Assembly: GCA_005883355.1 (NCBI GenBank)
Contig: VAXG01000036.1
Span: 1-64,000 of the forward strand
DNA length: 64,000 nucleotides
Direction of reading: 5' to 3'
Source of the DNA: Actinomycetota bacterium
Lineage (GTDB): Bacteria; Actinomycetota; Thermoleophilia; Gaiellales; Gaiellaceae
The position numbers and the translations under genes are program-made. Shown piece by piece: positions 1 to 64,000 of the stretch (its first letter is position 1; the number at the start of each line of letters is the position of its first letter). The notes beneath the pieces were generated by a model. It was not told the DNA's origin. It worked only from the letters and a program-made list of their open reading frames with translations, and did no database searches.

Positions 1-794
1 ACCTTGATGCCTTCCTGCTCCGCCCTGAGCTTGAACGCTTCGGCGACACCCTTCCCGAAGGTCTGGTTGTCGTGGAGAATGTAGACGTCCTTGATGGGCG
101 CGAACTTCTTGCCCTGGGCCAGCTTGAAGGCCTTGCTCAGGAGCAGATCCACGGCCGCCGGCCCCTGGTAGTCGTCACTCGCCGCCACGCGAACGTAGTT
201 GCGTTTGCCAGTCGGGTAGTAGACACCCGGCTCGCCGGGGGCGGTCCACGGGGCCGTGTGGGTCAGCCCGACACCGGTGTTCGCGACGCTGAGCATTCCG
301 AGCGGTCCGCCGGGCGCCCGGTTGGCGAGTGGGATGATCAGCTTGGCGCAGCCTGAGTTGAACGTCCCGAGTACGCCGAGCAACGAAGTATTCGCGGCAT
401 ATGCCCTACCGTTCGACGTGCATTTGGCTGCATCCCACGCGGCTGCTTGCGCCGTCGAGTCGTCGCAGGCCTGGTAGCCGATCCTGTACTTGCCCACCTT
501 GAAGTGGTACTGCTTGTCGAGAACGTACTGAATCGCTTTCCCCTGGGCGTACTGAATCGCTTTCCCCTGGGCAATTTGCTGCGCGCGGCCCGCACCCTGC
601 AGCGGCAGGTCCGAAGCGATCAGGTACTGCGCCTTGCCTGGGCCCTTGTAGAAAACGGGCCCGCAGGCCGACGAAGGCAGCGGCGTCGCCGATCGACCGG
701 ATGATTTGAACACGCCGCCGGTGCCCGCGGCCACGATCGAGAGCACGGCCACGGCGGCGATGAGCAACGTAACTCCTGACAGCCGTTTCCTCAC
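1..794 (-). CDS. branched-chain amino-acid type ABC transporter substrate-binding protein (C-terminus outside window)
   Basis: Extracytoplasmic binding protein of the periplasmic-binding-protein type I (LivJ-like) family, expected to deliver an amino acid or small amide to an ABC permease. The reading frame runs off the left edge; about 264 codons are visible. It opens with a basic, hydrophobic export signal (residues 1-25, MRKRLSGVTLLIAAVAV). It then follows the family pattern of a ligand-binding core with ISDLPLQG-like, ACDDSTAQA-like and VAASDDYQGPAA-like segments. The GTG start is chosen because AAGGAGGAGG lies just upstream of it. Residues 75-82 (AQGKAIQY) are exactly repeated at 83-90. 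No permease genes are visible beside it, so the partner is unknown. Confidence 0.85.
   Translation of the reverse strand, partial: MRKRLSGVTLLIAAVAVLSIVAAGTGGVFKSSGRSATPLPSSACGPVFYKGPGKAQYLIASDLPLQGAGRAQQIAQGKAIQYAQGKAIQYVLDKQYHFKVGKYRIGYQACDDSTAQAAAWDAAKCTSNGRAYAANTSLLGVLGTFNSGCAKLIIPLANRAPGGPLGMLSVANTGVGLTHTAPWTAPGEPGVYYPTGKRNYVRVAASDDYQGPAAVDLLLSKAFKLAQGKKFAPIKDVYILHDNQTFGKGVAEAFKLRAEQEGIK
525..572 (-). repeat. 24-bp exact tandem duplication inside the binding-protein gene
   Basis: Two adjacent identical 24-bp copies (525-548 and 549-572) encode AQGKAIQY twice in frame. This looks like a recent slippage-type duplication that leaves the gene open. Confidence 0.9.
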
Positions 795-1018
795 GCCTCC
801 TCCTTCACGATTAGTCTCGAAGCGGCAAGTATCAACCCACTCAGGGTGTGCTGCAAGTAACAACCACGAAGCCCCTCACGAAGCCCGGCTACCCGCGCCC
901 AGGCCGCCATAGCCAGGGGCGGTCGGACGCGGCGTGATCGGTCGCGGCCGCGAGCTCGTTGATGTGCTCGACGGGCGGACGGGGCTTCTTAGAAAAGGGG
1001 TCTTCGAGCCGCCGGTCG
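795..1018. other. intergenic region, nothing recognised
   Basis: A 224-bp gap between the Dyp-like gene stop and the binding-protein start, both on the minus strand. No RNA, repeat or clear terminator was seen. Confidence 0.4.
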
Positions 1019-2413
1019 TCACAACTCGACGAGCGGGAACGAGCGGTGGCGACGCGGCGGGACGATGAAGTTCTGCCGGTGGGATGTGCTCAGAACGGCG
1101 TTGAAGCCCTGTTTGCGATCGCGGGACCCGAACGGCAGGCGGGTCCCGTCGGGCAACACGCCGTCCATCGCGAGGCGATTGCGGCGGAAGTCGTCGCTTG
1201 TCGGATTGAAGACGACGAAGTGGAGACCGGCAGCAGGCGGATCCTGCATCCCGTCCCGCTCCGGGCTTGCGCTCCACGCGAACGGATTGTCGAGCGTATT
1301 GAAGTCGGCGCGTTGGGGCACCGCGGTCCCACGCCTGTACACGGTTCCGTCGTCGGCGACGACATCACGCACGAGCCGAGACGTCGATTGGATCGAACTG
1401 CTGTGACCGATCCGGCCGTCGCGATGGAAGCCCCGACGCACAGATGCTGCCGATGCAGCCTCAGTAGCTCCTTGCGAGACCGTCACAACCCCTGGCTTCG
1501 CCTCTAGACCAGGCTTGAACGCGGTATCGACGCGCTCCTGGAAATCGAAGGTTTGATACCAGGAGGCGAGGTCCTCGAAGACGTGCGAGAGATGCATGTG
1601 CGTCCCGTTGCGGAAATAGCCAGCCGGACCGAGATCCACGTAGCCGAGCGTCTCGAAGTTCGCGATCCTGCGCGGTCCGAGCGCAGCCTGCTGAGTCGAC
1701 GTGAAACCGAGGAACAACTGAGCGTCATCGGGAATCAAGTCCGCGCCGTCGACCCCGGCGGCCTGTGCCATTCGCTTCGCCAGGCTCGGTCCAGCGCGAA
1801 AGTCGCTCCCAACGAAGCCCCGCCGAATGCTCGTCGCGTGCAGGATGCGCGAGCCGCGGAACAGCCTGCGCTCGCCATCTTCGATGTGCGCGCGAACGTC
1901 GCTGCGCAGCAGCACGGCGACGTCGTTGGCCTCGAGGATCGTGTCCGGCGGATCGCTAGGGAAGCGGATCGCTTCGGCGAGCGCTCGGGCGGTGCGGCGC
2001 TTCGTCCTAGAAGCGCGCAGGTCGACCGGAAGGTGAAGGTCTGCCTGTCTCGGCACGTAGCGACGAAAATAGGGGAGGCCCCAGGCGACGGTCACGCCCA
2101 GTCCCGCCGGCGTTGGCGCATAGCGTCGTTCGAGGTCGACGAGGGTTTCCTCGAGCTCCTGCTGCGCTCCCCTGAGATCGTCCGTCGCCACGCGCGCCGT
2201 GATGACGGCGTGATGCAGAGGCGGCACGACGACGGCGACGCCGTTGTCACGCATCACGGCAAGGCCGTCGAGCAGATGCTGCTCGGGGTGGAGCCGGCCG
2301 TGACCCCGCGGGGCCGGGGACGAGGTGAGCCGGTCGACCAGCTCGTACATGCCAACTGCACCGAGGCCGCTCGTCGCTGCTCCGACGAGTACCTGCCTGC
2401 GAGTGAGGCGCAC
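1019..2413 (-). CDS. Tat-exported Dyp-like (DUF7405-like) protein
   Basis: A 464-residue protein with a twin-arginine leader at its N-terminus (LTRRQVLVGAATSG). The body resembles proteins annotated as DUF7405 or Dyp-like iron/heme peroxidases: a ferredoxin-like N-terminal half (around YAPTPAGLGVTVAWGLPYF), then RGFVGSDF, DAQLFLGFTS, and a histidine-rich THMHLSHVFEDLASWY segment that may carry a metal or heme ligand. GTG at 2413 is chosen because the twin-arginine motif follows at once and the codon overlaps the stop of the upstream lipoprotein (TAGTG). The reading frame continues further upstream, but that extension overlaps the lipoprotein gene. Peroxidase activity is a family-level guess. 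Confidence 0.65.
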   Translation of the reverse strand: MRLTRRQVLVGAATSGLGAVGMYELVDRLTSSPAPRGHGRLHPEQHLLDGLAVMRDNGVAVVVPPLHHAVITARVATDDLRGAQQELEETLVDLERRYAPTPAGLGVTVAWGLPYFRRYVPRQADLHLPVDLRASRTKRRTARALAEAIRFPSDPPDTILEANDVAVLLRSDVRAHIEDGERRLFRGSRILHATSIRRGFVGSDFRAGPSLAKRMAQAAGVDGADLIPDDAQLFLGFTSTQQAALGPRRIANFETLGYVDLGPAGYFRNGTHMHLSHVFEDLASWYQTFDFQERVDTAFKPGLEAKPGVVTVSQGATEAASAASVRRGFHRDGRIGHSSSIQSTSRLVRDVVADDGTVYRRGTAVPQRADFNTLDNPFAWSASPERDGMQDPPAAGLHFVVFNPTSDDFRRNRLAMDGVLPDGTRLPFGSRDRKQGFNAVLSTSHRQNFIVPPRRHRSFPLVEL

Positions 2414-3036
2414 TACGACTTCGCGGGGACGAGGACGAGGTTGGTGAGAATCCGATTCAGGTTGCCAACCACACGCGCATACGTGTAGGGAGGAGTGACG
2501 TGTTCGCTGATGGCATAGAGCGAGCCAGCGCGACGCCACGCATAGAGCACGTGCCATTGGTCGGCGCCCTGGTTGGCCGTATAGATGCGCGCGGCGATGT
2601 CATCCCCACGTACGGTGCCCTTCGGATCCGAGAAGCACGGAACCGGCTTATCGGTGTCGAGGTCGCTGCAGGTCGGAATCCGAGTCCGGCCCGGATATCC
2701 CCGAAGGTTCACGTGAACCTCGCCGCTGCCCGGCTCACGCCAGATGAAACTGACCAGGTAGCTCCGGTCGCGGCTGACGGACTCGCCGTTGGCGTACCTC
2801 CCGCCGATCTGCGCGTCCAACGGGACCGGCATCCACGTCGGGCAATAGACGGGCGCCTGAATGCGGTTCGCGAGCGCCTGCCAACCGCCTCGCCACGCAG
2901 CGGGGCATGAGCGTGCCGCCGCCTCCGCAGCGGCGTTTCCGGCGTTCGTCGAACCGCATCCGGTAACGAGCACGAACAGAAGCAGAAGGACGACGGGCGT
3001 CACGGCGCCATTTAGGGCTCTGTGCCTCTCAACCAT
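2413..3036 (-). CDS. putative lipoprotein of unknown function
   Basis: A 207-residue protein with a short basic N-terminus (VERHR), a hydrophobic segment and a lipobox-like VTGC, then a soluble domain with four further cysteines that could form disulfides. I do not recognise the family. Its stop overlaps the start of the Dyp-like gene by one base (TAGTG), so the two are probably translated together and may act together outside the membrane. The ATG lies only 3 nt after the 3' end of tRNA-Leu and has no room for a separate ribosome-binding site. An internal GTG at 3003 is possible, but it would remove the basic residues of the signal. Confidence 0.65.
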   Translation of the reverse strand: MVERHRALNGAVTPVVLLLLFVLVTGCGSTNAGNAAAEAAARSCPAAWRGGWQALANRIQAPVYCPTWMPVPLDAQIGGRYANGESVSRDRSYLVSFIWREPGSGEVHVNLRGYPGRTRIPTCSDLDTDKPVPCFSDPKGTVRGDDIAARIYTANQGADQWHVLYAWRRAGSLYAISEHVTPPYTYARVVGNLNRILTNLVLVPAKS

Positions 3037-3039
3037 CAG

Positions 3040-3123
3040 TGCCGAAGGTGGGACTCGAACCCACACGAGGTTTCCCTCACCGGATTTTGAGTCCGGCGCG
3101 TCTGCCAGTTCCGCCACTTCGGC
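3040..3123 (-). tRNA. tRNA-Leu (anticodon CAA)
   Basis: An 84-nt class II tRNA on the minus strand. The 7-bp acceptor stem pairs GCCGAAG with CTTCGGC, the discriminator is A, and CCA is not encoded. The anticodon arm is CCGGA/TCCGG with loop CTCAAAA, giving CAA, which reads UUG. The long variable arm (GTGAGGGAAACCTC) and the GGTTCGAGTCC T-arm are normal for leucine tRNA. Confidence 0.96.
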
Positions 3124-3156
3124 GCGTCGACATCGTAGCCCTGGAGCCGAGTTCTT

Positions 3157-3162
3157 TACGAT
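3157..3162 (+). promoter_or_regulatory. -10 box TACGAT for leaderless pfkA
   Basis: TACGAT ends exactly 6 nt before the pfkA ATG and there is no Shine-Dalgarno, so transcription probably starts at or next to the A of ATG. No convincing -35 is seen. Confidence 0.6.
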
Positions 3163-3168
3163 CGGCGC

Positions 3169-4194
3169 ATGAAGGTTGGAATCCTCACCGGGGGCGGAGA
3201 CTGCCCCGGGCTGAACGCGGTCATCCGCGCGGCCGGACGGCGGGTGATGACGCGGGAGGGCGAGGTCGTCGGCGTCCTCGAGGGGTGGAAGGGACTGGTC
3301 GAAGGTCTGTTCACGCCGCTTGGCCCACGTGAGATCTCCGGTTTGCTGCCGCGCGGAGGGACGATTCTGCGCACGACGCGGACGAATCCCTTCAAAGTGG
3401 ACGGCGGCGTCGAGAAAGTGCTCGCGAACTTTGAGCGCGAAGGCTTCGACTCGCTCGTCGCAATCGGTGGCGAGGACACGCTCGGCGTAGCCGCCCGCCT
3501 GTACGAGGAGCACGGTTTCCCTGTGGTCGGGGTGCCGAAGACGATCGACAACGACCTTTCGGCGACCGACTACACATTCGGGTTCGACACGGCGGTCTCG
3601 GTCGCGACCGAGGCGATCGACCGGCTGCACACGACCGCCGAGTCGCACAACCGTGTGATGGTCGTCGAGGTGATGGGCCGCCACACCGGCTGGATCGCCG
3701 TGGTGGCGGGAATTGCCGGCGGCGCAGACATGATCCTGATTCCCGAGCAGCCCGTGTCGATCGAGGACGCCTGCAAGGAGCTCCGCCATCGGCACGAGCG
3801 CGGCAAGGACTTTTCGATCGTCGTCGTCTCGGAGGGGTACGAGCTGGAGGGGATGAGCGAGGCGAAGGACGTCGACCAGTTCGGCCATATTCGTCTCTCG
3901 GAGCGAGGCGTCGGCACGGCTCTCGCGCACGAGATCGAAGCGCGGACCGGTTACGAGACGCGGGTAACGGTGCTCGGCCACGTGCAGCGCGGAGGCTCCC
4001 CCACCCCGCGCGACCGCGTACTCGCAACGCGCTACGGCCTGAAGGCCGCCGATCTGGTCGCGGAGAAGAGGTTCGGTCGGATGGCCGCCTTGCACGGCGA
4101 CGAAATCGTCGACGTCCCGCTGGCCGAGGCGACCGTCGAGATCAAGACAGTGCCCGCCGGGTGGTGGGCGGTTGCGCAGGCGTTCTTCGGGTAG
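3169..4194 (+). CDS. pfkA: 6-phosphofructokinase, PPi-type or mixed-substrate signature
   Basis: Phosphorylates fructose 6-phosphate to fructose 1,6-bisphosphate in the cytoplasmic glycolytic pathway. It has 341 residues, normal length. Family signatures are GGGDCPGLN at residues 8-16, GGEDT near 104, PKTIDND with the catalytic aspartates near 125, MGRHTGW, and GHVQRGGSPTPRDR. The phosphoryl-donor positions are Asp (GGED) and Lys (PKTIDND). Those residues are known from pyrophosphate-using enzymes such as the Amycolatopsis methanolica enzyme; ATP enzymes have Gly at the first position. The donor may therefore be PPi rather than ATP. The gene stands alone, divergent from tRNA-Leu, with a leaderless-type promoter. 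Confidence 0.93.
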   Translation: MKVGILTGGGDCPGLNAVIRAAGRRVMTREGEVVGVLEGWKGLVEGLFTPLGPREISGLLPRGGTILRTTRTNPFKVDGGVEKVLANFEREGFDSLVAIGGEDTLGVAARLYEEHGFPVVGVPKTIDNDLSATDYTFGFDTAVSVATEAIDRLHTTAESHNRVMVVEVMGRHTGWIAVVAGIAGGADMILIPEQPVSIEDACKELRHRHERGKDFSIVVVSEGYELEGMSEAKDVDQFGHIRLSERGVGTALAHEIEARTGYETRVTVLGHVQRGGSPTPRDRVLATRYGLKAADLVAEKRFGRMAALHGDEIVDVPLAEATVEIKTVPAGWWAVAQAFFG

Positions 4195-4231
4195 CGGGTC
4201 GACATCGCCGAAGCTCTTCGGCGGACAGAAC

Positions 4232-5062
4232 ATGACGGCGACCCTGCGGCGCGTGCTCGTACGCGCGCCTGCGTCCGCGGGCTTCGCCACGTGGCGCGAG
4301 TACGGTTGGCGTTCAGAGCCCGACGTCGTCGAGCTCGCAGACGAACACGAGGCCTTCTGCAACGCGATCGGCGCGGGCGGGGCAGAGGTGGTCGTCGCCG
4401 AAACCGCTCTGCCGACGGATCCGGACGCGATCTATGTCTTCGACCCCGCGATCGTGTCCGACCGAGGCGCAATCGTTCTGCGGCCGGGAAAGGAGGGGCG
4501 ACTGGCAGAGACCGAGGCCATCGCGGCCGACCTCGAGCGTGCCGGCGTGCCGGTCGCCGTGCGGCTCGAAGCTCCCGCGTCCGCTGACGGCGGCGACACC
4601 ATCTGGCTCGACGAGAGCACGCTACTCATCGGTCGGGGCTACCGCACGAACGACGACGGCATCCATGCGTTGCGGAAAGCATTGCCGGGCGTGACCGTGC
4701 TCCCCGTCGATCTGCCGCATCTGCACGGCTCCGAGATCGTGCTGCATCTTCTTTCGCTCCTCAGTCCACTCGACGACGATCTGGTCGTCGCGTACCTGCC
4801 GTTGCTGCCCGTACGGCTGGTGCAACTGCTGAAGGAGCTCGACATTCGCATCGTCGAGGTACCCGACGAGGAGTTCGAGACGATGGGCCCGAACGTGCTC
4901 GCGCTCGCCCCTCGCGTCGCTCTCGCTCTCGAAGGGAACGTGGAGACGAGAAAGCGGCTCGAGCGCGCCGGCGTCGACGTGAGTGTCTACCGCGGCGACG
5001 AGATCTCGCGGAAGGGCGACGGCGGGCCGACTTGTCTCACGCGTCCCCTCCTACGCGCGTAG
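4232..5062 (+). CDS. DDAH/arginine-deiminase superfamily amidinohydrolase
   Basis: A 276-residue protein of the guanidino-group-modifying superfamily, most like dimethylarginine dimethylaminohydrolase. Visible family features are ADGGDTIWLD near residue 115, a histidine in LPHLHGSEIVLHL near 168, and GGPTCLTRPL at the C-terminus, where the cysteine would be the nucleophile. The likely reaction is hydrolysis of a (methylated) arginine to citrulline, but the substrate cannot be read from sequence. The ATG at 4232 is chosen because the next upstream start overlaps pfkA. The end overlaps the convergent glycosyltransferase gene by 12 nt. Confidence 0.8.
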   Translation: MTATLRRVLVRAPASAGFATWREYGWRSEPDVVELADEHEAFCNAIGAGGAEVVVAETALPTDPDAIYVFDPAIVSDRGAIVLRPGKEGRLAETEAIAADLERAGVPVAVRLEAPASADGGDTIWLDESTLLIGRGYRTNDDGIHALRKALPGVTVLPVDLPHLHGSEIVLHLLSLLSPLDDDLVVAYLPLLPVRLVQLLKELDIRIVEVPDEEFETMGPNVLALAPRVALALEGNVETRKRLERAGVDVSVYRGDEISRKGDGGPTCLTRPLLRA

Positions 5063-6526
5063 GCGATAGACCGCGACCCAGGGACCGGCGAGACCGGCGC
5101 CGGGCGTGAGGTAGAACACCCGCCGCGCCTGTGCGCGCAGGTCGTCGTAGAACGACGCCTCCCGCGGATAGCGATCGCGCGCAGCGAGGACGCGATCGGT
5201 AATCGCTCCCGTAACGACGACGTCCGCGATGCCAAGTCGGCGAAGACGCGCAACATCGCGGTTCGGATCGAAGCCGCGCCCTGGGCCTGGCAGAAGCAAG
5301 GGCAGCACGGACAGCCGCTCGAAGCTCGGTGTCGAGGGATCCGCTGCGATCCGCGTCCCCGCCGCGATGTGCTGTTCGACCCACCGGTGCGCGACGATGC
5401 GGGTATCGGTCCGGGTGAGCACTTTCGCGTCGCGAATCGACCACGTCAGGGGAACGACGAGCAAGAGGAGCGTCACCGGCGCGAGCGAGCGCATGCGTCC
5501 AGCCAGTGCGCCGAGGGCCGGGACGAGCGGAAGCACGTAGCGATCGAAGTGCGCACTCAGCGTCAGCAGGTCCGCGAAGTAGACGACGACGAACGACGCC
5601 AGGATGAGATCCGTCCGAGTGCGGCGGGCGAGAGCGATCGCCAGCCCCACCCCGCACACGATCAGCGCCGGCCCGAGCCCTTCCCAGAGCCGCCCGACGA
5701 ATGCGATCGGGGCGATGTGGTCGTGCTCGAACCCGAGCCACCCGTCCCGGGCGAGTCGCTGCACGCGAAACGCCTCGTGCCGTGCTTGGTGTGCGTGCAC
5801 GACGATGAACGGGCTCGACGCGAGAAACGCTGCAACGGCGAGGATGCCGGACATCGCAAGGCGACGCCACTGCTTCCAACCCGCGACGACCAGAGGGACG
5901 AAGAGGAAGACGCCCGGATACTTGAAGCCCATGGCGAGGCCGATTGCGACGCCGGCGAGCTCGAGCCGGCCCGACACGAGTAATGCGAGCGAGACCCCGA
6001 CACCGAGCGTCAGCGGGACGTCTGTGACCGCGGCATGCGAATACGCGACGTGGACAGTGCATACGCCGACCGCTGCCGCCGCAACCAGGCCCGACGAAGT
6101 GGTTCCAAATGCGCGGCGGCCGAGCCACCAGGCGGCGGCGATCGAGGCGGTCGCCAGCACGACGCCCACGATGCGCGCGGTCAGATACGACGGCTCGCTC
6201 TGCCACGCCTGGAAAGGAGCGTTGACGTACATCAGCAGCGTCGGGTAGTCGAACCAGTGCGGGTCGCCCCCGCCGCCGTGCACGAGCTTCCAGGCGCGCG
6301 GCACAATCGACTGCTCGTCGGGATTGAGGAGGTTCCCGAACGGCAGGCCGTACTGGATGCCGACGAGCCGGAGCGTGGCCGCGCCGGCGAGGATTGCGGC
6401 AAGCGCGGTCCCAGGACCGCCCCACCGCGTGCCCGCCCAGCGGTCGATCGCTTCGGCGGGGCTAGATCTGGGGTGGAACGTCGCCGACGAGCTCGGCGAT
6501 GTTTTGCGTTCCGACGATGACCGCAT
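5051..6526 (-). CDS. GT39-like polyprenyl-phosphate-sugar membrane glycosyltransferase
   Basis: An integral membrane protein of about 490 residues with some ten hydrophobic segments. The acidic loop motif LLNPDEQS after the first membrane helix is typical of the PMT/ArnT (GT39/83) fold, which transfers sugars from polyprenyl-phosphate donors on the outer face of the membrane. The acceptor is unknown. The start is uncertain: no ATG, GTG or TTG lies in frame after the stop of the upstream gene at 6462. The nearest in-frame ATG (6526) overlaps that gene by 65 nt and a further ATG lies at 6553. Confidence 0.75.
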   Translation of the reverse strand: MRSSSERKTSPSSSATFHPRSSPAEAIDRWAGTRWGGPGTALAAILAGAATLRLVGIQYGLPFGNLLNPDEQSIVPRAWKLVHGGGGDPHWFDYPTLLMYVNAPFQAWQSEPSYLTARIVGVVLATASIAAAWWLGRRAFGTTSSGLVAAAAVGVCTVHVAYSHAAVTDVPLTLGVGVSLALLVSGRLELAGVAIGLAMGFKYPGVFLFVPLVVAGWKQWRRLAMSGILAVAAFLASSPFIVVHAHQARHEAFRVQRLARDGWLGFEHDHIAPIAFVGRLWEGLGPALIVCGVGLAIALARRTRTDLILASFVVVYFADLLTLSAHFDRYVLPLVPALGALAGRMRSLAPVTLLLLVVPLTWSIRDAKVLTRTDTRIVAHRWVEQHIAAGTRIAADPSTPSFERLSVLPLLLPGPGRGFDPNRDVARLRRLGIADVVVTGAITDRVLAARDRYPREASFYDDLRAQARRVFYLTPGAGLAGPWVAVYRLRA

Positions 6527-7049
6527 CGACTCCCGCCCGCTCGAGCTCGTCAACTTGTTCCCGGCTCGACGCTCCCACGTCCGCGACGGCGAGCTTTCCG
6601 GCCGGGACGTCAGGCAGTAGCTCGAGCGCCTGGCTCAACGCGTCACCGTCTACGTCGCCCCGCGCAGAGAGCAGGAAGATCTCGGGATCGAGTCGCTCGA
6701 GCGCAAGCTCGAGCTGCTCCTCGCTCCGCACCTCGACGACGCAGTCGAGCCCGAGCCCCACGGCCTCGGCGTGCTGACGCACGAGCCAGTCTTCGTCCTC
6801 ACCCGCATCTTCAACGGCAACGAGCCATGCATGGGCGCCTGCGAGGGCCGCCTCCGTCGGCGATCCGGGCGCTCGCCAGAGGATCGGCAACTCGGTCACG
6901 GCGCGCAGGTCACCGACGTCTCCACGTACGGTAAGCGCCTCGGCACCCTGAGCACTGGCGGCGCGTGCCGCTTCGGCATCGCCGACGTCGGCGATCACCG
7001 AGATCCCGTCACCTTCCGAGATAGCCTGGCTGAAGCGGCGTTCCCTCAC
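6462..7049 (-). CDS. degenerate indole-3-glycerol-phosphate-synthase-like (TrpC-like) barrel protein
   Basis: A 195-residue protein whose segments line up with TrpC: an N-terminal GISVIADVG in place of SVIAEIKRRSPSKG, then LDCVVEVRSEEQLELAL, and a final LAVADVGASSREQVDELERAGVDAVIVG. It is about 60 residues shorter than TrpC. The essential lysine and KRRSPSKG loop, the second lysine (replaced around LWRAPGSP) and the NNRDL motif are missing, while the Glu in VVEV is kept. It probably does not make tryptophan precursors. It starts with GTG 12 nt after the truncated aldehyde dehydrogenase, in the deoC operon, which suggests a carbon-metabolism or regulatory role. Confidence 0.65.
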   Translation of the reverse strand: MRERRFSQAISEGDGISVIADVGDAEAARAASAQGAEALTVRGDVGDLRAVTELPILWRAPGSPTEAALAGAHAWLVAVEDAGEDEDWLVRQHAEAVGLGLDCVVEVRSEEQLELALERLDPEIFLLSARGDVDGDALSQALELLPDVPAGKLAVADVGASSREQVDELERAGVDAVIVGTQNIAELVGDVPPQI

Positions 7050-7061
7050 GGCGGGAAGTAT

Positions 7062-7862
7062 CTACTGGCCGACCGGGTGCCAGACGGTCTTGAGCTCGAG
7101 GAACGATGCGATCTCCCACGGGCTCTGGGAGTCTGGCTCTCCTCGCACGACCCGCTTCACGTTGTCGGCTGCAGCGCGCTCGAGCTCTGTCGAGACGCCG
7201 TTTGCACCCGTGATGTCGATGGCGTTGACGTCCATGTGGGAGGCAAGCCAAGGCGCCAGCTCGTCGCGATGACCGGTGAGGAGATTGACGACCCCGCCTG
7301 GGACATCGGACGTGGCGAGCGCCTCGGCGAGCTCGATCGCGGCGAGCGGATGCGTCTCGGACGCGACGGCAACGACGGCGTTTCCTCCGGTGAGGGCCGG
7401 GACGATTCGAGAGACAAGACTGAGGAGCGGCGGCTCGTCGGGGGCGAGAATCGCGACGACACCCGTCGGCTCGGGGACGGTGAAGTTGAAGTATGGGCCC
7501 GCAACGGGATTCGACGAGCCGAGCACCTGGGCCAGCTTGTCCGCCCAGCCCGCGTACCAGACGATCCGATCGACGGTCCGCTCGACCTCGTCGCTCCCGG
7601 TGCTGAGCTCCGCGAACTCGGAGCTGCGCGCCTCGATCATCTCGGCGAGGCGATAGAGAATCTGGCCGCGGTTGTAGGCGGTCATGCCGGCCCACTTGGG
7701 CAGCGCGGCTCGACCAGCGCGCACGGAGTCGCGGACGTCCTTTCGAGAGGCGCGCGCGACGTTCTGCCCCTCGGCTTCGTAGGTGCGGCCGGACTCCGAG
7801 CGCGGGAACGCGCCGCCGATGAAGAGCTTGTACGTCTTCCTGACGGGCAGGCGCTCAGTCAT
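7062..7862 (-). CDS. truncated aldehyde-dehydrogenase-family protein without catalytic domain
   Basis: A 266-residue protein covering roughly the N-terminal, NAD-binding half of an aldehyde dehydrogenase (KTYKLFIGGAFPRSESGRTY at the start, EPTGVVAILAPDEPP and LTGGNAVVAVASETHPLA in the middle). It then diverges and stops before the region that carries the catalytic Cys in the family. No GQxC-type motif is present. The start overlaps the full-length enzyme upstream by 8 nt. The frame is clean and co-directional, so it looks like a maintained companion protein rather than decay. A structural or regulatory partner of the full-length enzyme is the simplest idea. Confidence 0.75.
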   Translation of the reverse strand: MTERLPVRKTYKLFIGGAFPRSESGRTYEAEGQNVARASRKDVRDSVRAGRAALPKWAGMTAYNRGQILYRLAEMIEARSSEFAELSTGSDEVERTVDRIVWYAGWADKLAQVLGSSNPVAGPYFNFTVPEPTGVVAILAPDEPPLLSLVSRIVPALTGGNAVVAVASETHPLAAIELAEALATSDVPGGVVNLLTGHRDELAPWLASHMDVNAIDITGANGVSTELERAAADNVKRVVRGEPDSQSPWEIASFLELKTVWHPVGQ

Positions 7863-9345
7863 GTGAAGGCTCGTTGTCGAACCGCAGATACGGCTCCAAT
7901 CCGTGGCGCCCCCCCTCCCGGCCGAAGCCGGATTCCTTGTAGCCGCCGAACGGCGACGACGGATCGAACCGGTTGAACGTGTTCGCCCAGACGACACCGG
8001 CGCGCAAGCGCTCGGCCATCCAAAGGATGCGCGAGCCCTTCTCGGTCCAGACACCCGCGCTGAGGCCGTAAGGCGTGTTGTTCGCCTTTTCGACCGCCTC
8101 CTCGGGCGTGCGGAAGGTGAGAACCGACAACACGGGCCCGAAGATCTCCTCCTGCGCGATGCGATAGCTCTGCGCGACGTTGGTGAAGACCGTCGGCACG
8201 AACCAGTAGCCCTTCTCCGGTAGCCGGCACGGCGGCTGGTAGATCTCGGCGCCCTCCTGCTCGCCGGATTCGACCAGCTCGCGAATCTTTTCGAGCTGTT
8301 GCTCGGAGTTGATCGCTCCGACGTCGGTGTTCTTGTCCAGCGGATCGCCCACGCGAAGGGTCGTGAGACGGCGCTTGAGCTTCTCGACGACAGGCTCGTA
8401 GATCGATTCCTGCACGAGGAGGCGCGAGCCGGCGCAGCAGACGTGCCCCTGGTTGAAATAGATGCCGTTGACGATGCCCTCGACCGCCTGGTCGAGCGCG
8501 GCGTCGTCGAAGATGATGTTCGCGGCTTTGCCGCCGAGCTCGAGCGTGAGCTTCTTCCCGGTTCCCGCCAGTTCGCGCTGGATCGCCTTGCCGACGTCGG
8601 TGGAGCCGGTGAAGGCGATCTTGTCGACGTCTTCCGACTTCACGAGCGCAGCGCCCGTCCTTCCGTCGCCCGTGACGATGTTCACGACTCCCGGCGGAAG
8701 CTCGGCCTGACGCAAGACGTCGGCGAAGAGAAGGGCTGACAGCGGCGTCGTTTCCGCCGGCTTGAGGACGACGGTGTTGCCGGCCGCCAGCGCCGGCGCG
8801 ATCTTCCAGGAAAGCATCAGCAGCGGGAAGTTCCACGGGATGATCTGACCGGCCACGCCCACCGGTCGCGGCCGGCGGTTCGGGAACGCGTACTCGAGCT
8901 TGTCCGCCCAGCCTGCGTAGTAGAAGAAGTGCGCCGCGGCCAGCGGGAGGTCGACGTCTCGCGACTCCTTGATCGGTTTGCCGCCGTTGAGCGACTCGAG
9001 CACCGCAAACTCTCGCGAACGTTCTTGCAGGATGCGCGCGATGCGGAACAGGTACTTCGCGCGCTCTGCAGCCGAAATGCCGGACCACCCGTTCTCGAAG
9101 GCGTCACGCGCCGCAGCGACTGCCGCCTCCACTTCCTCGGGAGTCGCCTGGCCGACCTCGGCAAGAGGTTCCTCGGTCGCCGGAGAGATCGTCGTGTAGG
9201 TCTCGCTCGGCTCGAGCCACTTGCCGCCCACGTAGTGCCCGTAGCGTTCGTCGAGGCTGACGACATCCCGAGACTCAGGCGCGGGCGCATACGCCCACTC
9301 CTTCGGAACCGGGGTGCGATCGTGCTTTCGCTCGAGGTCAGTCAA
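7855..9345 (-). CDS. NAD(P)-dependent aldehyde dehydrogenase
   Basis: Full-length (496 residues) aldehyde dehydrogenase that oxidises an aldehyde to the acid or acyl product. The family marks are in order: [10 protein letters not shown], the cofactor-binding [11 protein letters not shown], the general-base Glu in [10 protein letters not shown], the catalytic Cys in [11 protein letters not shown], and [13 protein letters not shown]. It starts with TTG and overlaps deoC by 8 nt. Downstream of deoC its likely substrate is acetaldehyde released from deoxyribose 5-phosphate. That is inferred from context only. Confidence 0.9.
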
Positions 9346-10276
9346 CGGTGAAGTAGTCCGGGCTTTGGTAGGCGCCGGTCTTTTCCTTCCGGAGCTGCAT
9401 CAGGACGTCGTTGAGGAGCGACGATGCGCCCAGACGGTAGAGGTCGGGAGTCAGCCACTCGACCCCGAGTGTCTCGTGCAGCTGGACGAGATACTGGACC
9501 GCTTGCTTGGCTTGGCGGATGCCACCCGCGGGCTTCATCCCGATCATCCGTCCGGTCTCTTCGTACACGTCGCGGATCGCTTCGAGCATGCAGAGGGTCA
9601 CCGGAAGCGTGGCCGCGCCCGGCAGCTTGCCCGTCGACGTCTTGATGAAGTCCGCGCCGGCAGCCATCGCGAGGAGCGAGGCTCGCCTGACGTTGTCGTA
9701 GGTCCCCAGCTCGGCCACCTCGAGGATGACCTTCAGGTGCGCGTCGCCCGAAGCCTCTTTCACCTGGACGATCTCGTCGTAGACCTTCGCGTAACGGCCG
9801 GAGAGGAACGCGCCACGGTCGATCACCATGTCGACTTCGTCGGCACCGTGTTCAACGACCCAGCGCACCTCCTCGAGCTTCGTCTCGATCGGCGACTGAC
9901 CCGAGGGAAACGCGGTCGCAACCGATGCGACCTTGACGCTCGTCCCCTCCACCCGGGCGACCGCGGACGGAACCAGATTCGGATAGACGCAGATGGCGGC
10001 CACCGACGGGATCCCGGCATCGCTCGGATCGGGCCGGATCGCCTTGGACGCCAACGCGGCCACCTTTCCAGGGGTGTCCTGGCCCTCGAGGGTCGTGAGA
10101 TCCATCATTCGCACCGCAAGCTCGAGCGCAAAGACCTTGGCCTCGCGCTTGATCGATCGCTTCGCGAGCGAGGCAGCCCGCTCTTCGAGCGCGACCGCGT
10201 CGACCGATCCGACGCGAGGCAGCCGAGGCTCGAGCGGAAGCTCAAAACCGCGTGGGAGAACGGGCGCCTGCGCCAT
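9338..10276 (-). CDS. deoC: deoxyribose-phosphate aldolase
   Basis: Cleaves 2-deoxyribose 5-phosphate to acetaldehyde and glyceraldehyde 3-phosphate in deoxynucleoside catabolism. It is a 312-residue TIM barrel. The Schiff-base lysine is in ADFIKTSTGK, the second active-site lysine is in MIGMKPAGGIR, and the aspartate region is EVDMVIDRGAF. The N-terminus is some 50 residues longer than in the E. coli enzyme. The ATG is fixed by a TACACT box 6 nt upstream. It heads an operon with two aldehyde-dehydrogenase-family genes and the TrpC-like gene. Confidence 0.93.
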   Translation of the reverse strand: MAQAPVLPRGFELPLEPRLPRVGSVDAVALEERAASLAKRSIKREAKVFALELAVRMMDLTTLEGQDTPGKVAALASKAIRPDPSDAGIPSVAAICVYPNLVPSAVARVEGTSVKVASVATAFPSGQSPIETKLEEVRWVVEHGADEVDMVIDRGAFLSGRYAKVYDEIVQVKEASGDAHLKVILEVAELGTYDNVRRASLLAMAAGADFIKTSTGKLPGAATLPVTLCMLEAIRDVYEETGRMIGMKPAGGIRQAKQAVQYLVQLHETLGVEWLTPDLYRLGASSLLNDVLMQLRKEKTGAYQSPDYFTVD

Positions 10277-10282
10277 GCGCTG

Positions 10283-10288
10283 AGTGTA
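10283..10288 (-). promoter_or_regulatory. -10 box TACACT for leaderless deoC operon
   Basis: TACACT on the minus strand, then 6 nt (CAGCGC), then the deoC ATG. The outermost hairpin of the adjacent palindrome occupies the position where a -35 element would lie. Confidence 0.6.
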
Positions 10289-10300
10289 GCTCCCTCGATC

Positions 10301-10750
10301 CGAGCGAAAGCTTCGCTTTCGCTCGGGGTTGGGTACGGCGCTTCGCGCGTAACGTGCGCGGGCGGAGCCCGCGCACTCTTGCCGCGTCTGCGGTTGGCGG
10401 TTGATGTCAACCGTGTGGGCACGGGCGCGAAAGCGTCCGCGCCCACATCAGTACGCCTGCGGCTAAGCCCGGCTTCGCCTGGTCTTAGCCTCCGGCCTTT
10501 GAGTCGGACGCCGCACGAGGGGATCTAAGGCTCTCAACCCGCCGCAATCCCACGGGCCGGAGGTTAGAGCAGGCGCAGCCGCGCTAACCGCAGGCCGAAC
10601 TTAAGGGGGTGGCGACGCTTTAGCGCCGCCACCCCCGCGGTTGAGATCAATCGCCAGCGTCAACCCAAACTGGAGTGCGCGGGCTCCGCCCGCGCACGTT
10701 TTCCCGCGAAGCGGCGTCACCAAAGCCGGAGCGAAAGCGCAGCTTTCGCG
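10301..10750. repeat. composite 450-bp palindrome made of nested hairpins
   Basis: The gene-free interval between era and deoC. Each half carries the same short hairpins in mirrored order around about position 10525. They are A (10301-10325 / 10731-10749), B (10354-10376 / 10675-10697), a linear segment C (10393-10415 / 10636-10658), D (10415-10446 / 10605-10636) and E (10455-10497 / 10555-10596). Hairpin B has arms GTGCGCGGGC and GCCCGCGCAC around a 3-nt loop (GGA on the left, TCC on the right). The halves have diverged, with changes that keep pairing (E stem GGCTAAG/CTTAGCC against GGTTAG/CTAACC). No coding potential is convincing here. Confidence 0.85.
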
Positions 10751-10756
10751 TAGGAG

Positions 10757-11617
10757 TCAAAGGCCGAGGCGTTCCAGCGTCGCCTCGTCTCGGCGCCAGC
10801 GTGGCTTCACCTTCACACGCAATTCCAGATACACCGGATGCCCGACGAGCGCCTCGATCTCGGGCCGGGCCCGCCGGCCGATCTCCCGCACAACCGAGCC
10901 CCCTTTGCCGACGACGATCTGCTTCTGTGACTCGGTCTCGACGAGGACGTCGGCCTCGATCACCCGCTCGCCGAGCTCCTGCACCTCGACCGTGATCGCG
11001 TGGGGAATCTCGTCCTTCGTCAGGCGCAGCGCCTGCTCGCGCACGAGCTCGGCAATCTGCACCTCGACCGGGAGGTCTGTGCGCTGCTTCTGCGGGAAGT
11101 ACAACGGCCCTTCAGGAAGCAGCGCGACGAGCTCCTGGCGGAGCTCCTCGATGCCGTCGCCCGTCTTCGCGCTGACCGGATGGAGCGAATGGAAGTCGCC
11201 GAGCCTCGAGGCCGCTTCCATCTGCGTCGCGATGTGACCGCCTTTCAGCCGGTCGATCTTGTTCACGACGATGATCACCGGAACGCCGAGGTCGAACACG
11301 CGCCGCGCGACGAAGCGGTCTCCCGCACCGATCCGCTCGCGTGCAGAGAGCACGAGCAGGACCGCTTCGACGTCTTCGAACGACCTGTCCACCGTGCGCT
11401 GCATGTGCTCGGTGAGCGCGTCGAGCGGCCGCTGGAAACCCGGAAGGTCGGCGAGGACGAGCTGATAGTCGTCACCGTTCGCGATACCGAAGATCCTTCG
11501 CCGCGTCGTCTGAGGCTTGTCGGAGACGATCGCAACCTTTCCGCCGGCGAGTGCGTTCACGAGTGTCGACTTGCCGACGTTCGGCCGTCCCGCGACGGCG
11601 ACGAAGCCCGATCTCAA
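10757..11617 (-). CDS. era: GTPase Era
   Basis: Ribosome-assembly GTPase that binds the 3' end of 16S rRNA at the membrane-associated stage of 30S maturation. It has 286 residues. The G motifs are GRPNVGKST (G1), the switch-region TTRR, DLPG (G3) and NKID (G4). The C-terminal KH domain carries IVVGKGGSVVREIG. It starts with TTG, which overlaps the cdd stop (TTGA). It ends a run of coupled genes that includes ybeY, another 16S-processing factor. Confidence 0.96.
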   Translation of the reverse strand: MRSGFVAVAGRPNVGKSTLVNALAGGKVAIVSDKPQTTRRRIFGIANGDDYQLVLADLPGFQRPLDALTEHMQRTVDRSFEDVEAVLLVLSARERIGAGDRFVARRVFDLGVPVIIVVNKIDRLKGGHIATQMEAASRLGDFHSLHPVSAKTGDGIEELRQELVALLPEGPLYFPQKQRTDLPVEVQIAELVREQALRLTKDEIPHAITVEVQELGERVIEADVLVETESQKQIVVGKGGSVVREIGRRARPEIEALVGHPVYLELRVKVKPRWRRDEATLERLGL

Positions 11618-11982
11618 GCGGGGAGATCCCAGGTATCCGGCAACAGCTCCGCTGCCGAATATGTGGCGAGCTCACCGGTCGCGCTCAGGAACGTGACCTC
11701 GTCGACCCGAAACTCGTAGAGCCACTGCCGGCAGCCGCCGCAGGGGGAGGCCGTTATTCCGATCGCCTCGATGTCTCCGGGCTTGTAGCCCTCGCTGACC
11801 GCTTTGGCGAGCGCGCTCTTCTCCGCGCAGACGCCCAGTGGATACGCGGCGTTCTCGACGTTTACGCCCTCGAAAACCTTGCCGTCTCGAGTGCGAACTG
11901 CAGCGCCGACGAAGTAATTCGAGTAGGGCGCGTATGCTCGTTGCGAGATCGCCACCGCACGTTCGTAGAGATCTCTGCTCAC
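11614..11982 (-). CDS. cdd: cytidine deaminase
   Basis: Deaminates cytidine and deoxycytidine to the uridine forms in pyrimidine salvage. It is a 122-residue homotetrameric-type enzyme. The zinc site is CAEKSAL (Cys plus the catalytic Glu) and PCGGCRQ (two Cys); the substrate-binding FVGAAVRTRDG and NVENAAYPLG are present. The GTG start at 11982 gives the usual N-terminus and forms a GTGA overlap with the upstream gene. Its stop overlaps the TTG of era. Confidence 0.94.
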   Translation of the reverse strand: MSRDLYERAVAISQRAYAPYSNYFVGAAVRTRDGKVFEGVNVENAAYPLGVCAEKSALAKAVSEGYKPGDIEAIGITASPCGGCRQWLYEFRVDEVTFLSATGELATYSAAELLPDTWDLPA

Positions 11983-12686
11983 AGCAGCTGGAAGACGGAA
12001 AGGGTCACGAGCGCACCGAGCGCACCGCCGTATGCAACCTCGAGGGCGGAGTGAACACCGGATTCCACGCGGGTCTGCGCCACGAGGAGTGCCATGAGGA
12101 AGGTCAGGGCACTGACGACGAAGCGGTGCGAGTCGCCGACGATATAGGTGGCGGCTGTCCAGCCCGCGAAAGCCACGGCGGCGTGTCCTGATGGGAGGCC
12201 TCCGCGGAGCGGCGTCCCGCGACCCGTCCAGGCCTTCGTGGCGATCACGATGATCACCGTCAGGACGAGAGCGACCACCGTGATCTCTGCGGGAGCATTG
12301 CGAAGCTTGTCCAGCACGCGCGCGGTCTTGTCCGCGGCCTTGCCGGCGAACACGAGGTAGCCGACGGCGACCGCGTTCACAGATGCGATCAGCACCGCGC
12401 CGGCCGCGATGTCCTTCGCGAGCTTCGCCATGGGGTCGAAGGACGTCGTGGCAGCGTCGATCGCCCCTTCGATGGCGGTATTGATCATCTCGGCGACCAG
12501 GACGAACGCGATCGACATCAGCAAGACGATCAGCTCGATCTTCGATACGCCAACAGCGACTGCTGCGACGATCACCACGACGGCTGCTGCAAAGTGGAGC
12601 CGCAGGTTGCGTTGTGTCCGCAGCACGTGCACGACGCCCTCGATGGCGTAGTTGAAGCTTTCGATCACGGAGGGACGCGGCCTCAT
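11979..12686 (-). CDS. diacylglycerol kinase / PAP2 phosphatase fusion
   Basis: A 235-residue membrane protein with two joined parts. Residues 1-120 are DgkA/UndPK-like, with the signature EMINTAIEGAID and three predicted membrane helices. Residues 120-235 are PAP2-like, with GLPSGHAAVAFA (phosphatase motif with catalytic His) and VESGVHSALEVAYGG. It probably recycles undecaprenol or diacylglycerol phosphates at the membrane. The gene is joined by 4-nt overlaps to ybeY upstream (ATGA) and cdd downstream (GTGA). Which lipid it acts on is not visible. Confidence 0.88.
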   Translation of the reverse strand: MRPRPSVIESFNYAIEGVVHVLRTQRNLRLHFAAAVVVIVAAVAVGVSKIELIVLLMSIAFVLVAEMINTAIEGAIDAATTSFDPMAKLAKDIAAGAVLIASVNAVAVGYLVFAGKAADKTARVLDKLRNAPAEITVVALVLTVIIVIATKAWTGRGTPLRGGLPSGHAAVAFAGWTAATYIVGDSHRFVVSALTFLMALLVAQTRVESGVHSALEVAYGGALGALVTLSVFQLL

Positions 12687-13057
12687 GAGTGTGCCCGTTC
12701 CCGGGCTTCCATCTCCGACCCGTGGTCGTAGCCGACGAGATGCAAGAGCGCGTGTACGAGCGGAGCGCGCCACGCTTCGCCGACCACCTCTGGGCAGAGG
12801 ACGACATCGCCGAGCTGACGAGGCATTCCCGCAGGCAGGGCCTCGCGCCCGTCGATCGGGAAGGCGAGCGCATCGGTCTCCTCGTCGATGCCGAGGTGGT
12901 TGCGCTTGAGGTCGCGGATCTCGTCCGGGCCGACGAACTGAAGGCCGAGCTCGCCATCTCCGATCCCCTCCGCCTGCAAGACCTGGCGGATCAGGTCCGC
13001 CGCGGCCTCGAAGTCGAGGTCCCTGCCGGAACGGTTTGCCACCTCGATCTCCACCAT
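12683..13057 (-). CDS. ybeY: endoribonuclease YbeY
   Basis: Zinc endoribonuclease that matures the 16S rRNA 3' end and takes part in ribosome quality control. The metal motif HALLHLVGYDH (three His) lies near the C-terminus, preceded by LGDVVLCPEVV. At 124 residues it is on the short side for the family. It lies 2 nt downstream of phoH, the usual partner gene, and overlaps the DgkA-PAP2 gene by ATGA. Confidence 0.93.
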   Translation of the reverse strand: MVEIEVANRSGRDLDFEAAADLIRQVLQAEGIGDGELGLQFVGPDEIRDLKRNHLGIDEETDALAFPIDGREALPAGMPRQLGDVVLCPEVVGEAWRAPLVHALLHLVGYDHGSEMEARERAHS

Positions 13058-13059
13058 CG

Positions 13060-14028
13060 CTACTTCTGCCGTGCCGTTCCGGTCTCCTCCGCGTGCAGCT
13101 TGTAGGCCTCGACGATCCGCTGGACGAGCTTGTGCCGCACGACGTCCTCGTGGCCGAAGCGGATGAAAGCGATGCCGTCGATCGAGCTGAGGATGTCCTG
13201 TACCTGGATGAGCCCCGATGCTTGCTCACGAGGGAGGTCGACCTGCGTCACGTCACCGGTGACGACCACCTTCGAACCGAACCCCAGTCGGGTGAGGAAC
13301 ATCTGCATTTGCTCCGGGCTCGTATTTTGCGCCTCGTCGAGGATGATGAAGGAGTCGTTCAGCGTCCGGCCGCGCATGAAGGCGAGTGGCGCAACCTCGA
13401 TCGTTCCACGCTCCATGTATGTGTTCAGCCGATCCGCATCGAGCATGTCGTAGAGCGCGTCGAAGAGCGGTCGCAGATAGGGATCGACCTTCGCGAGCAT
13501 GTCGCCCGGGAGAAAGCCGAGCCGCTCACCCGCCTCGACGGCGGGGCGCGTCAGGATCACGCGCGCAACCTGGCGGTCCTGCAGCGCGGCGACCGCGAGC
13601 GCCATCGCCAGGTAGGTCTTGCCGGTCCCGGCCGGGCCGATCCCGAACGTCACGGTGCAGTTACGGATCGCATCGACGTACTGCTTCTGCGTCACGGTCT
13701 TCGGCGTGATCTGCTTGCCGCGGTGGCGCCAGACCACGTCGCCGAAGACGTCCTGAACGTTTTCGGCCTGGTCGATGGCATTGAGGACGGCGTCGACTGT
13801 CGCCGGCCCGATCTCCTGCCCGGTCTCGACCAGCTCGACCAGCTCGTCGACGACGGCGCGCGCCTCCGCGACGTGAATGTCGTCGCCTGAGATGGTGAGC
13901 CGGTTCCCGCGGAGGAGAATGGTGATCTCGAGACGGTCGCGGAGAGCGTCGAGAACGCCGTCGCCGATCGTCGCGAGCTCGGCGGCGACGTCGTTGGAGA
14001 CGTCGAGGGTCTGTTTCACTTCTTGCAC
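13060..14028 (-). CDS. phoH: PhoH family ATPase
   Basis: P-loop ATPase of the PhoH/PhoL type, commonly linked to YbeY and RNA metabolism. It has 322 residues, with an N-terminal KH-like domain (ITILLRGNRLTISG), Walker A GPAGTGKTYLA near residue 140, Walker B SFIILDEAQN and the sensor VTGDVTQ. The GTG at 14028 is chosen because a TACACT box sits exactly 6 nt before it. The longer open frame would run into yqeY. Confidence 0.92.
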   Translation of the reverse strand: MQEVKQTLDVSNDVAAELATIGDGVLDALRDRLEITILLRGNRLTISGDDIHVAEARAVVDELVELVETGQEIGPATVDAVLNAIDQAENVQDVFGDVVWRHRGKQITPKTVTQKQYVDAIRNCTVTFGIGPAGTGKTYLAMALAVAALQDRQVARVILTRPAVEAGERLGFLPGDMLAKVDPYLRPLFDALYDMLDADRLNTYMERGTIEVAPLAFMRGRTLNDSFIILDEAQNTSPEQMQMFLTRLGFGSKVVVTGDVTQVDLPREQASGLIQVQDILSSIDGIAFIRFGHEDVVRHKLVQRIVEAYKLHAEETGTARQK

Positions 14029-14034
14029 GCGCTC

Positions 14035-14040
14035 AGTGTA
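14035..14040 (-). promoter_or_regulatory. -10 box TACACT for leaderless phoH-ybeY-era operon
   Basis: TACACT, 6-nt spacer GAGCGC, then the phoH GTG: the same arrangement as at deoC. Confidence 0.6.
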
Positions 14041-14065
14041 GGCGCGACCCTCGGGCGTATTACCT

Positions 14066-14509
14066 CTAGGCGAGTTTTTCCTTGACGAGCTGGCTGACGA
14101 CGGAACCGTCGGTCCGGCCGGACACCTGTGGCATGACATCGGCCATCACGCGGCCGAAGTCACGCATGCTCGTCGCCCCGTTCTCCGCGATCGCGTCGTC
14201 GACGATCTCCTCGAGCTCGGCCTCGGATAGTGGCTCCGGCATGAACTCCTGCAGCACCGAGAGCTCCTGCTCCTCGGCCGCCGCCTGCTCCTCCCGGCCG
14301 CCGGTGCGGAAGGCCTCGGCCGCCTCGATGCGGCGCTTGCGCTCGCGCTGGAGCACCTGGAGCTCTTCGTCGTCCGACAGCGGGCGCTGCAGCTCCTTCT
14401 CCGCCGACCGGAGGCTCGCGAGGATGAGCCTGAGGGCGTCGCGGCGGTCGGCATCGCGCGCGAGCGTCGCCTGCTTGACCTCGTCCTCCATACGTGCGAT
14501 GAGACTCAA
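14066..14509 (-). CDS. YqeY/GatB-like domain protein
   Basis: A 147-residue stand-alone relative of the GatB tRNA-binding tail (YqeY family). It has a helical N-terminus rich in Lys/Glu and a C-terminal three-helix domain ending MPQVSGRTDGSVVSQLVKEKL, where the family has GRADG. It may help tRNA-dependent amidation or bind tRNA; no enzymatic role is established. A TTG start (MSL..., as in most relatives) overlaps the HIT gene stop; ATG 14491 is the alternative. Confidence 0.9.
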   Translation of the reverse strand: MSLIARMEDEVKQATLARDADRRDALRLILASLRSAEKELQRPLSDDEELQVLQRERKRRIEAAEAFRTGGREEQAAAEEQELSVLQEFMPEPLSEAELEEIVDDAIAENGATSMRDFGRVMADVMPQVSGRTDGSVVSQLVKEKLA

Positions 14510-14835
14510 TTCGGAAGTCCCCGGAGGCGCCCGCCGAGAATGTGCCAGTGGAGGTGGAAGACCGTCTGGCCCGCGGCTTCGCCGACGTTCACGACGACGC
14601 GATAGTCGTCGAGGCCGGCCTCGCGCGCGGTCTCGGCGATGAAGTCCAGCATCCGCTTCGCCTCGTCGGGCGGGAACTCGCCGATCTCGCGGAAGCTCGG
14701 GACGTGGCGTACGGGCAGGACGAGCAGATGCGTGTCGGCCTTCGGATTGATGTCGCGGATCGCGACGAAGCCGTCCGCCTTCGCAACGTGATCGCCCTCC
14801 TGCACGAGCTTGCAGAAAAGGCAGTCCTCAGGCAG
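14506..14835 (-). CDS. HIT (histidine triad) nucleotide-binding protein, probable CTG start
   Basis: Hydrolyses nucleoside phosphoramidates or related nucleotides. The N-terminal CLFCKLV and the triad HLHWHILGG near residue 100 are clear, with the zinc-type Cys pair at the start. There is no ATG, GTG or TTG at the expected N-terminus. CTG at 14835 follows AGGAGGGG with 8-9 nt spacing and gives PEDCLFCK, the normal family start, so CTG initiation is the best reading. The gene overlaps mtaB by 8 nt and yqeY by 4 nt. Confidence 0.88.
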   Translation of the reverse strand: MPEDCLFCKLVQEGDHVAKADGFVAIRDINPKADTHLLVLPVRHVPSFREIGEFPPDEAKRMLDFIAETAREAGLDDYRVVVNVGEAAGQTVFHLHWHILGGRLRGLPN

Positions 14836-16021
14836 CGAGGATCCCCTCCTCAGTGACGCTCGCGCCGCGGACGCGGACGAACTCGCCGACCGTCCCTTCG
14901 ACGAGCCACGGCGAGTAGTCGTCCCCGTAGCCGCGGCCGGGCCGATCAACGAGGACGACGTCATCTGCGCCGATCTTCTCACGCCAGCGGGCGAGACAGG
15001 CCGCTTCGGACGCTGCGCGCAGCCGGGCGCCGCGGTCCTTCTTGACCGCCGGCGGGACGGCGTCGTCGCCCGCAGTGACCGTTCCGGGTCGCGGCGAGTA
15101 CGGAAAGACGTGGATCTTGGTGATGCCGGCGGCCTCGACGACCGAGAGCGTGTTCCGGAACGCGCGCTCCGTCTCGGTCGGGAAGCCGACGATCGCATCG
15201 GTCGTGAGGTTGAAGTCGGCGAGCGGCTCGAGGCGGCGGAGGTAGGTGGAGGCGCTGTAGCGGCGGCCCATGTCACGCAGGACTCGGTCGTCGCCCGACT
15301 GCAGTGGAACGTGCAGATGCCTACTCACATTCGGAGTCTCCCGGAGTGCCGACACGAGCTCGGCGTCGACGTGGTTGATCTCGATCGACGACAGCCGGAG
15401 GCGCTCCAGGCCGGGAACGGCACCGACCTCTCGCACCAGGCGCGGCAAGGCGTAACCGGCCGCGCGGTCCCGATAGCACCCGAGGTTGATTCCCGTGAGG
15501 ACGATCTCCCGGTGTCCATGCCCGACGCGTCGCAGCACCTCGTCGAGCACAGCCGCCGCGGCGCGGCTGCGCGATCCGCCGCGGACGAGCGGGATGACGC
15601 AGAAGTTGCAGGAGAAGCTGCACCCGTCCTGGACTTTCACGAAGGCGCGAACCCGGTCGAGCCTCGCGTCCGCTTGCACGCAGCCGATTGCACCCACGTC
15701 GCCGGCCACGAAGGCCGGTGTCTCCTCGCTCGGCCTGGCAACGACCTTGACGTTGGCTGGAAGACCCGAGAAGGCGTCGCCGGCGAGATTTGCCGCGCAA
15801 CCGGTCACGTAGACCCGCTCGTGCGTGCGCGCCGCGCGCGCCGCGGCCTGGCGCGACTTTCGGACCGCCTCGTGCGTGACACAACACGTGTTCACGACCG
15901 CGACCTCGGCGCGGTCAGCTTCTTGCTCGACGTGGCCGTCGGCGAGCAGACGCTCGCGAACGTCCTGTGCGTCCGTGTGGGAGACCTTGCAACCGAGAAA
16001 ACGGACCGAGAACGTCGTCAC
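14828..16021 (-). CDS. mtaB: tRNA (t6A37) methylthiotransferase MtaB
   Basis: Radical-SAM enzyme that adds a methylthio group to t6A37 of tRNA. It has 397 residues. The N-terminal UPF0004 domain carries the three cysteines that bind the auxiliary cluster (FLGCKVSH, NTCCVTHEA, VTGCAA). The radical-SAM cluster is CSFSCNFC near residue 137, followed by GINLGCY, LQSGDD and VGFPTET. A C-terminal TRAM-like segment ends the protein. MiaB is the close alternative, but length and motif wording fit MtaB. The GTG start is supported by TAGCAT 7 nt upstream. Confidence 0.9.
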   Translation of the reverse strand: MTTFSVRFLGCKVSHTDAQDVRERLLADGHVEQEADRAEVAVVNTCCVTHEAVRKSRQAAARAARTHERVYVTGCAANLAGDAFSGLPANVKVVARPSEETPAFVAGDVGAIGCVQADARLDRVRAFVKVQDGCSFSCNFCVIPLVRGGSRSRAAAAVLDEVLRRVGHGHREIVLTGINLGCYRDRAAGYALPRLVREVGAVPGLERLRLSSIEINHVDAELVSALRETPNVSRHLHVPLQSGDDRVLRDMGRRYSASTYLRRLEPLADFNLTTDAIVGFPTETERAFRNTLSVVEAAGITKIHVFPYSPRPGTVTAGDDAVPPAVKKDRGARLRAASEAACLARWREKIGADDVVLVDRPGRGYGDDYSPWLVEGTVGEFVRVRGASVTEEGILAA

Positions 16022-16028
16022 AGGCGTG

Positions 16029-16034
16029 ATGCTA
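16029..16034 (-). promoter_or_regulatory. -10 box TAGCAT for leaderless mtaB
   Basis: TAGCAT lies 7 nt before the GTG of mtaB in the short gap after prmA, so mtaB-HIT-yqeY can start independently of dnaJ-prmA. Confidence 0.5.
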
Positions 16035-16055
16035 ACTGCCCTCAGAGCCCGGCTT

Positions 16056-16751
16056 TCACGTCGTTTCGTAATGATCCGCAGCCCAGCCGTCGCGTGTGAT
16101 GCGGCGCAGATGCCTGAAGCCGGGAAGCGGCGCGTTGTCGGTCGGAAGGTATCCCGACGTGACGAGCGTCCGGGAACGCAGACGAGGGGCGAGCGTCTCC
16201 ACGGACGCGCGCGTGATGTTCGCGAGCGCCACCTCTGCGGCGGGAGCCTCTTCGTCGAGTACGTTCGACCGACGCGCATCGACCTCGACGCCGTTTGCCG
16301 CGGCATTGGCGATCGTTGCCGCCACCGCGTTCTCGTCGGCATCGAGGGCGATCACCGGCGCAAAGCCGAGCTTCGCTGCGACGATCGACAAGACGCCGGA
16401 TCCGCAGCCGAAGTCGACGACGCTCGCGGGCTCGAGCTCGAGCATCAACTCGACGCACAGCTGCGTCGTCGGATGGGCGCCGGTGCCGAACGCACGGCCC
16501 GGGTCGATCACGACCGCGGTCGCGTCTGCCGGCCTGTCGGCCCAGGGCGGCCCGATCCAGAGCGGCCCGACACGGACGGCCTGGTGAAACGCCTTCCAAC
16601 GATCGCGCCAGTCGGCGGCGACGTCCTGCCCTCGTACGCCTCCGAAGACGTGCCAGAGCCGCTCCTCGCCGCTCGCATCCGTGTAAGCGACGAGCTCGAT
16701 TCCGTCGGAGCTCTCGACCTCTTCGAAGCCCTGTGGGAAGAGCTCGAGCAT
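16056..16751 (-). CDS. prmA: ribosomal protein L11 methyltransferase
   Basis: SAM-dependent methylation of ribosomal protein L11. Motifs are RAFGTGAHPTT, the SAM-binding DFGCGSGVLSI, ALDADENAV and LANITR, all typical of PrmA. From ATG 16751 it has 231 residues, but PrmA-like sequence (RRVSVAVPAERAEEARAQ) continues in frame up to the dnaJ stop. A CTG at 16817 that overlaps that stop (CTGA) could be the true start and would give about 253 residues. It follows dnaJ directly and is probably in the same transcript. Confidence 0.9.
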   Translation of the reverse strand: MLELFPQGFEEVESSDGIELVAYTDASGEERLWHVFGGVRGQDVAADWRDRWKAFHQAVRVGPLWIGPPWADRPADATAVVIDPGRAFGTGAHPTTQLCVELMLELEPASVVDFGCGSGVLSIVAAKLGFAPVIALDADENAVAATIANAAANGVEVDARRSNVLDEEAPAAEVALANITRASVETLAPRLRSRTLVTSGYLPTDNAPLPGFRHLRRITRDGWAADHYETT

Positions 16752-16813
16752 CTGCGCGCGCGCTTCCTCTGCGCGCTCGGCGGGGACGGCAACCGAAACC
16801 CGCCGGATCGCGT

Positions 16814-17935
16814 TCAGCGGAATGCGCTCTTCAGCCTGTCGAAGAACCCCTCGCCGCCCTCGTAGGTCGCATCGGTCGACAATCCGTCGAACTCCTCCAG
16901 CAGCCGGCGCTGTTCCTCCGTCAGCTGCCGGGGCACGGCGACCCGAACGAGCACGCGCTGATTGCCGCGCCCGAAACCCTGCAGAACCGGCAGCCCCCGG
17001 CCCCGCAGGACACGCACCTCCCCGGGCTGAGTCCCGGGCTCGAACGTCAGCTCGGCATCGCCTGCCAGTGTCGGAACCGGAACCGTGGCGCCGAGCGCCG
17101 CCTGCGTGAAGGTCAGGTCGACCGTGGAGTAGATGTCGTTGCCTTCGCGAACGAAACGGTCGTCGTGACGCACGTGCACCTCGACATAGGCGTCGCCCGC
17201 GCGGCCCCCGGGCGTTCCCGAATGTCCTTCGCCGCTCAACCTGATTCGCTGCCCGTCATGGATCCCCGGTGGTATCTCGACCTCGAGAGTGCGCTCTTCG
17301 ATCACACGGCCCGCACCTTGGCACTGCTCACACGGGTGGTCGACGAGTTGCCCCGAGCCGGTGCAGGTGGGACATGTCCCGGCACGCACGAACTCCCCGA
17401 ACACGCTGCGCGAAACCTGGCGCACGCGGCCGCTGCCGCCGCAGGTCGGGCAAGGACGGATGTCGGTGTCCGGCTCGGCGCCGTTCCCGCCGCAACGCTT
17501 GCACGGAACCGCGACGCCGAAAGGCACCTCGCGCTTCGTCCCGGATGCCACCTCGGCGAGATCGATCTCGACCCGCGCGGCAATGTCGGCCCCCCGGGCT
17601 CGACCCCCGCCTCGGCCTCCCCCGCCGAACAGGTCGTCGCCGAAGAACGCCGAGAAGAGATCTGAAAGGCTGCCGAGATCGAACGCAGTCGGCCTGAAGC
17701 CGCCGCTGCGTAGGCCCGCGTGGCCGAAGCGGTCGTAGAGCTCGCGCCGCTCCGAGTTGGAAAGGACCTCGTAGGCCTCGACGACTTCGCGGAACCGGTG
17801 ATCGGCATCCGGTTCCTTGGACACGTCGGGATGCAGCTCACGGGCGAGGCCCCGGAACGCCCGCTTGATCTCCTCCGGGTTCGCCGTTCGCGACACGCCG
17901 AGAAGCTCGTAGTAGTCGCGCTCAGTCGTGGCCAT
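16814..17935 (-). CDS. dnaJ: chaperone protein DnaJ
   Basis: DnaK co-chaperone of 373 residues. The J domain (residues 8-70) has the HPD motif. A short Gly/Phe-rich linker (GGGGRGGGRARG) follows. The zinc-finger region has four CxxCxGxG-type repeats (CKRCGGNG, CPTCGGSG, CPTCTGSG, CEQCQGAG). The C-terminal domains hold IPPGIHDGQRIRLSGEG. It lies downstream of hrcA, as in the classical hrcA-dnaJ-prmA order; dnaK and grpE are not nearby. Confidence 0.95.
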   Translation of the reverse strand: MATTERDYYELLGVSRTANPEEIKRAFRGLARELHPDVSKEPDADHRFREVVEAYEVLSNSERRELYDRFGHAGLRSGGFRPTAFDLGSLSDLFSAFFGDDLFGGGGRGGGRARGADIAARVEIDLAEVASGTKREVPFGVAVPCKRCGGNGAEPDTDIRPCPTCGGSGRVRQVSRSVFGEFVRAGTCPTCTGSGQLVDHPCEQCQGAGRVIEERTLEVEIPPGIHDGQRIRLSGEGHSGTPGGRAGDAYVEVHVRHDDRFVREGNDIYSTVDLTFTQAALGATVPVPTLAGDAELTFEPGTQPGEVRVLRGRGLPVLQGFGRGNQRVLVRVAVPRQLTEEQRRLLEEFDGLSTDATYEGGEGFFDRLKSAFR

Positions 17936-17961
17936 CGGCTACGAGAAGCGTAGCGGCGGCC

Positions 17962-18034
17962 TCAGTTGTCTTCGTAGACCTCCTCGACGAAGCGCGACAG
18001 CTCCTGGGCGGCCGCCCGAACCGAGCGGATCGCT
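17962..18034. repeat. 73-bp direct repeat, copy 1 (detached copy of the hrcA 3' end)
   Basis: An exact copy of the last 73 bp of hrcA (18119-18191), lying in the gap between hrcA and dnaJ. It would encode the last residues of HrcA but has no start of its own. The two copies are separated by an 84-bp hairpin-rich spacer. Confidence 0.95.
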
Positions 18035-18064
18035 CAACGGCACCGCTTGCGGTGCCGTCTTCCA

Positions 18065-18091
18065 GGACACACGGGCTCTGCCCGTGTGTCC
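18065..18091. repeat. 27-nt hairpin with TCT loop
   Basis: Perfect 12-bp arms GGACACACGGGC and GCCCGTGTGTCC around TCT. A diverged copy of the same hairpin occurs at 54376-54402. A second small hairpin (CGGCACCGC/GCGGTGCCG) lies just before it, around 18038-18057. There is no T-run, so this is not a standard intrinsic terminator. Confidence 0.75.
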
Positions 18092-18118
18092 GTCTAGCGA
18101 CGCACATGAAGAAGACCG

Positions 18119-18191
18119 TCAGTTGTCTTCGTAGACCTCCTCGACGAAGCGCGACAGCTCCTGGGCGGCCGCCCGAACCGAGCGGATCGCT
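18119..18191. repeat. 73-bp direct repeat, copy 2 (native hrcA 3' end)
   Basis: Identical to 17962-18034. This copy is in frame with the rest of hrcA and holds its stop codon. Confidence 0.95.
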
Positions 18192-19162
18192 TTCTCGTAG
18201 TCCATCCGCGCCGGTCCGAGCAGCCCGACGGCACCGAGCGCGCGGTTCGTGAGCCCGTACGTCGCCCCGACGAGCGCCGCGTCCTGGAACGCGGGGTGGT
18301 CGAGGTCGCCGCCCATCCTGACGAACGCGCGGCGCGGATCGAGCGCCTCGCCGAGGATCTCGAGCAGCGCGGCGCGGCGCTCGAGCGTCACGAGCACGTG
18401 CCTGTAGATGCCGAGATCGTCGTCGTTCGCCGAGTCGAGCAGCCCCGCCGCGCCGCCCACGTAGAGGCGCTGCTCGGCCTGCAGCAAGTCGGTGAACGCA
18501 GGCCGCAACGCAGCGAGGAAGACGCGTTCGGCTCCGGAGAGACTCGAGTCCTCGAGCTCACGGCGGAGCCGGCTCGTACCGAGCTGGAGCCCGGCCACCC
18601 GCTCGTTCAGGTACTCCCCCGCCCACTTGGCGAGCCCCGGATCGACGGTGTGGTCGAAGGTCACGACCCGTTTCGCGACGCCGCCGGTGGAAGTGATGAC
18701 GACCGCCATCACGGTGCGAGGGTTGAGGAGCAAGACTTCGACGTGCCGTACCGTCGTCGTCTCGAGAGGCGGCGCCGACACCAAGGCGAGCTGACTAGTT
18801 ACTCGCGAGAGCATCTCGGTCGTCGCCTCGAGAGCCGAATCGATCTCACGACGCAGCTCGGAGAGGTCGAGCGGGAAGGAGCCCGGGCGTGGATCCTGGC
18901 GCGCGAGTAACTCGTCCGCGTGGAGCCGGTAGCCCTCTTCGGTCGGAACCCGGCCGGCCGACGTGTGCGGATGCGTGAGCAGACCTCGCGTCTCCAGCTC
19001 GGAAAGCTCGTTGCGCACCGTCGACGGCGAGACCTTCAGCCCGCCGCGCTCGACGAGGTGCCTCGAACCTACGGGCTGTCCCGTGGCGACGTACTCCTCG
19101 ATCACGAGCGCCAGCAGCTCGCGCTGTCGCGCCGTCAAGGTTGCCGCTGGGTCAGAGGCCAT
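18119..19162 (-). CDS. hrcA: heat-inducible transcription repressor HrcA
   Basis: Repressor that normally binds CIRCE elements upstream of groE and dnaK operons. It has 347 residues. The N-terminal winged helix has SRHLVERGGLKVSPSTVRNELSE-type sequence, then the GAF-like dimerisation region, and the C-terminal signature around GPARMDYEKAI. The ATG at 19162 gives the family N-terminus (TARQRELLALVIEEYVATG). It has its own TAAAAT box inside the hemW end region. The last 73 bp are duplicated downstream. Confidence 0.94.
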   Translation of the reverse strand: MASDPAATLTARQRELLALVIEEYVATGQPVGSRHLVERGGLKVSPSTVRNELSELETRGLLTHPHTSAGRVPTEEGYRLHADELLARQDPRPGSFPLDLSELRREIDSALEATTEMLSRVTSQLALVSAPPLETTTVRHVEVLLLNPRTVMAVVITSTGGVAKRVVTFDHTVDPGLAKWAGEYLNERVAGLQLGTSRLRRELEDSSLSGAERVFLAALRPAFTDLLQAEQRLYVGGAAGLLDSANDDDLGIYRHVLVTLERRAALLEILGEALDPRRAFVRMGGDLDHPAFQDAALVGATYGLTNRALGAVGLLGPARMDYEKAIRSVRAAAQELSRFVEEVYEDN

Positions 19163-19170
19163 TTGCAGGA

Positions 19171-19176
19171 ATTTTA
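19171..19176 (-). promoter_or_regulatory. -10 box TAAAAT upstream of hrcA
   Basis: TAAAAT 8 nt before the hrcA ATG with no Shine-Dalgarno. It allows hrcA-dnaJ-prmA to be transcribed apart from hemW. No CIRCE inverted repeat is present here. Confidence 0.5.
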
Positions 19177-19184
19177 GCGCTGCC

Positions 19185-20294
19185 CTACGCGAGCAGGTCC
19201 GCGGTGACCCCACCGCCGAGGAATCGCCCGCGGGGAGTGAGCGCCAGCGTCTGCCGATCCGAATCGCTCCGCACGAGCCCGAGCAGCTCGAGACGGGACA
19301 CGGCACGCTCGTCGAGGACCGTGGCGAGCTCGCCCAGGACCAGAGGCTCGTCCAGCCGCAGCCCGAGCATCACGCGCTCACGCCGGCGCACGTCGTGTGA
19401 GAGCGGCTCGACCGCACGCTCTGGCGCCGTTTCACGCTCCAGTGCCTCCATGTATCCGGCCAGGCGAGGGGTATTCCGCCAGCGGCGTCCCGCAACCGTC
19501 GAAACCGCGCCCACGCCGAGCCCTAAGTAGTCGCGCCCCAGCCAGTAGGCGAGGTTGTGCCGAGAACGAAGATCGAGCTCGGAAGCGCGGCAGAAGTTGG
19601 CCGTCTCGTACCAGCGATACCCGGCGCCTCTCAACCGCTCGACCACGAGCTCGAAGTAGGACTCCATCGCGTCGGACTGGCGCTCGAGCTCGTCCCCGTG
19701 GGCGTGGGTGAAGCGTGTCCCCGGTTTCGCCTCGAGCTCGTAACACGAAAGGTGCTCGGGCCCCAGCTCGAGCGCGTCGGCGAGGTCGGCCTCCAGGGCG
19801 GCGACGGTCTGGCCCGGGATCCCATAGATGAGGTCGAAGGAGATGTTGTCGAATCCGGCATCACGAAGGTGGTAGAAGGAACGCCGGACGGTGTCGGGTT
19901 GGACAACACGTTCGAGAACGTCGAGCAGGTGAGGCCGGAAGCTCTGTACACCGAGGGAGACTCGAGTCACACCATGCGAGCGCAACATGCGTGCGAGCCC
20001 CTGCGTGACTGTCTCGGGATTCGCCTCGACCGTCACCTCGACCGCCGGCGGCAACGACTCCAGCAGGCGCTCGAGTGCAGCGGGCTCCGTGAACGTCGGC
20101 GTGCCCCCGCCGAGAAACACGGTCTCCAGCTCGGGAGCGAGCAGCCGGCGCTCCAGCTCGAGCTCGGAGAGCAGCGCATCGACGTAGCGTGAGTGCTGAG
20201 AGCGGCGTCCGACCGCCGTCACGAAGTCGCAGTACCCACAGCGATGGGCGCAGAACGGCAGGTGCACATAGAGATGGCGGGCCCCGGAGGTCAC
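19185..20294 (-). CDS. hemW: HemW-type radical SAM protein (heme chaperone)
   Basis: Radical-SAM protein formerly called HemN-like; members act as heme chaperones rather than coproporphyrinogen dehydrogenases. It has 369 residues. The cluster motif [14 protein letters not shown] lies near the N-terminus, followed by FLGGGTPT and VSLGVQSF. The HemW C-terminal domain contains [13 protein letters not shown] and [14 protein letters not shown]. The GTG start at 20294 overlaps the lepA stop (GTGA). The lepA-hemW-hrcA order is common in Gram-positive bacteria. Confidence 0.92.
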
Positions 20295-22081
20295 GATTTC
20301 TTCTGCGAGTCCAGATTCAGCACCGCGAGGAACGCCTCCTGCGGCACTTCGACCATTCCAACCTGCTTCATCCGCTTCTTCCCGGCCTTCTGCCGCTCGA
20401 GCAGCTTGCGCTTGCGCGTGATGTCCCCGCCGTAACACTTCGCGAGCACGTCCTTGCGTCTGGCCTTCACGGTCTCACGCGCGATCACGCGGGCGCCGAT
20501 CGCCGCCTGGATCGCGACGTCGAAGTGCTGGCGCGGGATCTCCTCGCGGAGCCGCTCCACGAGCGCACGCCCGCGGTCGTAGGCCGAGTCGCGATGGATG
20601 ATCAGCGAGAGGGCATCGACAGGCTCGCCGCCGACGAGGACGTCGACGCGGACGAGCTTCCCCGGCCGGAAACCGATGATGTCGTAGTCGAAGCTCGCGT
20701 AACCCTTGCTGCGCGACTTCAGCTGGTCGTAGTAGTCCAGCACGATCTCCGCCAGCGGCAGCTCGTAGGTGAGGTGCACACGCTGCTCGGAGAGGTACTC
20801 CATATGGTCGAAGCGGCCACGACGATCGTTGTTCAGCTCCATGACGGTGCCCACGTGCTCCTTCGGAACGATGATCGAGGCCTTGATGTACGGTTCTTCG
20901 ACTTCCTCGACCTCGTTCGGCATGTCGGAAGGTGAGTGCACCTCGATCCAATCGCCGTTCGGCGGCCTGACGCGATAGGCGACGTTCGGGGCCGTGACGA
21001 GCAGGTCGAGGTCGAACTCGCGCTCGAGGCGCTCGCGGACGATCTCCATGTGCAGCAGTCCGAGGAAGCCGCAGCGGAACCCGAAGCCGAGGGCCTGCGA
21101 TGTTTCGGGCTCGTAGAAGAGCGCCCCGTCGTTGAGCTTCAGCTTCTCCAGCGCGTCGCGCAGTTCCGGGTAGTCGTCCGAGTCTGTCGGGAAGAGCCCC
21201 GCGAACACCATCGGCTTGACGTCCTTGTATCCCGGCAGCGGGTCTGTCGCAGGTCGTCTCTCGGATGTGAGGGTGTCGCCTACGCGCAAGCGTGAGACGT
21301 CCTTGAGGCCTGTGATCACGTACCCGACCTCTCCCGCTTCGAGCACCCCCGACTCGCGACGGGTCGGTGCGAAGAAGCCGAGCTCCTCCGCCTCGAAACG
21401 GGTGCCGAGGGCCATCGCGCGCAAGGGCTCGCGCGTCGAGAAGCGACCGTCGACGACGCGCACGAACGCAACGACGCCGCGGTACTGGTCGTAGGACGAA
21501 TCGAAGATGAGTGCTCGTGCGGGCGCGTCGGGATCTCCGGAGGGTGCCGGCACGCGCTCGACGATCGCGTCCAGGACGTCCTCGACTCCCTCACCTGTCT
21601 TCGCCGAGATGCGCAGCACATGCGACGGGTCGTCGCCGATCAGGTCGGCGATTTCGGCGGCTGCAGCGTCGGGATCGGCCTGCGGCAGATCGATCTTGTT
21701 GACGACCGGGACAATCTCGAGGTTGTTCTCGATCGCGAGGTAGGCGTTCGCGAGAGTCTGCGCCTGCGTCCCCTGTGCCGCGTCGACCACGAGCAGCGCG
21801 CCTTCGCACGCCTGCAGTGAACGCGAGACCTCGTAGGTGAAGTCAACGTGGCCGGGCGTGTCGATGAGGTTGAGCTGATGACCCTTCCACTCGACGCGCA
21901 CCGCCTGGGCCTTGATCGTGATGCCACGCTCTCGCTCCAGATCCATCGAGTCGAGCACCTGCTCGCGCATGTCACGACTCGAGACGGCGTGCGTGAGCTC
22001 GAGGATGCGATCGGCCAGGGTCGATTTCCCATGGTCGATGTGGGCGATGATCGAGAAGTTGCGGATGCGATCTTGCGTCAT
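20291..22081 (-). CDS. lepA: elongation factor 4 (LepA)
   Basis: Ribosome back-translocating or assembly GTPase of 596 residues, the usual length. It has G1 AHIDHGKST, the switch-I RGITIK motif, [17 protein letters not shown] and the LepA-specific C-terminal domain ([17 protein letters not shown]). It overlaps murJ upstream and hemW downstream by 4 nt each. Confidence 0.97.
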
Positions 22082-23655
22082 GACAGGCGAGCCCTGAAAC
22101 GGCTAAGCAAAGCTAGCAACGCCCCGAGCTCGCGAACCTTGAGCGCTCGGCACGCGAGCAGGTAGGCACCGGTGCCAACGCCGAGGGCGAGCGCGACAGA
22201 GCCGAGTTGACCGAGGAAGGAGCGCCCGAGCGCGTGATCGAGTCCGTACCATGTTCCGTAGGCGGCACCCGCCAGGACCGCAGAGGCGAGCACGATCCGC
22301 AGCACCGAGTCTGCGATCTCGCCGAAGTTCATGCGGCCGAGCCGGCGTCGCATCAACACGAGGAGGACACCGCTCCCCGCGAGGTTGACAAGAGACGTCG
22401 CGAGGGGGAGCCCCCACGTCCCGAAGCGATAGAAGGCGGCGTCGAGCGCCGCGTTGAGGCCGAGGTTCGCGAGCGCGATGCTCGTGGGCACCCAGTTCGA
22501 CTGCAGGCTGAAGAACCCGCGGTTCAGCAGCAGCATCATCCCGTTGAAGAAGAGACCCGCAGAGAACGCGGCGAGGGCTCCGGCGACCACGGGCGTCTGC
22601 GCCGGCTCGAAGGCACCGCGCTGGTAGACCAGCCGCGTGATCGGCTCCGCGAGCAGCGCGCTGACGACGCTCGCCGGGATCAGCAGGAACGCAATCTGTC
22701 GCAGCCCGAGCGCGAGGGTGTTGCGAAAACCCGGCTGGTCGCCGCGGGCCGCGAGCCGCGCGAGCGACGGGAAGAGCACCGTGGTGATCGCGACCGAGAA
22801 GATCCCCTGCGGGAGCATGTAGAGACGGAACGCCCTGTCGATCGCGGTCGGAGCGAGCTTCGGGTCGATGAGCCTCGACGCAAAGATCGAGTCGACGATC
22901 GCGTTGAAGTTGATCAGTCCGAGCCCGAGCGTTACCGGCACCATCAGTTTGAGCACGCGCGAGACCGCAGGATCGCGCCAGTCGATCAGCACTCGCAGCC
23001 GCCCGTCGAGACCGCGCAGCCACGGCATCGGCAGGAGCACCTGGATCACCGTCCCGATGACGATCGAAACCGCGTAGACGTAGAGCTTCGCGTCGACCGT
23101 GTGGGCGCGAGGCACGCCGATGACGAGCCCGACGATGATCGCAACGTTCCAGAACACCGGGCTGAGTGCGGGTACCGAGAACCGCTCGTAGCTATTGAGG
23201 ATTCCGACGACGATGCCGGAGACTCCGAGCAGCATCACGATCGGGAAGAGCACGCGCGAAAGGCCGATCGCGAGTTGCCTGTCCCCACCGGGATCGCCGA
23301 AGAGCCCGATGATCCACGGAGCAACGACGATGAAGAGCGCCGTCAGTGCGGAAAGGGCGAGCAGAACGAGCCAGAACAGGCTCGACGCAACCCGCCACGC
23401 GCGCCGTCTCTCCCCTTTCTCGAGCAGCTCCGTAAAGACGGGGACGAAGGCGGACTGGAGCGCAGCGTCGGCAACCAGGGCGCGGACGAGATTCGGCACC
23501 TGGAACGCGACCGTAAAAGCGTTGATCTTCCCGGCCGCGCCGAAGTAGTAGGACGCAACGACCTCCCGGACGAGCCCAAGAATCCGCGAGAGGCCGGTGG
23601 CGAGCGAGAAGATCGCCGTCGACCTTGCGAGCCGGCGGCCGGAATGCTCGTCCAC
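22078..23655 (-). CDS. murJ: lipid II flippase MurJ
   Basis: MVF-family membrane protein that flips lipid II to the outer face for peptidoglycan synthesis. It has 525 residues and about 14 hydrophobic segments. Typical sequence includes [20 protein letters not shown] at the N-terminus, [20 protein letters not shown], and [21 protein letters not shown] in the middle. The GTG at 23655 is chosen because TATACT lies exactly 6 nt upstream. It is the first gene of the murJ-lepA-hemW run. Confidence 0.93.
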
Positions 23656-23661
23656 GCGGCG

Positions 23662-23667
23662 AGTATA
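23662..23667 (-). promoter_or_regulatory. -10 box TATACT for leaderless murJ
   Basis: TATACT, 6 nt, then the murJ GTG; no Shine-Dalgarno is present. Confidence 0.6.
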
Positions 23668-23752
23668 GGGAGGGCGGTGAACGGCGCAGCCCGGCGCCGT
23701 GGAGGCCTTTGGTACCATCACCGCGCCCGCGGATTGCGGGCCTTTTCACGCC

Positions 23753-24019
23753 ATGCCGAACATCCAGCAACAGAAGAAGCGCGTTCGCACCGCCGCCAAG
23801 CAGCGGCTGGAGAACCTGCGCTACCAGTCGACCGCCAAGACGCTCGCGAAGAGGCTCGCGACGGCCGTGGAGGCCGGCGACAAGCAGCGGATCGAGACCG
23901 AGCACCGCGAGCTCGTGCGTTGGCTCGACCGCGCGGCGGCCCGGGGTGCGTTGCACCGCAACACGGCGGCCCGCCGCAAGGCGCAGGCCGCGCGCCTCGT
24001 GTCGTCCGGCTCCCGCTAG
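23753..24019 (+). CDS. rpsT: 30S ribosomal protein S20
   Basis: Binds 16S rRNA early in 30S assembly. It is an 88-residue, very basic helical protein starting MPNIQQQKKRVRTAAKQR and ending in an RRKAQAARL stretch. It is divergent from murJ and overlaps the convergent holA stop by 2-3 nt. The leader contains a short hairpin (CCCGC/GCGGG, around 23727-23741) followed by CCTTTTC. That could be an attenuation or autoregulation site, but it is weak. Confidence 0.95.
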   Translation: MPNIQQQKKRVRTAAKQRLENLRYQSTAKTLAKRLATAVEAGDKQRIETEHRELVRWLDRAAARGALHRNTAARRKAQAARLVSSGSR

Positions 24020-25002
24020 CCCGAGGCGGCGAAGGCCTCGCGCGGCCGCGTGATGTCGACCAGCGCGCGCTCGAGCTCCAGATCGACCGCAAGACGCGAT
24101 CCGCCCTTGACGGCGTGGTCGAGCACGGCCAGGCGGACGACCGCTTCGCGAAGCTCGTCCGGCCCGTAGTTCCGTGCCTGCGCATAGAGCTTCTCGACGT
24201 AGAACGGATGCCGCTTCAGCCGGGCGGCCGCTTCTCGCGAGCTCAAGCCTTCGTCTGCGAGCAGCTGGCAGTCCCGAACCCGGCCGACGTGCGCGACGAG
24301 TAGGCCGATCAACGACGGCACGGTGCGCGACACCGGGTCGCCGGAGCGCTCGAGCAACGTCTGACACGCCGTCAGCGCTCCGGCGAGGTCACGCCGTCCC
24401 CACGCGTCCGTGAGGTCGTAGCCCGGCACCTCTGCACAACCGGCGGCGAGCTCCTGAACCTCCCGAACACCGACGGCGTCACCGCCGGACCAGGTTGCGA
24501 GCTTGTCCACCTCGGATGCGAGCTCCTCCGGATCCTCGCCCACGATCTCGACGAGCAGGCGGACCGCTTCGGCGTCGACGGGCACGCTGCGTTCCGCGAA
24601 CTGCTTCTTCACCCACTCGGGCACACGGCGCTTCGGAACGTCGTAGACGAGCACGTCCCCGGCCTTCCCGCATGCCTTCCCAAGCGGCGAGTCCTTCTTG
24701 AGCTCGCCGGCAACGAGCGCGAGCACGGTGTCGGGAGCCGGGCTCGACAGGTATGTGGAGACCGCCTTCACGTCCGCTGCTTTCCAGCGCTCGACGTCCT
24801 CGACGACCACGAGGCGCCGGCCGCCGCCGAGGAGTCCCATCGAGTTGCAGGCGGCGACTGCATCCTCACCACCGGATTCGTCCGCGGACAGGAGCTCGAC
24901 GCCCTCCTCGCCGATGCGGTCGCGAAGCCGTCGAAGCGCGCGCTGAATCTTCGGGCGGTCACCGCCGGTGATCAGGTACACGGGCTTCAGCTCTGCTGCC
25001 AT
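24016..25002 (-). CDS. holA: DNA polymerase III delta subunit
   Basis: Clamp-loader subunit that opens the beta sliding clamp. It has 328 residues: an N-terminal AAA+-like fold (VYLITGGDRPKIQRALRRL) without a working Walker A, a middle DLTDAWGRRDLAGAL segment and a C-terminal collar domain. The HolA-rpsT neighbourhood is widely conserved. It overlaps the end of comEC by 16 nt. Confidence 0.9.
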   Translation of the reverse strand: MAAELKPVYLITGGDRPKIQRALRRLRDRIGEEGVELLSADESGGEDAVAACNSMGLLGGGRRLVVVEDVERWKAADVKAVSTYLSSPAPDTVLALVAGELKKDSPLGKACGKAGDVLVYDVPKRRVPEWVKKQFAERSVPVDAEAVRLLVEIVGEDPEELASEVDKLATWSGGDAVGVREVQELAAGCAEVPGYDLTDAWGRRDLAGALTACQTLLERSGDPVSRTVPSLIGLLVAHVGRVRDCQLLADEGLSSREAAARLKRHPFYVEKLYAQARNYGPDELREAVVRLAVLDHAVKGGSRLAVDLELERALVDITRPREAFAASG

Positions 25003-26450
25003 CGCGAAGGACAAGCATAGGCGGCAGTAAGGAGGGCACCTGAGAGGAGCACGAGCAGCGCGCGCGTCGACTTGACCTGCGCGATCGGCAGCCCGCCCAC
25101 GAGTCGGGCAACGGCGACGAGGTAGGCCGCACACCAGCCGTTCAGCCACGCAAGCGCCGCAGCGGCATTCGTCGAGAACGGGGCGACCGCGGCCGCGGCA
25201 AGTGCAAGCCCGAGCAGCGGCGCGACCGCCGGTGCGGCAAGCGCATTCGCAGGAACCGTCAGCAGCTGGACCGAGTGGAACTGCAGCCAGGCGATCGGCG
25301 CCGTCGTGAGTCCGCAGGCTGCGGAGATCGCAACGACGAGACGCAGCGATCGCCCGAGCGGATAGCCCTCGAGAAAGCGCTGGAAGCGCGGGACCAGCAC
25401 GAAGATCGCGAGCACCGCGGCGAAAGAGAGCTGAAAGCCGGCATCGAGGAGCGTGTACGGATTCCACCCGAGCAGCACGATCGCGCCGAGGACCAGCAGG
25501 TGCCAGCGATCCGCCGCGCGAGCGGTGAGCCACGCCAGCGAACCGAGCGCCCCCGCGATGCCTGCGCGGATCACCGAGGGTTGTGCGCCGACCGCCAGCA
25601 CGTAACAGCAGATCGCCGCCAGCGCAGCGAGCTGACCGAAAAGGCGTGGCATGCCGACCAGCCACACGAGCAGCAACGCGCTCCCGGCGACGAGCGCGAC
25701 GTTCTGCCCCGAGACGGCCAGGAGGTGATACAGCCCGGAGGCGCGGAAGCGGCGGCGCAACTCGTCGGACAGCCCACTGTCCTCGCCAAGGACGACCCCC
25801 TCGAGCACGGCCGCGCGATACCCGGTTAGCCCGAGCGCCACGGAGCTCTTGAGCCGTCGCCTCAGGGCGTCCGCGACGCCGCCGAGTCCGCTGCGGCGCC
25901 CGACGATCTGCCAGCCGTCGACGAGCAGAACGACATGAACTCCGTGACGGCGGAGCCACGTCCTCTCGTCGAACCCGTTCTTCGGTCCGCGAGGCGCAGT
26001 CACCCTGACGAGCGCGTCCAGGATGGCTCCTTGCGGAGGCGCGCGCCCGAGCGGCAGCTTCAGCAGCACGGACTCGTGGAGCGCTTGGCCGGCGAACCGC
26101 GTGACGACCCCAGGCGCGCGCACGTCGTACTTTCCACGGCGCGCCGGCCCCGTGACGATCGCACGCGCGCGACCGGCAGTCTCGAGCCGGCCCGTCAGTG
26201 AGCTGTAATCGAGAGCATCGAGACGCGCGCTGCCCCACCACCAGCCCGCAAGCGCGAGGGCCACCGCCAATAGGCCGACGCGGCGAGGTTTGCGCGAGGC
26301 GCCGAACATCCCGGCGAGCAGGGCCGCCGCAGGAACGACCGCGGATTCGACGCGCGCCAGGTTTGCCGTCGCCAGCCCGAGGCAGAGGAAGGCGGCGAGC
26401 AGCGTCGACGTGTGGCCCAGTGGAGCGGGCCGAAGGCGAGCGACGCTCAC
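24987..26450 (-). CDS. comEC: ComEC/Rec2 competence channel protein, without C-terminal hydrolase domain
   Basis: Inner-membrane channel for single-stranded DNA uptake. It has 487 residues: N-terminal helices, the OB-like DUF4131 region (ARAIVTGPARRGKYDV), then the Competence domain with GLYHLLAVSGQNVALVAG and LLGWNPYTLLDAGFQLSFAAV. The metallo-beta-lactamase domain of longer ComEC proteins is absent and the frame ends cleanly inside holA. It overlaps comEA by 4 nt (GTG start). Confidence 0.92.
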   Translation of the reverse strand: MSVARLRPAPLGHTSTLLAAFLCLGLATANLARVESAVVPAAALLAGMFGASRKPRRVGLLAVALALAGWWWGSARLDALDYSSLTGRLETAGRARAIVTGPARRGKYDVRAPGVVTRFAGQALHESVLLKLPLGRAPPQGAILDALVRVTAPRGPKNGFDERTWLRRHGVHVVLLVDGWQIVGRRSGLGGVADALRRRLKSSVALGLTGYRAAVLEGVVLGEDSGLSDELRRRFRASGLYHLLAVSGQNVALVAGSALLLVWLVGMPRLFGQLAALAAICCYVLAVGAQPSVIRAGIAGALGSLAWLTARAADRWHLLVLGAIVLLGWNPYTLLDAGFQLSFAAVLAIFVLVPRFQRFLEGYPLGRSLRLVVAISAACGLTTAPIAWLQFHSVQLLTVPANALAAPAVAPLLGLALAAAAVAPFSTNAAAALAWLNGWCAAYLVAVARLVGGLPIAQVKSTRALLVLLSGALLTAAYACPSRWQQS

Positions 26451-27022
26451 GGGGCGACCAGATCGCGCAGCGTCCCCAGCCTGGCCGGACCGATGCCCGG
26501 GATCGCATCGAGCTCGTCGACCGAGCCGAAAGCACCGTGCTGCTGCCGGTAGTCGAGAATCTTCTGCGCGGTGACCGGCCCGACCCCCGGCAGCCCGTCG
26601 AGCTGCTCGAGCGTGGCGCTGTTCAGATGCACCGGGCCCGCAGCTACGCCTCCACTAGGCGCGGCGACAGCACCGGCGACTCCGCGCCGCGGCACGACGA
26701 TCTGCTCGCCGTCGGCGATGCGTGCCGCGAGATTGAGCAGCTCGATCTGGGCTCTCGGCGTCGGCCCGCCTGCGCGTGTGACGGCGTCGGCGACCCGCGA
26801 GCCGTCCTTCAGTCGATAGAGCCCGGGCCGCCGGACGGCGCCTACGACATTGACGAACAGCGTCGTCGAAGAGGAGGCGGCTGCCCGCGCGGCCACACGT
26901 ACCGGCGGTGGCACGGCCGGGGGTTGAGGTCGCAACAACAGCTTGCCCGCGACGACGAGTACCAGCAGTGCCACGACGCCCGCAACAAGCGCGCGACGCC
27001 GGTCGAGGGGGAGCTGGGGCAT
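26447..27022 (-). CDS. comEA: ComEA DNA receptor (SLBB + helix-hairpin-helix)
   Basis: Membrane-anchored DNA-binding receptor for transformation. It has 191 residues: one membrane helix (13-30), an SLBB domain (VNVVGAVRRPGLYRLKDGS, about 57-110), a Gly/Ala linker, and two helix-hairpin-helix motifs (NSATLEQLDGLPGVGPVTA and IPGIGPARLGTLRDLV) at the C-terminus. It is followed directly by comEC. Confidence 0.94.
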   Translation of the reverse strand: MPQLPLDRRRALVAGVVALLVLVVAGKLLLRPQPPAVPPPVRVAARAAASSSTTLFVNVVGAVRRPGLYRLKDGSRVADAVTRAGGPTPRAQIELLNLAARIADGEQIVVPRRGVAGAVAAPSGGVAAGPVHLNSATLEQLDGLPGVGPVTAQKILDYRQQHGAFGSVDELDAIPGIGPARLGTLRDLVAP

Positions 27023-27091
27023 GTTGCCAATCGTGGCGACAAGGCCGTCACGCGTCCGTGACGACTCCGTGCCGAGAGTGTGCTCTTTTGC

Positions 27092-29479
27092 TTAACCGAC
27101 GACGAGGTTCACGAGCTTGCGGGGCACGACGATCGTCTTCCGTATCTCCGCGCCGTTCAGCTGCGCCTGCACCTTCGGCGACTCCTTCGCGCGAGCCACG
27201 AGCTCATCCTCCGGCAGGTCGGCCGGAACCTCGATGCGGTCGCGGACCCTCCCGTTCACCTGCACGACCAGCTCGAAGGTGTCCTCTTCGAGCAAGGCGG
27301 GATCGGCCTGCGGCCAAGGGTCCTGCCACAAGCGCGCGTGTCCCAGCCGCTCCCACAGCTCCTCCGCCACGTGGGGCGCGTACGGTTGGATGAGTGACAC
27401 TGCCGTCTCGGCCGCAAACCGAGCGGCGGGATCCCCGGGCGCCTTGACCAGCTCGTTGACGAGCTCCATCACCGACGAGATCGGCGTGTTGAACTGCTGC
27501 CGCCGCCCGAGATCGTCCGTCGCGCGGGCAATGGTCCGATGGGCCTTTCGGGCCAACGCGCCGTCACCGGGCGAACCGTCCACCGCGGAGTCGGCGACGT
27601 CGCCGACCGCGCGCCAGAGCCGCCGGAGGAAACGCTGCATCCCTTCCACACCGGACGGTGTCCACTCCATGTCCTGGTCGGCAGGACCGATGAACAGAAT
27701 CGACAAGCGCGTCGCGTCCGCGCCGTACCCCTCGACGAGCTCGTCGGGTGTGGCAGCGCCTCCGACCCGTTTCGAGATCTTCGCGCCGCCCTGGGTGACG
27801 AAGCCGTTGCCGAAGAAGCGCTTGAAGGGTTCACGGTGAACGCTCAGTCCCAGCTCATTCAGAACCTTCTGGAAGTAGCGGGCATAGATCAGGTGCACCG
27901 TCGAATGGTCGACGCCGCCGGTGTAGTGGTCGACCGGCATCCAGTAGTCCGCGATCTCGCGGTCGTAGGGGGCGTGGTCGTTGCGTGGATCGCAGTAGCG
28001 CAGGAAGTACCACGACGAGTCGACGAAGGTGTCCATGGTCTCGACCTCGCGGCGCCCCTCCTTGCCGCACCGCGGGCACGGGACGCGCACCCAGTCCTCG
28101 GCCTGCGCCAGCGGCGGGACTCCCTTGGGCTTGTAGTCCTGGACATCGGGCAGAAGCACCGGGAGCTCCTCCTCGGGGACGGGAACGATGCCGCAGTCGC
28201 CGCAATAGACGATCGGAATAGGGCAGCCCCAGTAGCGCTGGCGCGAGAATCCCCAGTCGCGCAGCCGGTAGCTCACCGCCGAACGCCCGCGCCCGTGTGT
28301 CCCTAGCCACTCGACGATCGCCTTGGCCGCCTCCTCGTGCGGCAGCCCGGAGAACTGCGCCGAATCGACGAGCTTGCCCTCGTCATCGATGACGACCTTG
28401 ATCGGAAGGTCGAACCGCTCCGCGAACTCACGGTCACGCTCGTCGTGTGCCGGCACAGCCATGATCGCGCCGGTGCCGTAGTCCATCAGCACGTAGTCGG
28501 CGATCCAGATCGGAATGCGCGCGTCGTTGACGGGGTTCGTGGCGAAGAAGCCGGTGAAGACCCCGGTCTTGGTTCCCGCCGCGCGCTCTTCGGCGGGTCT
28601 GGCGCCGGCCTTGCGGACGTACTCGCGGATCTCGTCGCCGGTCGGGGACTTCTCGGCCAGCGAGTCGACGAGTGGATGCTCCGGCGCGAGCACGAAGAAG
28701 GTCGACCCGAACAGCGTGTCGGGACGGGTGGTGAACACCGGGATGTCGATGTCGAGCTCCTCGACCCGGAAGAGGATCTCCGAGCCTTCCGACCGGCCGA
28801 TCCAGTTGCGCTGCATCGCCAGCACGCGCTCCGGCCAGTTCAGATCCTTCATCTCGTCAAGCAGGTGGTCGGCATACGCGGTGATGCGGAAGAACCACTG
28901 GTCGAGCTTGCGCGCCTCGACCTCGAACCCGCAGCGCTCGCAACGGCCGTTCTTGACCTGCTCGTTCGCGAGCACGGTCTGGTCGTTCGGGCACCAGTTG
29001 ACGATCGCCGCCTTTCGGTAGGCCTGCCCCGCCTCGAGGAACTTCAGGAAGAGCCACTGCGTCCAGCGGTAGTACTCGGGGTCGTGCGTCGAGAACTCCC
29101 GCGACCAGTCGATCGCCCAGCCAAGTCTCTTCATCGTCCCGCGTATTTCTTCGATGTTGCGCTCGACGATCTCGCGCGGATGCCCGCCCTCCTTGATCGC
29201 CGCGTTCTCGGCCGGCAGCCCGAAGGAGTCGTAGCCCATCGGGCGCAGCACCTCGGAGCCTGTACGGCGGTAGAAATGGGCGAGGACGTCGCCGAGCGTG
29301 TAGACCAAAACGTGCCCGATGTGCAATGAGCCCGACGGGTACGGCAGCATCTCGAGGACGTAGGACTTCCGCTCGTTGCGCGGCGCCCCGGGCTCGGGGT
29401 TCGGCACCTCGAAGGCGCGGCTCTCCTCCCAGACCCGCTGCCACTTCGTCTCGATTGTGTGCGCGTCGTACTTGTCCAT
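27092..29479 (-). CDS. leuS: leucyl-tRNA synthetase
   Basis: Class I synthetase of 795 residues that charges tRNA-Leu. HIGH is at residues 53-56. The CP1 editing domain has FTTRPDTLFGSTF and IMAVPAHDERD, so proofreading should be present. The anticodon-binding and C-terminal domains (VQVNGRVRDRIEVP) are complete. The KMSKS loop reads KISKR (about 566-570), departing from the usual KMSKS at two positions. Expression is probably controlled by the leader-peptide attenuator immediately upstream. Confidence 0.96.
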   Translation of the reverse strand: MDKYDAHTIETKWQRVWEESRAFEVPNPEPGAPRNERKSYVLEMLPYPSGSLHIGHVLVYTLGDVLAHFYRRTGSEVLRPMGYDSFGLPAENAAIKEGGHPREIVERNIEEIRGTMKRLGWAIDWSREFSTHDPEYYRWTQWLFLKFLEAGQAYRKAAIVNWCPNDQTVLANEQVKNGRCERCGFEVEARKLDQWFFRITAYADHLLDEMKDLNWPERVLAMQRNWIGRSEGSEILFRVEELDIDIPVFTTRPDTLFGSTFFVLAPEHPLVDSLAEKSPTGDEIREYVRKAGARPAEERAAGTKTGVFTGFFATNPVNDARIPIWIADYVLMDYGTGAIMAVPAHDERDREFAERFDLPIKVVIDDEGKLVDSAQFSGLPHEEAAKAIVEWLGTHGRGRSAVSYRLRDWGFSRQRYWGCPIPIVYCGDCGIVPVPEEELPVLLPDVQDYKPKGVPPLAQAEDWVRVPCPRCGKEGRREVETMDTFVDSSWYFLRYCDPRNDHAPYDREIADYWMPVDHYTGGVDHSTVHLIYARYFQKVLNELGLSVHREPFKRFFGNGFVTQGGAKISKRVGGAATPDELVEGYGADATRLSILFIGPADQDMEWTPSGVEGMQRFLRRLWRAVGDVADSAVDGSPGDGALARKAHRTIARATDDLGRRQQFNTPISSVMELVNELVKAPGDPAARFAAETAVSLIQPYAPHVAEELWERLGHARLWQDPWPQADPALLEEDTFELVVQVNGRVRDRIEVPADLPEDELVARAKESPKVQAQLNGAEIRKTIVVPRKLVNLVVG

Positions 29480-29496
29480 GACCGTCCTCAGAAACG

Positions 29497-29519
29497 AAAA
29501 AGCCTCTCGAATGAGAGGC
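29497..29519 (-). terminator. intrinsic terminator in the leuS leader (attenuator)
   Basis: On the minus strand: stem GCCTCTC / GAGAGGC, 4-nt loop, then TTTTT, ending 18 nt before the leuS ATG. A competing pairing (AGGCCG at 29535-29540 with CGGCCT at 29516-29521) would block the first arm. Confidence 0.85.
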
Positions 29520-29590
29520 CGTGGGGAGTTGGCGCGGCCTTCGCCACGGTGGCTCCCTTCCCTACAGAAGCAGCTCCTTCATCGCTCTGA
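29502..29590 (-). promoter_or_regulatory. leucine-responsive attenuator leader of leuS
   Basis: The leader holds a seven-codon frame with three leucine codons, then overlapping inverted segments (CCGTGG/CCACGG, AGGCCG/CGGCCT, GGGAG/CTCCC), and finally an intrinsic terminator. This is the layout of ribosome-mediated attenuation: stalling at Leu codons when Leu-tRNA is scarce would favour the antiterminator and leuS expression. Confidence 0.7.
29562..29582 (-). CDS. leuS leader peptide MKELLL
   Basis: Six residues, ATG AAG GAG CTG CTT CTG then TAG. Half of the codons are leucine and they are consecutive just before the stop, which lies about 43 nt before the terminator stem. No strong Shine-Dalgarno is seen; initiation could be on a short or leaderless 5' end. 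The function is inferred from its position in front of a leucyl-tRNA synthetase gene. Confidence 0.7.
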   Translation of the reverse strand: MKELLL

Positions 29591-29600
29591 CTCTAGCAAC

Positions 29601-29606
29601 CATAAT
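29601..29606 (+). promoter_or_regulatory. -10 box CATAAT for leaderless cupin gene
   Basis: CATAAT lies 7 nt before the cupin ATG at 29614 with no Shine-Dalgarno. It is divergent from the leuS leader. Confidence 0.55.
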
Positions 29607-29613
29607 TGACGAC

Positions 29614-30006
29614 ATGAGCGATTTCACACATCTCAATCTCAAGGATGCCGAGGATCAGGCGCCGAACTTCGGTCTCTCGCCGGATCTCGAGTTCCGAATG
29701 GCTCGCGTGCCCTTGCGGCTCGAGCAGTCGGGGCTCAGCTATTGCCGCGTCGCCCCCGGTTTTCGTCTGCCCTTCGGCCACAAGCACAAGAACCAGGAGG
29801 AGGTCTACGTCCTCGTCAGCGGGGCAGCGCGGATGAAGATCGAGGACGAGGTCAAGGAGCTCAAGCAGTGGGATGCCGTTCGCGTCCACAAGGACACGAT
29901 GCGATCGATGGAGGCCGGCGACGAGGGGGCGGAGTTCCTGATTGTCGGAGCGCCCAACACCGGCCCCGGCGACGCCGAGATGGTCCAGGGCTGGTGGAGC
30001 GGGTAA
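29614..30006 (+). CDS. cupin-domain protein
   Basis: A 130-residue single-domain cupin. The conserved motif 1 histidines are in GHKHKNQEEVYVLVSG and motif 2 ends AGDEGAEFLIVGAP. The metal-binding set (His, His, Glu) is present in motif 1, so it is likely a metal-binding beta-barrel; the substrate is unknown. The ATG at 29614 is fixed by the CATAAT box. lysA follows with an overlapping or very close start, so the two are probably co-transcribed. Confidence 0.85.
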   Translation: MSDFTHLNLKDAEDQAPNFGLSPDLEFRMARVPLRLEQSGLSYCRVAPGFRLPFGHKHKNQEEVYVLVSGAARMKIEDEVKELKQWDAVRVHKDTMRSMEAGDEGAEFLIVGAPNTGPGDAEMVQGWWSG

Positions 30007-31264
30007 CGCGCCGAACCAACTGATCGAGCTCTTTCCAGACACGGCGACCGTCGAAGAAGGCGAGCTCGCCGTGGGAGGAGTCCGTGCGTCCGCGCTCGCC
30101 GAGGAGTACGGAACGCCTCTCGTCGTCTACTGCCGCGAAACGGTCCTCGCGCGTGCGCGTGCGTACGCGCGCGTGGACCCCGAAGCGCTCGTCGTGTACG
30201 GGACGAAGGCGTTTCCGAACGTCGCCCTGCTGCGGCTGCTCGCCGGTGAAGGCCTCGGCGCCGACGTCTCGACACGGGGCGAGCTCGAGTTCGCGCTGCG
30301 AGCACGCGTGCCGGGCGACCGCATCGTCTTCCATGGGAACAACAAGTCGGACGAGGAGCTGGGCGCCGCGGCGGCCGCGGGCGCTCTGGTCGTCCTCGAC
30401 GCACTCGACGAAGGCGACCGGGCGCGGGCGGCCGGGGTCGAAACCGTTCTGATCCGGGTCACGCCCGGGATCGAGGCCGATACCCATCGCGCAATTCAGA
30501 CCGCGCAGGCGGAGTCGAAGTTCGGGCTCGTCGCCGACGACGCGGTTACCGCCGTGCGCGAGGCAAGGTTCGCGGGGCTCGACGTCGCAGGTCTACACGT
30601 CCACATCGGCTCACAGCTCACGCGCAGCGCCGAGAGCCTGCTCGCCGTGGACCGCGTAGTGGATGTCGCGCTGCGCTGCCGAGCGGAGCTCGAGTGGACG
30701 CCGCGTGTGTTCGACCTCGGCGGCGGGCTCGCGGTTCGGCACTCATTGACGGAGGCAGTACCGGAACCGGAGCAATTCGCACGGGACCTGCTCCTGCGCT
30801 TGCGCGAGCGGTGGACGGAGCCGGCCCGGATGATCTTCGAGCCGGGCCGGTCGTTGATCGGGACAGCGGGATTCACGCTCTACCGCGTCGGCGTGGTCAA
30901 GCGAACACCCGGCGTGGTCTACGCAGCGGTGGACGGCGGCATGTCGGACAACCCGCGTCCGCAGCTCTACGGCTCGCACTACGAGGCGCTGCTGGCGAAC
31001 CGCGCGGACGAGCCCGTCTCAGGGATCTATCGCATTGCGGGCAAGCACTGCGAATCCGGAGACGTGCTCATAGACAGCGTCGATCTGCCGGAGCCGCGAC
31101 GCGACGACCTGCTCGCAGTTCCGGCCACGGGGGCCTACACCCTCGCGATGGCGTCGAACTACAACGGCGTGCCTCGTCCGGCCGCCGTGCTCGTGGCGGA
31201 CGGCCGCGCCGAGCTGATCCGCAGGCGCGAATCGCTGGACGATCTGCTCCGGTTCGAGAATTAG
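29942..31264 (+). CDS. lysA: diaminopimelate decarboxylase
   Basis: PLP enzyme of the alanine-racemase fold that makes lysine from meso-diaminopimelate. The PLP lysine is in VVYGTKAFPN, the His is in HVHIGSQL, the glycine loop is FDLGGGLAV, EPGRSLIGTAG follows, and the catalytic Cys region is GKHCESGDVL. The start is uncertain. Family-like sequence begins near LIELFPDTATVEEGELAVGG. The only in-frame ATG upstream (29942) overlaps the cupin gene by 65 nt; CTG 30020 or GTG 30073 are alternatives. It ends convergently against fbiC. Confidence 0.92.
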   Translation: MSERPTPAPATPRWSRAGGAGNAPNQLIELFPDTATVEEGELAVGGVRASALAEEYGTPLVVYCRETVLARARAYARVDPEALVVYGTKAFPNVALLRLLAGEGLGADVSTRGELEFALRARVPGDRIVFHGNNKSDEELGAAAAAGALVVLDALDEGDRARAAGVETVLIRVTPGIEADTHRAIQTAQAESKFGLVADDAVTAVREARFAGLDVAGLHVHIGSQLTRSAESLLAVDRVVDVALRCRAELEWTPRVFDLGGGLAVRHSLTEAVPEPEQFARDLLLRLRERWTEPARMIFEPGRSLIGTAGFTLYRVGVVKRTPGVVYAAVDGGMSDNPRPQLYGSHYEALLANRADEPVSGIYRIAGKHCESGDVLIDSVDLPEPRRDDLLAVPATGAYTLAMASNYNGVPRPAAVLVADGRAELIRRRESLDDLLRFEN

Positions 31265-33594
31265 GTAGCGAACCCGGGCCGGACGAGCCTCGGCGGCGCG
31301 ACGAGGCGCGCGTCCTTCACCGGGGGATTCCACGGTTCCGCCAGGGGCGCTGCGTCGAACGATGCCAGCCGCCGCTCTTCGGGCGCATCGCCGTAGAGCG
31401 TCGTGCGCTGGCGCGGGATGCGCCCCGCCGAACGGATCAGATCCTCCATCGACTCCGGCGGAAACTCCTGCCCGTGTTCCGCGCCGGCCGACCGCGAGAT
31501 CGATTCGTTCATCAGCGTGCCGCCGAGGTCGTTGACACCCGAGCGCAATGCGGCCGCGACTCCCTGCGCGCCGAGCTTGACCCACGAGACCTGGATGTTG
31601 GTGATCCACGGATGCAGGGCGAGTCGCGCGATCGCATGCACGAGCAGCGTCTCGCCGAACGTCGGGCCGGAACGCGCCTGTCCACGGAGCCACATCGGGG
31701 CTTCCATGTGCACGAACGGCAGCGGCACGAACTCGGTGAAGCCGCCGCTCGAGCGCTGCTGCTCACGCGCACGCAAAAGATGGCGCGCCCAGTTGCGAGG
31801 GCTCTCCACGTGACCGAACATCATCGTCACGTTCGAGCGGAGACCCACCCGGTGCGCGACGTCGTGGACGCGGAGCCACTGTTCGGTCGTGACCTTGTCC
31901 GGGCAGATGACCTGCCGCACCTCGTCGTCGAGAATCTCGGCCGCGGTCCCGGGCAGCGAGCTGAGCCCCGCCTCTCGCAGCTCCGTGAGGTAGTCCTCGA
32001 GTGCTACCTCGAGCGTCGCCGCCCCCTGCCAGATCTCGAGCGCCGAGAACGCGTGCACGTGCAGGCCGGGAACAGCGTCTTTGATCGCCCGGACGACGGA
32101 GAGGTAGTAGTCGCCGGTGAACGCGGGATGGATCCCGCCCTGGAGGCACACCTCGGTCGCCCCGCGCTCCCAGGCTTCCTCGCAGCGCCGCACGATCTCC
32201 TCGTGCGGCACGAAGTACGGTGCGCCGCGTAGGTTCGCCGCGAGCTTCCCTTTGGAGAACGCGCAGAACCCGCAGCGGAAGTAACAGACGTTCGTGTACT
32301 GGATGTTGCGCGTGACGACATAGCTCACTTCGTCGCCACACACCTCACGCCGGAGGCTGTCCGCAGCCGCAAGCACTCGGTCTCGCTCGTGGCCGCGCGC
32401 ACGGAAGAGGCGCGCGATCTCCTCCTCCCCCAGTTCGGCGCGTGTGTCGATCGGCAGCGCGTCGCGCGGAACGAACGGGATCGACACGTCCTCGCCCGGA
32501 GACCAGCCGTCTTCTCGCGCCAGCCCGAGGGAGTCCGAGCTGCGCAACACCGAGGGCATCACGCCCGGGTCGATCCATTCCCCGGAGATCCACTCGGGAT
32601 AGACCGGCAGGCGAGGCGCCAACTCGAGCCCGCGGCTCTCCGTGGCCCTCCGCAGCAGCTCGAGCTCGGGCCAGGGCGCCTCGGGGTTGACGTGGTCGAT
32701 CGTCACGGGCGAGACCCCGCCCCAGTCGTCGATCCCGGCGTCGAGCAAACGGGGGAAGTCGTCGTACGACAGATTCGGCGGCGCCTGGAGATGCGCGGGC
32801 GGACCGAGCACGATCCGCGCAACGGCGATCGTCCAGAGCAGCTCGTCGAGCGCGGGCTCCGGCGCGCCGGCCATGCGCGTCCCGGGCTTCGCCCGGAAGT
32901 TCTGGACGATCACCTCCTGAACGTGGCCGTGGCGATCGGCGAGCTCGCGGATCTCGACCAGGGCATCGATGCGCTCCGCACGGGATTCGCCGATTCCGAT
33001 CAGAAGCCCGGTCGTGAAGGGGACGCGCTCCTCCCCTGCGGCCGCAATCGTCTCGAGGCGGCGGGCGGGGAGCTTGTCCGGTGAGCCGAAATGGGGACCG
33101 CCGCGCTCGGAGAGTCGGGTCGACGTGGTCTCGAGCATGAGCCCCATCGATGCGCTTACGCGCCGCAACCCGGCCGCGTCCTCTCTCGTCATGGCACCGG
33201 GGTTGAGATGTGGGAGGAGGTCTGTCTCCGCGAGCACCGCCTCAGCGGCCCGACCGAGATACTCGAGTGTCGTCTTGCACCCGAGCGCGTCGAGCTCTTC
33301 TCGGGCGGCTCGGTAACGCAGCTCGGGCTTGTCGCCGAGGGTGAACAACGCCTCGCGGCAGCCGGCCGCTGCGCCGGCGCGAGCGATGTCGAGGACCTCG
33401 TCGATGCTCAGGTATGCCCGCTCGCCTCGGCGCGGCGGGCGGGCGAAGGTGCAGTAGTGACAGACGTCGCGACAGAGCTTCGTCAGCGGAATGAAGACCT
33501 TCGGCGAATACGTGACGAGCCGGCCGTGGCCCTCGTCACACAGCGCTCGCGCTTCCGCACAGAGCTCGTCGAGCGGCCGGGCAAGCAGCTCCAT
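31261..33594 (-). CDS. fbiC: FO synthase (fused CofG/CofH)
   Basis: Makes the deazaflavin FO, precursor of coenzyme F420, from tyrosine and 5-amino-6-ribitylamino-uracil. It has 777 residues and two radical-SAM halves. The CofG-like half has CRDVCHYC near residue 41; the CofH-like half has CYFRCGFC near residue 438. Both carry the expected downstream segments (FTLGDKPE; CLQGGIHP; ESISRSAGA). Fusion into one protein is the actinobacterial form. It stands alone with a leaderless-type promoter; other F420 genes are not in the window. Confidence 0.96.
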   Translation of the reverse strand: MELLARPLDELCAEARALCDEGHGRLVTYSPKVFIPLTKLCRDVCHYCTFARPPRRGERAYLSIDEVLDIARAGAAAGCREALFTLGDKPELRYRAAREELDALGCKTTLEYLGRAAEAVLAETDLLPHLNPGAMTREDAAGLRRVSASMGLMLETTSTRLSERGGPHFGSPDKLPARRLETIAAAGEERVPFTTGLLIGIGESRAERIDALVEIRELADRHGHVQEVIVQNFRAKPGTRMAGAPEPALDELLWTIAVARIVLGPPAHLQAPPNLSYDDFPRLLDAGIDDWGGVSPVTIDHVNPEAPWPELELLRRATESRGLELAPRLPVYPEWISGEWIDPGVMPSVLRSSDSLGLAREDGWSPGEDVSIPFVPRDALPIDTRAELGEEEIARLFRARGHERDRVLAAADSLRREVCGDEVSYVVTRNIQYTNVCYFRCGFCAFSKGKLAANLRGAPYFVPHEEIVRRCEEAWERGATEVCLQGGIHPAFTGDYYLSVVRAIKDAVPGLHVHAFSALEIWQGAATLEVALEDYLTELREAGLSSLPGTAAEILDDEVRQVICPDKVTTEQWLRVHDVAHRVGLRSNVTMMFGHVESPRNWARHLLRAREQQRSSGGFTEFVPLPFVHMEAPMWLRGQARSGPTFGETLLVHAIARLALHPWITNIQVSWVKLGAQGVAAALRSGVNDLGGTLMNESISRSAGAEHGQEFPPESMEDLIRSAGRIPRQRTTLYGDAPEERRLASFDAAPLAEPWNPPVKDARLVAPPRLVRPGFAT

Positions 33595-33600
33595 CAGCGG

Positions 33601-33606
33601 AGCTTA
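33601..33606 (-). promoter_or_regulatory. -10 box TAAGCT for leaderless fbiC
   Basis: TAAGCT, 6-nt spacer CCGCTG, then the fbiC ATG; no Shine-Dalgarno is present. Confidence 0.55.
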
Positions 33607-33632
33607 GATCCCAGACCTCCGGCTACGGGAGC

Positions 33633-34679
33633 TCAGAAATCGATCGAGGCGACGCCGAGCGCCGTTGCGACCAGCACGGCCGCAGAGGCAACCGCGGCCA
33701 TCGACCAGCGGCGCGTCCGCGTTCCCGGGGCGGCGAGGACGGCCGCTCCTCCAAGACCGAGCGTCACTCCGACGAAGGTCTCGACCGCCTGAAACGCGAA
33801 GCCGAGCGCCAGGGCCGCGCCGAGCCCGACGCCGGTGCCGTGCAAGGCGAGCGTTGCCGCCCCCGCACCGGCCCCGAAGTTTCCTGGGGTCAGAGGGAGC
33901 AGACCGGCGAGCGCCATGGCAGCCAACAGGACGACGGCCACCCAAACGGGATGTGGAACGCCGAGCGCCATCGCGATCGCGACGGCGGCCGCGACGCGGG
34001 CGACGCACGAGCACCCGATCCACGCGAACAGGACGACGCCCTCGCGCGGAGAGCGCCCGACCGAGCGGAAGATCTGGAGGAGGCTGCCCAATCTGCCTGC
34101 GGTCCTGGCGCTGAAACGCGTCCCGAGGAAGAGCACGACGCCGACGCCGAGGACGAGCAAGGGTGCGGGCCACATCGGAATCCGGCCGACCGCCCCCGCC
34201 GGCACGATCAGCGCAGCGAGGACGAGCGTGCGCGCAGCGCCGACGGAAGCGGCGATGCCTCCGGCGCGCCAGAGCCGGTCGTCTCCGGGAAGTGTGCGCG
34301 AGAGCAACCCGAGCCGGACCGCACCACCGAGGTGTGCGGGCGCAACGGAGTTGACCAGCGAGCCGATCGTGTAGCGGGCGGAGATCTGAGTGAAACCGGT
34401 GCTACCCCCGCAAGCCCGGAGCCCGACGCGCCAGCCGGCCGCCGATGCGATGAGGCCGAAGGCGAACAAGGACGCCGCGGCGACGATCCACCCGGGCTGA
34501 GCACGGGCCAGGTCGCCGAAAGCGCTGCTGAGCGTCCCTCGCCCCAGGCGGGTCACGCCGATCGCGATGCCCGCGGCCAGAAAGAGCCCGGCGCCGACCG
34601 CGTATTTGCGGCGCATCGACCCGAACTGACCGAGCCCAAGCTCGTCGAACAGGCGGCTCCCTGTGTGCTCACCGACCAC
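33633..34679 (-). CDS. UPF0104 / lysylphosphatidylglycerol-synthase-type membrane protein
   Basis: A polytopic membrane protein (about 348 residues, 8-9 helices) of the family that includes AglD and the flippase half of MprF. Signature-like segments are YTIGSLVNSVAPAHLGGAVRLGLL and LLPLTPGNFGAGAGAATLAL. It may move a lipid-linked substrate across the membrane; the cargo is unknown. GTG 34679 is chosen because TAGCGT lies 7 nt upstream. ATG 34616 is the main alternative, and the longest frame would overlap the divergent gene. Confidence 0.75.
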   Translation of the reverse strand: MVGEHTGSRLFDELGLGQFGSMRRKYAVGAGLFLAAGIAIGVTRLGRGTLSSAFGDLARAQPGWIVAAASLFAFGLIASAAGWRVGLRACGGSTGFTQISARYTIGSLVNSVAPAHLGGAVRLGLLSRTLPGDDRLWRAGGIAASVGAARTLVLAALIVPAGAVGRIPMWPAPLLVLGVGVVLFLGTRFSARTAGRLGSLLQIFRSVGRSPREGVVLFAWIGCSCVARVAAAVAIAMALGVPHPVWVAVVLLAAMALAGLLPLTPGNFGAGAGAATLALHGTGVGLGAALALGFAFQAVETFVGVTLGLGGAAVLAAPGTRTRRWSMAAVASAAVLVATALGVASIDF

Positions 34680-34686
34680 GTCATCC

Positions 34687-34692
34687 ACGCTA
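34687..34692 (-). promoter_or_regulatory. possible -10 box TAGCGT for the UPF0104 gene
   Basis: TAGCGT then 7 nt then GTG 34679, in the 64-bp gap between the two divergent genes. It is used to choose the start. Confidence 0.4.
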
Positions 34693-34743
34693 TCGGCATG
34701 AAATGAGAGCAACGTTAAGGTTGCCCGGCTCCGGTCGAAGGTC

Positions 34744-35961
34744 ATGCGATCATGGCGGCCGGTGAGGACCGGGCCTAGAAGGCGAACCAGACGAGTGCGC
34801 GTGGCACTTCTCCTCACCGTCGCTCTCGTCACGGTCGCGGCTGCGGTCATCGCCTGGAACCGGCAGGCAGGGGACAGCCCACCGGCCCGGGCGAGCATCG
34901 CCCCGCCCCTCGCCGTTCAACAGAAGCCAAAGATCGTCCAGCGCCGCCTTGCCCACGCCGCCCCGCTCGACCTGTATGCCTACGACCACGCGGGAATGAT
35001 CAGCGGGGTAGCGCGACGTGCCCTGGCGAGGGTCTACGTCCCGAACAGTGCGGCCGACACGGTGGACGTGATCGACCCGCACACCTACAAGGTCGTCGAC
35101 AACTTCCAGGTCGGCGCTCTGCCACAGCACGTCACGCCTGCGCACGACCTGAAAACGCTCTACGTCAACGACGACGTCGGCAACACGCTGACACCGATCG
35201 ATCCGCTCACAGGCCGACCCGGAAGGCCGTTCCCGGTTGACGATCCCTACAACCTGTACTTCACGATCGACGGGCGGTACGCGATCGTCGTCGCGGAGCG
35301 ACTGCACCGCCTGGACTTTCGCAACGCTCATACCTTTCGCCTGGTTCGCGCCCTGACCGTTCCCTGTGCAGGTATCAACCACATGGACTTCTCTTCCAAC
35401 GGCCGGTACGTGATCGCAAGCTGCGAATTCTCGGGCCGCCTGCTGAAGGTCGACGTCCGCCGGTTCCGCGTTCTCGGCGTGCGCTCGCTTCCGCGCCGAT
35501 TCTCCGTGCCGCAAGACGTCCGCGCTTCGCCGAACGCGAAGGTGTTCTATGTCGCCGATCTCGCTGCCGGCGGCGTGTGGGAAGTCGATCCGGCGCGTTT
35601 CAAGGTGATCGGGTTCATTCACACCGGAGCCGGCGCGCACGGGCTCGTCGTGGGTCGGAGCGGCAAGGTGCTCTACGTCGCGAACCGCAACGAGGGAAGC
35701 GTGTCGGTGATCTCGTTCCGCACGCGCAAGGTCGTCGCGAAGTGGCACATCCCCGGCGGCGGCAGTCCGGACATGGGGGACGTCTCTGCGGACGGGAAGG
35801 TGCTCTGGCTGTCCGGACGCTACAACTCGGAGGTGTACGCGATCGACACGCGGACGGGAAGGCTGATCGCGCGCATCCCGGTCGGTGCAAGCCCGCACGG
35901 CCTCTCTGTCTGGCCGCAGCCGGGAAGGTTCTCCCTCGGCCATACGGGCAACATGCGCTAA
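34744..35961 (+). CDS. membrane-anchored YVTN-type beta-propeller protein
   Basis: A 405-residue protein with an Arg-rich cytoplasmic start (RTGPRRRTRRVR), one membrane helix (residues 19-38) and an extracytoplasmic propeller of repeated blades (ARVYVPNSAADTVDVID, KTLYVNDDVGNTLTPID, KVLYVANRNEGSVSVIS). Such surface propellers usually bind partners or carbohydrates; none can be named. A GAAGG motif precedes the ATG. The stop overlaps the next start by one base (TAATG), so it is coupled to the following membrane protein. Confidence 0.8.
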   Translation: MRSWRPVRTGPRRRTRRVRVALLLTVALVTVAAAVIAWNRQAGDSPPARASIAPPLAVQQKPKIVQRRLAHAAPLDLYAYDHAGMISGVARRALARVYVPNSAADTVDVIDPHTYKVVDNFQVGALPQHVTPAHDLKTLYVNDDVGNTLTPIDPLTGRPGRPFPVDDPYNLYFTIDGRYAIVVAERLHRLDFRNAHTFRLVRALTVPCAGINHMDFSSNGRYVIASCEFSGRLLKVDVRRFRVLGVRSLPRRFSVPQDVRASPNAKVFYVADLAAGGVWEVDPARFKVIGFIHTGAGAHGLVVGRSGKVLYVANRNEGSVSVISFRTRKVVAKWHIPGGGSPDMGDVSADGKVLWLSGRYNSEVYAIDTRTGRLIARIPVGASPHGLSVWPQPGRFSLGHTGNMR

Positions 35962-37562
35962 TGCGAATGCTTTGGGTCAGCCCACGCGCGGATCTGCTCG
36001 GCCCGGCCGTCGCAGCGGGGCTCCTCGCGGCGCTCCTGGTCTGGCTCGGCCCTCCGGGAACCGATCTTGCCGCCCACGTCTACCAGCGCACGCTGTTCAT
36101 CGAGCACGGCTTCGTGCTCTGGAACAACTTCTGGTACGCGGGCCGCTACAGCTTCGTGAACTACAGCGTCCTGTACTACCCGCTGGCGGCCGCGATCGGG
36201 ATCAAGCTCCTCGCGGTCCTTACCGTGGCCGTCGCCGTGATCGCATTCGCCGCTGTCGTGCGCCACGAGTGGGAGTCCCAGAGCCGGTGGACGATCAGGG
36301 CGTTCGCGCTGGTCTGGGCACTGCTCGTCGTCTCGGCCGCGTATCCCTTCATGCTGGGGATGACCCTGGCGCTGTTGGCGCTGTGGTCGTTGCAACAGGA
36401 CCGGAGATGGATGTTCGCCTGCTTCACGCTTCTGACTCTTGGTGCAAGCCCACTCGCCTTCCTCTTGCTCGTCGTGCTGCTGGCGGGAGTCGCGCTCGGG
36501 CGACGCGGCGAGCACAGGCGTTTCGCCGCCCCCGCCGCTGCCATCGGCGCGATCGCGGCGTTCGAGTTCCTGCTCCGGCGCATGTTCCCGGGCCGCGGCA
36601 CCTTTCCGTTCTCCCTCGAGGAGTTCCTCGCAGCGGGCGCCTTCTGTCTCATTGGGGTCGCACTGACCTGGAGAGTGGCGGGCGCGCGGACGCTTCGCTG
36701 GACCTATGTCGCCTACTTCGTCGCGTGCACGGCCGCTTTCGCGATCTCCTCTCCGGTGGGAGAGAACATCGCGCGGCTCCGCTTCGTCGCCGCTCCGATC
36801 GCGATCCTGACGCTGTCGCTGCGACGCTGGCAGCCGCGCCTCCTCTGCGCTGTCGCGTTGGCGCTCGCGCTCTCGTGGAATCTGACCCCGCTCGCAGCCA
36901 GCTTCATCCACGGCGTCAACGACCCGGCCTCGAACGCGGCGTACTGGTCGCCGACCGTCACGTATCTCCAGAAGAACCTTCGGCCGTCGTACCGCGTGGA
37001 GGCCGTCGACACCGCCGGCCACTGGCCCGCGGATTTCCTCGCCCGTGCGCGGATCCCGCTCGCGCGCGGCTGGTTCCGCCAGGAGGACTTTCCGCAGAAT
37101 CGCGTGTTGTACGGCGAGTTCGGTCCCAAGGCCTATGTCGCCTGGCTGCGGCGAGTGAGCGTTCGCTATGTCGTGCTCACCTCCGCACGTCCCGACTACA
37201 GCGCGCGTGCAGAGGCACGCCTGCTGAGAAGCGGCCGTTCGGGCCTCGCCGTCGTCCACCGGACGTTGACGACCACGATCTTCGAGGTCCCGTCGCCGCG
37301 TCCGCTGATCTCGGCGCCGGCCCGTGTCCTCGCGTTGGGATACGCATCGATCAAGGTTCACGTCCCGGTTCCGGGCACCTACCAGCTCAACGTGACGTAC
37401 GCGCCCTACTGGCACACGCGCAAAGGCTGTCTCACGCGTGCACCCGACGGCATGACGCAGGTGACCGTGCACCGCACGGGCACGGTGTGGATCACGTTCG
37501 CCGTGACGGCCACCCGCGCCTTGGAGGCGATGGTCGGCACCCAGCCCGAGCCTTGCCGCTAG
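35961..37562 (+). CDS. polytopic membrane protein, glycosyltransferase-like
   Basis: A 533-residue protein with about ten N-terminal membrane helices (1-340) and a soluble, probably extracytoplasmic, C-terminal region (340-533). The start carries WLGPPGTDLAAHVYQRTLF, whose acidic residue lies in the first external loop as in GT-C type enzymes. YWSPTVTYLQKNLRPSYRVE resembles a segment seen in some 6-PTPS-related membrane proteins. The exact family is not certain. It is translationally coupled to the propeller protein, which suggests a joint cell-envelope task. Confidence 0.7.
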   Translation: MRMLWVSPRADLLGPAVAAGLLAALLVWLGPPGTDLAAHVYQRTLFIEHGFVLWNNFWYAGRYSFVNYSVLYYPLAAAIGIKLLAVLTVAVAVIAFAAVVRHEWESQSRWTIRAFALVWALLVVSAAYPFMLGMTLALLALWSLQQDRRWMFACFTLLTLGASPLAFLLLVVLLAGVALGRRGEHRRFAAPAAAIGAIAAFEFLLRRMFPGRGTFPFSLEEFLAAGAFCLIGVALTWRVAGARTLRWTYVAYFVACTAAFAISSPVGENIARLRFVAAPIAILTLSLRRWQPRLLCAVALALALSWNLTPLAASFIHGVNDPASNAAYWSPTVTYLQKNLRPSYRVEAVDTAGHWPADFLARARIPLARGWFRQEDFPQNRVLYGEFGPKAYVAWLRRVSVRYVVLTSARPDYSARAEARLLRSGRSGLAVVHRTLTTTIFEVPSPRPLISAPARVLALGYASIKVHVPVPGTYQLNVTYAPYWHTRKGCLTRAPDGMTQVTVHRTGTVWITFAVTATRALEAMVGTQPEPCR

Positions 37563-37569
37563 GCAGGGA

Positions 37570-38781
37570 TCAGCCGGGCCTGGCGGTGATCAGCTTGCCG
37601 AAGGGATGCCAGGCGTTGGCCGACCAGCGCTGAAGTCTGACCTGCGTGAGCGGGAACCGGCTGGACGGTGTCGTGTGGATGACGATGCCCGGCAGGACGA
37701 ACGGATTTCCCTTCTCGTCCAGGTGCGTTGCCGCGTTCATCACGCTCTGGCGAGTCGGGTTCTTGCCGGCTTTCTTCAAGGTGTCGACCATCGTGTAGGC
37801 GGTCGCCATTCCCGTCGTGAAGTAGCCGTCCTGCAGGTCCCGCGAGTTGACACTCGATCCGTATTTCCTGAGGATCGACTGGAAGAGTTTTATGCCCTTG
37901 TCGTTCCGCCAGAGCGGCGCCGCCGGATCCTTTCCGAACACGATCGAGATCGCTCCGTTCGCAGCGCTCTGGGGGACGATCGCCATCAGCGCCGACGCCG
38001 ACGAGACGTCGTTGACGAAGATCTGCGGCTTCCATGCGAGCCGCGAGACGGCGTTGAAGGCCTGCAACGAGAACTTCCCGAATGCGAACACCATCAGGAC
38101 GTTGGCCTTCGACGCCTTCAGCTGCGTGACCTGCGGCTGGACGTCAGCGGACGTCGGGTCGTAGCCGACGCTCGCGACAATCGATTTGACCTTCGAGCCG
38201 AGGCCGCGCTTCAGGCCCCCGAGCAGGTCGCGCCCGTAGTCATCGTTCTGATAGAGGACTGCGATCTTCGGCTTCTTGATGTTCTTGACGACGTAGCGAC
38301 CGTAGAGCTCGCCCTCCTCCGAGTACGGCGGGATGTAGCCGAGCGTCCACGGGTACTTCTTGTAGTCACGTCCGAATGTGGTCGCGCCCGAGGCGACGTA
38401 GAGCTGCGGGACCTTCGCGTCGTTCAGCAGCTTCCGCACGGCCAGGTTGTTGCTCGTCCCGAGCGAGCTGAAGACGGCGAGAACCTGTTCCTGCTGAATG
38501 AGCCGGATGGTGTTGTTGACCGCCCTCCCGGGGTCGTAGCCGTCGTCCAGATAGGTGAATGTGATCTTGCGGCCGAACACGCCGCCTTTGTCGTTGACGT
38601 ACTTGAAGTACGCCGCGATTCCGCGGGCGACATTGCCGGCGATCGCGGCCTCGCCGCTCAGCGGGACGCTCGAGCCGAGACGGATCTCGGTCGCCGACAC
38701 GCCCGGAGTCGCGACCGGGCGCGCGCCGGCCGACGTCACGGCGACCGCGGCTACGACTGCACACACGAAGATGACCCTCAC
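37570..38781 (-). CDS. livJ: branched-chain amino-acid ABC transporter binding protein
   Basis: A 403-residue secreted binding protein of the LivJ type: export signal (1-22), GVSATEIRLGSSVPLSGEAA, YLDDGYDPGRAVNNTIRL, and QNDDYGRDLLGGL in the hinge region. It is the last gene of the livGFHM-J set and should feed ligand to LivH/LivM. Two GTG codons are possible. The second (38781) has GGGAGGAG at proper spacing, while the first (38787) abuts it, so the second is chosen. Confidence 0.93.
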   Translation of the reverse strand: MRVIFVCAVVAAVAVTSAGARPVATPGVSATEIRLGSSVPLSGEAAIAGNVARGIAAYFKYVNDKGGVFGRKITFTYLDDGYDPGRAVNNTIRLIQQEQVLAVFSSLGTSNNLAVRKLLNDAKVPQLYVASGATTFGRDYKKYPWTLGYIPPYSEEGELYGRYVVKNIKKPKIAVLYQNDDYGRDLLGGLKRGLGSKVKSIVASVGYDPTSADVQPQVTQLKASKANVLMVFAFGKFSLQAFNAVSRLAWKPQIFVNDVSSASALMAIVPQSAANGAISIVFGKDPAAPLWRNDKGIKLFQSILRKYGSSVNSRDLQDGYFTTGMATAYTMVDTLKKAGKNPTRQSVMNAATHLDEKGNPFVLPGIVIHTTPSSRFPLTQVRLQRWSANAWHPFGKLITARPG

Positions 38782-38793
38782 GCCCACTCCTCC

Positions 38794-39816
38794 CTAGGAC
38801 CGAGTGTAGAACCGAGTTGTTAGCGACCCGAAGAGACGCCGCGCGACCCCGCCCGCGCCCGTTGGCAGGAGCAGCATGACGACGATCAGCACGACGCCGA
38901 AGATCATGCTCGGGATGCCTGGCTGCTTCGGATCGAGGTTGAGCGCCGGCAGTTGATTGATCCAGCGCGCAACGGTGTCGGCATGGTTTTGGAGGAAGTA
39001 GATGAGCCCCGCGCCTGCGATGAGACCCACCAGGGACTCCAGGCCCCCCACCGCAAGTCCGACCACGAGGTAGACGGAAAGGATGATCGGAAAGACGTCC
39101 GGATTGACGTAGGCGTTCGCGATCGCGTAGAGGGAGCCTGCGACCCCGGCGTAGAACGCGGAAATCCCGAACGCGAGCGTCTTGTACGTCGCGAGCTTGA
39201 CGCCCGACGAGGCCGCAGCCACCTCACTGTCGCGGATTGCCTTCAGCGCGCGGCCGGTCTTTCCCCGCACGAGCAGCCATGCCGCTCCGAGCAGAACGAG
39301 CGCGATACCCCAGGTCAGGTAGTACATCCAGTTGTTCGGCGTGGTCGCGAGGCCGAACGGCGGCTTCGCCAGATCGAGGATCTTCCCGGTCGTACCGCCG
39401 AGGAAGTGGTCGAACTTCTTCGGCAACTGCGGGAACGACACCGCGATCCCGAAGGTGATCAGTGCCAGGTAGAGACCGGATAGGCGCAATGCCGGAACGC
39501 CGACGAGCAGTCCGGCGAGGCCCGCGATCACGCCGGCGATCGGGATCGTCCAGAGATCCCGGATCTGATGTCCGTACACCCCGTTGACGCTGAGGACGGC
39601 GGTCGTGTAACCGCCGATCGCCATGAACGCGCCGTGCCCCAGCGAAATCTGTCCGCTGTAGCCGGTGAGGATCGACAGGCCGATCAACGCGATGAAGTAC
39701 ATCCCGACGATCGCGAGCTCTCGGGCGCGGAAGTCGCTGATGAACCGCGGTAGGGCTGCGACGGCGAGCGCGAGCAGCGTGAAGCCGGAGAGCTCGAGCC
39801 AGAGTCTCGATCTCAT
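38794..39816 (-). CDS. livM: branched-chain amino-acid ABC transporter permease LivM
   Basis: Inner-membrane permease of 340 residues, about ten helices, with the LivM pattern LTGYSGQISLGHGAFMAIGGY and KTLAFGISAFYAGVAGSLYA. Pairs with LivH to form the channel. The ATG overlaps the livH stop (ATGA). Confidence 0.94.
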   Translation of the reverse strand: MRSRLWLELSGFTLLALAVAALPRFISDFRARELAIVGMYFIALIGLSILTGYSGQISLGHGAFMAIGGYTTAVLSVNGVYGHQIRDLWTIPIAGVIAGLAGLLVGVPALRLSGLYLALITFGIAVSFPQLPKKFDHFLGGTTGKILDLAKPPFGLATTPNNWMYYLTWGIALVLLGAAWLLVRGKTGRALKAIRDSEVAAASSGVKLATYKTLAFGISAFYAGVAGSLYAIANAYVNPDVFPIILSVYLVVGLAVGGLESLVGLIAGAGLIYFLQNHADTVARWINQLPALNLDPKQPGIPSMIFGVVLIVVMLLLPTGAGGVARRLFGSLTTRFYTRS

Positions 39817-40715
39817 ACGCGCCTCACCGCCACGCGGCCGAAGAGGCCGCCCGGGCGGACGAGCAGCAGAACGAGGATGAGCATGAGCGCCGCCGGGAGC
39901 TTCAAGGTCGAGCCGATGAAGCCGACGTACCGGCCGAGCAGTGTGATCGTCACGCCGAGCAGGATCCCGCCGACGACCGCGCCGATCGGGCTGTCGAGCC
40001 CACCGAGGACGGCGGCCGCGAATGCGTAGAGCAGAATCGTCTGCATCATGTTCGGGTCGAGGAAGACGACCGGGGCGATCATCATTCCGGCGACCGCCCC
40101 GAGCACGGCTGCGATTCCCCAGCCGAGCGCGAGCATCCAGCCGACGCGAATGCCGACGAGCCGTGACGACTCGGGGTTGACCGCGGCCGCGCGCAGGGCC
40201 AGCCCGAGCTTCGTGAAGCGGAAGAACAGCGCAAGCAGAACGACCAGGCCCACGGAGACCGCGACGATTCCGATGTCTTGCACGCTGATCGGGACACCGC
40301 CGACGTCGATCGTACGAGTCGAGAACGGCCCGTGAAACTGCCTGTTCGCGCCGCCCCAGATCACGCTCATCAGACCGTTCAGCAACAGCGCGAGACCCAG
40401 TGTCACGATCACGATGGTCAAGACGGGCGCATTTTCGACCGGGCGGAGCACGACGCGCTCGATCGCCACGCCGCCGGCGAACGCGATCGCGAGCACGACG
40501 GGGAACGCCGTCCAGAACGACAGGCCGTGGTTCATCAACGACCAGGCGATGAAGGTCGTGAACGTCGCCATCTCACCCTGGGCGAAGTTGATGACGCGCG
40601 TGGTGCGGTAGATGATCACGATCGCCAGCGCGAGGCCGGCATAGATCGCTCCCTCGCGGATGCCGGCCGCGAGCTGTTGCGCGAGCTCCGCCCAGGTGAA
40701 GGCCGCAACGAGCAC
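39813..40715 (-). CDS. livH: branched-chain amino-acid ABC transporter permease LivH
   Basis: Permease partner of LivM, 300 residues, eight or so helices. Typical sequences are YAGLALAIVIIYRTTRVINF with AQGEMATF, and the C-terminal GGLDSPIGAVVGGILLG. The GTG start overlaps the livF stop by one base (TAGTG). Confidence 0.94.
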   Translation of the reverse strand: MLVAAFTWAELAQQLAAGIREGAIYAGLALAIVIIYRTTRVINFAQGEMATFTTFIAWSLMNHGLSFWTAFPVVLAIAFAGGVAIERVVLRPVENAPVLTIVIVTLGLALLLNGLMSVIWGGANRQFHGPFSTRTIDVGGVPISVQDIGIVAVSVGLVVLLALFFRFTKLGLALRAAAVNPESSRLVGIRVGWMLALGWGIAAVLGAVAGMMIAPVVFLDPNMMQTILLYAFAAAVLGGLDSPIGAVVGGILLGVTITLLGRYVGFIGSTLKLPAALMLILVLLLVRPGGLFGRVAVRRV

Positions 40716-41413
40716 TAATAGCCCAGGTACGACCTGCGGACGGATTCGTTGGTGCGCAGCTCGTCGCCCGTTCCTTCGACGACGACCTTGCCGACCTCGA
40801 GGACGTAGGCGCGCGTGGCATGCGCAAGCGCCAGGCTCGCGTTCTGCTCGACGACGAGGACAGACATGCCGTCACCACCCTTCATATGCTCGAGCGCCTC
40901 GAAGATCACCGTCACCACGATCGGCGCGAGGCCGAGCGACGGCTCGTCGAGCAAGAGGAGCTTCGGTCTGGCCATCATCGCGCGGCCGAGCGCGAGCATC
41001 TGCTGCTCCCCGCCGGAGAGTGTTCCGGCCTGCTGGTCGAGGCGGCTCTCCAGCTGCGGGAAGAACTCGAAGACGCGCCGGGCCTCGTGCTTGACGTTGC
41101 CGCGTCGCGTATACCCGCCGAGACGCAGGTTTTCCCAGACCGAGAGCTCGCTGAAGGTCCCGCGACCCTCCGGAACGTGCGCGATTCCCGCGCGCGCGGT
41201 CGCCTCCGGACGACGCGACAGCTTCTTCCCGGCGAACACCACGTCGCCGCTGCGGCGCACCGTGCCGGAGACGGCTCGCAGCGTCGTCGTCTTCCCGGCA
41301 CCGTTCGCGCCGAGCACGGCAACCAGTTCGCCCTCGCCGACCCGGAGCGAGATCCCGTGTAGGGCCTTCACGGGCCCGTAACGCGCCTCGACGTTGTGCA
41401 GCTCCAAGATCAC
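40715..41413 (-). CDS. livF: branched-chain amino-acid ABC transporter ATPase LivF
   Basis: ATP-binding subunit, 232 residues. Walker A is GANGAGKTT, the signature is TLSGGEQQM, Walker B is LLLLDEPSLGLAP and the switch His is replaced by the VEQN motif usual for LivF. The GTG start overlaps the livG stop (TAGTG). Confidence 0.95.
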   Translation of the reverse strand: MILELHNVEARYGPVKALHGISLRVGEGELVAVLGANGAGKTTTLRAVSGTVRRSGDVVFAGKKLSRRPEATARAGIAHVPEGRGTFSELSVWENLRLGGYTRRGNVKHEARRVFEFFPQLESRLDQQAGTLSGGEQQMLALGRAMMARPKLLLLDEPSLGLAPIVVTVIFEALEHMKGGDGMSVLVVEQNASLALAHATRAYVLEVGKVVVEGTGDELRTNESVRRSYLGY

Positions 41414-42126
41414 TACGCCGGCGCGCCCAGATAGGCCTCGATGACGGCCGGGTTCGACTGGATCTCGCTCGGGGTCCCTTCGGCGATCTTCTCCCCGAAG
41501 TCGAGCACGTGCACGCGGTTGGCGACGCTCATGACGAGACCCATGTGGTGCTCGACGAGGAGAATCGTCAGCTCGAAGTCGTCCCGCAGCCGCTTGATGA
41601 ACTTGCCCAGCTGCTCGACCTCCTCGTGACTGAGCCCGCCGGCCGGTTCGTCGAGCAGCAGCAGCTGCGGGCCCGAGGCGAGGGCCCGTGCAAGCTCGAC
41701 TCGCTTCTGGGTCGCGTACGGGAGCTCCAACGGCGAGCGATGGCGGACCGAATGGAGGTTCACGTAGAAGAGGACGTCTTCGGGGCGCTGCTCGCCGGCT
41801 CGAGCATGTGCGCCCACCCTGACGTTGTCGAGCACCGTCATCCCGCGGAAGAGCTCGACGTTCTGGAACGTGCGCGCGATTCCGCGCTGAATAATCCCGC
41901 TCGGCGGGGTCTCGAGGAGAGTCTCCCCGTTGAAGCGAACGTCGCCCTCGTCAGGCGTGTAGAGGCGCGTGATCACGTTGAACGCGGTGGTCTTCCCGGC
42001 GCCGTTCGGGCCGATCAGCCCGACGATCTCCCCCGCTTCGGCGGTGAAGGAGACGGCATCGAGGGCGACGATGCCGCCGAAACGCCTGGAGACGTTGTCG
42101 ACCTCGAGGAGGGCCAAGAGCGCCAT
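41413..42126 (-). CDS. livG: branched-chain amino-acid ABC transporter ATPase LivG
   Basis: First gene of the liv operon, 237 residues. Walker A is GPNGAGKTT, Walker B is LLLLDEPAGGL and the switch is VEHHMGLVMSVANRV. The signature region reads LPYATQKRVELARAL; the expected LSYGxQR motif is modified to PYATQKR, a common LivG variation. The upstream gap contains a repeated 13-bp palindrome that could be regulatory. Confidence 0.95.
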   Translation of the reverse strand: MALLALLEVDNVSRRFGGIVALDAVSFTAEAGEIVGLIGPNGAGKTTAFNVITRLYTPDEGDVRFNGETLLETPPSGIIQRGIARTFQNVELFRGMTVLDNVRVGAHARAGEQRPEDVLFYVNLHSVRHRSPLELPYATQKRVELARALASGPQLLLLDEPAGGLSHEEVEQLGKFIKRLRDDFELTILLVEHHMGLVMSVANRVHVLDFGEKIAEGTPSEIQSNPAVIEAYLGAPA

Positions 42127-42190
42127 AGCCTACGGCGAAGCGCCCGGGGAGTGAATCGACCGCGCGGGCCCCCCGTCACACTCCCGGCAC

Positions 42191-42203
42191 GGTGTCTGAC
42201 ACC
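42191..42203. repeat. 13-bp palindrome GGTGTCTGACACC, copy 1
   Basis: Arms GGTGTC and GACACC around one T. An identical copy lies at 42288-42300. Both are in the divergent gap between livG and the YbaK-type gene. Confidence 0.85.
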
Positions 42204-42287
42204 AGCCTGCGGAGTTGTGACTCCGGGGGCTCCGCTCCACGAGCGGGATCGCTGAGTTTCGTTACGACCTGGTGACACTCAGGCATA

Positions 42288-42300
42288 GGTGTCTGACACC
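42288..42300. repeat. 13-bp palindrome GGTGTCTGACACC, copy 2
   Basis: Same 13-mer in the same orientation as at 42191, ending 9 nt before the start codon of the YbaK-type gene. It could be an operator or one half of a REP-like doublet. Confidence 0.85.
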
Positions 42301-42309
42301 CTGAGCGCC

Positions 42310-42762
42310 ATGCATCCAACGGCAGAGCGTTTCCAGGCACGCCTCCGGGAGCTCGGCCTCGATGTCGAAGTTCGCGAGCTCGCCGACTCCACCCGGACGG
42401 CCCAGGAGGCTGCCGCCGCAGTCGGCGTCGAGGTCGGACAGATCGTCAAGTCGCTCGTGTTCGTCGACGAGGAGTCACCGCTTCTGTGTCTGTGCGCCGG
42501 CGACAGGCGCGTGGACACGGACAAGCTCGGTGCCGGAGTGCGGCAAGCCAAAGGCGACGAGGTGCGCGAAGCGACGGGCTTCGCGATCGGCGGGGTGCCG
42601 CCGCTCGGCCATGACCGGCCCGTGCGCACGGTCGTCGATGCCTCCCTGCGGCGGTTCGAGACGGTCTGGTGCGCCGGCGGGACTCCGTACGCGGTCTTCC
42701 CGGTCGCCACCGAAGCGCTGATCGCGGCGCTTCCGAACGCCGAGGTCCGCGAGATCGCCTAG
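42310..42762 (+). CDS. ybaK: YbaK/EbsC-type aminoacyl-tRNA deacylase
   Basis: A 150-residue editing-domain protein that hydrolyses mischarged tRNA (members act on Cys-tRNA-Pro, Ala-tRNA-Pro and similar). The conserved lysine is in VGQIVKSLVF, the glycine loop is FAIGGVPPLGH and the end is GGTPYAVFPVATEALI. The specificity subgroup cannot be decided from sequence alone. The ATG at 42310 is the only start giving the family N-terminus (HPTAERFQARLRELG). Confidence 0.9.
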   Translation: MHPTAERFQARLRELGLDVEVRELADSTRTAQEAAAAVGVEVGQIVKSLVFVDEESPLLCLCAGDRRVDTDKLGAGVRQAKGDEVREATGFAIGGVPPLGHDRPVRTVVDASLRRFETVWCAGGTPYAVFPVATEALIAALPNAEVREIA

Positions 42763-42886
42763 CGAACTCAGTGCAGGGTTTCGCCCACGCGGCGGGTCTC
42801 CTCGTTAGAGGGGGCGCGCCTCCGCGGTTGTCGACCTGCTAGGAAGTCACAGTCGCGGCAGCGCCTCCTCCTTCTGTAAGCGAGGG

Positions 42887-43885
42887 CTAGCCGTCCTCGC
42901 GCCTATGTCCTACCGCGACTTGCTCGAGCGCCTCGGGGTTCAACTCCTCGCCGGGAATGCCGACCACCTTGCCTGCGGTCTTCGCGCGCAGCGTCGCCGT
43001 GCGAGCCCCGCCCTCGAGCTGCGCGCGCTCGCCGACGATCGCACCTGGGCCAAGCTCACCCACCACCTCACCGTCGACGACGACCTCGAGGACTCCGTCG
43101 AGCACGAGGTAGACGACCGGGGAACCTTCACTTGTGTCCCCCTGTTCCACGAGGATGTCGCCCGAGGAGAGGGATTGCGGACGCGGCTTGCCGTCGCCAC
43201 CCATGATCTCCAGTGAAAGATTGCGCTCCACCGCGCTCTCGACGGCCGTGACGACCGCGGGGGAGTCCTCATTCCCCCAGGGGGTGTTCTGCTCGTGCGC
43301 CTCGCGGTACCACTTGTCGAAGTCGATCGCTCCGCTCTTATGGGTAAGCCCTCCATCCTTGTCGTAGACCCAGTGTCGCGGGAACGGGCTGGCGCCGGCG
43401 AGCTCCTGCTCGGAGGTGCCGTCTGCGTGGATCGTGAGCGCAAGGGTCGTCCAGGCGATCGCCGAGTTGATCTGGAAGTAAGGCTTGCCGCGTACGCTCC
43501 TCGGCGCCGGCATACCGGTGCGACCACCCGCGGTTTGCGTGAAACGCACCCAGCCGTCACCGACCTCGGCGTTCTGGAGCGTCGGCATGGCAACCGCCGG
43601 GACGGCGATCTCCTTGGGTCCGAGCTTGAGCCTGGTCAGCCCGATCCGCCCTCGGCCTGTCTGACCGTAGTCGCTGATCTTGCCGTCCTCCACCTCGATC
43701 CACGCCCGCAGCTCGTTCGCCTCGCGAAAGAGATCGGCGCGATGCATGGTCTCGAGGTGGTCGATGCGGTCCGGCGGTGGGTAGTCGTAATGCGCGACAC
43801 CCATCGTGAACGGGAGCTTCGGCAGCCCTTCGACTGCCTCCGAGGGAATCCACGAGATGGAGGTGACGGAGGACTGGATCCGCAT
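42887..43885 (-). CDS. cyclic-nucleotide-binding-domain protein with unknown N-terminal domain
   Basis: A 332-residue protein. The last third (about 205-320) is a cNMP-binding-like beta barrel: LSSGDILVEQGDTSEGSPVVYLVLDG, then VVVDGEVVGELGPGAIVGERAQLEGG. The classic GE...RTA phosphate cassette is present as GERAQLEGGARTATLRA. The first 200 residues (WIPSEAVEGLPKLPFTMGV, HYDYPPPDRIDHLE) form a domain I do not recognise; it has no DNA-binding or kinase motif. A GAAAGGGG ribosome site precedes the ATG. It ends convergently with the YbaK gene. Confidence 0.8.
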   Translation of the reverse strand: MRIQSSVTSISWIPSEAVEGLPKLPFTMGVAHYDYPPPDRIDHLETMHRADLFREANELRAWIEVEDGKISDYGQTGRGRIGLTRLKLGPKEIAVPAVAMPTLQNAEVGDGWVRFTQTAGGRTGMPAPRSVRGKPYFQINSAIAWTTLALTIHADGTSEQELAGASPFPRHWVYDKDGGLTHKSGAIDFDKWYREAHEQNTPWGNEDSPAVVTAVESAVERNLSLEIMGGDGKPRPQSLSSGDILVEQGDTSEGSPVVYLVLDGVLEVVVDGEVVGELGPGAIVGERAQLEGGARTATLRAKTAGKVVGIPGEELNPEALEQVAVGHRREDG

Positions 43886-43924
43886 TAAGTGCCCCTTTCG
43901 CGACGCGTTGATTTGCGATTGAGC

Positions 43925-45817
<1,893 letters not shown>

Positions 45818-45823
45818 GCTCGC

Positions 45824-45829
45824 ACCGTA
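45824..45829 (-). promoter_or_regulatory. -10 box TACGGT for leaderless yyaL-type gene
   Basis: TACGGT, 6-nt spacer GCGAGC, then GTG 45817. Confidence 0.55.
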
Positions 45830-45830
45830 G

Positions 45831-46067
45831 CTAGCCGCGTACGCGACGCCACGCCTCGACGCCCACGGTGATTAGCGCCGCGAGTCCGAACGCGACGAGC
45901 AGGGCATAGATCGGCTGGTCCTTGAACATGCGTCCGCCGAAATAGCCGAGCAGCCCTCTGTACAGCGCCCACAGGATTGCAGCGGCGAAGACGTACGGCG
46001 CGAACCTCGTCGGCCAGCGCAGGTGCACGAGACCCGCAGTGAAGGTCGTGGCCGTGCGACCGCCCAG
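45831..46067 (-). pseudogene. DedA-family membrane protein, C-terminal fragment
   Basis: About 78 codons matching the last part of DedA proteins: GGRTATTFTAGL (family motif), HLRWPTRFAPYVFAAAILWAL, LLGYFGGRMF and a final membrane helix ending EAWRRVRG with a stop. The N-terminal two thirds are absent. The frame continues upstream as nonsense antisense to the decarboxylase fragment. The break lies near 46065, immediately where the other fragment begins. Confidence 0.75.
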
Positions 46068-46925
46068 GATGGAACGCGCGATCGATCGCGCGCTGCGCCT
46101 GCTCGGGCTCGGCGTACCCGACGTCGTCGCCGCGGACGACCAGGGGCGCATGGACGTCGGCGCGTTGCGCGAGGCGTTGCACGCAAGTGACGGGCCGACA
46201 ATCGTGTGTGCGCAGGCGGGAGAGGTGAACACGGGCGCCTTCGATTCCTTCGACGACATCGCTGACGCGACAGCCGAGAAGGGTGCGTGGCTCCACGTCG
46301 ACGGCGCGTTCGGCCTCTGGGCAGCCGCCAGTCCGAAGCTTCGCCACCTCGTGCTCGGCGTCGAGCGAGCGGCTTCGTGGATCACGGACGCCCACAAATG
46401 GCTGAACGTCCCCTACGACTCGGCGCTCGTGCTTTGCGCCGATCCGGAGGCGCATCGGGCCGCGATGACCGTCAGCGCCTCCTACCTCATCCAGGACGAC
46501 ACCCGCGCGGTACGCGACCAGGTCGACTGGGTGCCGGAATTCTCTCGCCGTGCGCGCGGTTTCGCGGTCTATGCCGCGTTGCGCTCGCTCGCCGGAGCGG
46601 GCTTGCCGAGTTGGTCGAACGCACCTGCGACTGCGCACGGCGCTTCGCTGAGGGAGTCGCCGAACTGGAAGGCGTCGAGGTGTTGAACGACGTCGTCCTC
46701 AATCAGGTGCTGTTCCGCTTCGAATCCGACGACCGCACCGACGGCGTGCTGCGCGCCGTGCAGGAAGCAGGCGACGTCTGGATGAGCGGGACGATCTGGG
46801 ACGGACGCCGAGCGATTCGCCTCTCAGTCTCGAACTGGCAGACAGAGGACGAGGAGGTCGACCTCGCGCTCGACGCCTTCAGAACCGCCGCGAGTCAACT
46901 ACCCGCCCACGTGCCGGCGCGGTAG
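46066..46925 (+). pseudogene. PLP-dependent decarboxylase, 5'-truncated and frameshifted
   Basis: The C-terminal part of a group II (glutamate/aromatic amino-acid type) decarboxylase. RALRLLGLG, VCAQAGEVNTGAFD, HVDGAFGLWAA and the PLP-lysine motif WITDAHKWLNVPYD are clear in one frame up to about 46600. Homology then resumes one frame over (RSGLAELVERTCD, VLNQVLFRFE, NWQTEDEEVD) to a stop at 46925. One missing base near 46600 explains the shift. The N-terminal third is missing at the junction with the DedA fragment. The end overlaps the convergent HMG-CoA lyase gene. Confidence 0.8.
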
Positions 46926-47752
46926 ACCTGGCCCTCGAGCCGGCGCCCGAGCAGGCCCTCCAGCCAGGTCGAAGTCTCGATCAGCGCGTCCAGACTCACG
47001 CCGGTCTCGACACCGTCGCCTTCGAGCAGGTAGACGAGATCCTCCGTCGCGATGTTTCCCGTCGCGCGCGGTGCAAAGGGACACCCGCCAAGGCCGCCGC
47101 ACGACGCGTCGAACAACGTCGCGCCGGCTTCGAGCGCGGCGACCGCGTTCGCGTAACCGGTGTTACGCGTGTTGTGCAGATGCACTCCGGGAGCGTGTGT
47201 CCGCTGCACGAGGTCGCGGACCTGTCGCGGGGTGGCGACGCCGATGGTGTCGGCCAGGACGACTTCGGCGGAGGAAAAACGCGCAGCCAGCTCGGCGACG
47301 ACGCCAGGATCGACACGACCTTCGAGGGGACAGCCGAACGCAACGCTGATCGTTACCGTCACAGGCAACTCGGCGCGCTCGATGATGTGTGCAGCAGCAG
47401 CAACCGCCTCCTCCACGGATTGGTTCGCGTTTCGCGTGCTGAAGCTCTCCGTGGCCGCCAGCGTGAAGTTGACGCGATCGAGACCGGCTGCGATCAGCCG
47501 CTCGTATCCCTTCTCGTTCAGGGCCAGACCCGAATACTCGACACCCTCCCGGCGCTCGATCGCGGCCACCACCTCTTCGGCCCCCGCCATCTGCGGCACT
47601 GCATCCGCGCGCACGAAGCTTGCCGCCTCGACACGCCGGATCCCCGCTCGGGCAAGTCGGTTGACGAGCTCCGCACGAACCGCCGGCGCGAGCGTCTCGG
47701 GCTCGTTCTGCAGACCGTCACGCGGTCCTACGTCGCAAATCGTCACGCGCAC
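46895..47752 (-). CDS. hydroxymethylglutaryl-CoA lyase family protein
   Basis: A 285-residue TIM-barrel lyase of the HMGL-like/DRE-TIM group. The catalytic Arg and metal Asp are in DVGPRDGLQNE, the metal histidines in VHLHNTRNTGYAN, and the conserved Cys loop is FDASCGGLGGCPFAPRATGN. It should cleave HMG-CoA to acetoacetate and acetyl-CoA in leucine breakdown, or a close analogue. No other leucine-catabolic gene is adjacent, although the liv transporter lies 5 kb away. It follows the GAF gene by 7 nt. Confidence 0.9.
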   Translation of the reverse strand: MRVTICDVGPRDGLQNEPETLAPAVRAELVNRLARAGIRRVEAASFVRADAVPQMAGAEEVVAAIERREGVEYSGLALNEKGYERLIAAGLDRVNFTLAATESFSTRNANQSVEEAVAAAAHIIERAELPVTVTISVAFGCPLEGRVDPGVVAELAARFSSAEVVLADTIGVATPRQVRDLVQRTHAPGVHLHNTRNTGYANAVAALEAGATLFDASCGGLGGCPFAPRATGNIATEDLVYLLEGDGVETGVSLDALIETSTWLEGLLGRRLEGQVYRAGTWAGS

Positions 47753-47759
47753 GACGAGG

Positions 47760-48257
47760 CTACTTCGGCCGTTCGAGCTGCCTCAGGATCTCCCCCACTT
47801 CGCCCGCGAGATCCTGCGCCAGCTCGACTTCCTCGTCGTTGAAGTGGCGGCCTTTCTCGCCGTAGACCTCCACGAGCCCCCACGCTCCATCCTCCGCCTC
47901 GATCGCGACCATCAGCAACGCGTCGTAACCGAGCTCCTGCAGCAGCTTCACCTCGTTCGGGTCGGGCTCGGGATCGTTCTGCGACACGGTCTGCGGCTGC
48001 CGCTCCTCGATCACCAGGCGCGTGAGTGGATAGTCCGAGATCAGATAGCCGTGTCCGAGCCGGTCCGGTTTGCCGCTCTTCTGATGCTGCATCAGGTCGA
48101 CGAGGAGGTCGCCGATCACACGGGAGATCGTGCAGGCGGGCGCATCGAGCAGCTCGACGTAGGCGCGCGCCGTCGCACCCAGCAGACCCGGGACGGTGGT
48201 CTCGGCGCGAAGCCGCTCTCTGACGGCCGCGACGTCGCCGGGCTGATCCACGCTCAC
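47760..48257 (-). CDS. GAF-domain protein
   Basis: A 165-residue protein that is essentially one GAF sensor domain (ACTISRVIGDLLVDLMQH, ELGYDALLMVAIEAEDGAWGLVEVYG, FNDEEVELAQDLAGEVGEIL). No output domain is attached, so it must act through a partner or by binding a small ligand or heme. The GTG start is supported by TAAGAT exactly 6 nt upstream. Likely co-transcribed with the HMG-CoA lyase gene. Confidence 0.85.
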   Translation of the reverse strand: MSVDQPGDVAAVRERLRAETTVPGLLGATARAYVELLDAPACTISRVIGDLLVDLMQHQKSGKPDRLGHGYLISDYPLTRLVIEERQPQTVSQNDPEPDPNEVKLLQELGYDALLMVAIEAEDGAWGLVEVYGEKGRHFNDEEVELAQDLAGEVGEILRQLERPK

Positions 48258-48263
48258 GAATCG

Positions 48264-48269
48264 ATCTTA
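48264..48269 (-). promoter_or_regulatory. -10 box TAAGAT for leaderless GAF gene
   Basis: TAAGAT, 6-nt spacer CGATTC, then GTG 48257. Confidence 0.55.
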
Positions 48270-48277
48270 GGGACCGT

Positions 48278-48682
48278 CTAGTCGTCGAAGCCGGAGGCGT
48301 CGACCTTCTCTGGCTCGATCAGCACCTTGACCCTGGTCTCGTCGGGGTTGCGCCACGGATACTCGTCCTCGCCGAGGTACTTCTTCGCGAGCTTGTCGAT
48401 CTGCGCGTCAGCACCCTCTTCCGTCAGCTCGGCGGGGCCGCTCACCGCGACCCATTTGAACGAGTCGTTCGGATCGACCATCAGTAGCGAAGCCCGCGGA
48501 TCGCGCTCCAGATGCTTCGTCTTCGCCCGTCCTCGGGCCGTGTTGAAGGAGACCTTCCCGTCCTCGACATCGACCCAGACGATCGTGGCGTGGGGCGATC
48601 CATCCGCCCGCAGGGTGGTCACGACACCGACGTTCGGACTCTCGTCCAGGAACCTGCGGGGTTTCTCGCCGAGCTTCGCCAT
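48278..48682 (-). CDS. PPOX-class flavin/F420-dependent oxidoreductase
   Basis: A 134-residue split beta-barrel protein of the pyridoxamine-phosphate-oxidase-like group. Characteristic segments are GVVTTLRADGSPHATIVWVD and RAKTKHLERDPRASLLMVD, with the cofactor phosphate-binding basic residues. With fbiC in the same region, F420 is a likely cofactor (FDOR-B type), though FMN cannot be excluded. A GGAGGTGAGG ribosome site precedes the ATG. Confidence 0.85.
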   Translation of the reverse strand: MAKLGEKPRRFLDESPNVGVVTTLRADGSPHATIVWVDVEDGKVSFNTARGRAKTKHLERDPRASLLMVDPNDSFKWVAVSGPAELTEEGADAQIDKLAKKYLGEDEYPWRNPDETRVKVLIEPEKVDASGFDD

Positions 48683-48739
48683 TCCTCACCTCCGGTTGTT
48701 TCGACCAACAACGACGCGAGCAGTTAGCGTCTTCCCCCA

Positions 48740-49786
48740 ATGGGCGTCCTCCTACCCGTGGGCACGAAGAAAGGGCTCTTCCTCCTCCGCAGCGACGCCG
48801 ATCGCAAGAAGTGGGAGCTCGAGGGCCCGCTGCTGCCGGGCTGGCCCGTGTACCACGCAATTGTCGATCCCCGCGACGGCGTCCTCTATGCAGCGACGAA
48901 CAGCTTCATCTACGGCGGGACCGTGCACCGCTCTCGCGATCTCGGCCGGACCTGGGAGCGCGCCGAGGAGATCGGCCTCCCGGAGGAATCGGGCCTCAAG
49001 CTCAACGCGACCTGGCACGTCGAGCCCGGCAACGGCTCGGAACTGTGGCTCGGAGGCGACCCGGGAGTGCTGTTCCGTTCGGACGACGGCGGCGTCACCT
49101 GGGAAGTGAACCGTGGCCTCCTCGAGCATCCGACTCGGGAGCAGTGGCAGCCCGGCGCGGGCGGTATGTGCTGCCACTCGATCCAGGTCGTGGACGGCAC
49201 GATGTACATCGCCATCTCTGCGGCCGGTGCGTTCCGCAGCGAGGACGGCGGCGACAGCTGGACGCCGATCAACAAGGACGTCGCAGCCGATTTCCACCCC
49301 GAAAAGTACCCGGAGGTCGGCCAGTGCGTGCACAAGCTGCTCGCGCATCCCGCGCGACCGGACCGGCTGTGGCAGCAGAATCACTGCGGCGTCTACCGGT
49401 CCGACGATCGAGGCGACAACTGGGAGCGACTCGACGGAAACGGGCTGCCGTCGGACTTCGGCTTCGCGCTCGCGCTCGACGCTGAGGATCCTGACGTCGC
49501 CTACGTCATTCCCGAGGTGTCGGGCGAACAACATTTCACGCCCGACGGCCGGCTCGGCGTTTACCGCACCGCCGACGGCGGCGACTCGTGGCAGCTCGCG
49601 TCGAACGGGCTCCCCGACCGCGCCTGGGCGGCAGTGCTGCGGGAGGGCTTCGCGTACGACGACGCTGGGCTGTACTTCGGGACGCAGAGCGGCTCCGTGT
49701 GGAGCGCACCGCGCGGCGGGAGCGAGTGGATCGAGGCGGCGGGGAACTTGCCGCCGATCCTTTCGGTCGAAGCTGCGCACGTCTGA
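48740..49786 (+). CDS. BNR/sialidase-like beta-propeller protein
   Basis: A 348-residue propeller with repeated Asp-box (BNR) motifs: SRDLGRTWERA, SDDGGVTWEVN, SEDGGDSWTPI, SDDRGDNWERL, TADGGDSWQLA. These are the S-x-D-x-G-x-T-W type loops of sialidases and YCF48-like proteins. It has no signal peptide and no sialidase catalytic Arg triad that I can place, so an enzymatic role is doubtful. It is followed after 1 nt by a MoaD-like gene and is divergent from the PPOX gene. Confidence 0.85.
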   Translation: MGVLLPVGTKKGLFLLRSDADRKKWELEGPLLPGWPVYHAIVDPRDGVLYAATNSFIYGGTVHRSRDLGRTWERAEEIGLPEESGLKLNATWHVEPGNGSELWLGGDPGVLFRSDDGGVTWEVNRGLLEHPTREQWQPGAGGMCCHSIQVVDGTMYIAISAAGAFRSEDGGDSWTPINKDVAADFHPEKYPEVGQCVHKLLAHPARPDRLWQQNHCGVYRSDDRGDNWERLDGNGLPSDFGFALALDAEDPDVAYVIPEVSGEQHFTPDGRLGVYRTADGGDSWQLASNGLPDRAWAAVLREGFAYDDAGLYFGTQSGSVWSAPRGGSEWIEAAGNLPPILSVEAAHV

Positions 49787-49787
49787 C

Positions 49788-50045
49788 GTGGCGATCGTGC
49801 TCCTGCCTGGAACTCTCGCCGCGGAGGCGGGCGGGGAGAAGCGCTTCGAGCTCCATGCTGCGACGGTCGGAGAGGCCTTGCGTCAGCTCCCGGTCGCAAA
49901 CCTCCTGCTGGACGAGGCGGGCCAGCTCCGGCGCCTCGTCAACGTCTTCGTCGACGGTATCGACGTCCGCGGCGGCCGTCTGCTGGATGAGCCCCTGGGC
50001 GAGGAGTCGGAAGTCCGGATCGTCGGCGCGATCGCCGGCGGCTGA
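49788..50045 (+). CDS. MoaD/ThiS-like ubiquitin-fold protein
   Basis: An 85-residue protein that ends VRIVGAIAGG, the Gly-Gly tail used by MoaD/ThiS sulfur carriers for adenylation and thiocarboxylate formation. The body has the ubiquitin-like pattern (VGEALRQLP, RLVNVFVDGIDVR, LGEESEVRIVG). Its E1-like activating enzyme is not nearby. GTG at 49788 begins 1 nt after the stop of the BNR protein, so the pair is one translational unit; the joint function is not known to me. Confidence 0.85.
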   Translation: MAIVLLPGTLAAEAGGEKRFELHAATVGEALRQLPVANLLLDEAGQLRRLVNVFVDGIDVRGGRLLDEPLGEESEVRIVGAIAGG

Positions 50046-50121
50046 ACGCGGGGGCAGTTTGTGGCTCTGAGCCACTAAAGTCGGAATCAAGGCCGTCCGG
50101 GACGGTGCCGATCCTTGATCC

Positions 50122-50709
50122 GTGCGGGTGATCGCGGTACTCCTCGTCGTCGTCGGCGGCCTCGCGGCACTCGGGTTCGCGCGCCATGAGGAACGCGTGC
50201 GTGAGCAGGACCAGCTGGCGGCGATCGCCAGCGACCTCGCGGGCCGAGCCGTCGGTGTGCGCTGCCCGAGCTTTGTGGCGAGCCTGGTCGATACGCGAGT
50301 CGAGGGGGGACGCGTGCAGTTCGACGAGACCGGGCGTCCTGCGAGACATACGGATCTCTCGCCGGAGACGTGCAAGGTTCTCCGTCATCTCGATCGCATC
50401 GACTTCACGTGCATCGAGCGCGGCGACTGCGGTTTCAAGGAGTTCTCCGCAGGCTGGGCCGCGCACACGCTCGCCCACGAGTCGTTCCACCTGCGCGGCT
50501 TCCAGGACGAGGGCGTGACCGAGTGCTACGCACTGCAGAACACGGCGTTCGTGGCGGAGCGACTCGGCGTACCGAAACAGCAGGCGCAGGATCTCCAGGC
50601 CTGGTTGTACAAGCGTGGTTACCCGAACGAGCCCTCGGAGTACCAGTCCCCGCAGTGCTACGCCGGAGGGCCGTTGGACCTCCGCCCGCACGAGTCCCGC
50701 TTCCCCTAG
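50122..50709 (+). CDS. putative secreted HExxH metallopeptidase
   Basis: A 195-residue protein with an N-terminal membrane or signal helix (3-19). A zinc-protease-like site, AHTLAHESFHLRGFQDEGVTE, lies around residues 113-133: HESFH is the HExxH motif and the downstream Glu in DEGVTE could be the third ligand. Seven cysteines suggest disulfides outside the cell. The family is otherwise not recognised. The gap before it has a small hairpin (GTGGCT/AGCCAC) that may end the BNR-MoaD transcript. Confidence 0.65.
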   Translation: MRVIAVLLVVVGGLAALGFARHEERVREQDQLAAIASDLAGRAVGVRCPSFVASLVDTRVEGGRVQFDETGRPARHTDLSPETCKVLRHLDRIDFTCIERGDCGFKEFSAGWAAHTLAHESFHLRGFQDEGVTECYALQNTAFVAERLGVPKQQAQDLQAWLYKRGYPNEPSEYQSPQCYAGGPLDLRPHESRFP

Positions 50710-51741
50710 TTACTTAAGTGTTGTAGGGATGTTCTTGATCTTGCCGGAGATGATGTCCGCGCGGATCTGCATGACCTTTGCGACTTCGGACTTCGGCACC
50801 TTCGGGCTGATCTTGCCGACGGCGACGCCGTTGTCCTTGAGGCCGAAGACGATGTTCCCACCTTTGAACTTCCCGTCTGCGACGAGCTTGATCGCATCGA
50901 ACACCGCCGTGTCCACCCGCTTCACCGCGCTCGTCAGGATGTGCGGCCCGAGGAAGGACTGGTCGGCGTCGACGCCGATACCCCAGACGTTCTGCTCCTT
51001 GGCCGCGTCGAGGGCGCCCAGACCGCAGCCACTCGCCACCTGGAAGATCACGCCTGCCCCCTGCTCGATCTGGTTCAGCGCGATCTGCTTGCACTTCGCC
51101 TGATCGTTCCAGTCCTCCGAGTAGGCGTTCAGCGTCGTGATGCCGGGATCCGCGGCCCTGGCTCCCGCCTGGTAGCCGGCGATGAAGCGATCAACGGGCG
51201 GCTGCTTCTGCCCACCGACTGAGCCGATGATGTCCTTCCCGGGGAGCCGCTTCTCCTCCAGGCCGGCAAGGTACCCGACCAGATAGCCGGTCTCCTGCTC
51301 CTTGAAGAGGAGGCCGAGGAGATTCGCTGGCTTGTGCTTTTCCTCGGTCTGGCTGACGTCCACAACCGCGAACTTCGAGGCCGGGAAGTTCGTCGCCACC
51401 GCGTCGATCGCATCCGCCTCGGTGAAGCCGACTCCGATGGTGAGGTCATAGCCGCCGCGCGCGAAAGCCGAGAGATTCGGAAGGTACTCCTGCGACGACT
51501 TCGCCTGGTAGACGCGCTGCCCGACTCCCAATTCTCGCTGCGCCCTCAAGAGCCCGACGTACGAGAGGTGGTTGAAGCCGCGGTCGTTGAGGCCCCCGAC
51601 GTCGGTGACGAGGCCGACCTTGATCTTCTTGCCGCTGCTGCTGCCACTGGTCGTCGTGTTGGCCGTGGACTTCTTGCCGCCCCCACAGCCTGCAGCGACG
51701 AGGAGCACGAGGACGCCGAGGAGGGCGAGCGATCTGTTCAT
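50710..51741 (-). CDS. BMP-family lipoprotein (nucleoside-type ABC binding protein)
   Basis: A 343-residue lipoprotein. The signal and lipobox are LLVAAGC at residue 19, followed by a Ser/Thr-rich linker. Family motifs are LVTDVGGLNDRGFNHLSYVGL, VGFTEADAID, QETGYLVGYLAG and GSVGGQKQPPVDRFIAGYQAGAR. BmpA/Med/PnrA proteins bind purine nucleosides for ABC import. No permease or ATPase lies beside it. A GAAAGG motif precedes the ATG. It is divergent from the NrtR-like gene by 43 bp. Confidence 0.92.
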   Translation of the reverse strand: MNRSLALLGVLVLLVAAGCGGGKKSTANTTTSGSSSGKKIKVGLVTDVGGLNDRGFNHLSYVGLLRAQRELGVGQRVYQAKSSQEYLPNLSAFARGGYDLTIGVGFTEADAIDAVATNFPASKFAVVDVSQTEEKHKPANLLGLLFKEQETGYLVGYLAGLEEKRLPGKDIIGSVGGQKQPPVDRFIAGYQAGARAADPGITTLNAYSEDWNDQAKCKQIALNQIEQGAGVIFQVASGCGLGALDAAKEQNVWGIGVDADQSFLGPHILTSAVKRVDTAVFDAIKLVADGKFKGGNIVFGLKDNGVAVGKISPKVPKSEVAKVMQIRADIISGKIKNIPTTLK

Positions 51742-51784
51742 TTCTGGCCTTTCCGCTAAGGTTTGCGACTATGGGGCGAAAACT

Positions 51785-52498
51785 ATGAGCGAGCCTACCA
51801 CGCGGCACCCGACTCCCGCCCACGTGACGCTCGCAGTCGTTCTGCAGGTGCGAGACGGCGTGCTGCAAGCGCTCCTCTGGCAGCGCGCCCGGGAGCCGTT
51901 CAAAGGACGTTGGTCGCTTCCAGGCGGTTATCTCGCCGAGCGCGACACCCTCGAGGATTCGATCCGCCGCCACCTTGCGGAGAAGGTCGACGTCCGTGAG
52001 CTGTCGCACCTCGAGCAACTCGAGACGCTCAGCGATCCAACGCGCTCGCCGCGCGAATGGCAGCTCGCCACCGCATACCTCGGGCTCGTACCAAGTGACA
52101 TCGACCCAGAGCTTCCCGGCGACACCGATTGGCACCGGGTCGACGACCTTCCCCCGCTTGCGTTCGACCACGGCTCGATCGTGCTTGCTGGGCGCGAGCG
52201 CCTGCGCGCGAAGCTGTCGTACACGAACCTCGGATTCGCGCTCGCACCCGACGAGTTCACGATTTCCGAGCTACGCGATCTCTACGCCGCGGCGCTCGGA
52301 CACGACGTCTCGGCGACGAACCTCCAGCGTGTCCTGCTTCGTCGTGAGGTCCTCGAGCCCACCGGCCGGCAGCGCGCGTCCGGGCCCACCGGCGGTCGCC
52401 CGGGCTCGCTCTTCCGGTTCCGAACCTCCGAGCTCGAGATCACGGATCAGTTCGCCGTGCTGCGGCCGCCGGGACCTGCGCGCCTTCCTGTCGCGTAA
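51785..52498 (+). CDS. NrtR-like transcription regulator (degenerate Nudix + winged helix)
   Basis: A 237-residue protein. Residues 15-150 are a Nudix fold whose box (GGYLAERDTLEDSIRRHLAEKV) has lost the REUxEE metal site, as in NrtR-type regulators that bind ADP-ribose or other nucleotides instead of hydrolysing them. Residues 155-225 form a winged helix (AKLSYTNLGFALAPDEFTISELRDLY, then RPGSLFRF). It is probably a repressor of NAD- or nucleoside-related genes; the divergent BMP lipoprotein is an obvious candidate target. Confidence 0.8.
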   Translation: MSEPTTRHPTPAHVTLAVVLQVRDGVLQALLWQRAREPFKGRWSLPGGYLAERDTLEDSIRRHLAEKVDVRELSHLEQLETLSDPTRSPREWQLATAYLGLVPSDIDPELPGDTDWHRVDDLPPLAFDHGSIVLAGRERLRAKLSYTNLGFALAPDEFTISELRDLYAAALGHDVSATNLQRVLLRREVLEPTGRQRASGPTGGRPGSLFRFRTSELEITDQFAVLRPPGPARLPVA

Positions 52499-52548
52499 TT
52501 CTCCCGAATGGACCTCCGGGGACTTCCAACTCGTAGAGTCGGTGCGCG

Positions 52549-53085
52549 ATGGCGGGCTCTCGAGGCGACGAGCGCGCCTGGATTCGGGGCGCACAGTCGG
52601 GATCTGTCCCCGACCTCGAGGCGCTGTTCCGGCACCACTGGCCGCGCGCCTACCGCGCCGCGTATCTCGTCGTCCACGACTCCGCCGCAGCGGAAGACAT
52701 CGCGCAGGAGGCGTTTCTCGCCGCGGTGCGTGGGCTCGACCGCTTCGACCGCCGCAGGCCCTTCGGTCCCTGGCTGCACCGAATCGTCGTCAACCGTGCG
52801 ATCGACTGGTCTCGATCGCGGGCGTTGCGACGTGAGTCGAGCGATGCGCGGCTCGGTCTCGTTGCCGCTCCCGCTCCTCCGGACGGGGAGCACGCGCAGA
52901 CCCTGGCCGCTGCGCTCGCCGACCTCTCGCCGGAGCATCGAGCGGTGATCGTCATGCGACATCTTCTGGAGTACACCCCGGGCGAGATCGCGGAGGCCCT
53001 CGGGCTGCCGCGAGGCACGGTCAACTCGCGGCTTCGGCGCGGCCTCGACGAGCTCGCCGGAAAGCTCGACGAGGAGCTGCAGTGA
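52549..53085 (+). CDS. ECF-type RNA polymerase sigma factor
   Basis: A 178-residue sigma-70 family factor. Region 2 is FRHHWPRAYRAAYLVVHDSAAAEDIAQEAFLA; region 4 is LADLSPEHRAVIVMRHLLEYTPGEIAEALGLPRGTVNSRLRR. It would direct polymerase to a stress or envelope regulon. Its stop overlaps the GTG of the next gene, the place usually held by an anti-sigma factor. A TAGAGT hexamer lies 9 nt before the ATG. Confidence 0.92.
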   Translation: MAGSRGDERAWIRGAQSGSVPDLEALFRHHWPRAYRAAYLVVHDSAAAEDIAQEAFLAAVRGLDRFDRRRPFGPWLHRIVVNRAIDWSRSRALRRESSDARLGLVAAPAPPDGEHAQTLAAALADLSPEHRAVIVMRHLLEYTPGEIAEALGLPRGTVNSRLRRGLDELAGKLDEELQ

Positions 53086-54197
53086 GTCGCTGGGACGAGC
53101 CGGTACCCGGGGAGCGCGAGGGCGGAGACCGCACGTGGAGCGTGGTGCGGGACGCCTTCGAGGAACGAATCCGCGTGCCGCACAAGCGCGACTGGCGGCC
53201 GATCGCGATCGCCGCTGCCGTCGGAGCCGTCATTGCCGGGGCCGTGACGCCGCCTGGGCACGCAGTCCTCGGTTCTCTCCGCGACGCAGTGCGCGGCGAG
53301 CGGAATGCGGCACCGGCCCTGCTTTCGCTGCCCTCGCCCCACTCTCGGCTGCTCGTGCAGTCCGTCGAGGGAGCATGGGTCGTGCAGAGCGACGGCTCGA
53401 AGCGTCTTCTCCGGGGCTATCGCAACGCGACGTGGTCACCGCACGGTCTGTATCTCGCGGCGGTTCACGGCAACGAGTTGCGCGCGCTCGAGCCGAACGG
53501 CGCAGTCCACTGGTCGATCGGGCGGGCGGGCGCCATCCGGAATCCGCACTGGTCCTTCGACGGCTATCGCATCGCCTACTTTGCCGGCCCCACGTTGCGG
53601 GTGATCTACGGCGACGGAACACATGACCGTGCTCTGACGCGCGATGCAAGGCCAGGCGTGTCAGCGTGGCAGCCGGCATCGCATGCGCTCGCGTACTTGA
53701 ACCGAGCCGGCAACATTGTCATACGCAACGTCGACCAGCCTCTGCATTTCGCAGTGATCCGCACGCGGCTCACCCCGCGGCAGCTCCAGTGGACGCGCGA
53801 CGGGCGCCTGCTCGTCGCGACCGGATCGCACGGCATCGGCGTCTTCGCGCAGCGCGGGCCCCAGCAACGGCGGATCGACACCGGCGTCGGAACGATCGAG
53901 ACGTCGGCATTGTCCCCGGACGGGAAGCACCTCGCGTTCATCGAGACGCGAGCCGGTCAAAGCTCCTTGCAAGCAACCGGAACGACGACGGGTCCGACCC
54001 GCGAGATCTTCAATGGAGCGGGGATCTTCAGCAACGTCGTCTGGGCGCCGGACGGCCGCTCCGTCCTGCTCGACTGGAGCAGCGCCGACCAGTGGCTCTT
54101 CATCCACTCGCTGTCGGTCGAGAAAGTCGATGCGGTCTCGAACATCAGCGCCGATTTCGGCAAGGAACCGTCGCTCGTGGGCTGGTGCTGTCCGTAG
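53082..54197 (+). CDS. membrane-anchored TolB-like propeller, candidate anti-sigma
   Basis: A 371-residue protein. About 40 cytoplasmic residues rich in Arg/Glu are followed by one membrane helix (about 42-62) and an extracytoplasmic WD40-like/TolB propeller with repeated ATWSPHGLYLAAVHG, PHWSFDGYRIAYFAG, SALSPDGKHLAFIET and VVWAPDGRSVLLDWS blades. No zinc-binding anti-sigma motif (HxxxCxxC) is visible in the short N-terminus. Coupling to the sigma gene (GTGA overlap) makes a sensor or anti-sigma role likely, but this is inference. Confidence 0.8.
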   Translation: MSRWDEPVPGEREGGDRTWSVVRDAFEERIRVPHKRDWRPIAIAAAVGAVIAGAVTPPGHAVLGSLRDAVRGERNAAPALLSLPSPHSRLLVQSVEGAWVVQSDGSKRLLRGYRNATWSPHGLYLAAVHGNELRALEPNGAVHWSIGRAGAIRNPHWSFDGYRIAYFAGPTLRVIYGDGTHDRALTRDARPGVSAWQPASHALAYLNRAGNIVIRNVDQPLHFAVIRTRLTPRQLQWTRDGRLLVATGSHGIGVFAQRGPQQRRIDTGVGTIETSALSPDGKHLAFIETRAGQSSLQATGTTTGPTREIFNGAGIFSNVVWAPDGRSVLLDWSSADQWLFIHSLSVEKVDAVSNISADFGKEPSLVGWCCP

Positions 54198-54245
54198 GCG
54201 CGTGCTACCGTCAGTGCCGTTCCCGGCGACAAGGAGGTCGAACAC

Positions 54246-54296
54246 ATGACGATTGCACTTGCCTCCTTCCGAAGAGCCACGCGGCTCGTCGTCTAG
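54246..54296 (+). CDS. possible 16-residue peptide with perfect Shine-Dalgarno
   Basis: ATG-started frame (MTIALASFRRATRLVV) after AAGGAGGT at 54231-54238, a full match to the anti-Shine-Dalgarno. An internal CCTCCTT (54262-54268) can pair with AAGGAGG and hide it. The frame lies between the propeller gene and rsgA. It may be a small peptide or a regulatory upstream frame. No homology can be judged at this length. Confidence 0.35.
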   Translation: MTIALASFRRATRLVV

Positions 54297-54375
54297 CCGG
54301 CACCAACTACACACTTAGCGCGAGTCCGTGAGCTGATCCGCCTCGCCGCGGCGTCGCTTGGGATGCCGCCTGAGA

Positions 54376-54402
54376 GGACGTACGGGCTCTGCTCGTGCGT
54401 CC
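54376..54402. repeat. 27-nt hairpin with TCT loop (diverged copy of 18065-18091)
   Basis: Arms GGACGTACGGGC and GCTCGTGCGTCC around TCT. All 12 positions still pair (two G-T), although the arms differ from the 18065 copy. Confidence 0.7.
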
Positions 54403-54450
54403 GTTTCATGCGGAGCTTCGTCGTTTGCTCACTCACAAAGGAGACTCGCT

Positions 54451-55491
54451 TTGCCTGCTCTGGATGCGCTCGGATGGGACGCCGAACGGGTGTCCGCCTT
54501 CGAGCAACTACAAGACGACAATCTGTTTCCGGCCCGCGTGGCGGCGCAGCACCGCGGCGAGTTCGTGCTCTTCGCCGAGGAGGGCGAGCTGCGCGCGCGA
54601 GCCGCCGGTCGCCTTTTCTACGAACACGACGTGGGCGGGCAGCTGCCTGCCGTCGGCGACTGGGTCGGGGTGATGCCACCCGCAACGATCGCGGCGATCC
54701 TGCCGCGGCGAAGCGCCTTCATCCGCAAGAACGCCGGCCAGGATTCCACCGAGCAGGTGCTGGCGGCGAACGTCGACGCGGCTTTCCTGCTCGCCGGCCT
54801 CGACGACGACTTCAGCCTGCGGCGGCTCGAGCGGTACATCACGACCGCCTGGGAAAGCGGCGCTCAACCGATCGTGGTGCTGACGAAAGCCGACCTCTCC
54901 CCAGACGTCGGCGCCGCCGTGCTCGAGGTCGAGACGGTCGCCATTGGCGTACCCGTCCACCCGGTCTCGAACGTCAGCGGCGACGGGCTGGCTGCACTCG
55001 ATGATTACCTGCAGCCCGGCCGGACGGTCGTTCTCCTCGGCTCCTCCGGGGTCGGCAAGTCGACGCTGCTGAACCGGCTTGCCGGGTCAGAGGTGATGCT
55101 GACGCGCGAGGTCGCAGCAGACGGGACCGGGCGACACACCACGACGCACCGCGAGCTCGTGCGCCTGCCGGGAGGCGGTCTGGTGATCGACACTCCTGGC
55201 TTGCGCGAGCTTCAGTTCTGGGAAGGCGATCTCGGCGCCGCCTTCGAGGACATCGAGGCGCTCGCGCTGGAGTGCAGGTTCCGTAACTGCGCACACATGC
55301 GCGAGCCGGATTGTGCCGTCCTGGGGGCGGTCGACGACGGCACGCTCGAGCTCGACCGGTTGCGTTCCTGGCGGAAGCTACAGAGGGAGCTCGAGTCGAT
55401 CGCTGCGCGCACGGACGCACGTCTCCGCATCGCACGGAAGAAGCGCTGGAAGCAGATCGCCTCCGTCGCGCGGCAGAAATCGAGGCCGTAG
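54451..55491 (+). CDS. rsgA: small ribosomal subunit biogenesis GTPase RsgA
   Basis: Circularly permuted GTPase that matures the 30S decoding centre. It has 346 residues: an OB fold (about 35-85), then G4 LTKADL, G1 LLGSSGVGKST, T/S-rich G2 GRHTTTHRE and G3 DTPGLRE. The zinc knuckle CRFRNCAHMREPDC follows. TTG at 54451 is chosen because AAAGGAG lies 7 nt upstream; the longer frame has no supporting signal. Confidence 0.94.
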   Translation: MPALDALGWDAERVSAFEQLQDDNLFPARVAAQHRGEFVLFAEEGELRARAAGRLFYEHDVGGQLPAVGDWVGVMPPATIAAILPRRSAFIRKNAGQDSTEQVLAANVDAAFLLAGLDDDFSLRRLERYITTAWESGAQPIVVLTKADLSPDVGAAVLEVETVAIGVPVHPVSNVSGDGLAALDDYLQPGRTVVLLGSSGVGKSTLLNRLAGSEVMLTREVAADGTGRHTTTHRELVRLPGGGLVIDTPGLRELQFWEGDLGAAFEDIEALALECRFRNCAHMREPDCAVLGAVDDGTLELDRLRSWRKLQRELESIAARTDARLRIARKKRWKQIASVARQKSRP

Positions 55492-55493
55492 GT

Positions 55494-55745
55494 CTACGCG
55501 ACTTCGCAGCCGAGCAGCTGCAGCGCCACGAGCGAGCTCTCGACGAAGCGTCGTGCTTCGTGCGCGGTGCCGAAGACATACGGTCCGGCGCTCTTCGGCT
55601 GCCCTGAAATCTCGTCGACCGGATAGACGTCTGCAGCGACGACCCACTCCGTCCCGTAGTCGGCACAGGTCAGGCGCACGACCGGCCTCCCGTCCTTGCG
55701 CACCGCGGAGACGAGCTCCCGGACGGCGTTGAGCGGGAAATTCAT
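55494..55745 (-). CDS. small conserved-looking protein of unknown function
   Basis: An 83-residue soluble protein (FPLNAVRELVSAVRKDGRP at the start, ADYGTEWVVAADVYPVDEIS in the middle, HEARRFVESSLVALQLLG at the end). No known motif is seen. The ATG overlaps the stop of the GspE-N-type gene, so the two are coupled. Strand bias and codon use match the neighbours. Confidence 0.65.
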   Translation of the reverse strand: MNFPLNAVRELVSAVRKDGRPVVRLTCADYGTEWVVAADVYPVDEISGQPKSAGPYVFGTAHEARRFVESSLVALQLLGCEVA

Positions 55746-56509
55746 CCGCCGCTGCGGCCCAAGACGTCGACCGACACGACCTGCCGGCCGTCGATCGTCG
55801 CGTCGCCGATGGCAACGGTGCCGCCGGCCTCGGCTTCGTCGATCACACGCATGCCCATCTGCTTCGCATACTCGAAGTCGGTCGCTTCGGCGACCAGAAG
55901 TGTTGCCCCGCTGGCCAGTGTCACTTCGACTCGATAGATCGGTTTCGGCTCCGGCTCCGGCTCCGGCTCCGCCACCGCGGGCGTCCGCGACTCGGCCAGT
56001 GCCATCTGCGTGATCATCCCTTGCGGCTCGTGGGCCCGCGCGATCGCATCCTTGATGTCAGAGCGAGCCGCCGTCACGAGCCGGATCGGCCCGTGCAGGG
56101 CGTCGCGCAGCCTGGTCAGATGCGATGCGTTGTCCGCATCCGGCACCGCCACGAGGGTGCAATCTCCCTCTCGCCGGAGGGGCAGGGCGCAATACATCTC
56201 GGCAACCGAGCGCGGGAGCAGGTGCACGACCTCGGGATCCACCGTGTACTCCGTGAGGTCGACGAACTCCTGTCCGTGCTGAGCTGCGAGCAGGCGGGTC
56301 AAGTCGCGTTCCGGCAACCCGTAGTCGAGCAGAACCTCACCGAGCCGGCGTCCGCTCTCGGCTGCTTCCGCAAGCGCTCTGTTTACGGTCTCGAGTGGCA
56401 TCAGCCCCGAGCGAACCACGAGCGTGCCAAGGGGATAGCTCCGCATCTCAGCGGTGCTGAAAGGGGGGATGGTCGGCGAAGCCGACGCCGCTTGGCTGGT
56501 CTCGAACAT
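55742..56509 (-). CDS. stand-alone GspE N-terminal (MshEN-like) domain protein
   Basis: A protein of about 255 residues. The N-terminal part (24-145) matches the GspE/PilB N-terminal domain: LGTLVVRSGLMPLETVNRAL, LGEVLLDYGLPERDLTRLLAAQHG and the FVDLTEYTVDPEVVHLLPRSVAE run. The secretion ATPase domain is absent. A linker of four Glu-Pro repeats (GGCTCC hexamers near 55949) leads to a small C-terminal beta-rich domain (YRVEVTLASGATLLVAEATDFEYAKQM). Some MshEN domains bind c-di-GMP. The second ATG (56509) is chosen because AAGG precedes it at proper spacing; 56515 is the alternative. Confidence 0.75.
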   Translation of the reverse strand: MFETSQAASASPTIPPFSTAEMRSYPLGTLVVRSGLMPLETVNRALAEAAESGRRLGEVLLDYGLPERDLTRLLAAQHGQEFVDLTEYTVDPEVVHLLPRSVAEMYCALPLRREGDCTLVAVPDADNASHLTRLRDALHGPIRLVTAARSDIKDAIARAHEPQGMITQMALAESRTPAVAEPEPEPEPKPIYRVEVTLASGATLLVAEATDFEYAKQMGMRVIDEAEAGGTVAIGDATIDGRQVVSVDVLGRSGG

Positions 56510-56602
56510 AGTCATCCTTGCCGCAGGTCTCCAAGAACAGCGTCGGCGGATCGGGGGTCGGCGTCTACCCCCCGAAAGAGCTAACTCGATGCAGTTAGGC
56601 GG

Positions 56603-57673
56603 TCAGCGTGCTCGTGTGACCTTGCTCAGACCCACGGGATAGTCGGCATCGAGCCCTTTGGCATGCGCGAGCGCTCCCGCAAAGAGCTGTCCCGGCACGA
56701 CGGAGAGAAGCGGCGAGAGAATCGGGTGCGACGGCTCGGGCACGGGCAGGACGTAGAGAGCCCCTTCGATCTCGGTCGCCGCATTTCCGCTCGCGACGAC
56801 GGTCGCTCCCGCTTCGATGACGCGGGCGGCCGCCTCGACGACGGCGGGCAGGCTTTCGTCTCGAGATGCGATCGTCCAGACCGGGAACATCGAGTCGAGC
56901 GCCGCGATCGGCCCGTGCGCCAGATCGGTCGCCGTGAGGGGCTCCGCGGCGACGCGGCACGTCTCGGTCAGTTTCAGTGCGACCTCACGCGCCGTTCCGA
57001 ACTCGATTCCCCTCCCGATCACGTACATCCGACCGACATACGCAAACGCCATCGCGACGTTCGAGACCGCCTGCTCGAGCGACTCGAGCGTCTCCGAAAG
57101 CTGATTCGAGACGCGGCGCAGTCCCTCGGCGATCTCGTCTCCTCGCCCCGCCGCTCCTCCCGCCACCCATACCAGGGCCGCCAGCGTGTTGAGGAACGTC
57201 TTCGACGCTGCCACCGCGCGCTCGGGGCCGGCCGCGAGACCGAGGGTGGCATCGGCGGCCAAGGCAAGGCTCGAGTCGGTTCCGTTCGTGATCCCGATCG
57301 TGAACGCCCCGCGGCCGCGCGCCCGCTTCACGTACTCCACGACGTCGGGCGTTTCACCCGACTGCGAGAGGCCGATCACAACCGAGTCGGAGAGATCGAT
57401 CTTCGCGTCGTAGTACACGGTGAGCGAGATCGAGTCGCGCATCGCGGTCCATCCCGGCAGCAGTCCGAACGCGTACACGCCGAACGACGCTGCCGCGTCG
57501 GATGAGCCGTGACCGACCAGCCGGACGACCGAGGGCCGCCGCTCTCTCATCACCTTGGTGACCGCGTCGAAGTCGGGCTTGTGATCGAGCAGCCGCAGGA
57601 GCGCTGCAGGCTGCTCCCGGATCTCCGCGAGGAACAGCTCGCCCGGATTGCGCGGACCAGCGGCCGGGGGCAT
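56603..57673 (-). CDS. SIS-domain sugar isomerase/deaminase (GlmS-like, no glutaminase domain)
   Basis: A 356-residue protein with two SIS domains. It resembles the isomerase half of GlmS and the AgaS/NagB-II deaminases: LVGHGSSDAAASFGVYAF, IGLSQSGETPDVVEYVKRA, VAASKTFLNTLAALVWVAGG, LKLTETCRVAAEPL followed by DLAHGP. The glutaminase domain with N-terminal Cys is missing, so ammonia release from an amino-sugar phosphate is more likely than glucosamine synthesis. The ATG overlaps the stop of the ATPase gene by one base. A small hairpin (CTAACT/AGTTAG) lies after the stop. Confidence 0.82.
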   Translation of the reverse strand: MPPAAGPRNPGELFLAEIREQPAALLRLLDHKPDFDAVTKVMRERRPSVVRLVGHGSSDAAASFGVYAFGLLPGWTAMRDSISLTVYYDAKIDLSDSVVIGLSQSGETPDVVEYVKRARGRGAFTIGITNGTDSSLALAADATLGLAAGPERAVAASKTFLNTLAALVWVAGGAAGRGDEIAEGLRRVSNQLSETLESLEQAVSNVAMAFAYVGRMYVIGRGIEFGTAREVALKLTETCRVAAEPLTATDLAHGPIAALDSMFPVWTIASRDESLPAVVEAAARVIEAGATVVASGNAATEIEGALYVLPVPEPSHPILSPLLSVVPGQLFAGALAHAKGLDADYPVGLSKVTRAR

Positions 57674-58746
57674 CAGAGTTCCAGCCGCTCGCCGCTCGCC
57701 GGATCGAAAAGGAGCGCTTCGTCGGCCCGCGGCCTGAGCGTGACGCGATCTCCCTGCCTCGGCGCCTTGCGCGCCTCGGAGCGCGCCACGAGCTTCGTCG
57801 TCTCCCCACCCAGCTCTGTGCTGCAGAAAACGAACGCGTCGGCTCCGACGTCTTCCACGACATCGACCTTCGCCGGAATTCCCTCTTCTGCGACCTCCAG
57901 CGACTCGGGCCGGACACCGATCACGAGGCTCGTTCTCCCGTTGGCGACCACGCTCTGCGGCAGCGGCATGTCCACACCGCCGAAGGACGCGGCGCCGTTC
58001 GACACCGGCACGGTGCAGAGATTCATCGCAGGCGACCCGATGAACCCGGCGACGAACACGTTCGCCGGCCGCTCGTAAAGCTCCCTCGGCGGTCCGCACT
58101 GCTGCAGGTGCCCCTCATGGAGAACCGCGACCCGGTGCCCGAGCGTCATCGCCTCCGCCTGGTCGTGGGTCACGTACACGGTGGTTATGCCGAAGTCGGC
58201 CTGAAGCGCTGCGATGTCTGCTCGCATCTGTACTCGCAGCTTCGCGTCGAGGTTCGACAGCGGCTCGTCCATCAGGAAGACGCTGGGAACGCGCACGATT
58301 GCCCGGCCCATGGCGACTCTTTGCCGCTGACCTCCCGAAAGCTGGCCCGGCTTCCGCTCGAGGTACTCCGACAGGCCGAGGAGCGTCGCGACCTCCTTGA
58401 CTCGCTTGTCGCGCTCTGCCTTCTTCACCTTTGCGATTCGCAGCGGGAACCCGATGTTCGCAGCGACCGTGAGATACGGGTAGAGCGCGTAGTTCTGAAA
58501 AACCATGGAGACGTCGCGCTCCTTCGGCGGAGCGTCGCTGACGTCGCGATCGCCGATGTAGACGGCGCCTGAATCGACCTCTTCCAGACCGGCAAGCATG
58601 CGGAGCGCCGTCGTCTTGCCGGACCCCGACGGACCTACGAGGACCATGAACTCCCCGTCGTGGACGTCCAGGTCGAGGGCATCGACCGCAGGCGCATCCG
58701 TTCCCGGGTAGAGCCTGGTTGCCTGGACGTAGCGCACCTCAGCCAA
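57673..58746 (-). CDS. UgpC/MsmX-type sugar ABC transporter ATPase
   Basis: A 357-residue ATP-binding subunit. Walker A is GPSGSGKTT, the signature LSGGQRQRVAMGRAIVR, Walker B VFLMDEPLSNLD, switch THDQAEA, and the C-terminal TOBE/MOI domain (VIGVRPESLEV) is present. It should energise the MalF/MalG-type permeases of this operon. The TTG start overlaps the kinase gene by 8 nt. Confidence 0.93.
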   Translation of the reverse strand: MAEVRYVQATRLYPGTDAPAVDALDLDVHDGEFMVLVGPSGSGKTTALRMLAGLEEVDSGAVYIGDRDVSDAPPKERDVSMVFQNYALYPYLTVAANIGFPLRIAKVKKAERDKRVKEVATLLGLSEYLERKPGQLSGGQRQRVAMGRAIVRVPSVFLMDEPLSNLDAKLRVQMRADIAALQADFGITTVYVTHDQAEAMTLGHRVAVLHEGHLQQCGPPRELYERPANVFVAGFIGSPAMNLCTVPVSNGAASFGGVDMPLPQSVVANGRTSLVIGVRPESLEVAEEGIPAKVDVVEDVGADAFVFCSTELGGETTKLVARSEARKAPRQGDRVTLRPRADEALLFDPASGERLEL

Positions 58747-59752
58747 CGGTCGCCACTCCTTCCAGCCGGGAAAACGCCGCCCCGAGCTCTCGGCGCAGCC
58801 GAGCCTGGGCCTCAGGGCCTGCCTCGAGCTCGTCGAGCCCGAGGAGAGCAGCGCCCACGATTGCTGCCGACGCGGTCGGCCTCACGGTGACGTTCGGGGC
58901 GGCCTCGCGCAAGCCGGAATCGATCGCCGCGAGCAGATCGCCGTCGACGTCCTGCAAGACACCGCCGCCGAGCAGAACTTCCACCGGCTCGCGCATGAGA
59001 TCCAACCGGGTCAACGCTACGCGGGCGAGCGCGACCACCTCGGTGGCGAGGTGTTGGACGATCTGGGCCGCGACCGCATCGTCCGCCGCTTGCGTCAGCA
59101 CCAGCGGCGCGAGCTCGGTGACACGGCGTTGGTCGATGCGGCCCGCGTGAATCTCTTCGGCGAGCTCGCTGGGCGTGGCCACGCCGAAGTGCGCCGGAAC
59201 GGCTCCCTCGAGGCTCGTTCGCGGGCCGCGCCCGTCTTCGCTCCGCGCCGCGGCGGAGACTGCTGCCAAGCCCAGGTCGTAGCCACCACCCCAGTCTCCG
59301 GTGATCGCGCCCAGCGCGGGAAAGCGTGCATGACGCCCGTCCGGCGCAACACCGACGCAGTTGATTCCGGCTCCGCACGTGACCGCGACGCCCCACCCGC
59401 GTTCCGTGCCCGCACGAAGGACCGCGAACGTGTCGTTGCCGACGTGAACGCTCTGTGCCCAGCCGCGCTGCTCGACGGCGATGCGCACCGCGTCTTCTTC
59501 CGCGGGAAAATCGACGCCGGCCATCAACAGGGTCGCGACCTCCGCAACTCGACCGGTGTGGTCGCCGAGCTGCGCGTCGCGCAGCGCCTCTGCCATGAGC
59601 CCCTCTACCACCGCGAGGGCTCCGTCGACTCCGAGGTGCTGAGGCGAGCTCAGCCGGCCTCGAACGAGCGCGAGCACGGAGCCATCGGCGTTGACGAGCG
59701 CGACGTCGGTCTTGGAATTGCCGCCGTCGACGGCGAGAACGCCGAGGCTCAC
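58739..59752 (-). CDS. BadF/BadG/BcrA/BcrD-type N-acetylglucosamine kinase-like protein
   Basis: A 337-residue ASKHA-fold kinase. The phosphate-1 loop is LAVDGGNSKTDVALV, the second is VTCGAGINCVGVAPDGR with the catalytic Asp in GDWGGGYDLG, and the adenosine loop is LLGGGVLQD. The closest described roles are GlcNAc and related amino-sugar kinases. GTG at 59752 overlaps the GH4 stop (GTGA). It fits phosphorylation of a sugar released by the GH4 enzyme, to be used by the SIS protein. Confidence 0.87.
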   Translation of the reverse strand: MSLGVLAVDGGNSKTDVALVNADGSVLALVRGRLSSPQHLGVDGALAVVEGLMAEALRDAQLGDHTGRVAEVATLLMAGVDFPAEEDAVRIAVEQRGWAQSVHVGNDTFAVLRAGTERGWGVAVTCGAGINCVGVAPDGRHARFPALGAITGDWGGGYDLGLAAVSAAARSEDGRGPRTSLEGAVPAHFGVATPSELAEEIHAGRIDQRRVTELAPLVLTQAADDAVAAQIVQHLATEVVALARVALTRLDLMREPVEVLLGGGVLQDVDGDLLAAIDSGLREAAPNVTVRPTASAAIVGAALLGLDELEAGPEAQARLRRELGAAFSRLEGVATVG

Positions 59753-61023
59753 TTTCCGATCTCCGCGTGGAACTGCGGCAGGTGCGCGGCGTCGGCCTCG
59801 AGCAACCGGTCGACAAGGTCCTCGGAGAGTGGATGCTGGCCGATCAGCGGATGAGTCAGCAATGCCTTGCGCGCGACGGCCGGATCGCCGCTGACTGCCG
59901 CCTGCGCGGCAAGCCGCTCGTAGGCGCTCACATGTTGCATCAGCCCCAGCAGCTCTGGCGCGACCGGTGGCTGTGGCAGCGGCTTCGCGCCGCCTGAACC
60001 GACTTCGGCCAGCACTTCGATCACGTCGTCGGCCGCGAGGCCCTCGACGGTCCCGTTGTTGCGGACGTCGACGACGTGAGGTTCCCCGGTGTCCGCAGCA
60101 AGCGCACCCACGAGCCCGATCGCAGCCTCGCTGTAGAACGCGCCCCCACGTTGTTCGAGGAGAGGCGGCTTCTCGACGAGCTTCGGATCGCGGTAGAGAT
60201 CGAGCAGCTCGCGCTCGATCTCGGCGACGGTCGTCGCGCGGGGCATGCCGTCGAGCTGTTGGGCGAGCACGGCGTCGTGGGAGTAGAAGTAGTGGAGGTA
60301 GTAGGAGGGAATGACGCCGAGCTCGTCGAGCAGTCGTCGCGCCAGCCCGCTCTGCTGTGCGATCTCGTCGCCGTGGGCGGACATGAGATCCGCGATCACG
60401 TCCTCGCCGTCGAGCCGCACCTGGCGGACCCACGACAGATGATTGAGCCCGACCTGATCGACCTGCACGCGCGCCGGCTCGACGCCGAGCATCCGCGCGA
60501 GGCTGCGCTGAAAGCCGATCGCGACGTTGCAGAGACCGATGGCCCGGTGCCCGTGATCGAGGAGGGACCGCGTGACGATCCCGACCGGATTGGTGAAGTC
60601 GACGATCCAGGCCCCATCGGCCGCCCGCTCGCGCACACGATCGGCGATGCCGAGCACGACGGGAACGGTGCGCAGAGCTTTACCGAGCCCGCCGGCCCCG
60701 GTCGTCTCCTGCCCGATGCAGCCGCAGGCGAGCGGCACGGTCTCGTCCGAGAGGCGAGCTTGCTGACCACCGACGCGGATCTGGATCAGCACGAAGTCGG
60801 CGCCCTCGACTGCACGGTCGAGATCGTCGGTGATCTCCAGCCAACCCTGGTAGCCCTGGCGGTCGAGCATCCGCTGCGCTAGCCCGCCCACGACCTCGCG
60901 CCGTTCGGGGTCGATGTCCTGTAGCACGAGCTCGCTCACGTCGATGCGATCTCGCTCGCGCGATAGCCCCGACACGAGCTCCGGCGTGTAGGTCGAGCCG
61001 CCGCCGATGACTGCGATTTTCAA
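59749..61023 (-). CDS. glycoside hydrolase family 4 (6-phospho-beta-glucosidase type)
   Basis: NAD- and metal-dependent glycosidase of 424 residues. The Rossmann motif is IAVIGGGSTYTPEL at the N-terminus. Metal ligands are the Cys in IGLCNVAIG and the His in VGLNHLSWVR. DFTNPVGIVTRSLLD and RNNGTVEGL are typical. GH4 enzymes cleave phosphorylated or free glycosides by a redox mechanism; the exact sugar is not readable. The TTG start follows GGGAGGGG with good spacing. Confidence 0.9.
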   Translation of the reverse strand: MKIAVIGGGSTYTPELVSGLSRERDRIDVSELVLQDIDPERREVVGGLAQRMLDRQGYQGWLEITDDLDRAVEGADFVLIQIRVGGQQARLSDETVPLACGCIGQETTGAGGLGKALRTVPVVLGIADRVRERAADGAWIVDFTNPVGIVTRSLLDHGHRAIGLCNVAIGFQRSLARMLGVEPARVQVDQVGLNHLSWVRQVRLDGEDVIADLMSAHGDEIAQQSGLARRLLDELGVIPSYYLHYFYSHDAVLAQQLDGMPRATTVAEIERELLDLYRDPKLVEKPPLLEQRGGAFYSEAAIGLVGALAADTGEPHVVDVRNNGTVEGLAADDVIEVLAEVGSGGAKPLPQPPVAPELLGLMQHVSAYERLAAQAAVSGDPAVARKALLTHPLIGQHPLSEDLVDRLLEADAAHLPQFHAEIGK

Positions 61024-61188
61024 GTGCCCCTCCCGGTGATGCCGCCGAGCTTCTGGGTCGCGGGCACCAAGCCAGGGACCGCACTCGTCCGCAGCCAAGG
61101 CTGGACAAGCCTTGGTAAGGACGAGGGTGGATCCTGGCGCCGCGTGATCGCGGGCCAGGAGCCGGCATGTATTGCCGGGAGGGGCACT
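61023..61188. repeat. inverted repeat bounding the gap between permease and GH4 gene
   Basis: AGTGCCCCTCCCGG (61023-61036) and its exact reverse complement CCGGGAGGGGCACT (61175-61188) enclose the intergenic stretch. Between them is a perfect hairpin CCAAGGCT / AGCCTTGG (61095-61115). The left arm includes the GH4 ribosome-binding site, so folding could hide it. Confidence 0.8.
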
Positions 61189-62074
61189 AGCCCTTCACCC
61201 CTGTGAGCGTCACGCCTTCGACGAACGCCTTCTGGGCGAGGAAGAACACGATGATCACCGGGGCCATGACCAGCAGAGTCGCCGCCATCGTGAGGTTCCA
61301 TTGCACCTGGTGCAGGGAGCGGAACTCGGAGAGCCCGATCTGGAGCACCCAGCGGCTCGGGTTCTCGCGCGTATAGAGGAGCGGGAGGAAGAAGTCGTTG
61401 AAGGTGTAGAGAAACGAGAAGAGCGCGACGGCCGCGATCGCCGGCTTCGCGAGCCTCAGGACGACGGTGGCGAGAATGCGCAACTCTCCGCAGCCGTCGA
61501 CACGGGCGGCGTCGAGGTACTCCTCGGGAATCGTCATGAAGAACTGGCGCAACAGGAAGATCGAGAACGCATCGCCGAACCAGTTCGGGATGATCAGCGG
61601 GCCCAGGCCGCCGACGAGACCCAGCTTCGCCCACATGACATAGAGGGGAACGACGGAGACGACCGGTGGCAGCATCAACGCGATCAACACGAGCCCGAAG
61701 GCGAGATTGCGGCCGCGCCAGCGGATCCGCGAGAGTGCATACGCCACCGGGATGCTCGAGACGACCACGCCGAGCGTGGCGAGACAGGCATAGATCATCG
61801 TGTTCAGGGCCCAGCGGAAGATCGGCGCCTGGTGGAACACGTCGACGAAGTTCTGCCACCGAAACGGGTTCGGCCAGAGATGCGAGGAGAGCGCCTGGCC
61901 GTTCGTCATCAGTGCCGTGAGTGCGATGAACCCGAACGGAGCTAGGAAGACGACCGCCGCCACGATCAGCATGGAGTGATTCGCGACGGCCATGAGGAAA
62001 CGCCGCCGCCGGACGCTCGCCGGCGGCTTCCGCCTCGTCAACGCAGTGGGGACCGGAACGCTCGCGGTGCTCAC
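61187..62074 (-). CDS. sugar ABC transporter permease, MalG type
   Basis: A 295-residue inner-membrane permease with six helices. The EAA loop, EEYLDAARVDGCGELRILATV, which contacts the ATPase, lies near residue 185. The GTG start overlaps the upstream permease stop (GTGA). Confidence 0.93.
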   Translation of the reverse strand: MSTASVPVPTALTRRKPPASVRRRRFLMAVANHSMLIVAAVVFLAPFGFIALTALMTNGQALSSHLWPNPFRWQNFVDVFHQAPIFRWALNTMIYACLATLGVVVSSIPVAYALSRIRWRGRNLAFGLVLIALMLPPVVSVVPLYVMWAKLGLVGGLGPLIIPNWFGDAFSIFLLRQFFMTIPEEYLDAARVDGCGELRILATVVLRLAKPAIAAVALFSFLYTFNDFFLPLLYTRENPSRWVLQIGLSEFRSLHQVQWNLTMAATLLVMAPVIIVFFLAQKAFVEGVTLTGVKG

Positions 62075-63063
62075 TTGGCTGCTCCCACGTAATGCACCCA
62101 GCGGCGAGAGTTGCGGATGATGAGAACGGTGATCGTGAACGCGACGACGAGCAACAGCACCGACATCGCCGACGCATAACCCATGTTGAAGTAGCGGAAC
62201 CCGTGCTGGTAGAGCTCCACGGGGTAGAAGAGGGTCGAAGCTTCGGGATACCCGAGGTTGTTGACCGTTTGGTCACCGGCCTGCGAGGCCTGTCCCGACG
62301 CGACGTTGGCCGCGACGTAGGCCTGCGTGAAGTACTGCAGCCCGGCGATGACGCCGATCACGACCGAGAAGAGGATCACCGGGCTGATCGTCGGCAACGT
62401 CACCCAACGCAGGCGCTGGAGTGGCCCAGCTCCATCCAGCTCGGCAGACTCGTACAGATGCCTCGGAACGTCGAGGATGGCCGCGAGAAAGATGATCATG
62501 ATGTTGCCGACGCCCCAGAGCCCGAGCAAGACAAGGGATGGCTTCGACCAACTGGGCGACTGGAACCAGAGCGGGCCGTCGATGCCGAGATGCTTGAGCA
62601 GAACGTTCACCGGCCCTGTCGCCGGGTTGAGGATGTAGACGAACGCAAGAGTCGCCGCTACCGGTGGCGCCAGTGCCGGCAGATAGAAGATCGTCCGGAA
62701 GAAGCCCACCCCGCGCCGCGCCCGCGCAAGCATCAATGCGACGCCGAACGCGAACACCACTTGGAGTGGAACCATGACGGCGATGATCCAGAGGGTGTTC
62801 TTCACCGCCTCTCCCACTTGAGGATCCTGGGTGAAGAGATACCGGTAGTTGGCGGTGCCGATCCACTTCGGCGACGACAGCAAGTCGTAGTGCGTGAACG
62901 ACAGGTACACGCTCATCACGAGCGGATAGCCGAAGAAGGCCGAGAAGCCGATCAGCCAGGGCGCCATCAGCAGCAGGACGAGGCGGCGGCGGCGCCAAGC
63001 CGCCCTCCGCCTCGCCCGGGTCCTGTCCAACGGCTGAGCAGTCGCCGCCGCGGAACTCGCCAT
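62071..63063 (-). CDS. sugar ABC transporter permease, MalF type
   Basis: A 330-residue permease, six main helices, with an Arg-rich cytoplasmic N-terminus. The EAA-like loop LYESAELDGAGPLQRLRWV is the ATPase-contact site. Together with the MalG-type protein it forms the channel. The ATG overlaps the binding-protein stop (TAATG). Confidence 0.93.
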   Translation of the reverse strand: MASSAAATAQPLDRTRARRRAAWRRRRLVLLLMAPWLIGFSAFFGYPLVMSVYLSFTHYDLLSSPKWIGTANYRYLFTQDPQVGEAVKNTLWIIAVMVPLQVVFAFGVALMLARARRGVGFFRTIFYLPALAPPVAATLAFVYILNPATGPVNVLLKHLGIDGPLWFQSPSWSKPSLVLLGLWGVGNIMIIFLAAILDVPRHLYESAELDGAGPLQRLRWVTLPTISPVILFSVVIGVIAGLQYFTQAYVAANVASGQASQAGDQTVNNLGYPEASTLFYPVELYQHGFRYFNMGYASAMSVLLLVVAFTITVLIIRNSRRWVHYVGAAK

Positions 63064-64000
63064 TACGGCACTCCGCCCGCCTGCGCCTGCTTCAGCTGTG
63101 CGTCGATCTGCTTATCGAGCTTCTGCAGCCCCTTCGCGAGATCGCCGGCGTGCCCGGCCTGCCACTTGACTGCGAACGCCTGGATCAGCGAGCCATACGC
63201 GTTGCCGGCCGCGGTGATCGGGGTCGTCGTCGATTTGGGGTTCGCGAAGATCTTCAGGAACGTCTTGAAGTGCGCGTCCGGCTTGATGTCGGGCGACGTC
63301 AGCGAAGCCTTCGTCGTCGGGACGTTGCGCACGCCGTTGGAGAAGATCGCCAGTGCGTGACTGTCGGTCGTCAGGTACTTGACGAGCGCCCACGCCTGAT
63401 CCTTGTGCTTCACACCTTTGGGGATGCCGATGATCGTGCCGTTGACATACCCCGCGCCGTAGAGCTCAGGATGAGCGTCGTCGACCGGAGCCGGCGCCGT
63501 GCCGTAGTCGAGGCTCGGATGCTCACGTCCGATGAACGCCACGCGCCACTCGCCGTCGATCATCATCGCGAGCTTGCCGATCTCGAACGCATGCGACGCC
63601 GAGAACTCGTCCGCAGCGCCGGCATTGAACTTCTGGAGCTTCTTGTAGCCATACCAGTCGACGAGGCTCTTCTGCCACGTGAGCATCTTCGACCAGGCCG
63701 GGTCCTTCGAGATCACTGACTTGCCACTCCCGTCGACGTACTTGGCGCCGAAGAGCGGGGCGTATGCACTCAGATCCGGAGCGTTGCCGGCGTAGAAGCC
63801 GAGGAACGGGTTGTACCCGGCGACCTTGATCGAGCCGTCGGAGTTCTTCTTCGTGAGCTTCTTCGCGTACGACGTCAGCTGCGACATCGTCTTCGGCGGG
63901 CTCGTGAGCCCAGCGGCCTTGAACATCGCCTTGTTGTAATAGAAGCCGTACACGTCCGCGAGGAGCGGCAGTGCGCACCGCTTGCCTTTGTACTGCGTGT
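63063..64000 (-). CDS. sugar ABC transporter substrate-binding protein (N-terminus outside window)
   Basis: Extracellular solute-binding protein family 1 (about 312 C-terminal residues visible). VYGFYYNKAMFKAAG and KTMSQLTSYAKKLTKK are typical, with AMMIDGEWRVAFIGRE and PKGVKHKDQAWALVKYLT further on. It is the first visible gene of the sugar operon and would bind the imported oligosaccharide. The frame runs off the right edge and no start is present. Confidence 0.93.
   Translation of the reverse strand, partial: TQYKGKRCALPLLADVYGFYYNKAMFKAAGLTSPPKTMSQLTSYAKKLTKKNSDGSIKVAGYNPFLGFYAGNAPDLSAYAPLFGAKYVDGSGKSVISKDPAWSKMLTWQKSLVDWYGYKKLQKFNAGAADEFSASHAFEIGKLAMMIDGEWRVAFIGREHPSLDYGTAPAPVDDAHPELYGAGYVNGTIIGIPKGVKHKDQAWALVKYLTTDSHALAIFSNGVRNVPTTKASLTSPDIKPDAHFKTFLKIFANPKSTTTPITAAGNAYGSLIQAFAVKWQAGHAGDLAKGLQKLDKQIDAQLKQAQAGGVP

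Follow-up and report, generated by a model that had tools for sequence, protein, structure and literature searches.

A mobile family of nested palindromes at gene ends in Gaiellaceae-like Actinomycetota, with a RAYT as its possible partner

In this work, a palindrome of about 450 bp lying between deoC and era was found to be a full-length member of a dispersed repeat family, and it is close to certain that this family is mobile. The palindrome lies in a 64,000-nucleotide stretch of an actinomycetotal genome, hereafter the window (G000:C74:1-64000), and it consists of two oppositely facing half-units, each of which is a series of smaller hairpins. With moderate confidence, we regard it as a non-autonomous mobile palindrome that works as an oversized REPIN/BIME and is moved in trans by a RAYT.

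Layout of the element between deoC and era

Repeat searches, folding and a covariance model place the full-length element at positions 10301-10752, as an inverted heterodimer of two ~200-nt half-units and a ~56-nt centre. An earlier note on this DNA had described mirrored hairpin halves around ~10525 within 10301-10750. Direct and inverted repeat searches of the window recovered both arms, with their nested hairpins, where that note had placed them, and put the centre at ~10526; the proposed start holds, and the end has to be moved to 10752. Complementarity between the arms in the repeat search is 73% for 10351-10485/10566-10700, 87% for 10304-10334/10719-10749, and 76% for 10324-10352/10700-10728. 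The module order of a half-unit is A, A2, B, linear C, D, E, F. The left half-unit (10301-10497, forward strand) is of type 1 in the half-unit tree, and its first 78 nt score 101.9 bits with model R1. It begins with hairpin A (10300-10326), which has a 12-bp stem and a 3-nt loop, was delimited by inverted-repeat search and carries the family-specific pattern GCGAAAGCnnnGCTTTCGC. Hairpin A2 (10334-10351; TACGGCGCTTCGCGCGTA) was read from the sequence, and its helix is paired in 98% of cells. It is followed by hairpin B (10354-10376), with a 10-bp stem, and the single-stranded AAC just ahead of B is nearly invariant and may be a guide sequence. The linear segment C (10377-10396), hairpin D (10398-10413; CGGTTGATGTCAACCG, likewise read from the sequence), hairpin E (10414-10447) and the bulged hairpin F (10455-10497) complete this half, and B, E and F were all located by inverted-repeat search. 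A central spacer (10498-10553) separates it from the right half-unit (10554-10752, reverse strand), which is of type 2 in the same tree and scores 85 bits with model R1 for 10673-10752. On this side, hairpins F (10555-10596), E (10605-10636) and B (10675-10697) were found by inverted-repeat search and an imperfect D (10637-10653) by repeat search, and the right hairpin A occupies 10731-10749, with a modelled 5' end that lies 4 nt from the stop codon of era.

Both neighboring genes are on the reverse strand. The right end of the element is separated by 4 nt from the stop codon of era (10757-11617), which encodes a GTPase with a KH domain, and its left end by 24 nt from the ATG of deoC (9338-10276), which encodes an aldolase of the DeoC/LacD family. 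The earlier suggestion that the palindrome covers the -35 position of the deoC promoter was not borne out, as a search of 10200-10850 gave no sigma-70-like site and the element stops at that distance before the ATG. For the 450-nt strand, the folding energy is -323 kcal/mol, compared with -210 ± 6.7 kcal/mol for dinucleotide shuffles (z = -16.8). The values for the separate halves are -126 and -105 kcal/mol, and hence the form with small hairpins and the form with one large hairpin are both stable.

Copies, gene ends and empty sites

A DNA search of the window genome (G000) gave about 14 element sites. Among them is a second near-complete copy (C73:37006-37456, 93% identical), together with partial copies on contigs C117, C94, C28, C56 (two), C129, C40, C96 (two), C77 (two) and C71 and at C74:126707. 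The hairpin A pattern occurs 13 times in this genome, compared with none for the reversed control. At the DNA level, the family was found only in the genus of the window genome (8 of the 61 genomes searched), and two genus members gave no match. With a covariance model built on the stretch from hairpin A to hairpin B, it extends to genus g41 of the same family, with 23 matches in G112, 14-29 in most other element-rich genomes, and 4 in the fragmented G003. A second model gave strong matches in 11 of the 399 genomes of the class, again in two genera. The hosts are Gaiellaceae-like soil Actinomycetota from two genera of one family. In G112, the modules again come in the order A, A2, B, C, E, F, on stems that mostly differ in sequence, and inverted pairs occur at three loci. 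A search of viral contigs for exact copies of hairpin B found none. Contig ends fall within or beside elements in G009 (C139, C194, C210, C60) and G008 (C56), so the copy numbers of these draft genomes are likely underestimates. On C40 of the window genome, a second, degenerate hairpin A lies directly outside the first (L015:1530-1575), as if inserted beside a remnant. The earlier note had proposed a search of the genome and its relatives with the hairpins, and had held that a single, unconserved copy would speak against its reading; the search yields dispersed copies, and their architecture is kept in relatives.

The half-unit tree separates two types, with a support of 85/100 for the 28/11 split and weak support for most inner branches. 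By this tree reading, all seven full-length copies sampled (from G000, G008 and G009) pair one type-1 with one type-2 half, which makes the heterodimer of 450 bp the unit of inheritance. Moreover, copies cluster by genome (13 changes, compared with a shuffled mean of 22.8; reached in 0 of 200 shuffles), which points to lineage-specific multiplication.

The elements are placed tightly at gene ends. When genes were called with a simple codon model that had been trained on the window, 54 of the 66 hairpin-A ends faced a gene that is read toward them. At 41 of the 66, the end of the stop codon lies between -7 and +12 nt from the modelled start of hairpin A, compared with 1.0% of random positions, where the null takes all positions and not intergenic ones alone. 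Stop codons frequently overlap the foot of the hairpin, as in TGAGCGAAAGC and TAGCGAAAGC. Convergent genes can nearly touch in element-bearing genomes, as at the empty C96a site, and part of the stop-codon effect may thus reflect the sole harmless space.

The flanks of eight copies of the window genome were traced in nine relatives. The C96a site measures 191 bp in G000 and 8 bp in G005, where it is empty. The C117 element is absent in G002 and G006, as is the C129 element in G002 and G005, and the C56 element is nearly absent in G002 and G007. On the other hand, the same sites are occupied by full, half or mini forms in G003, G008 and G009. The distance between the boundaries of the C129 site is 427 bp in G009, 267 bp in G008, 243 bp in G000 and 91 bp in G003, so these copies, which are common to four genomes in varying form, are old enough to be shared and yet are changing. 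At C117, the orientation of the element differs in G008. The shared filled sites can reflect either inheritance or repeated insertion. Since the orthologous position is vacant in some relatives and occupied by a full, half or mini form in others, we conclude that the family is mobile, that it is decaying, and that it is not an assembly error. The dispersed copies, these empty sites, which the earlier note had proposed to look for, and the clustering by genome all support its option of a non-autonomous mobile element.

No clean empty site was found in the relatives for the window locus itself, where they have an FRG-domain gene or a different spacer. The FRG-domain gene lies between deoC and era in G009 (L086:1035-1865, with PF08867 confirmed) and likewise in G001, G004, G005 and G007; it is missing from this position in G000, G003 and G008.

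It is rather improbable that the long inverted repeats are the ends of a MITE, derived from a transposon, of the DDE type or another, with an autonomous copy that lies outside the draft genomes. Long inverted termini around a variable interior, the empty sites in relatives and a mini derivative that retains the ends alone (C74:126707-126791) would all fit such an origin. Against it, no target-site duplication was recognised at the aligned empty sites, where the flanks have diverged, and each end is a hairpin in which the outer base pairs differ between sites yet stay paired. Furthermore, no inverted pair enclosing a transposase and no autonomous copy were seen. The inverted pair on C77, 3.5 kb apart and the only kilobase-scale pair examined, was rejected as an autonomous version, as it consists of two separate elements with ordinary genes between them. 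The conserved palindromic architecture could also suit a chromosome-organising or protein-binding site; for the former, an option of the earlier note, supporting evidence was not found. We consider this role highly improbable, because presence varies at orthologous sites, two genus members gave no match in the DNA search, and placement is linked to gene ends. The chance that the palindrome is a collapsed inverted repeat is negligible: some copies do lie at contig ends of draft metagenome assemblies, but in three genomes the two arms of the heterodimer can be told apart, and the second genus also has inverted pairs. The matching structure in independent assemblies refutes the assembly error that the earlier note had allowed for.

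Stem upkeep and the case for an RNA

Covariation was assessed in 58 A-to-B sequences from several genomes, in an alignment that was fitted to the structure and hence leans to it. Here, 96.6% of stem cells are paired, and slid controls drop to 29-54%. Two-sided stem changes amount to 245 cells, compared with 72.5 in shuffles, and there are only 4 one-sided changes and about 5 G-U cells. The observation that differences between the arms preserve pairing therefore holds family-wide, and the covariation check proposed with it revealed coordinated substitutions in the stems, almost without G-U intermediates. The comparison of G-U with A-C mismatches (23 and 16 overall) gave no clear strand bias; hairpin F alone leans to G-U (15:3). 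Because G-U intermediates are scarce, we infer that Watson-Crick palindromes are kept up at the DNA level and not by selection on an RNA.

This bears on the idea that the family is a gene-end structured RNA, or a bidirectional terminator or mRNA-stability family, kept for its RNA function and spreading incidentally. The tight and often overlapping placement at stop codons, the strong covariation and a module order common to two genera are all in its favor. We nevertheless think it unlikely, since sites are empty or reduced in close relatives, no U-tract terminator was found, and neither the ratio of one-sided and G-U cells to two-sided changes nor the mismatch counts resemble selection on one RNA strand. 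A search of Rfam gave no match at the gathering score, only chance matches below the threshold. The structured-RNA option of the earlier note keeps the strong covariation on its side, but with so few G-U intermediates and an unclear strand asymmetry, a purely RNA role is not needed.

A candidate RAYT and comparison with known systems

The candidate partner in the window genome is a RAYT gene at G000:C114:14643-15083. Its product has the NHYH and Y-x-x-NP motifs, its sole PDB match is TnpA_REP (4er8), and the scores with NF047646 (REP-associated tyrosine transposase; cut-off 80) are 80.1 in G000, 90 in G005 and 86 in G009. Across the order, Y1 or RAYT-like genes are common, with 95 of 129 genomes carrying them. 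The subfamily in question, at ≥65% identity, occurs once each in G000, G001, G002, G003, G005, G008 and G009, the seven genomes rich in elements, and is missing from the rest of the order, where the next match has 55% identity. This nearest outside RAYT (G017:C117:13348-13788) belongs to a genome without the palindrome family and may own another repeat family. The RAYT locus is syntenic, and G006 and G007 lack exactly the RAYT gene with intact flanks. These two genomes have few or no elements, with 1-3 copies kept in G006 without a RAYT, and G004 has neither a Y1 gene nor an element. Together, the RAYT-positive genomes make up one side of the tree of the genus (support 81/90), so the co-occurrence counts as a single event, and a Fisher test for an association between RAYT and elements (1/120) was discarded for the same reason. 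Around 42 Y1 loci, no model match exceeded 17 bits. G112 has only distant RAYT-like proteins, of which the one tested scored 54 bits, below the cut-off; its loci L196-L213 offer an independent case for the partner question in a second genus. In all seven genomes (L048, L094, L097, L098, L099, L101, L105), the RAYT frame lacks a conserved stop and continues into the gene downstream.

We hypothesize, again with moderate confidence, that this RAYT is the mobilising enzyme. The hairpins would fold while the element is single-stranded, for example on the lagging strand, and the RAYT, as a trans-acting HUH/Y1 enzyme, would bind the folded hairpins, then cut and rejoin the ends, so that the heterodimer is copied or moved. 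Insertions would survive where they are least harmful, which in a compact genome may be directly after stop codons, and from its place at the stop codon, hairpin A would probably shape the 3' end of the mRNA. The exact Watson-Crick stems could be kept by selection for the single-stranded substrate, by template-switch correction between the arms, or by both. More tentatively, and with some doubt, the A-A2-B-C-D-E-F module in its head-to-head type-1/type-2 arrangement may be a new class that targets stop codons, serves as a RAYT substrate and perhaps regulates gene ends.

A published survey reports some RAYT groups without a recognisable repeat, and only insertion-sequence-type Y1 proteins in Actinobacteridae (PMC6006769). 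A RAYT-bearing Actinomycetota lineage with a large multi-hairpin repeat at its stop codons offers a testable candidate target for repeat-less RAYTs, and if the reading is true, the family would be a new composite class, a substrate for RAYTs with no known REP partner. The family also shows that REPIN-like units can exceed known REPs several-fold in size. Moreover, filled and empty orthologous gene ends are a natural experiment on the effects of stop-codon hairpins.

The Correia/NEMIS, RUP and BOX MITEs are small, modular, intergenic and folded, as is the palindrome family, which is set apart from them by description, since its module set and its host differ. REPINs are inverted doublets of short REPs, thought to be moved by RAYTs (PMC3116915). 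REPs measure 21-65 nt, the foot of their hairpin carries a guide of four nucleotides, and they often flank RAYT genes (PMC6006769). As in REPINs and BIMEs, there are two inverted palindromic units with hairpins within a hairpin (PMC3116915, PMC6006769). The two-level symmetry seen by the earlier note is thus real, but its claim that this fits nothing known was too strong, as REPINs and BIMEs are inverted hairpin pairs of far smaller size (PMC3116915). The likeness extends to dispersed extragenic sites in many copies, to heterodimers, which most REP families prefer over homodimers (PMC3733652), to decayed singlets, and to a genome with a single-copy RAYT at a fixed locus. On the other hand, the element is ~450 bp long with several modules per arm and units of ~200 nt, it lacks a GTAG/GGAG foot, the foot of hairpin A differs by site, the conserved AAC before B is not GTAG, and the host is Gaiellaceae-like. 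Unlike in a REPtron, the RAYT gene has no flanking palindromic repeats. Some RAYT-like genes are flanked instead by long terminal inverted repeats, and these TIRYT repeats resemble the family in that RAYT-like proteins are linked to long inverted repeats, some self-complementary and some in dispersed dimers (PMC3733652); in TIRtrons, however, the repeats flank the transposase gene, and the palindrome family was not found near the RAYT. The CGTC-tagged REPs likewise form head-to-head palindrome dimers that flank no transposase gene (PMC3733652), but they are short single hairpins with a CGTC tag, whereas the units here have many hairpins and no fixed tag at the foot of A. Because the GTAG foot and the REPtron arrangement are absent, we do not class the element as a canonical REP member, and the best reading is that it is REPIN/BIME-like in plan and in its likely enzyme type.

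Follow-up and report, generated by a model that had tools for sequence, protein, structure and literature searches.

The leuS gene of the window, a stretch of 64,000 nucleotides from an actinobacterial genome, is very likely governed by a leucine-dependent attenuator. A six-codon leader frame with adjacent leucine codons, a hairpin (P1) and an intrinsic terminator lie in this order upstream of the gene (Table 1). By sequence comparison the leader element is not a product of chance, and it very probably raises production of the synthetase when charged leucine tRNA is short. What evolution keeps is a CTT or CTC codon at a set distance from the hairpin; the peptide, the stop codon and any antiterminator pairing are not kept. 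Attenuation of leuS, including leaderless forms, is already known from Streptomyces, and the version in the window is a variant of it.

Table 1. Features of the leuS upstream region, in coordinates of the window
Feature	Position	Strand	Remarks
leuS, leucyl-tRNA synthetase, 795 aa	27092..29479 (ATG at 29479)	-	named by reading the sequence
Shine-Dalgarno-like GAGG of leuS	29486..29489	-	read from the sequence
Intrinsic terminator, GGCCTCTC-ATTC-GAGAGGCT and T-run	29497..29520	-	five T at 29501-29497
P1 hairpin	29524..29557	-	outer arms GGGAG (29557-29553) and CTCCC (29528-29524)
P1 inner stem	CGTGGC 29548-29543, GCCGCG 29538-29533	-	
Anchor Leu codon CTT	29568..29570	-	ends 10 nt upstream of P1
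Leader ORF, ATG AAG GAG CTG CTT CTG TAG (MKELLL*)	29562..29582	-	probably leaderless
Extended -10-like TG-C-TAGAGT	29590..29598 (TAGAGT 29595-29590)	-	7 nt upstream of the leader ATG

The first-pass annotation, made from the letters of the window, had described the leader frame, a pair of complementary segments and a terminator ending in TTTTT. The frame is where it was reported, and the segments AGGCCG (29540-29535) and CGGCCT (29521-29516) are present in the sequence. The terminator is also present; its last T lies 17 nt from the leuS ATG, one less than the 18 given. The region as a whole folds at -39.1 kcal/mol, compared with -31.35 kcal/mol for shuffles (z -2.31, 3/200). Taken alone this excess is poor evidence; the comparison with relatives decides. 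Rfam contains no family for the element: a search of 29450-29650 up to E 10 gave seven matches, all far below the cut-offs. Nor did Rfam give a T-box match, whether with gathering scores across the window or with the cut-off relaxed to E 10 over 29450-29650. A scan for the sigma-70 consensus found no promoter; promoters of the TAnnnT type need not fit that consensus.

LeuS residues 1-213 were used as the query against 61 genomes of a relatives set, all of which contain a match, and 103 genomes of the window's family, of which 92 matched (E 1e-60). Upstream regions were gathered for 105 leuS loci: 91 belong to the family of the window, and the remaining 14 to other families in the same order. 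A terminator-like hairpin is present in 81 of these; three outgroup rows (G054, G041 and G038) with unrelated hairpins were dropped, leaving 78 terminator-bearing regions, 77 from the window's family and one from another family. Of 37 genomes searched, 19 contain the exact terminator pattern, each just once and immediately upstream of a leuS match; the other 18 do not contain it. Fourteen loci of the family have no terminator match. Six of them belong to one genus (g10), in which the entire element is absent; one is broken by N; and in another (G113) the leader and P1 are visible and the start of leuS has been placed too far upstream.

A leader was called where two adjacent Leu codons are preceded, at a distance of 1-6 codons, by a start codon and followed by a stop codon 15-60 nt upstream of the terminator; this rule is blind to the promoter. 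Such a leader is found in 68 of the 78 regions and in 42 of 3900 dinucleotide shuffles of the same regions, counts which are not independent events across rows because the rows come from related genomes. No shuffle (0/3900) contains a leader together with a correctly placed -10 hexamer. The doubled residue is Leu in 68/68 leaders; doubled Gln occurs in five, Thr in two and Ala in one. Typical peptides are MKELLL, MEQLLL, MQQLLE, MQELLLT and MNLLLT (first residue written M), and TAG, TGA and TAA all occur as stop codons. The earlier reading of a leucine leader and an intrinsic terminator before leuS is borne out by these relatives, and the same plan is seen at 20 distant loci described below. 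The peptide had also been called unusually short. It does have six residues; within the family this is the norm (47/68 leaders).

The same annotation had singled out relatives which keep the terminator and lose the leader as evidence against attenuation. By the rule, the leader is absent from 10 of the 78 regions. One of these is at a contig edge, two have a single well-placed Leu codon, three have a collapsed form, and in four the leader is gone or replaced. The two leaders without a Leu pair still have one CTT, 10 nt upstream of P1. In the collapsed form (three family genomes) P1 is absent and the CCTC of the terminator lies about 5 nt past the Leu codons; the adjacent Leu codons are not CTT or CTC, and one of the three has no start codon. 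Within family genomes, 14 regions upstream of other synthetase-like genes show no such leader, and the same is true of six further leuS regions belonging to the order's other families. Among the loci of those other families (the 14 above and these six) the element is present in one (G040:C2, L006), which is at a contig edge and has a leuS 72% like that of the window; this is perhaps a stray contig.

The leader is probably translated leaderless, with transcription starting at or beside the start codon. A TAnnnT hexamer lies 6-11 nt upstream of the leader start in 67/68 cases, compared with 6/571 upstream background windows of the same width. The single miss (G068) is due to a wrong start chosen by the rule; in that row TAnnnT lies 8 nt before an MNRLLP frame. 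In the mapped starts of S. lividans, as described in the available text of PMC8079986, the -10 motif is TAnnnT, 4-9 nt before the transcription start. The first-pass annotation had seen no clear Shine-Dalgarno sequence at the leader. None is evident, and a transcript beginning at the start codon or immediately beside it would account for this.

The geometry of P1 was compared in 65 rows. On a MAFFT alignment (the G065 leader being trimmed to its inner ATG) RNAalifold gave just the terminator plus three inner pairs, because P1 was misaligned; an anchored comparison was used in its place. A second leuS of one genome (G007, L095) is counted in the 68 and was removed before the geometry, and two further rows (G010_L021 and G035_L089) were left out as the P1 rule found no hairpin in them, though P1 is visible by eye. 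P1 is 23-43 nt in length and has 13 different outer 5-nt arms, which covary: arms form 5.48 pairs with their own partners compared with 4.75 when permuted (0/1000 permutations), where P1 is placed at the best pairing around its expected position and, in the permutation, only the 3' side is searched again. The end of P1 is 3-6 nt from the CCTC of the terminator (3 in one row, 4-6 otherwise).

The anchor codon, defined as the Leu codon ending nearest to 10 nt before P1, ends 9-11 nt upstream of the hairpin in 64/65 rows; in the remaining row the distance is 14 nt. The stop codon is mobile, its end falling between 10 nt within P1 and 8 nt upstream of it. Within the family the standard deviation is 0.65 nt for anchor-to-P1 spacing and 2.95 nt for stop-to-P1 spacing. 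A sensor codon at constant distance from P1, together with a mobile stop codon, suggests that P1 is positioned against a ribosome stalled at leucine. The stop codon is 39-44 nt from the terminator in most rows. With P1 looped out, the terminator begins 11-14 nt past the anchor codon in 62/65 rows, with no direct overlap between a ribosome stalled there and the terminator.

The rare codon CTT makes up 87/167 of the leader Leu codons, versus 7/176 in the N-terminal parts of leuS from 11 relatives; the window's own leuS has CTT at 4/60 Leu codons. The anchor codon is CTT in 50/65 rows and CTC in 15/65, with no other codon found. Both are decoded by tRNA-Leu(GAG). In the window's own genome there are 53 tRNA matches; ten of about 82-91 nt were examined, and among these ARAGORN identifies one leucine tRNA each with the anticodons CAA, TAA, TAG, CAG and GAG. 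Restriction of the sensor codon to CTT and CTC would mean that the device reads a single isoacceptor, tRNA-Leu(GAG). A preference for a starvation-sensitive isoacceptor at the sensor codon would agree with the theory set out in the available portion of PMC1183508.

The plan extends beyond the window's family. A looser scan, which requires TAnnnT, was applied to 80 leuS loci of named genomes and gave 24 positives, four from the window's family and 20 distant. By record title the latter include Planobispora, Streptosporangium, Nonomuraea, Thermoactinospora, Actinomadura, Nocardioides, Marmoricola, Arthrobacter and a Nanopelagicales bin. All 20 have LL(L) leaders, probably leaderless. The final Leu codon is CTT at 18 loci and CTC at the other two. 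P1 begins 4-5 nt after this codon in 18/20 loci (2 and 6 nt in the others) and is within 0-1 nt of the terminator; the stop codon begins 0-27 nt past the last Leu codon, before P1 or within it. The standard deviation is 0.82 nt for Leu codon-to-P1 spacing versus 7.97 nt for stop-to-P1 spacing. The two sets differ in spacing detail (about 10 nt to P1 in the window's family, 4-5 nt at the distant loci), and at the latter a stalled ribosome would reach into P1.

On this evidence we slightly favour a model of leucine-responsive, ribosome-mediated transcription attenuation in which the stalled ribosome would block the terminator directly. Transcription would begin at or beside the leader ATG, as the conserved -10 spacing suggests, and a ribosome would translate MKELLL* leaderless. 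When charged tRNA-Leu(GAG) is ample the ribosome would reach the stop codon, where it may open the base of P1 or depart; the terminator could then form about 41 nt past the stop, and transcription would halt upstream of leuS. When charged tRNA-Leu is low the ribosome would stall with CTT or CTC in the A site and its leading edge at the foot of P1. P1 would loop out about 34 nt, bringing the start of the terminator from about 47 nt to only about 11-14 nt past the stalled codon. The stalled ribosome would hinder closure of the terminator directly, and RNA polymerase would continue into leuS. P1 may additionally pause RNA polymerase, giving the ribosome time to arrive.

Published distances bear on this model. 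The available text of PMC4824070 puts the leading edge of the ribosome footprint about 10 nt beyond the A site, so a ribosome at the anchor codon would end at the foot of P1. The same text reports that in E. coli a terminator is repressed when a stop codon is near and regains activity once the two are more than about 27-30 nt apart, and that termination fell from about 90% to below 10% when the stop codon was moved to 5 bp before the terminator. It is this distance effect, set beside spacings of 11-14 nt and 39-44 nt, that leads us to propose direct blocking with P1 as a spacer. Blocking might be partial, since the same text (PMC4824070) holds 10-15 nt of mRNA left free downstream of the A site to be enough for full folding of a terminator, and 11-14 nt borders on this. 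It would also need the bulk of the ribosome, because P1 and the terminator can coexist thermodynamically. The collapsed leaders of three genomes fit direct blocking, despite one lost start codon and the lack of a CTT/CTC pair. A role for P1 as a collapsible spacer, set between the ribosome and the terminator, is plausible, though it falls somewhat short of probable. The fuller picture is put forward with slightly more reserve: an attenuator free of an antiterminator, with P1 at the ribosome edge, where a shift of 2-3 codons may alter the effective distance from about 12 to about 40 nt, where a CTT/CTC sensor would read tRNA-Leu(GAG) only, and whose plan would be common to the window's family (Thermoleophilia-like) and several Actinomycetia orders.

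The first-pass annotation had proposed that a stalled ribosome lets an AGGCCG/CGGCCT antiterminator form. This would be attenuation of the classical trp/leu type, in which the ribosome frees a segment (this one or another) to pair with the terminator 5' arm. The pair of segments is present in the window, and antiterminator hairpins are reported for Streptomyces leuS leaders in the accessible part of PMC1262725. The exact AGGCCG and CGGCCT pair is however found in just 4/65 rows, the window and three others, and three of the four belong to the window's genus. P1 and the terminator arm show no coadaptation: pairing averages 4.985 with the row's own partner and 5.027 with permuted ones. The annotation had also suggested aligning relatives to see what co-varies; the Leu codons and the terminator are kept in most of them, and coadaptation of the antiterminator pairing is not found. 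Extension of P1 into the base of the terminator was considered as another antiterminator. It is attractive in single folds, but the flanks of P1 pair no better than permuted ones, or slightly worse.

Folding of the transcript up to the terminator 5' arm argues in the same direction. In 67 rows, with a ribosome masked to 9 nt beyond a chosen codon, mean pairing of the arm is 0.16 with the ribosome at the second Leu codon (above 0.5 in 6/67), 0.26 at the first Leu codon (5/67), 0.38 at the stop codon (12/67) and 0.47 with no ribosome (26/67). The arm is thus freest in the starved state, which is the reverse of what a classical antiterminator would give. At the distant 20 loci, with masks up to 9 nt past the last Leu codon, mean arm pairing is at most 0.157, and pairing exceeds 0.5 in 0/20. 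A conserved antiterminator overlapping the terminator, as in trp/leu-type attenuators, was found neither in the window's family nor at the distant 20 loci. The proposed AGGCCG/CGGCCT antiterminator is not supported; a leader lacking any classical antiterminator is rather probable, and attenuation of the classical type unlikely. A pairing effect of opposite sign is possible, as the arm is predicted to pair more when no ribosome is present than when one sits at Leu.

P1 could instead be a hairpin that only pauses the polymerase until the ribosome has caught up, with termination relieved by a step invisible in the sequence (a factor, or pushing of the polymerase). Hairpin-stabilised pauses have a hairpin-to-pause distance of 10-12 nt, and in 64/65 rows the same 10-12 nt separate the end of P1 from the end of the CCTCTC arm (a gap of 4-6 nt, then the 6 nt of the arm; the gap is 3 nt in the remaining row). 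Pausing is moreover required in the tlrB leader, according to the portion of PMC6851288 available. This reading leaves unexplained why the Leu codon, and not the stop codon, holds its distance to P1, and we consider it improbable. Control at translation is far less credible. Here the C-rich 3' arm of an opened P1 would pair with the leuS Shine-Dalgarno; CTCCC or CTTCC in P1 is, by eye, complementary to GGAG-like sequences before leuS, but a strong terminator lies in between, and in some relatives leuS starts only 10-12 nt past the terminator, which leaves little room for such a site. Some relatives do have the terminator without a leader, as would be expected of unregulated tandem hairpins and a terminator beside a fortuitous short frame; leader, codon choice and spacing are nevertheless far above shuffles and recur in distant actinobacteria, and this explanation is hardly tenable.

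The element can be set beside several known systems. Enterobacterial trp, leu and his attenuators have regulatory codons in a leader peptide and an intrinsic terminator before the structural gene; the window's element differs in having no detected overlapping antiterminator, no Shine-Dalgarno sequence and a leader of only six residues. In the pyrBI leader of E. coli the position of the ribosome represses the terminator directly, as is proposed here, but that leader senses UTP via polymerase speed and no amino acid. Leaderless short ORFs with runs of Cys codons reportedly serve as attenuators in mycobacteria; they resemble the leuS leader in being leaderless and in having a run of a single codon, and differ in the amino acid (cysteine) and in the genes.

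Attenuators of leuS were predicted in Streptomyces avermitilis and S. coelicolor in 2005 (PMC1262725, available part). LeuL2 of S. lividans TK24 is described, from 5'-end data, as a leaderless leuS leader in the corresponding part of PMC8079986. In the descriptions given by these two sources, the Streptomyces elements share with the window a short leader with a run of Leu before leuS, a hairpin and a U-rich terminator. LeuL2 encodes 12 residues (MRAVRLLLSEPR; PMC8079986, same part) compared with six in the window. An antiterminator is named for the Streptomyces leaders, here compared by description (PMC1262725, same part), whereas none is conserved in the window's family or at the 20 distant loci. 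Attenuation with no identified antiterminator does exist: in the available text on the tlrB (yxjB) leader of Bacillus subtilis (PMC6851288) no overlapping antiterminator is identified, and a stalled ribosome would prevent terminator formation. According to the same text, tlrB is unlike the leuS leader in being induced by tylosin, in its NusG-dependent pause and in having translational control as well.

In the open-licence part of PubMed Central, searches found no description of codon-to-hairpin spacing or of an antiterminator-free amino-acid attenuator, and no match on Thermoleophilia leader peptides or on steric block of a terminator hairpin by a stalled ribosome. The present comparison adds a large set of leuS leaders from outside Streptomyces. 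If the spacer model is true, attenuators free of an antiterminator would be missed by searches that require one, and the distance between ribosome and terminator would be a regulatory variable, testable by simple changes of the spacer. The LEU element of leuA is a pseudoknot before leuA in the available description (PMC1262725); the element in the window differs from it in the gene (leuS) and in having a terminator.

Neither the leader nor the terminator is found upstream of leuS in g10, one genus of the family; both are missing in all six genomes (upstream regions L015, L038, L039, L041, L046 and L053). Three other upstream regions, L023 (genome G027), L063 (G107) and L060 (G108), have collapsed leaders. 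These lack P1, the hairpin between the leader ORF and the intrinsic terminator, and have approximately 5 nt between the Leu codons and the terminator; the GTG start has been lost in one of the three.

Variation is also found in the window's own genus. L070 (G002) and L075 (G006) retain the terminator, and in place of the promoter and leader they have sequence similar to the divergent gene; the replacement reflects either a deletion or a misassembly. Another member, G007, contains a second, diverged leuS (L095, G007:C30), which is preceded by its own leader, MSIRQLLPGPR, and a different terminator.

Only a very short intergenic stretch, which also holds the promoter of the leuS leader, lies upstream of the divergent ORF, which appears cupin-like by eye. 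Because a CATAAT motif in the window sequence ends 7 nt before its ATG, this ORF may, as is probable for the leuS leader, be leaderless (transcribed from at or next to the start codon).

Features in the window that contains leuS
Feature	Position	Strand
tRNA-Leu(CAA) gene	3040-3123	-
CATAAT motif	29601-29606	+
Divergent ORF, ATG	29614	+
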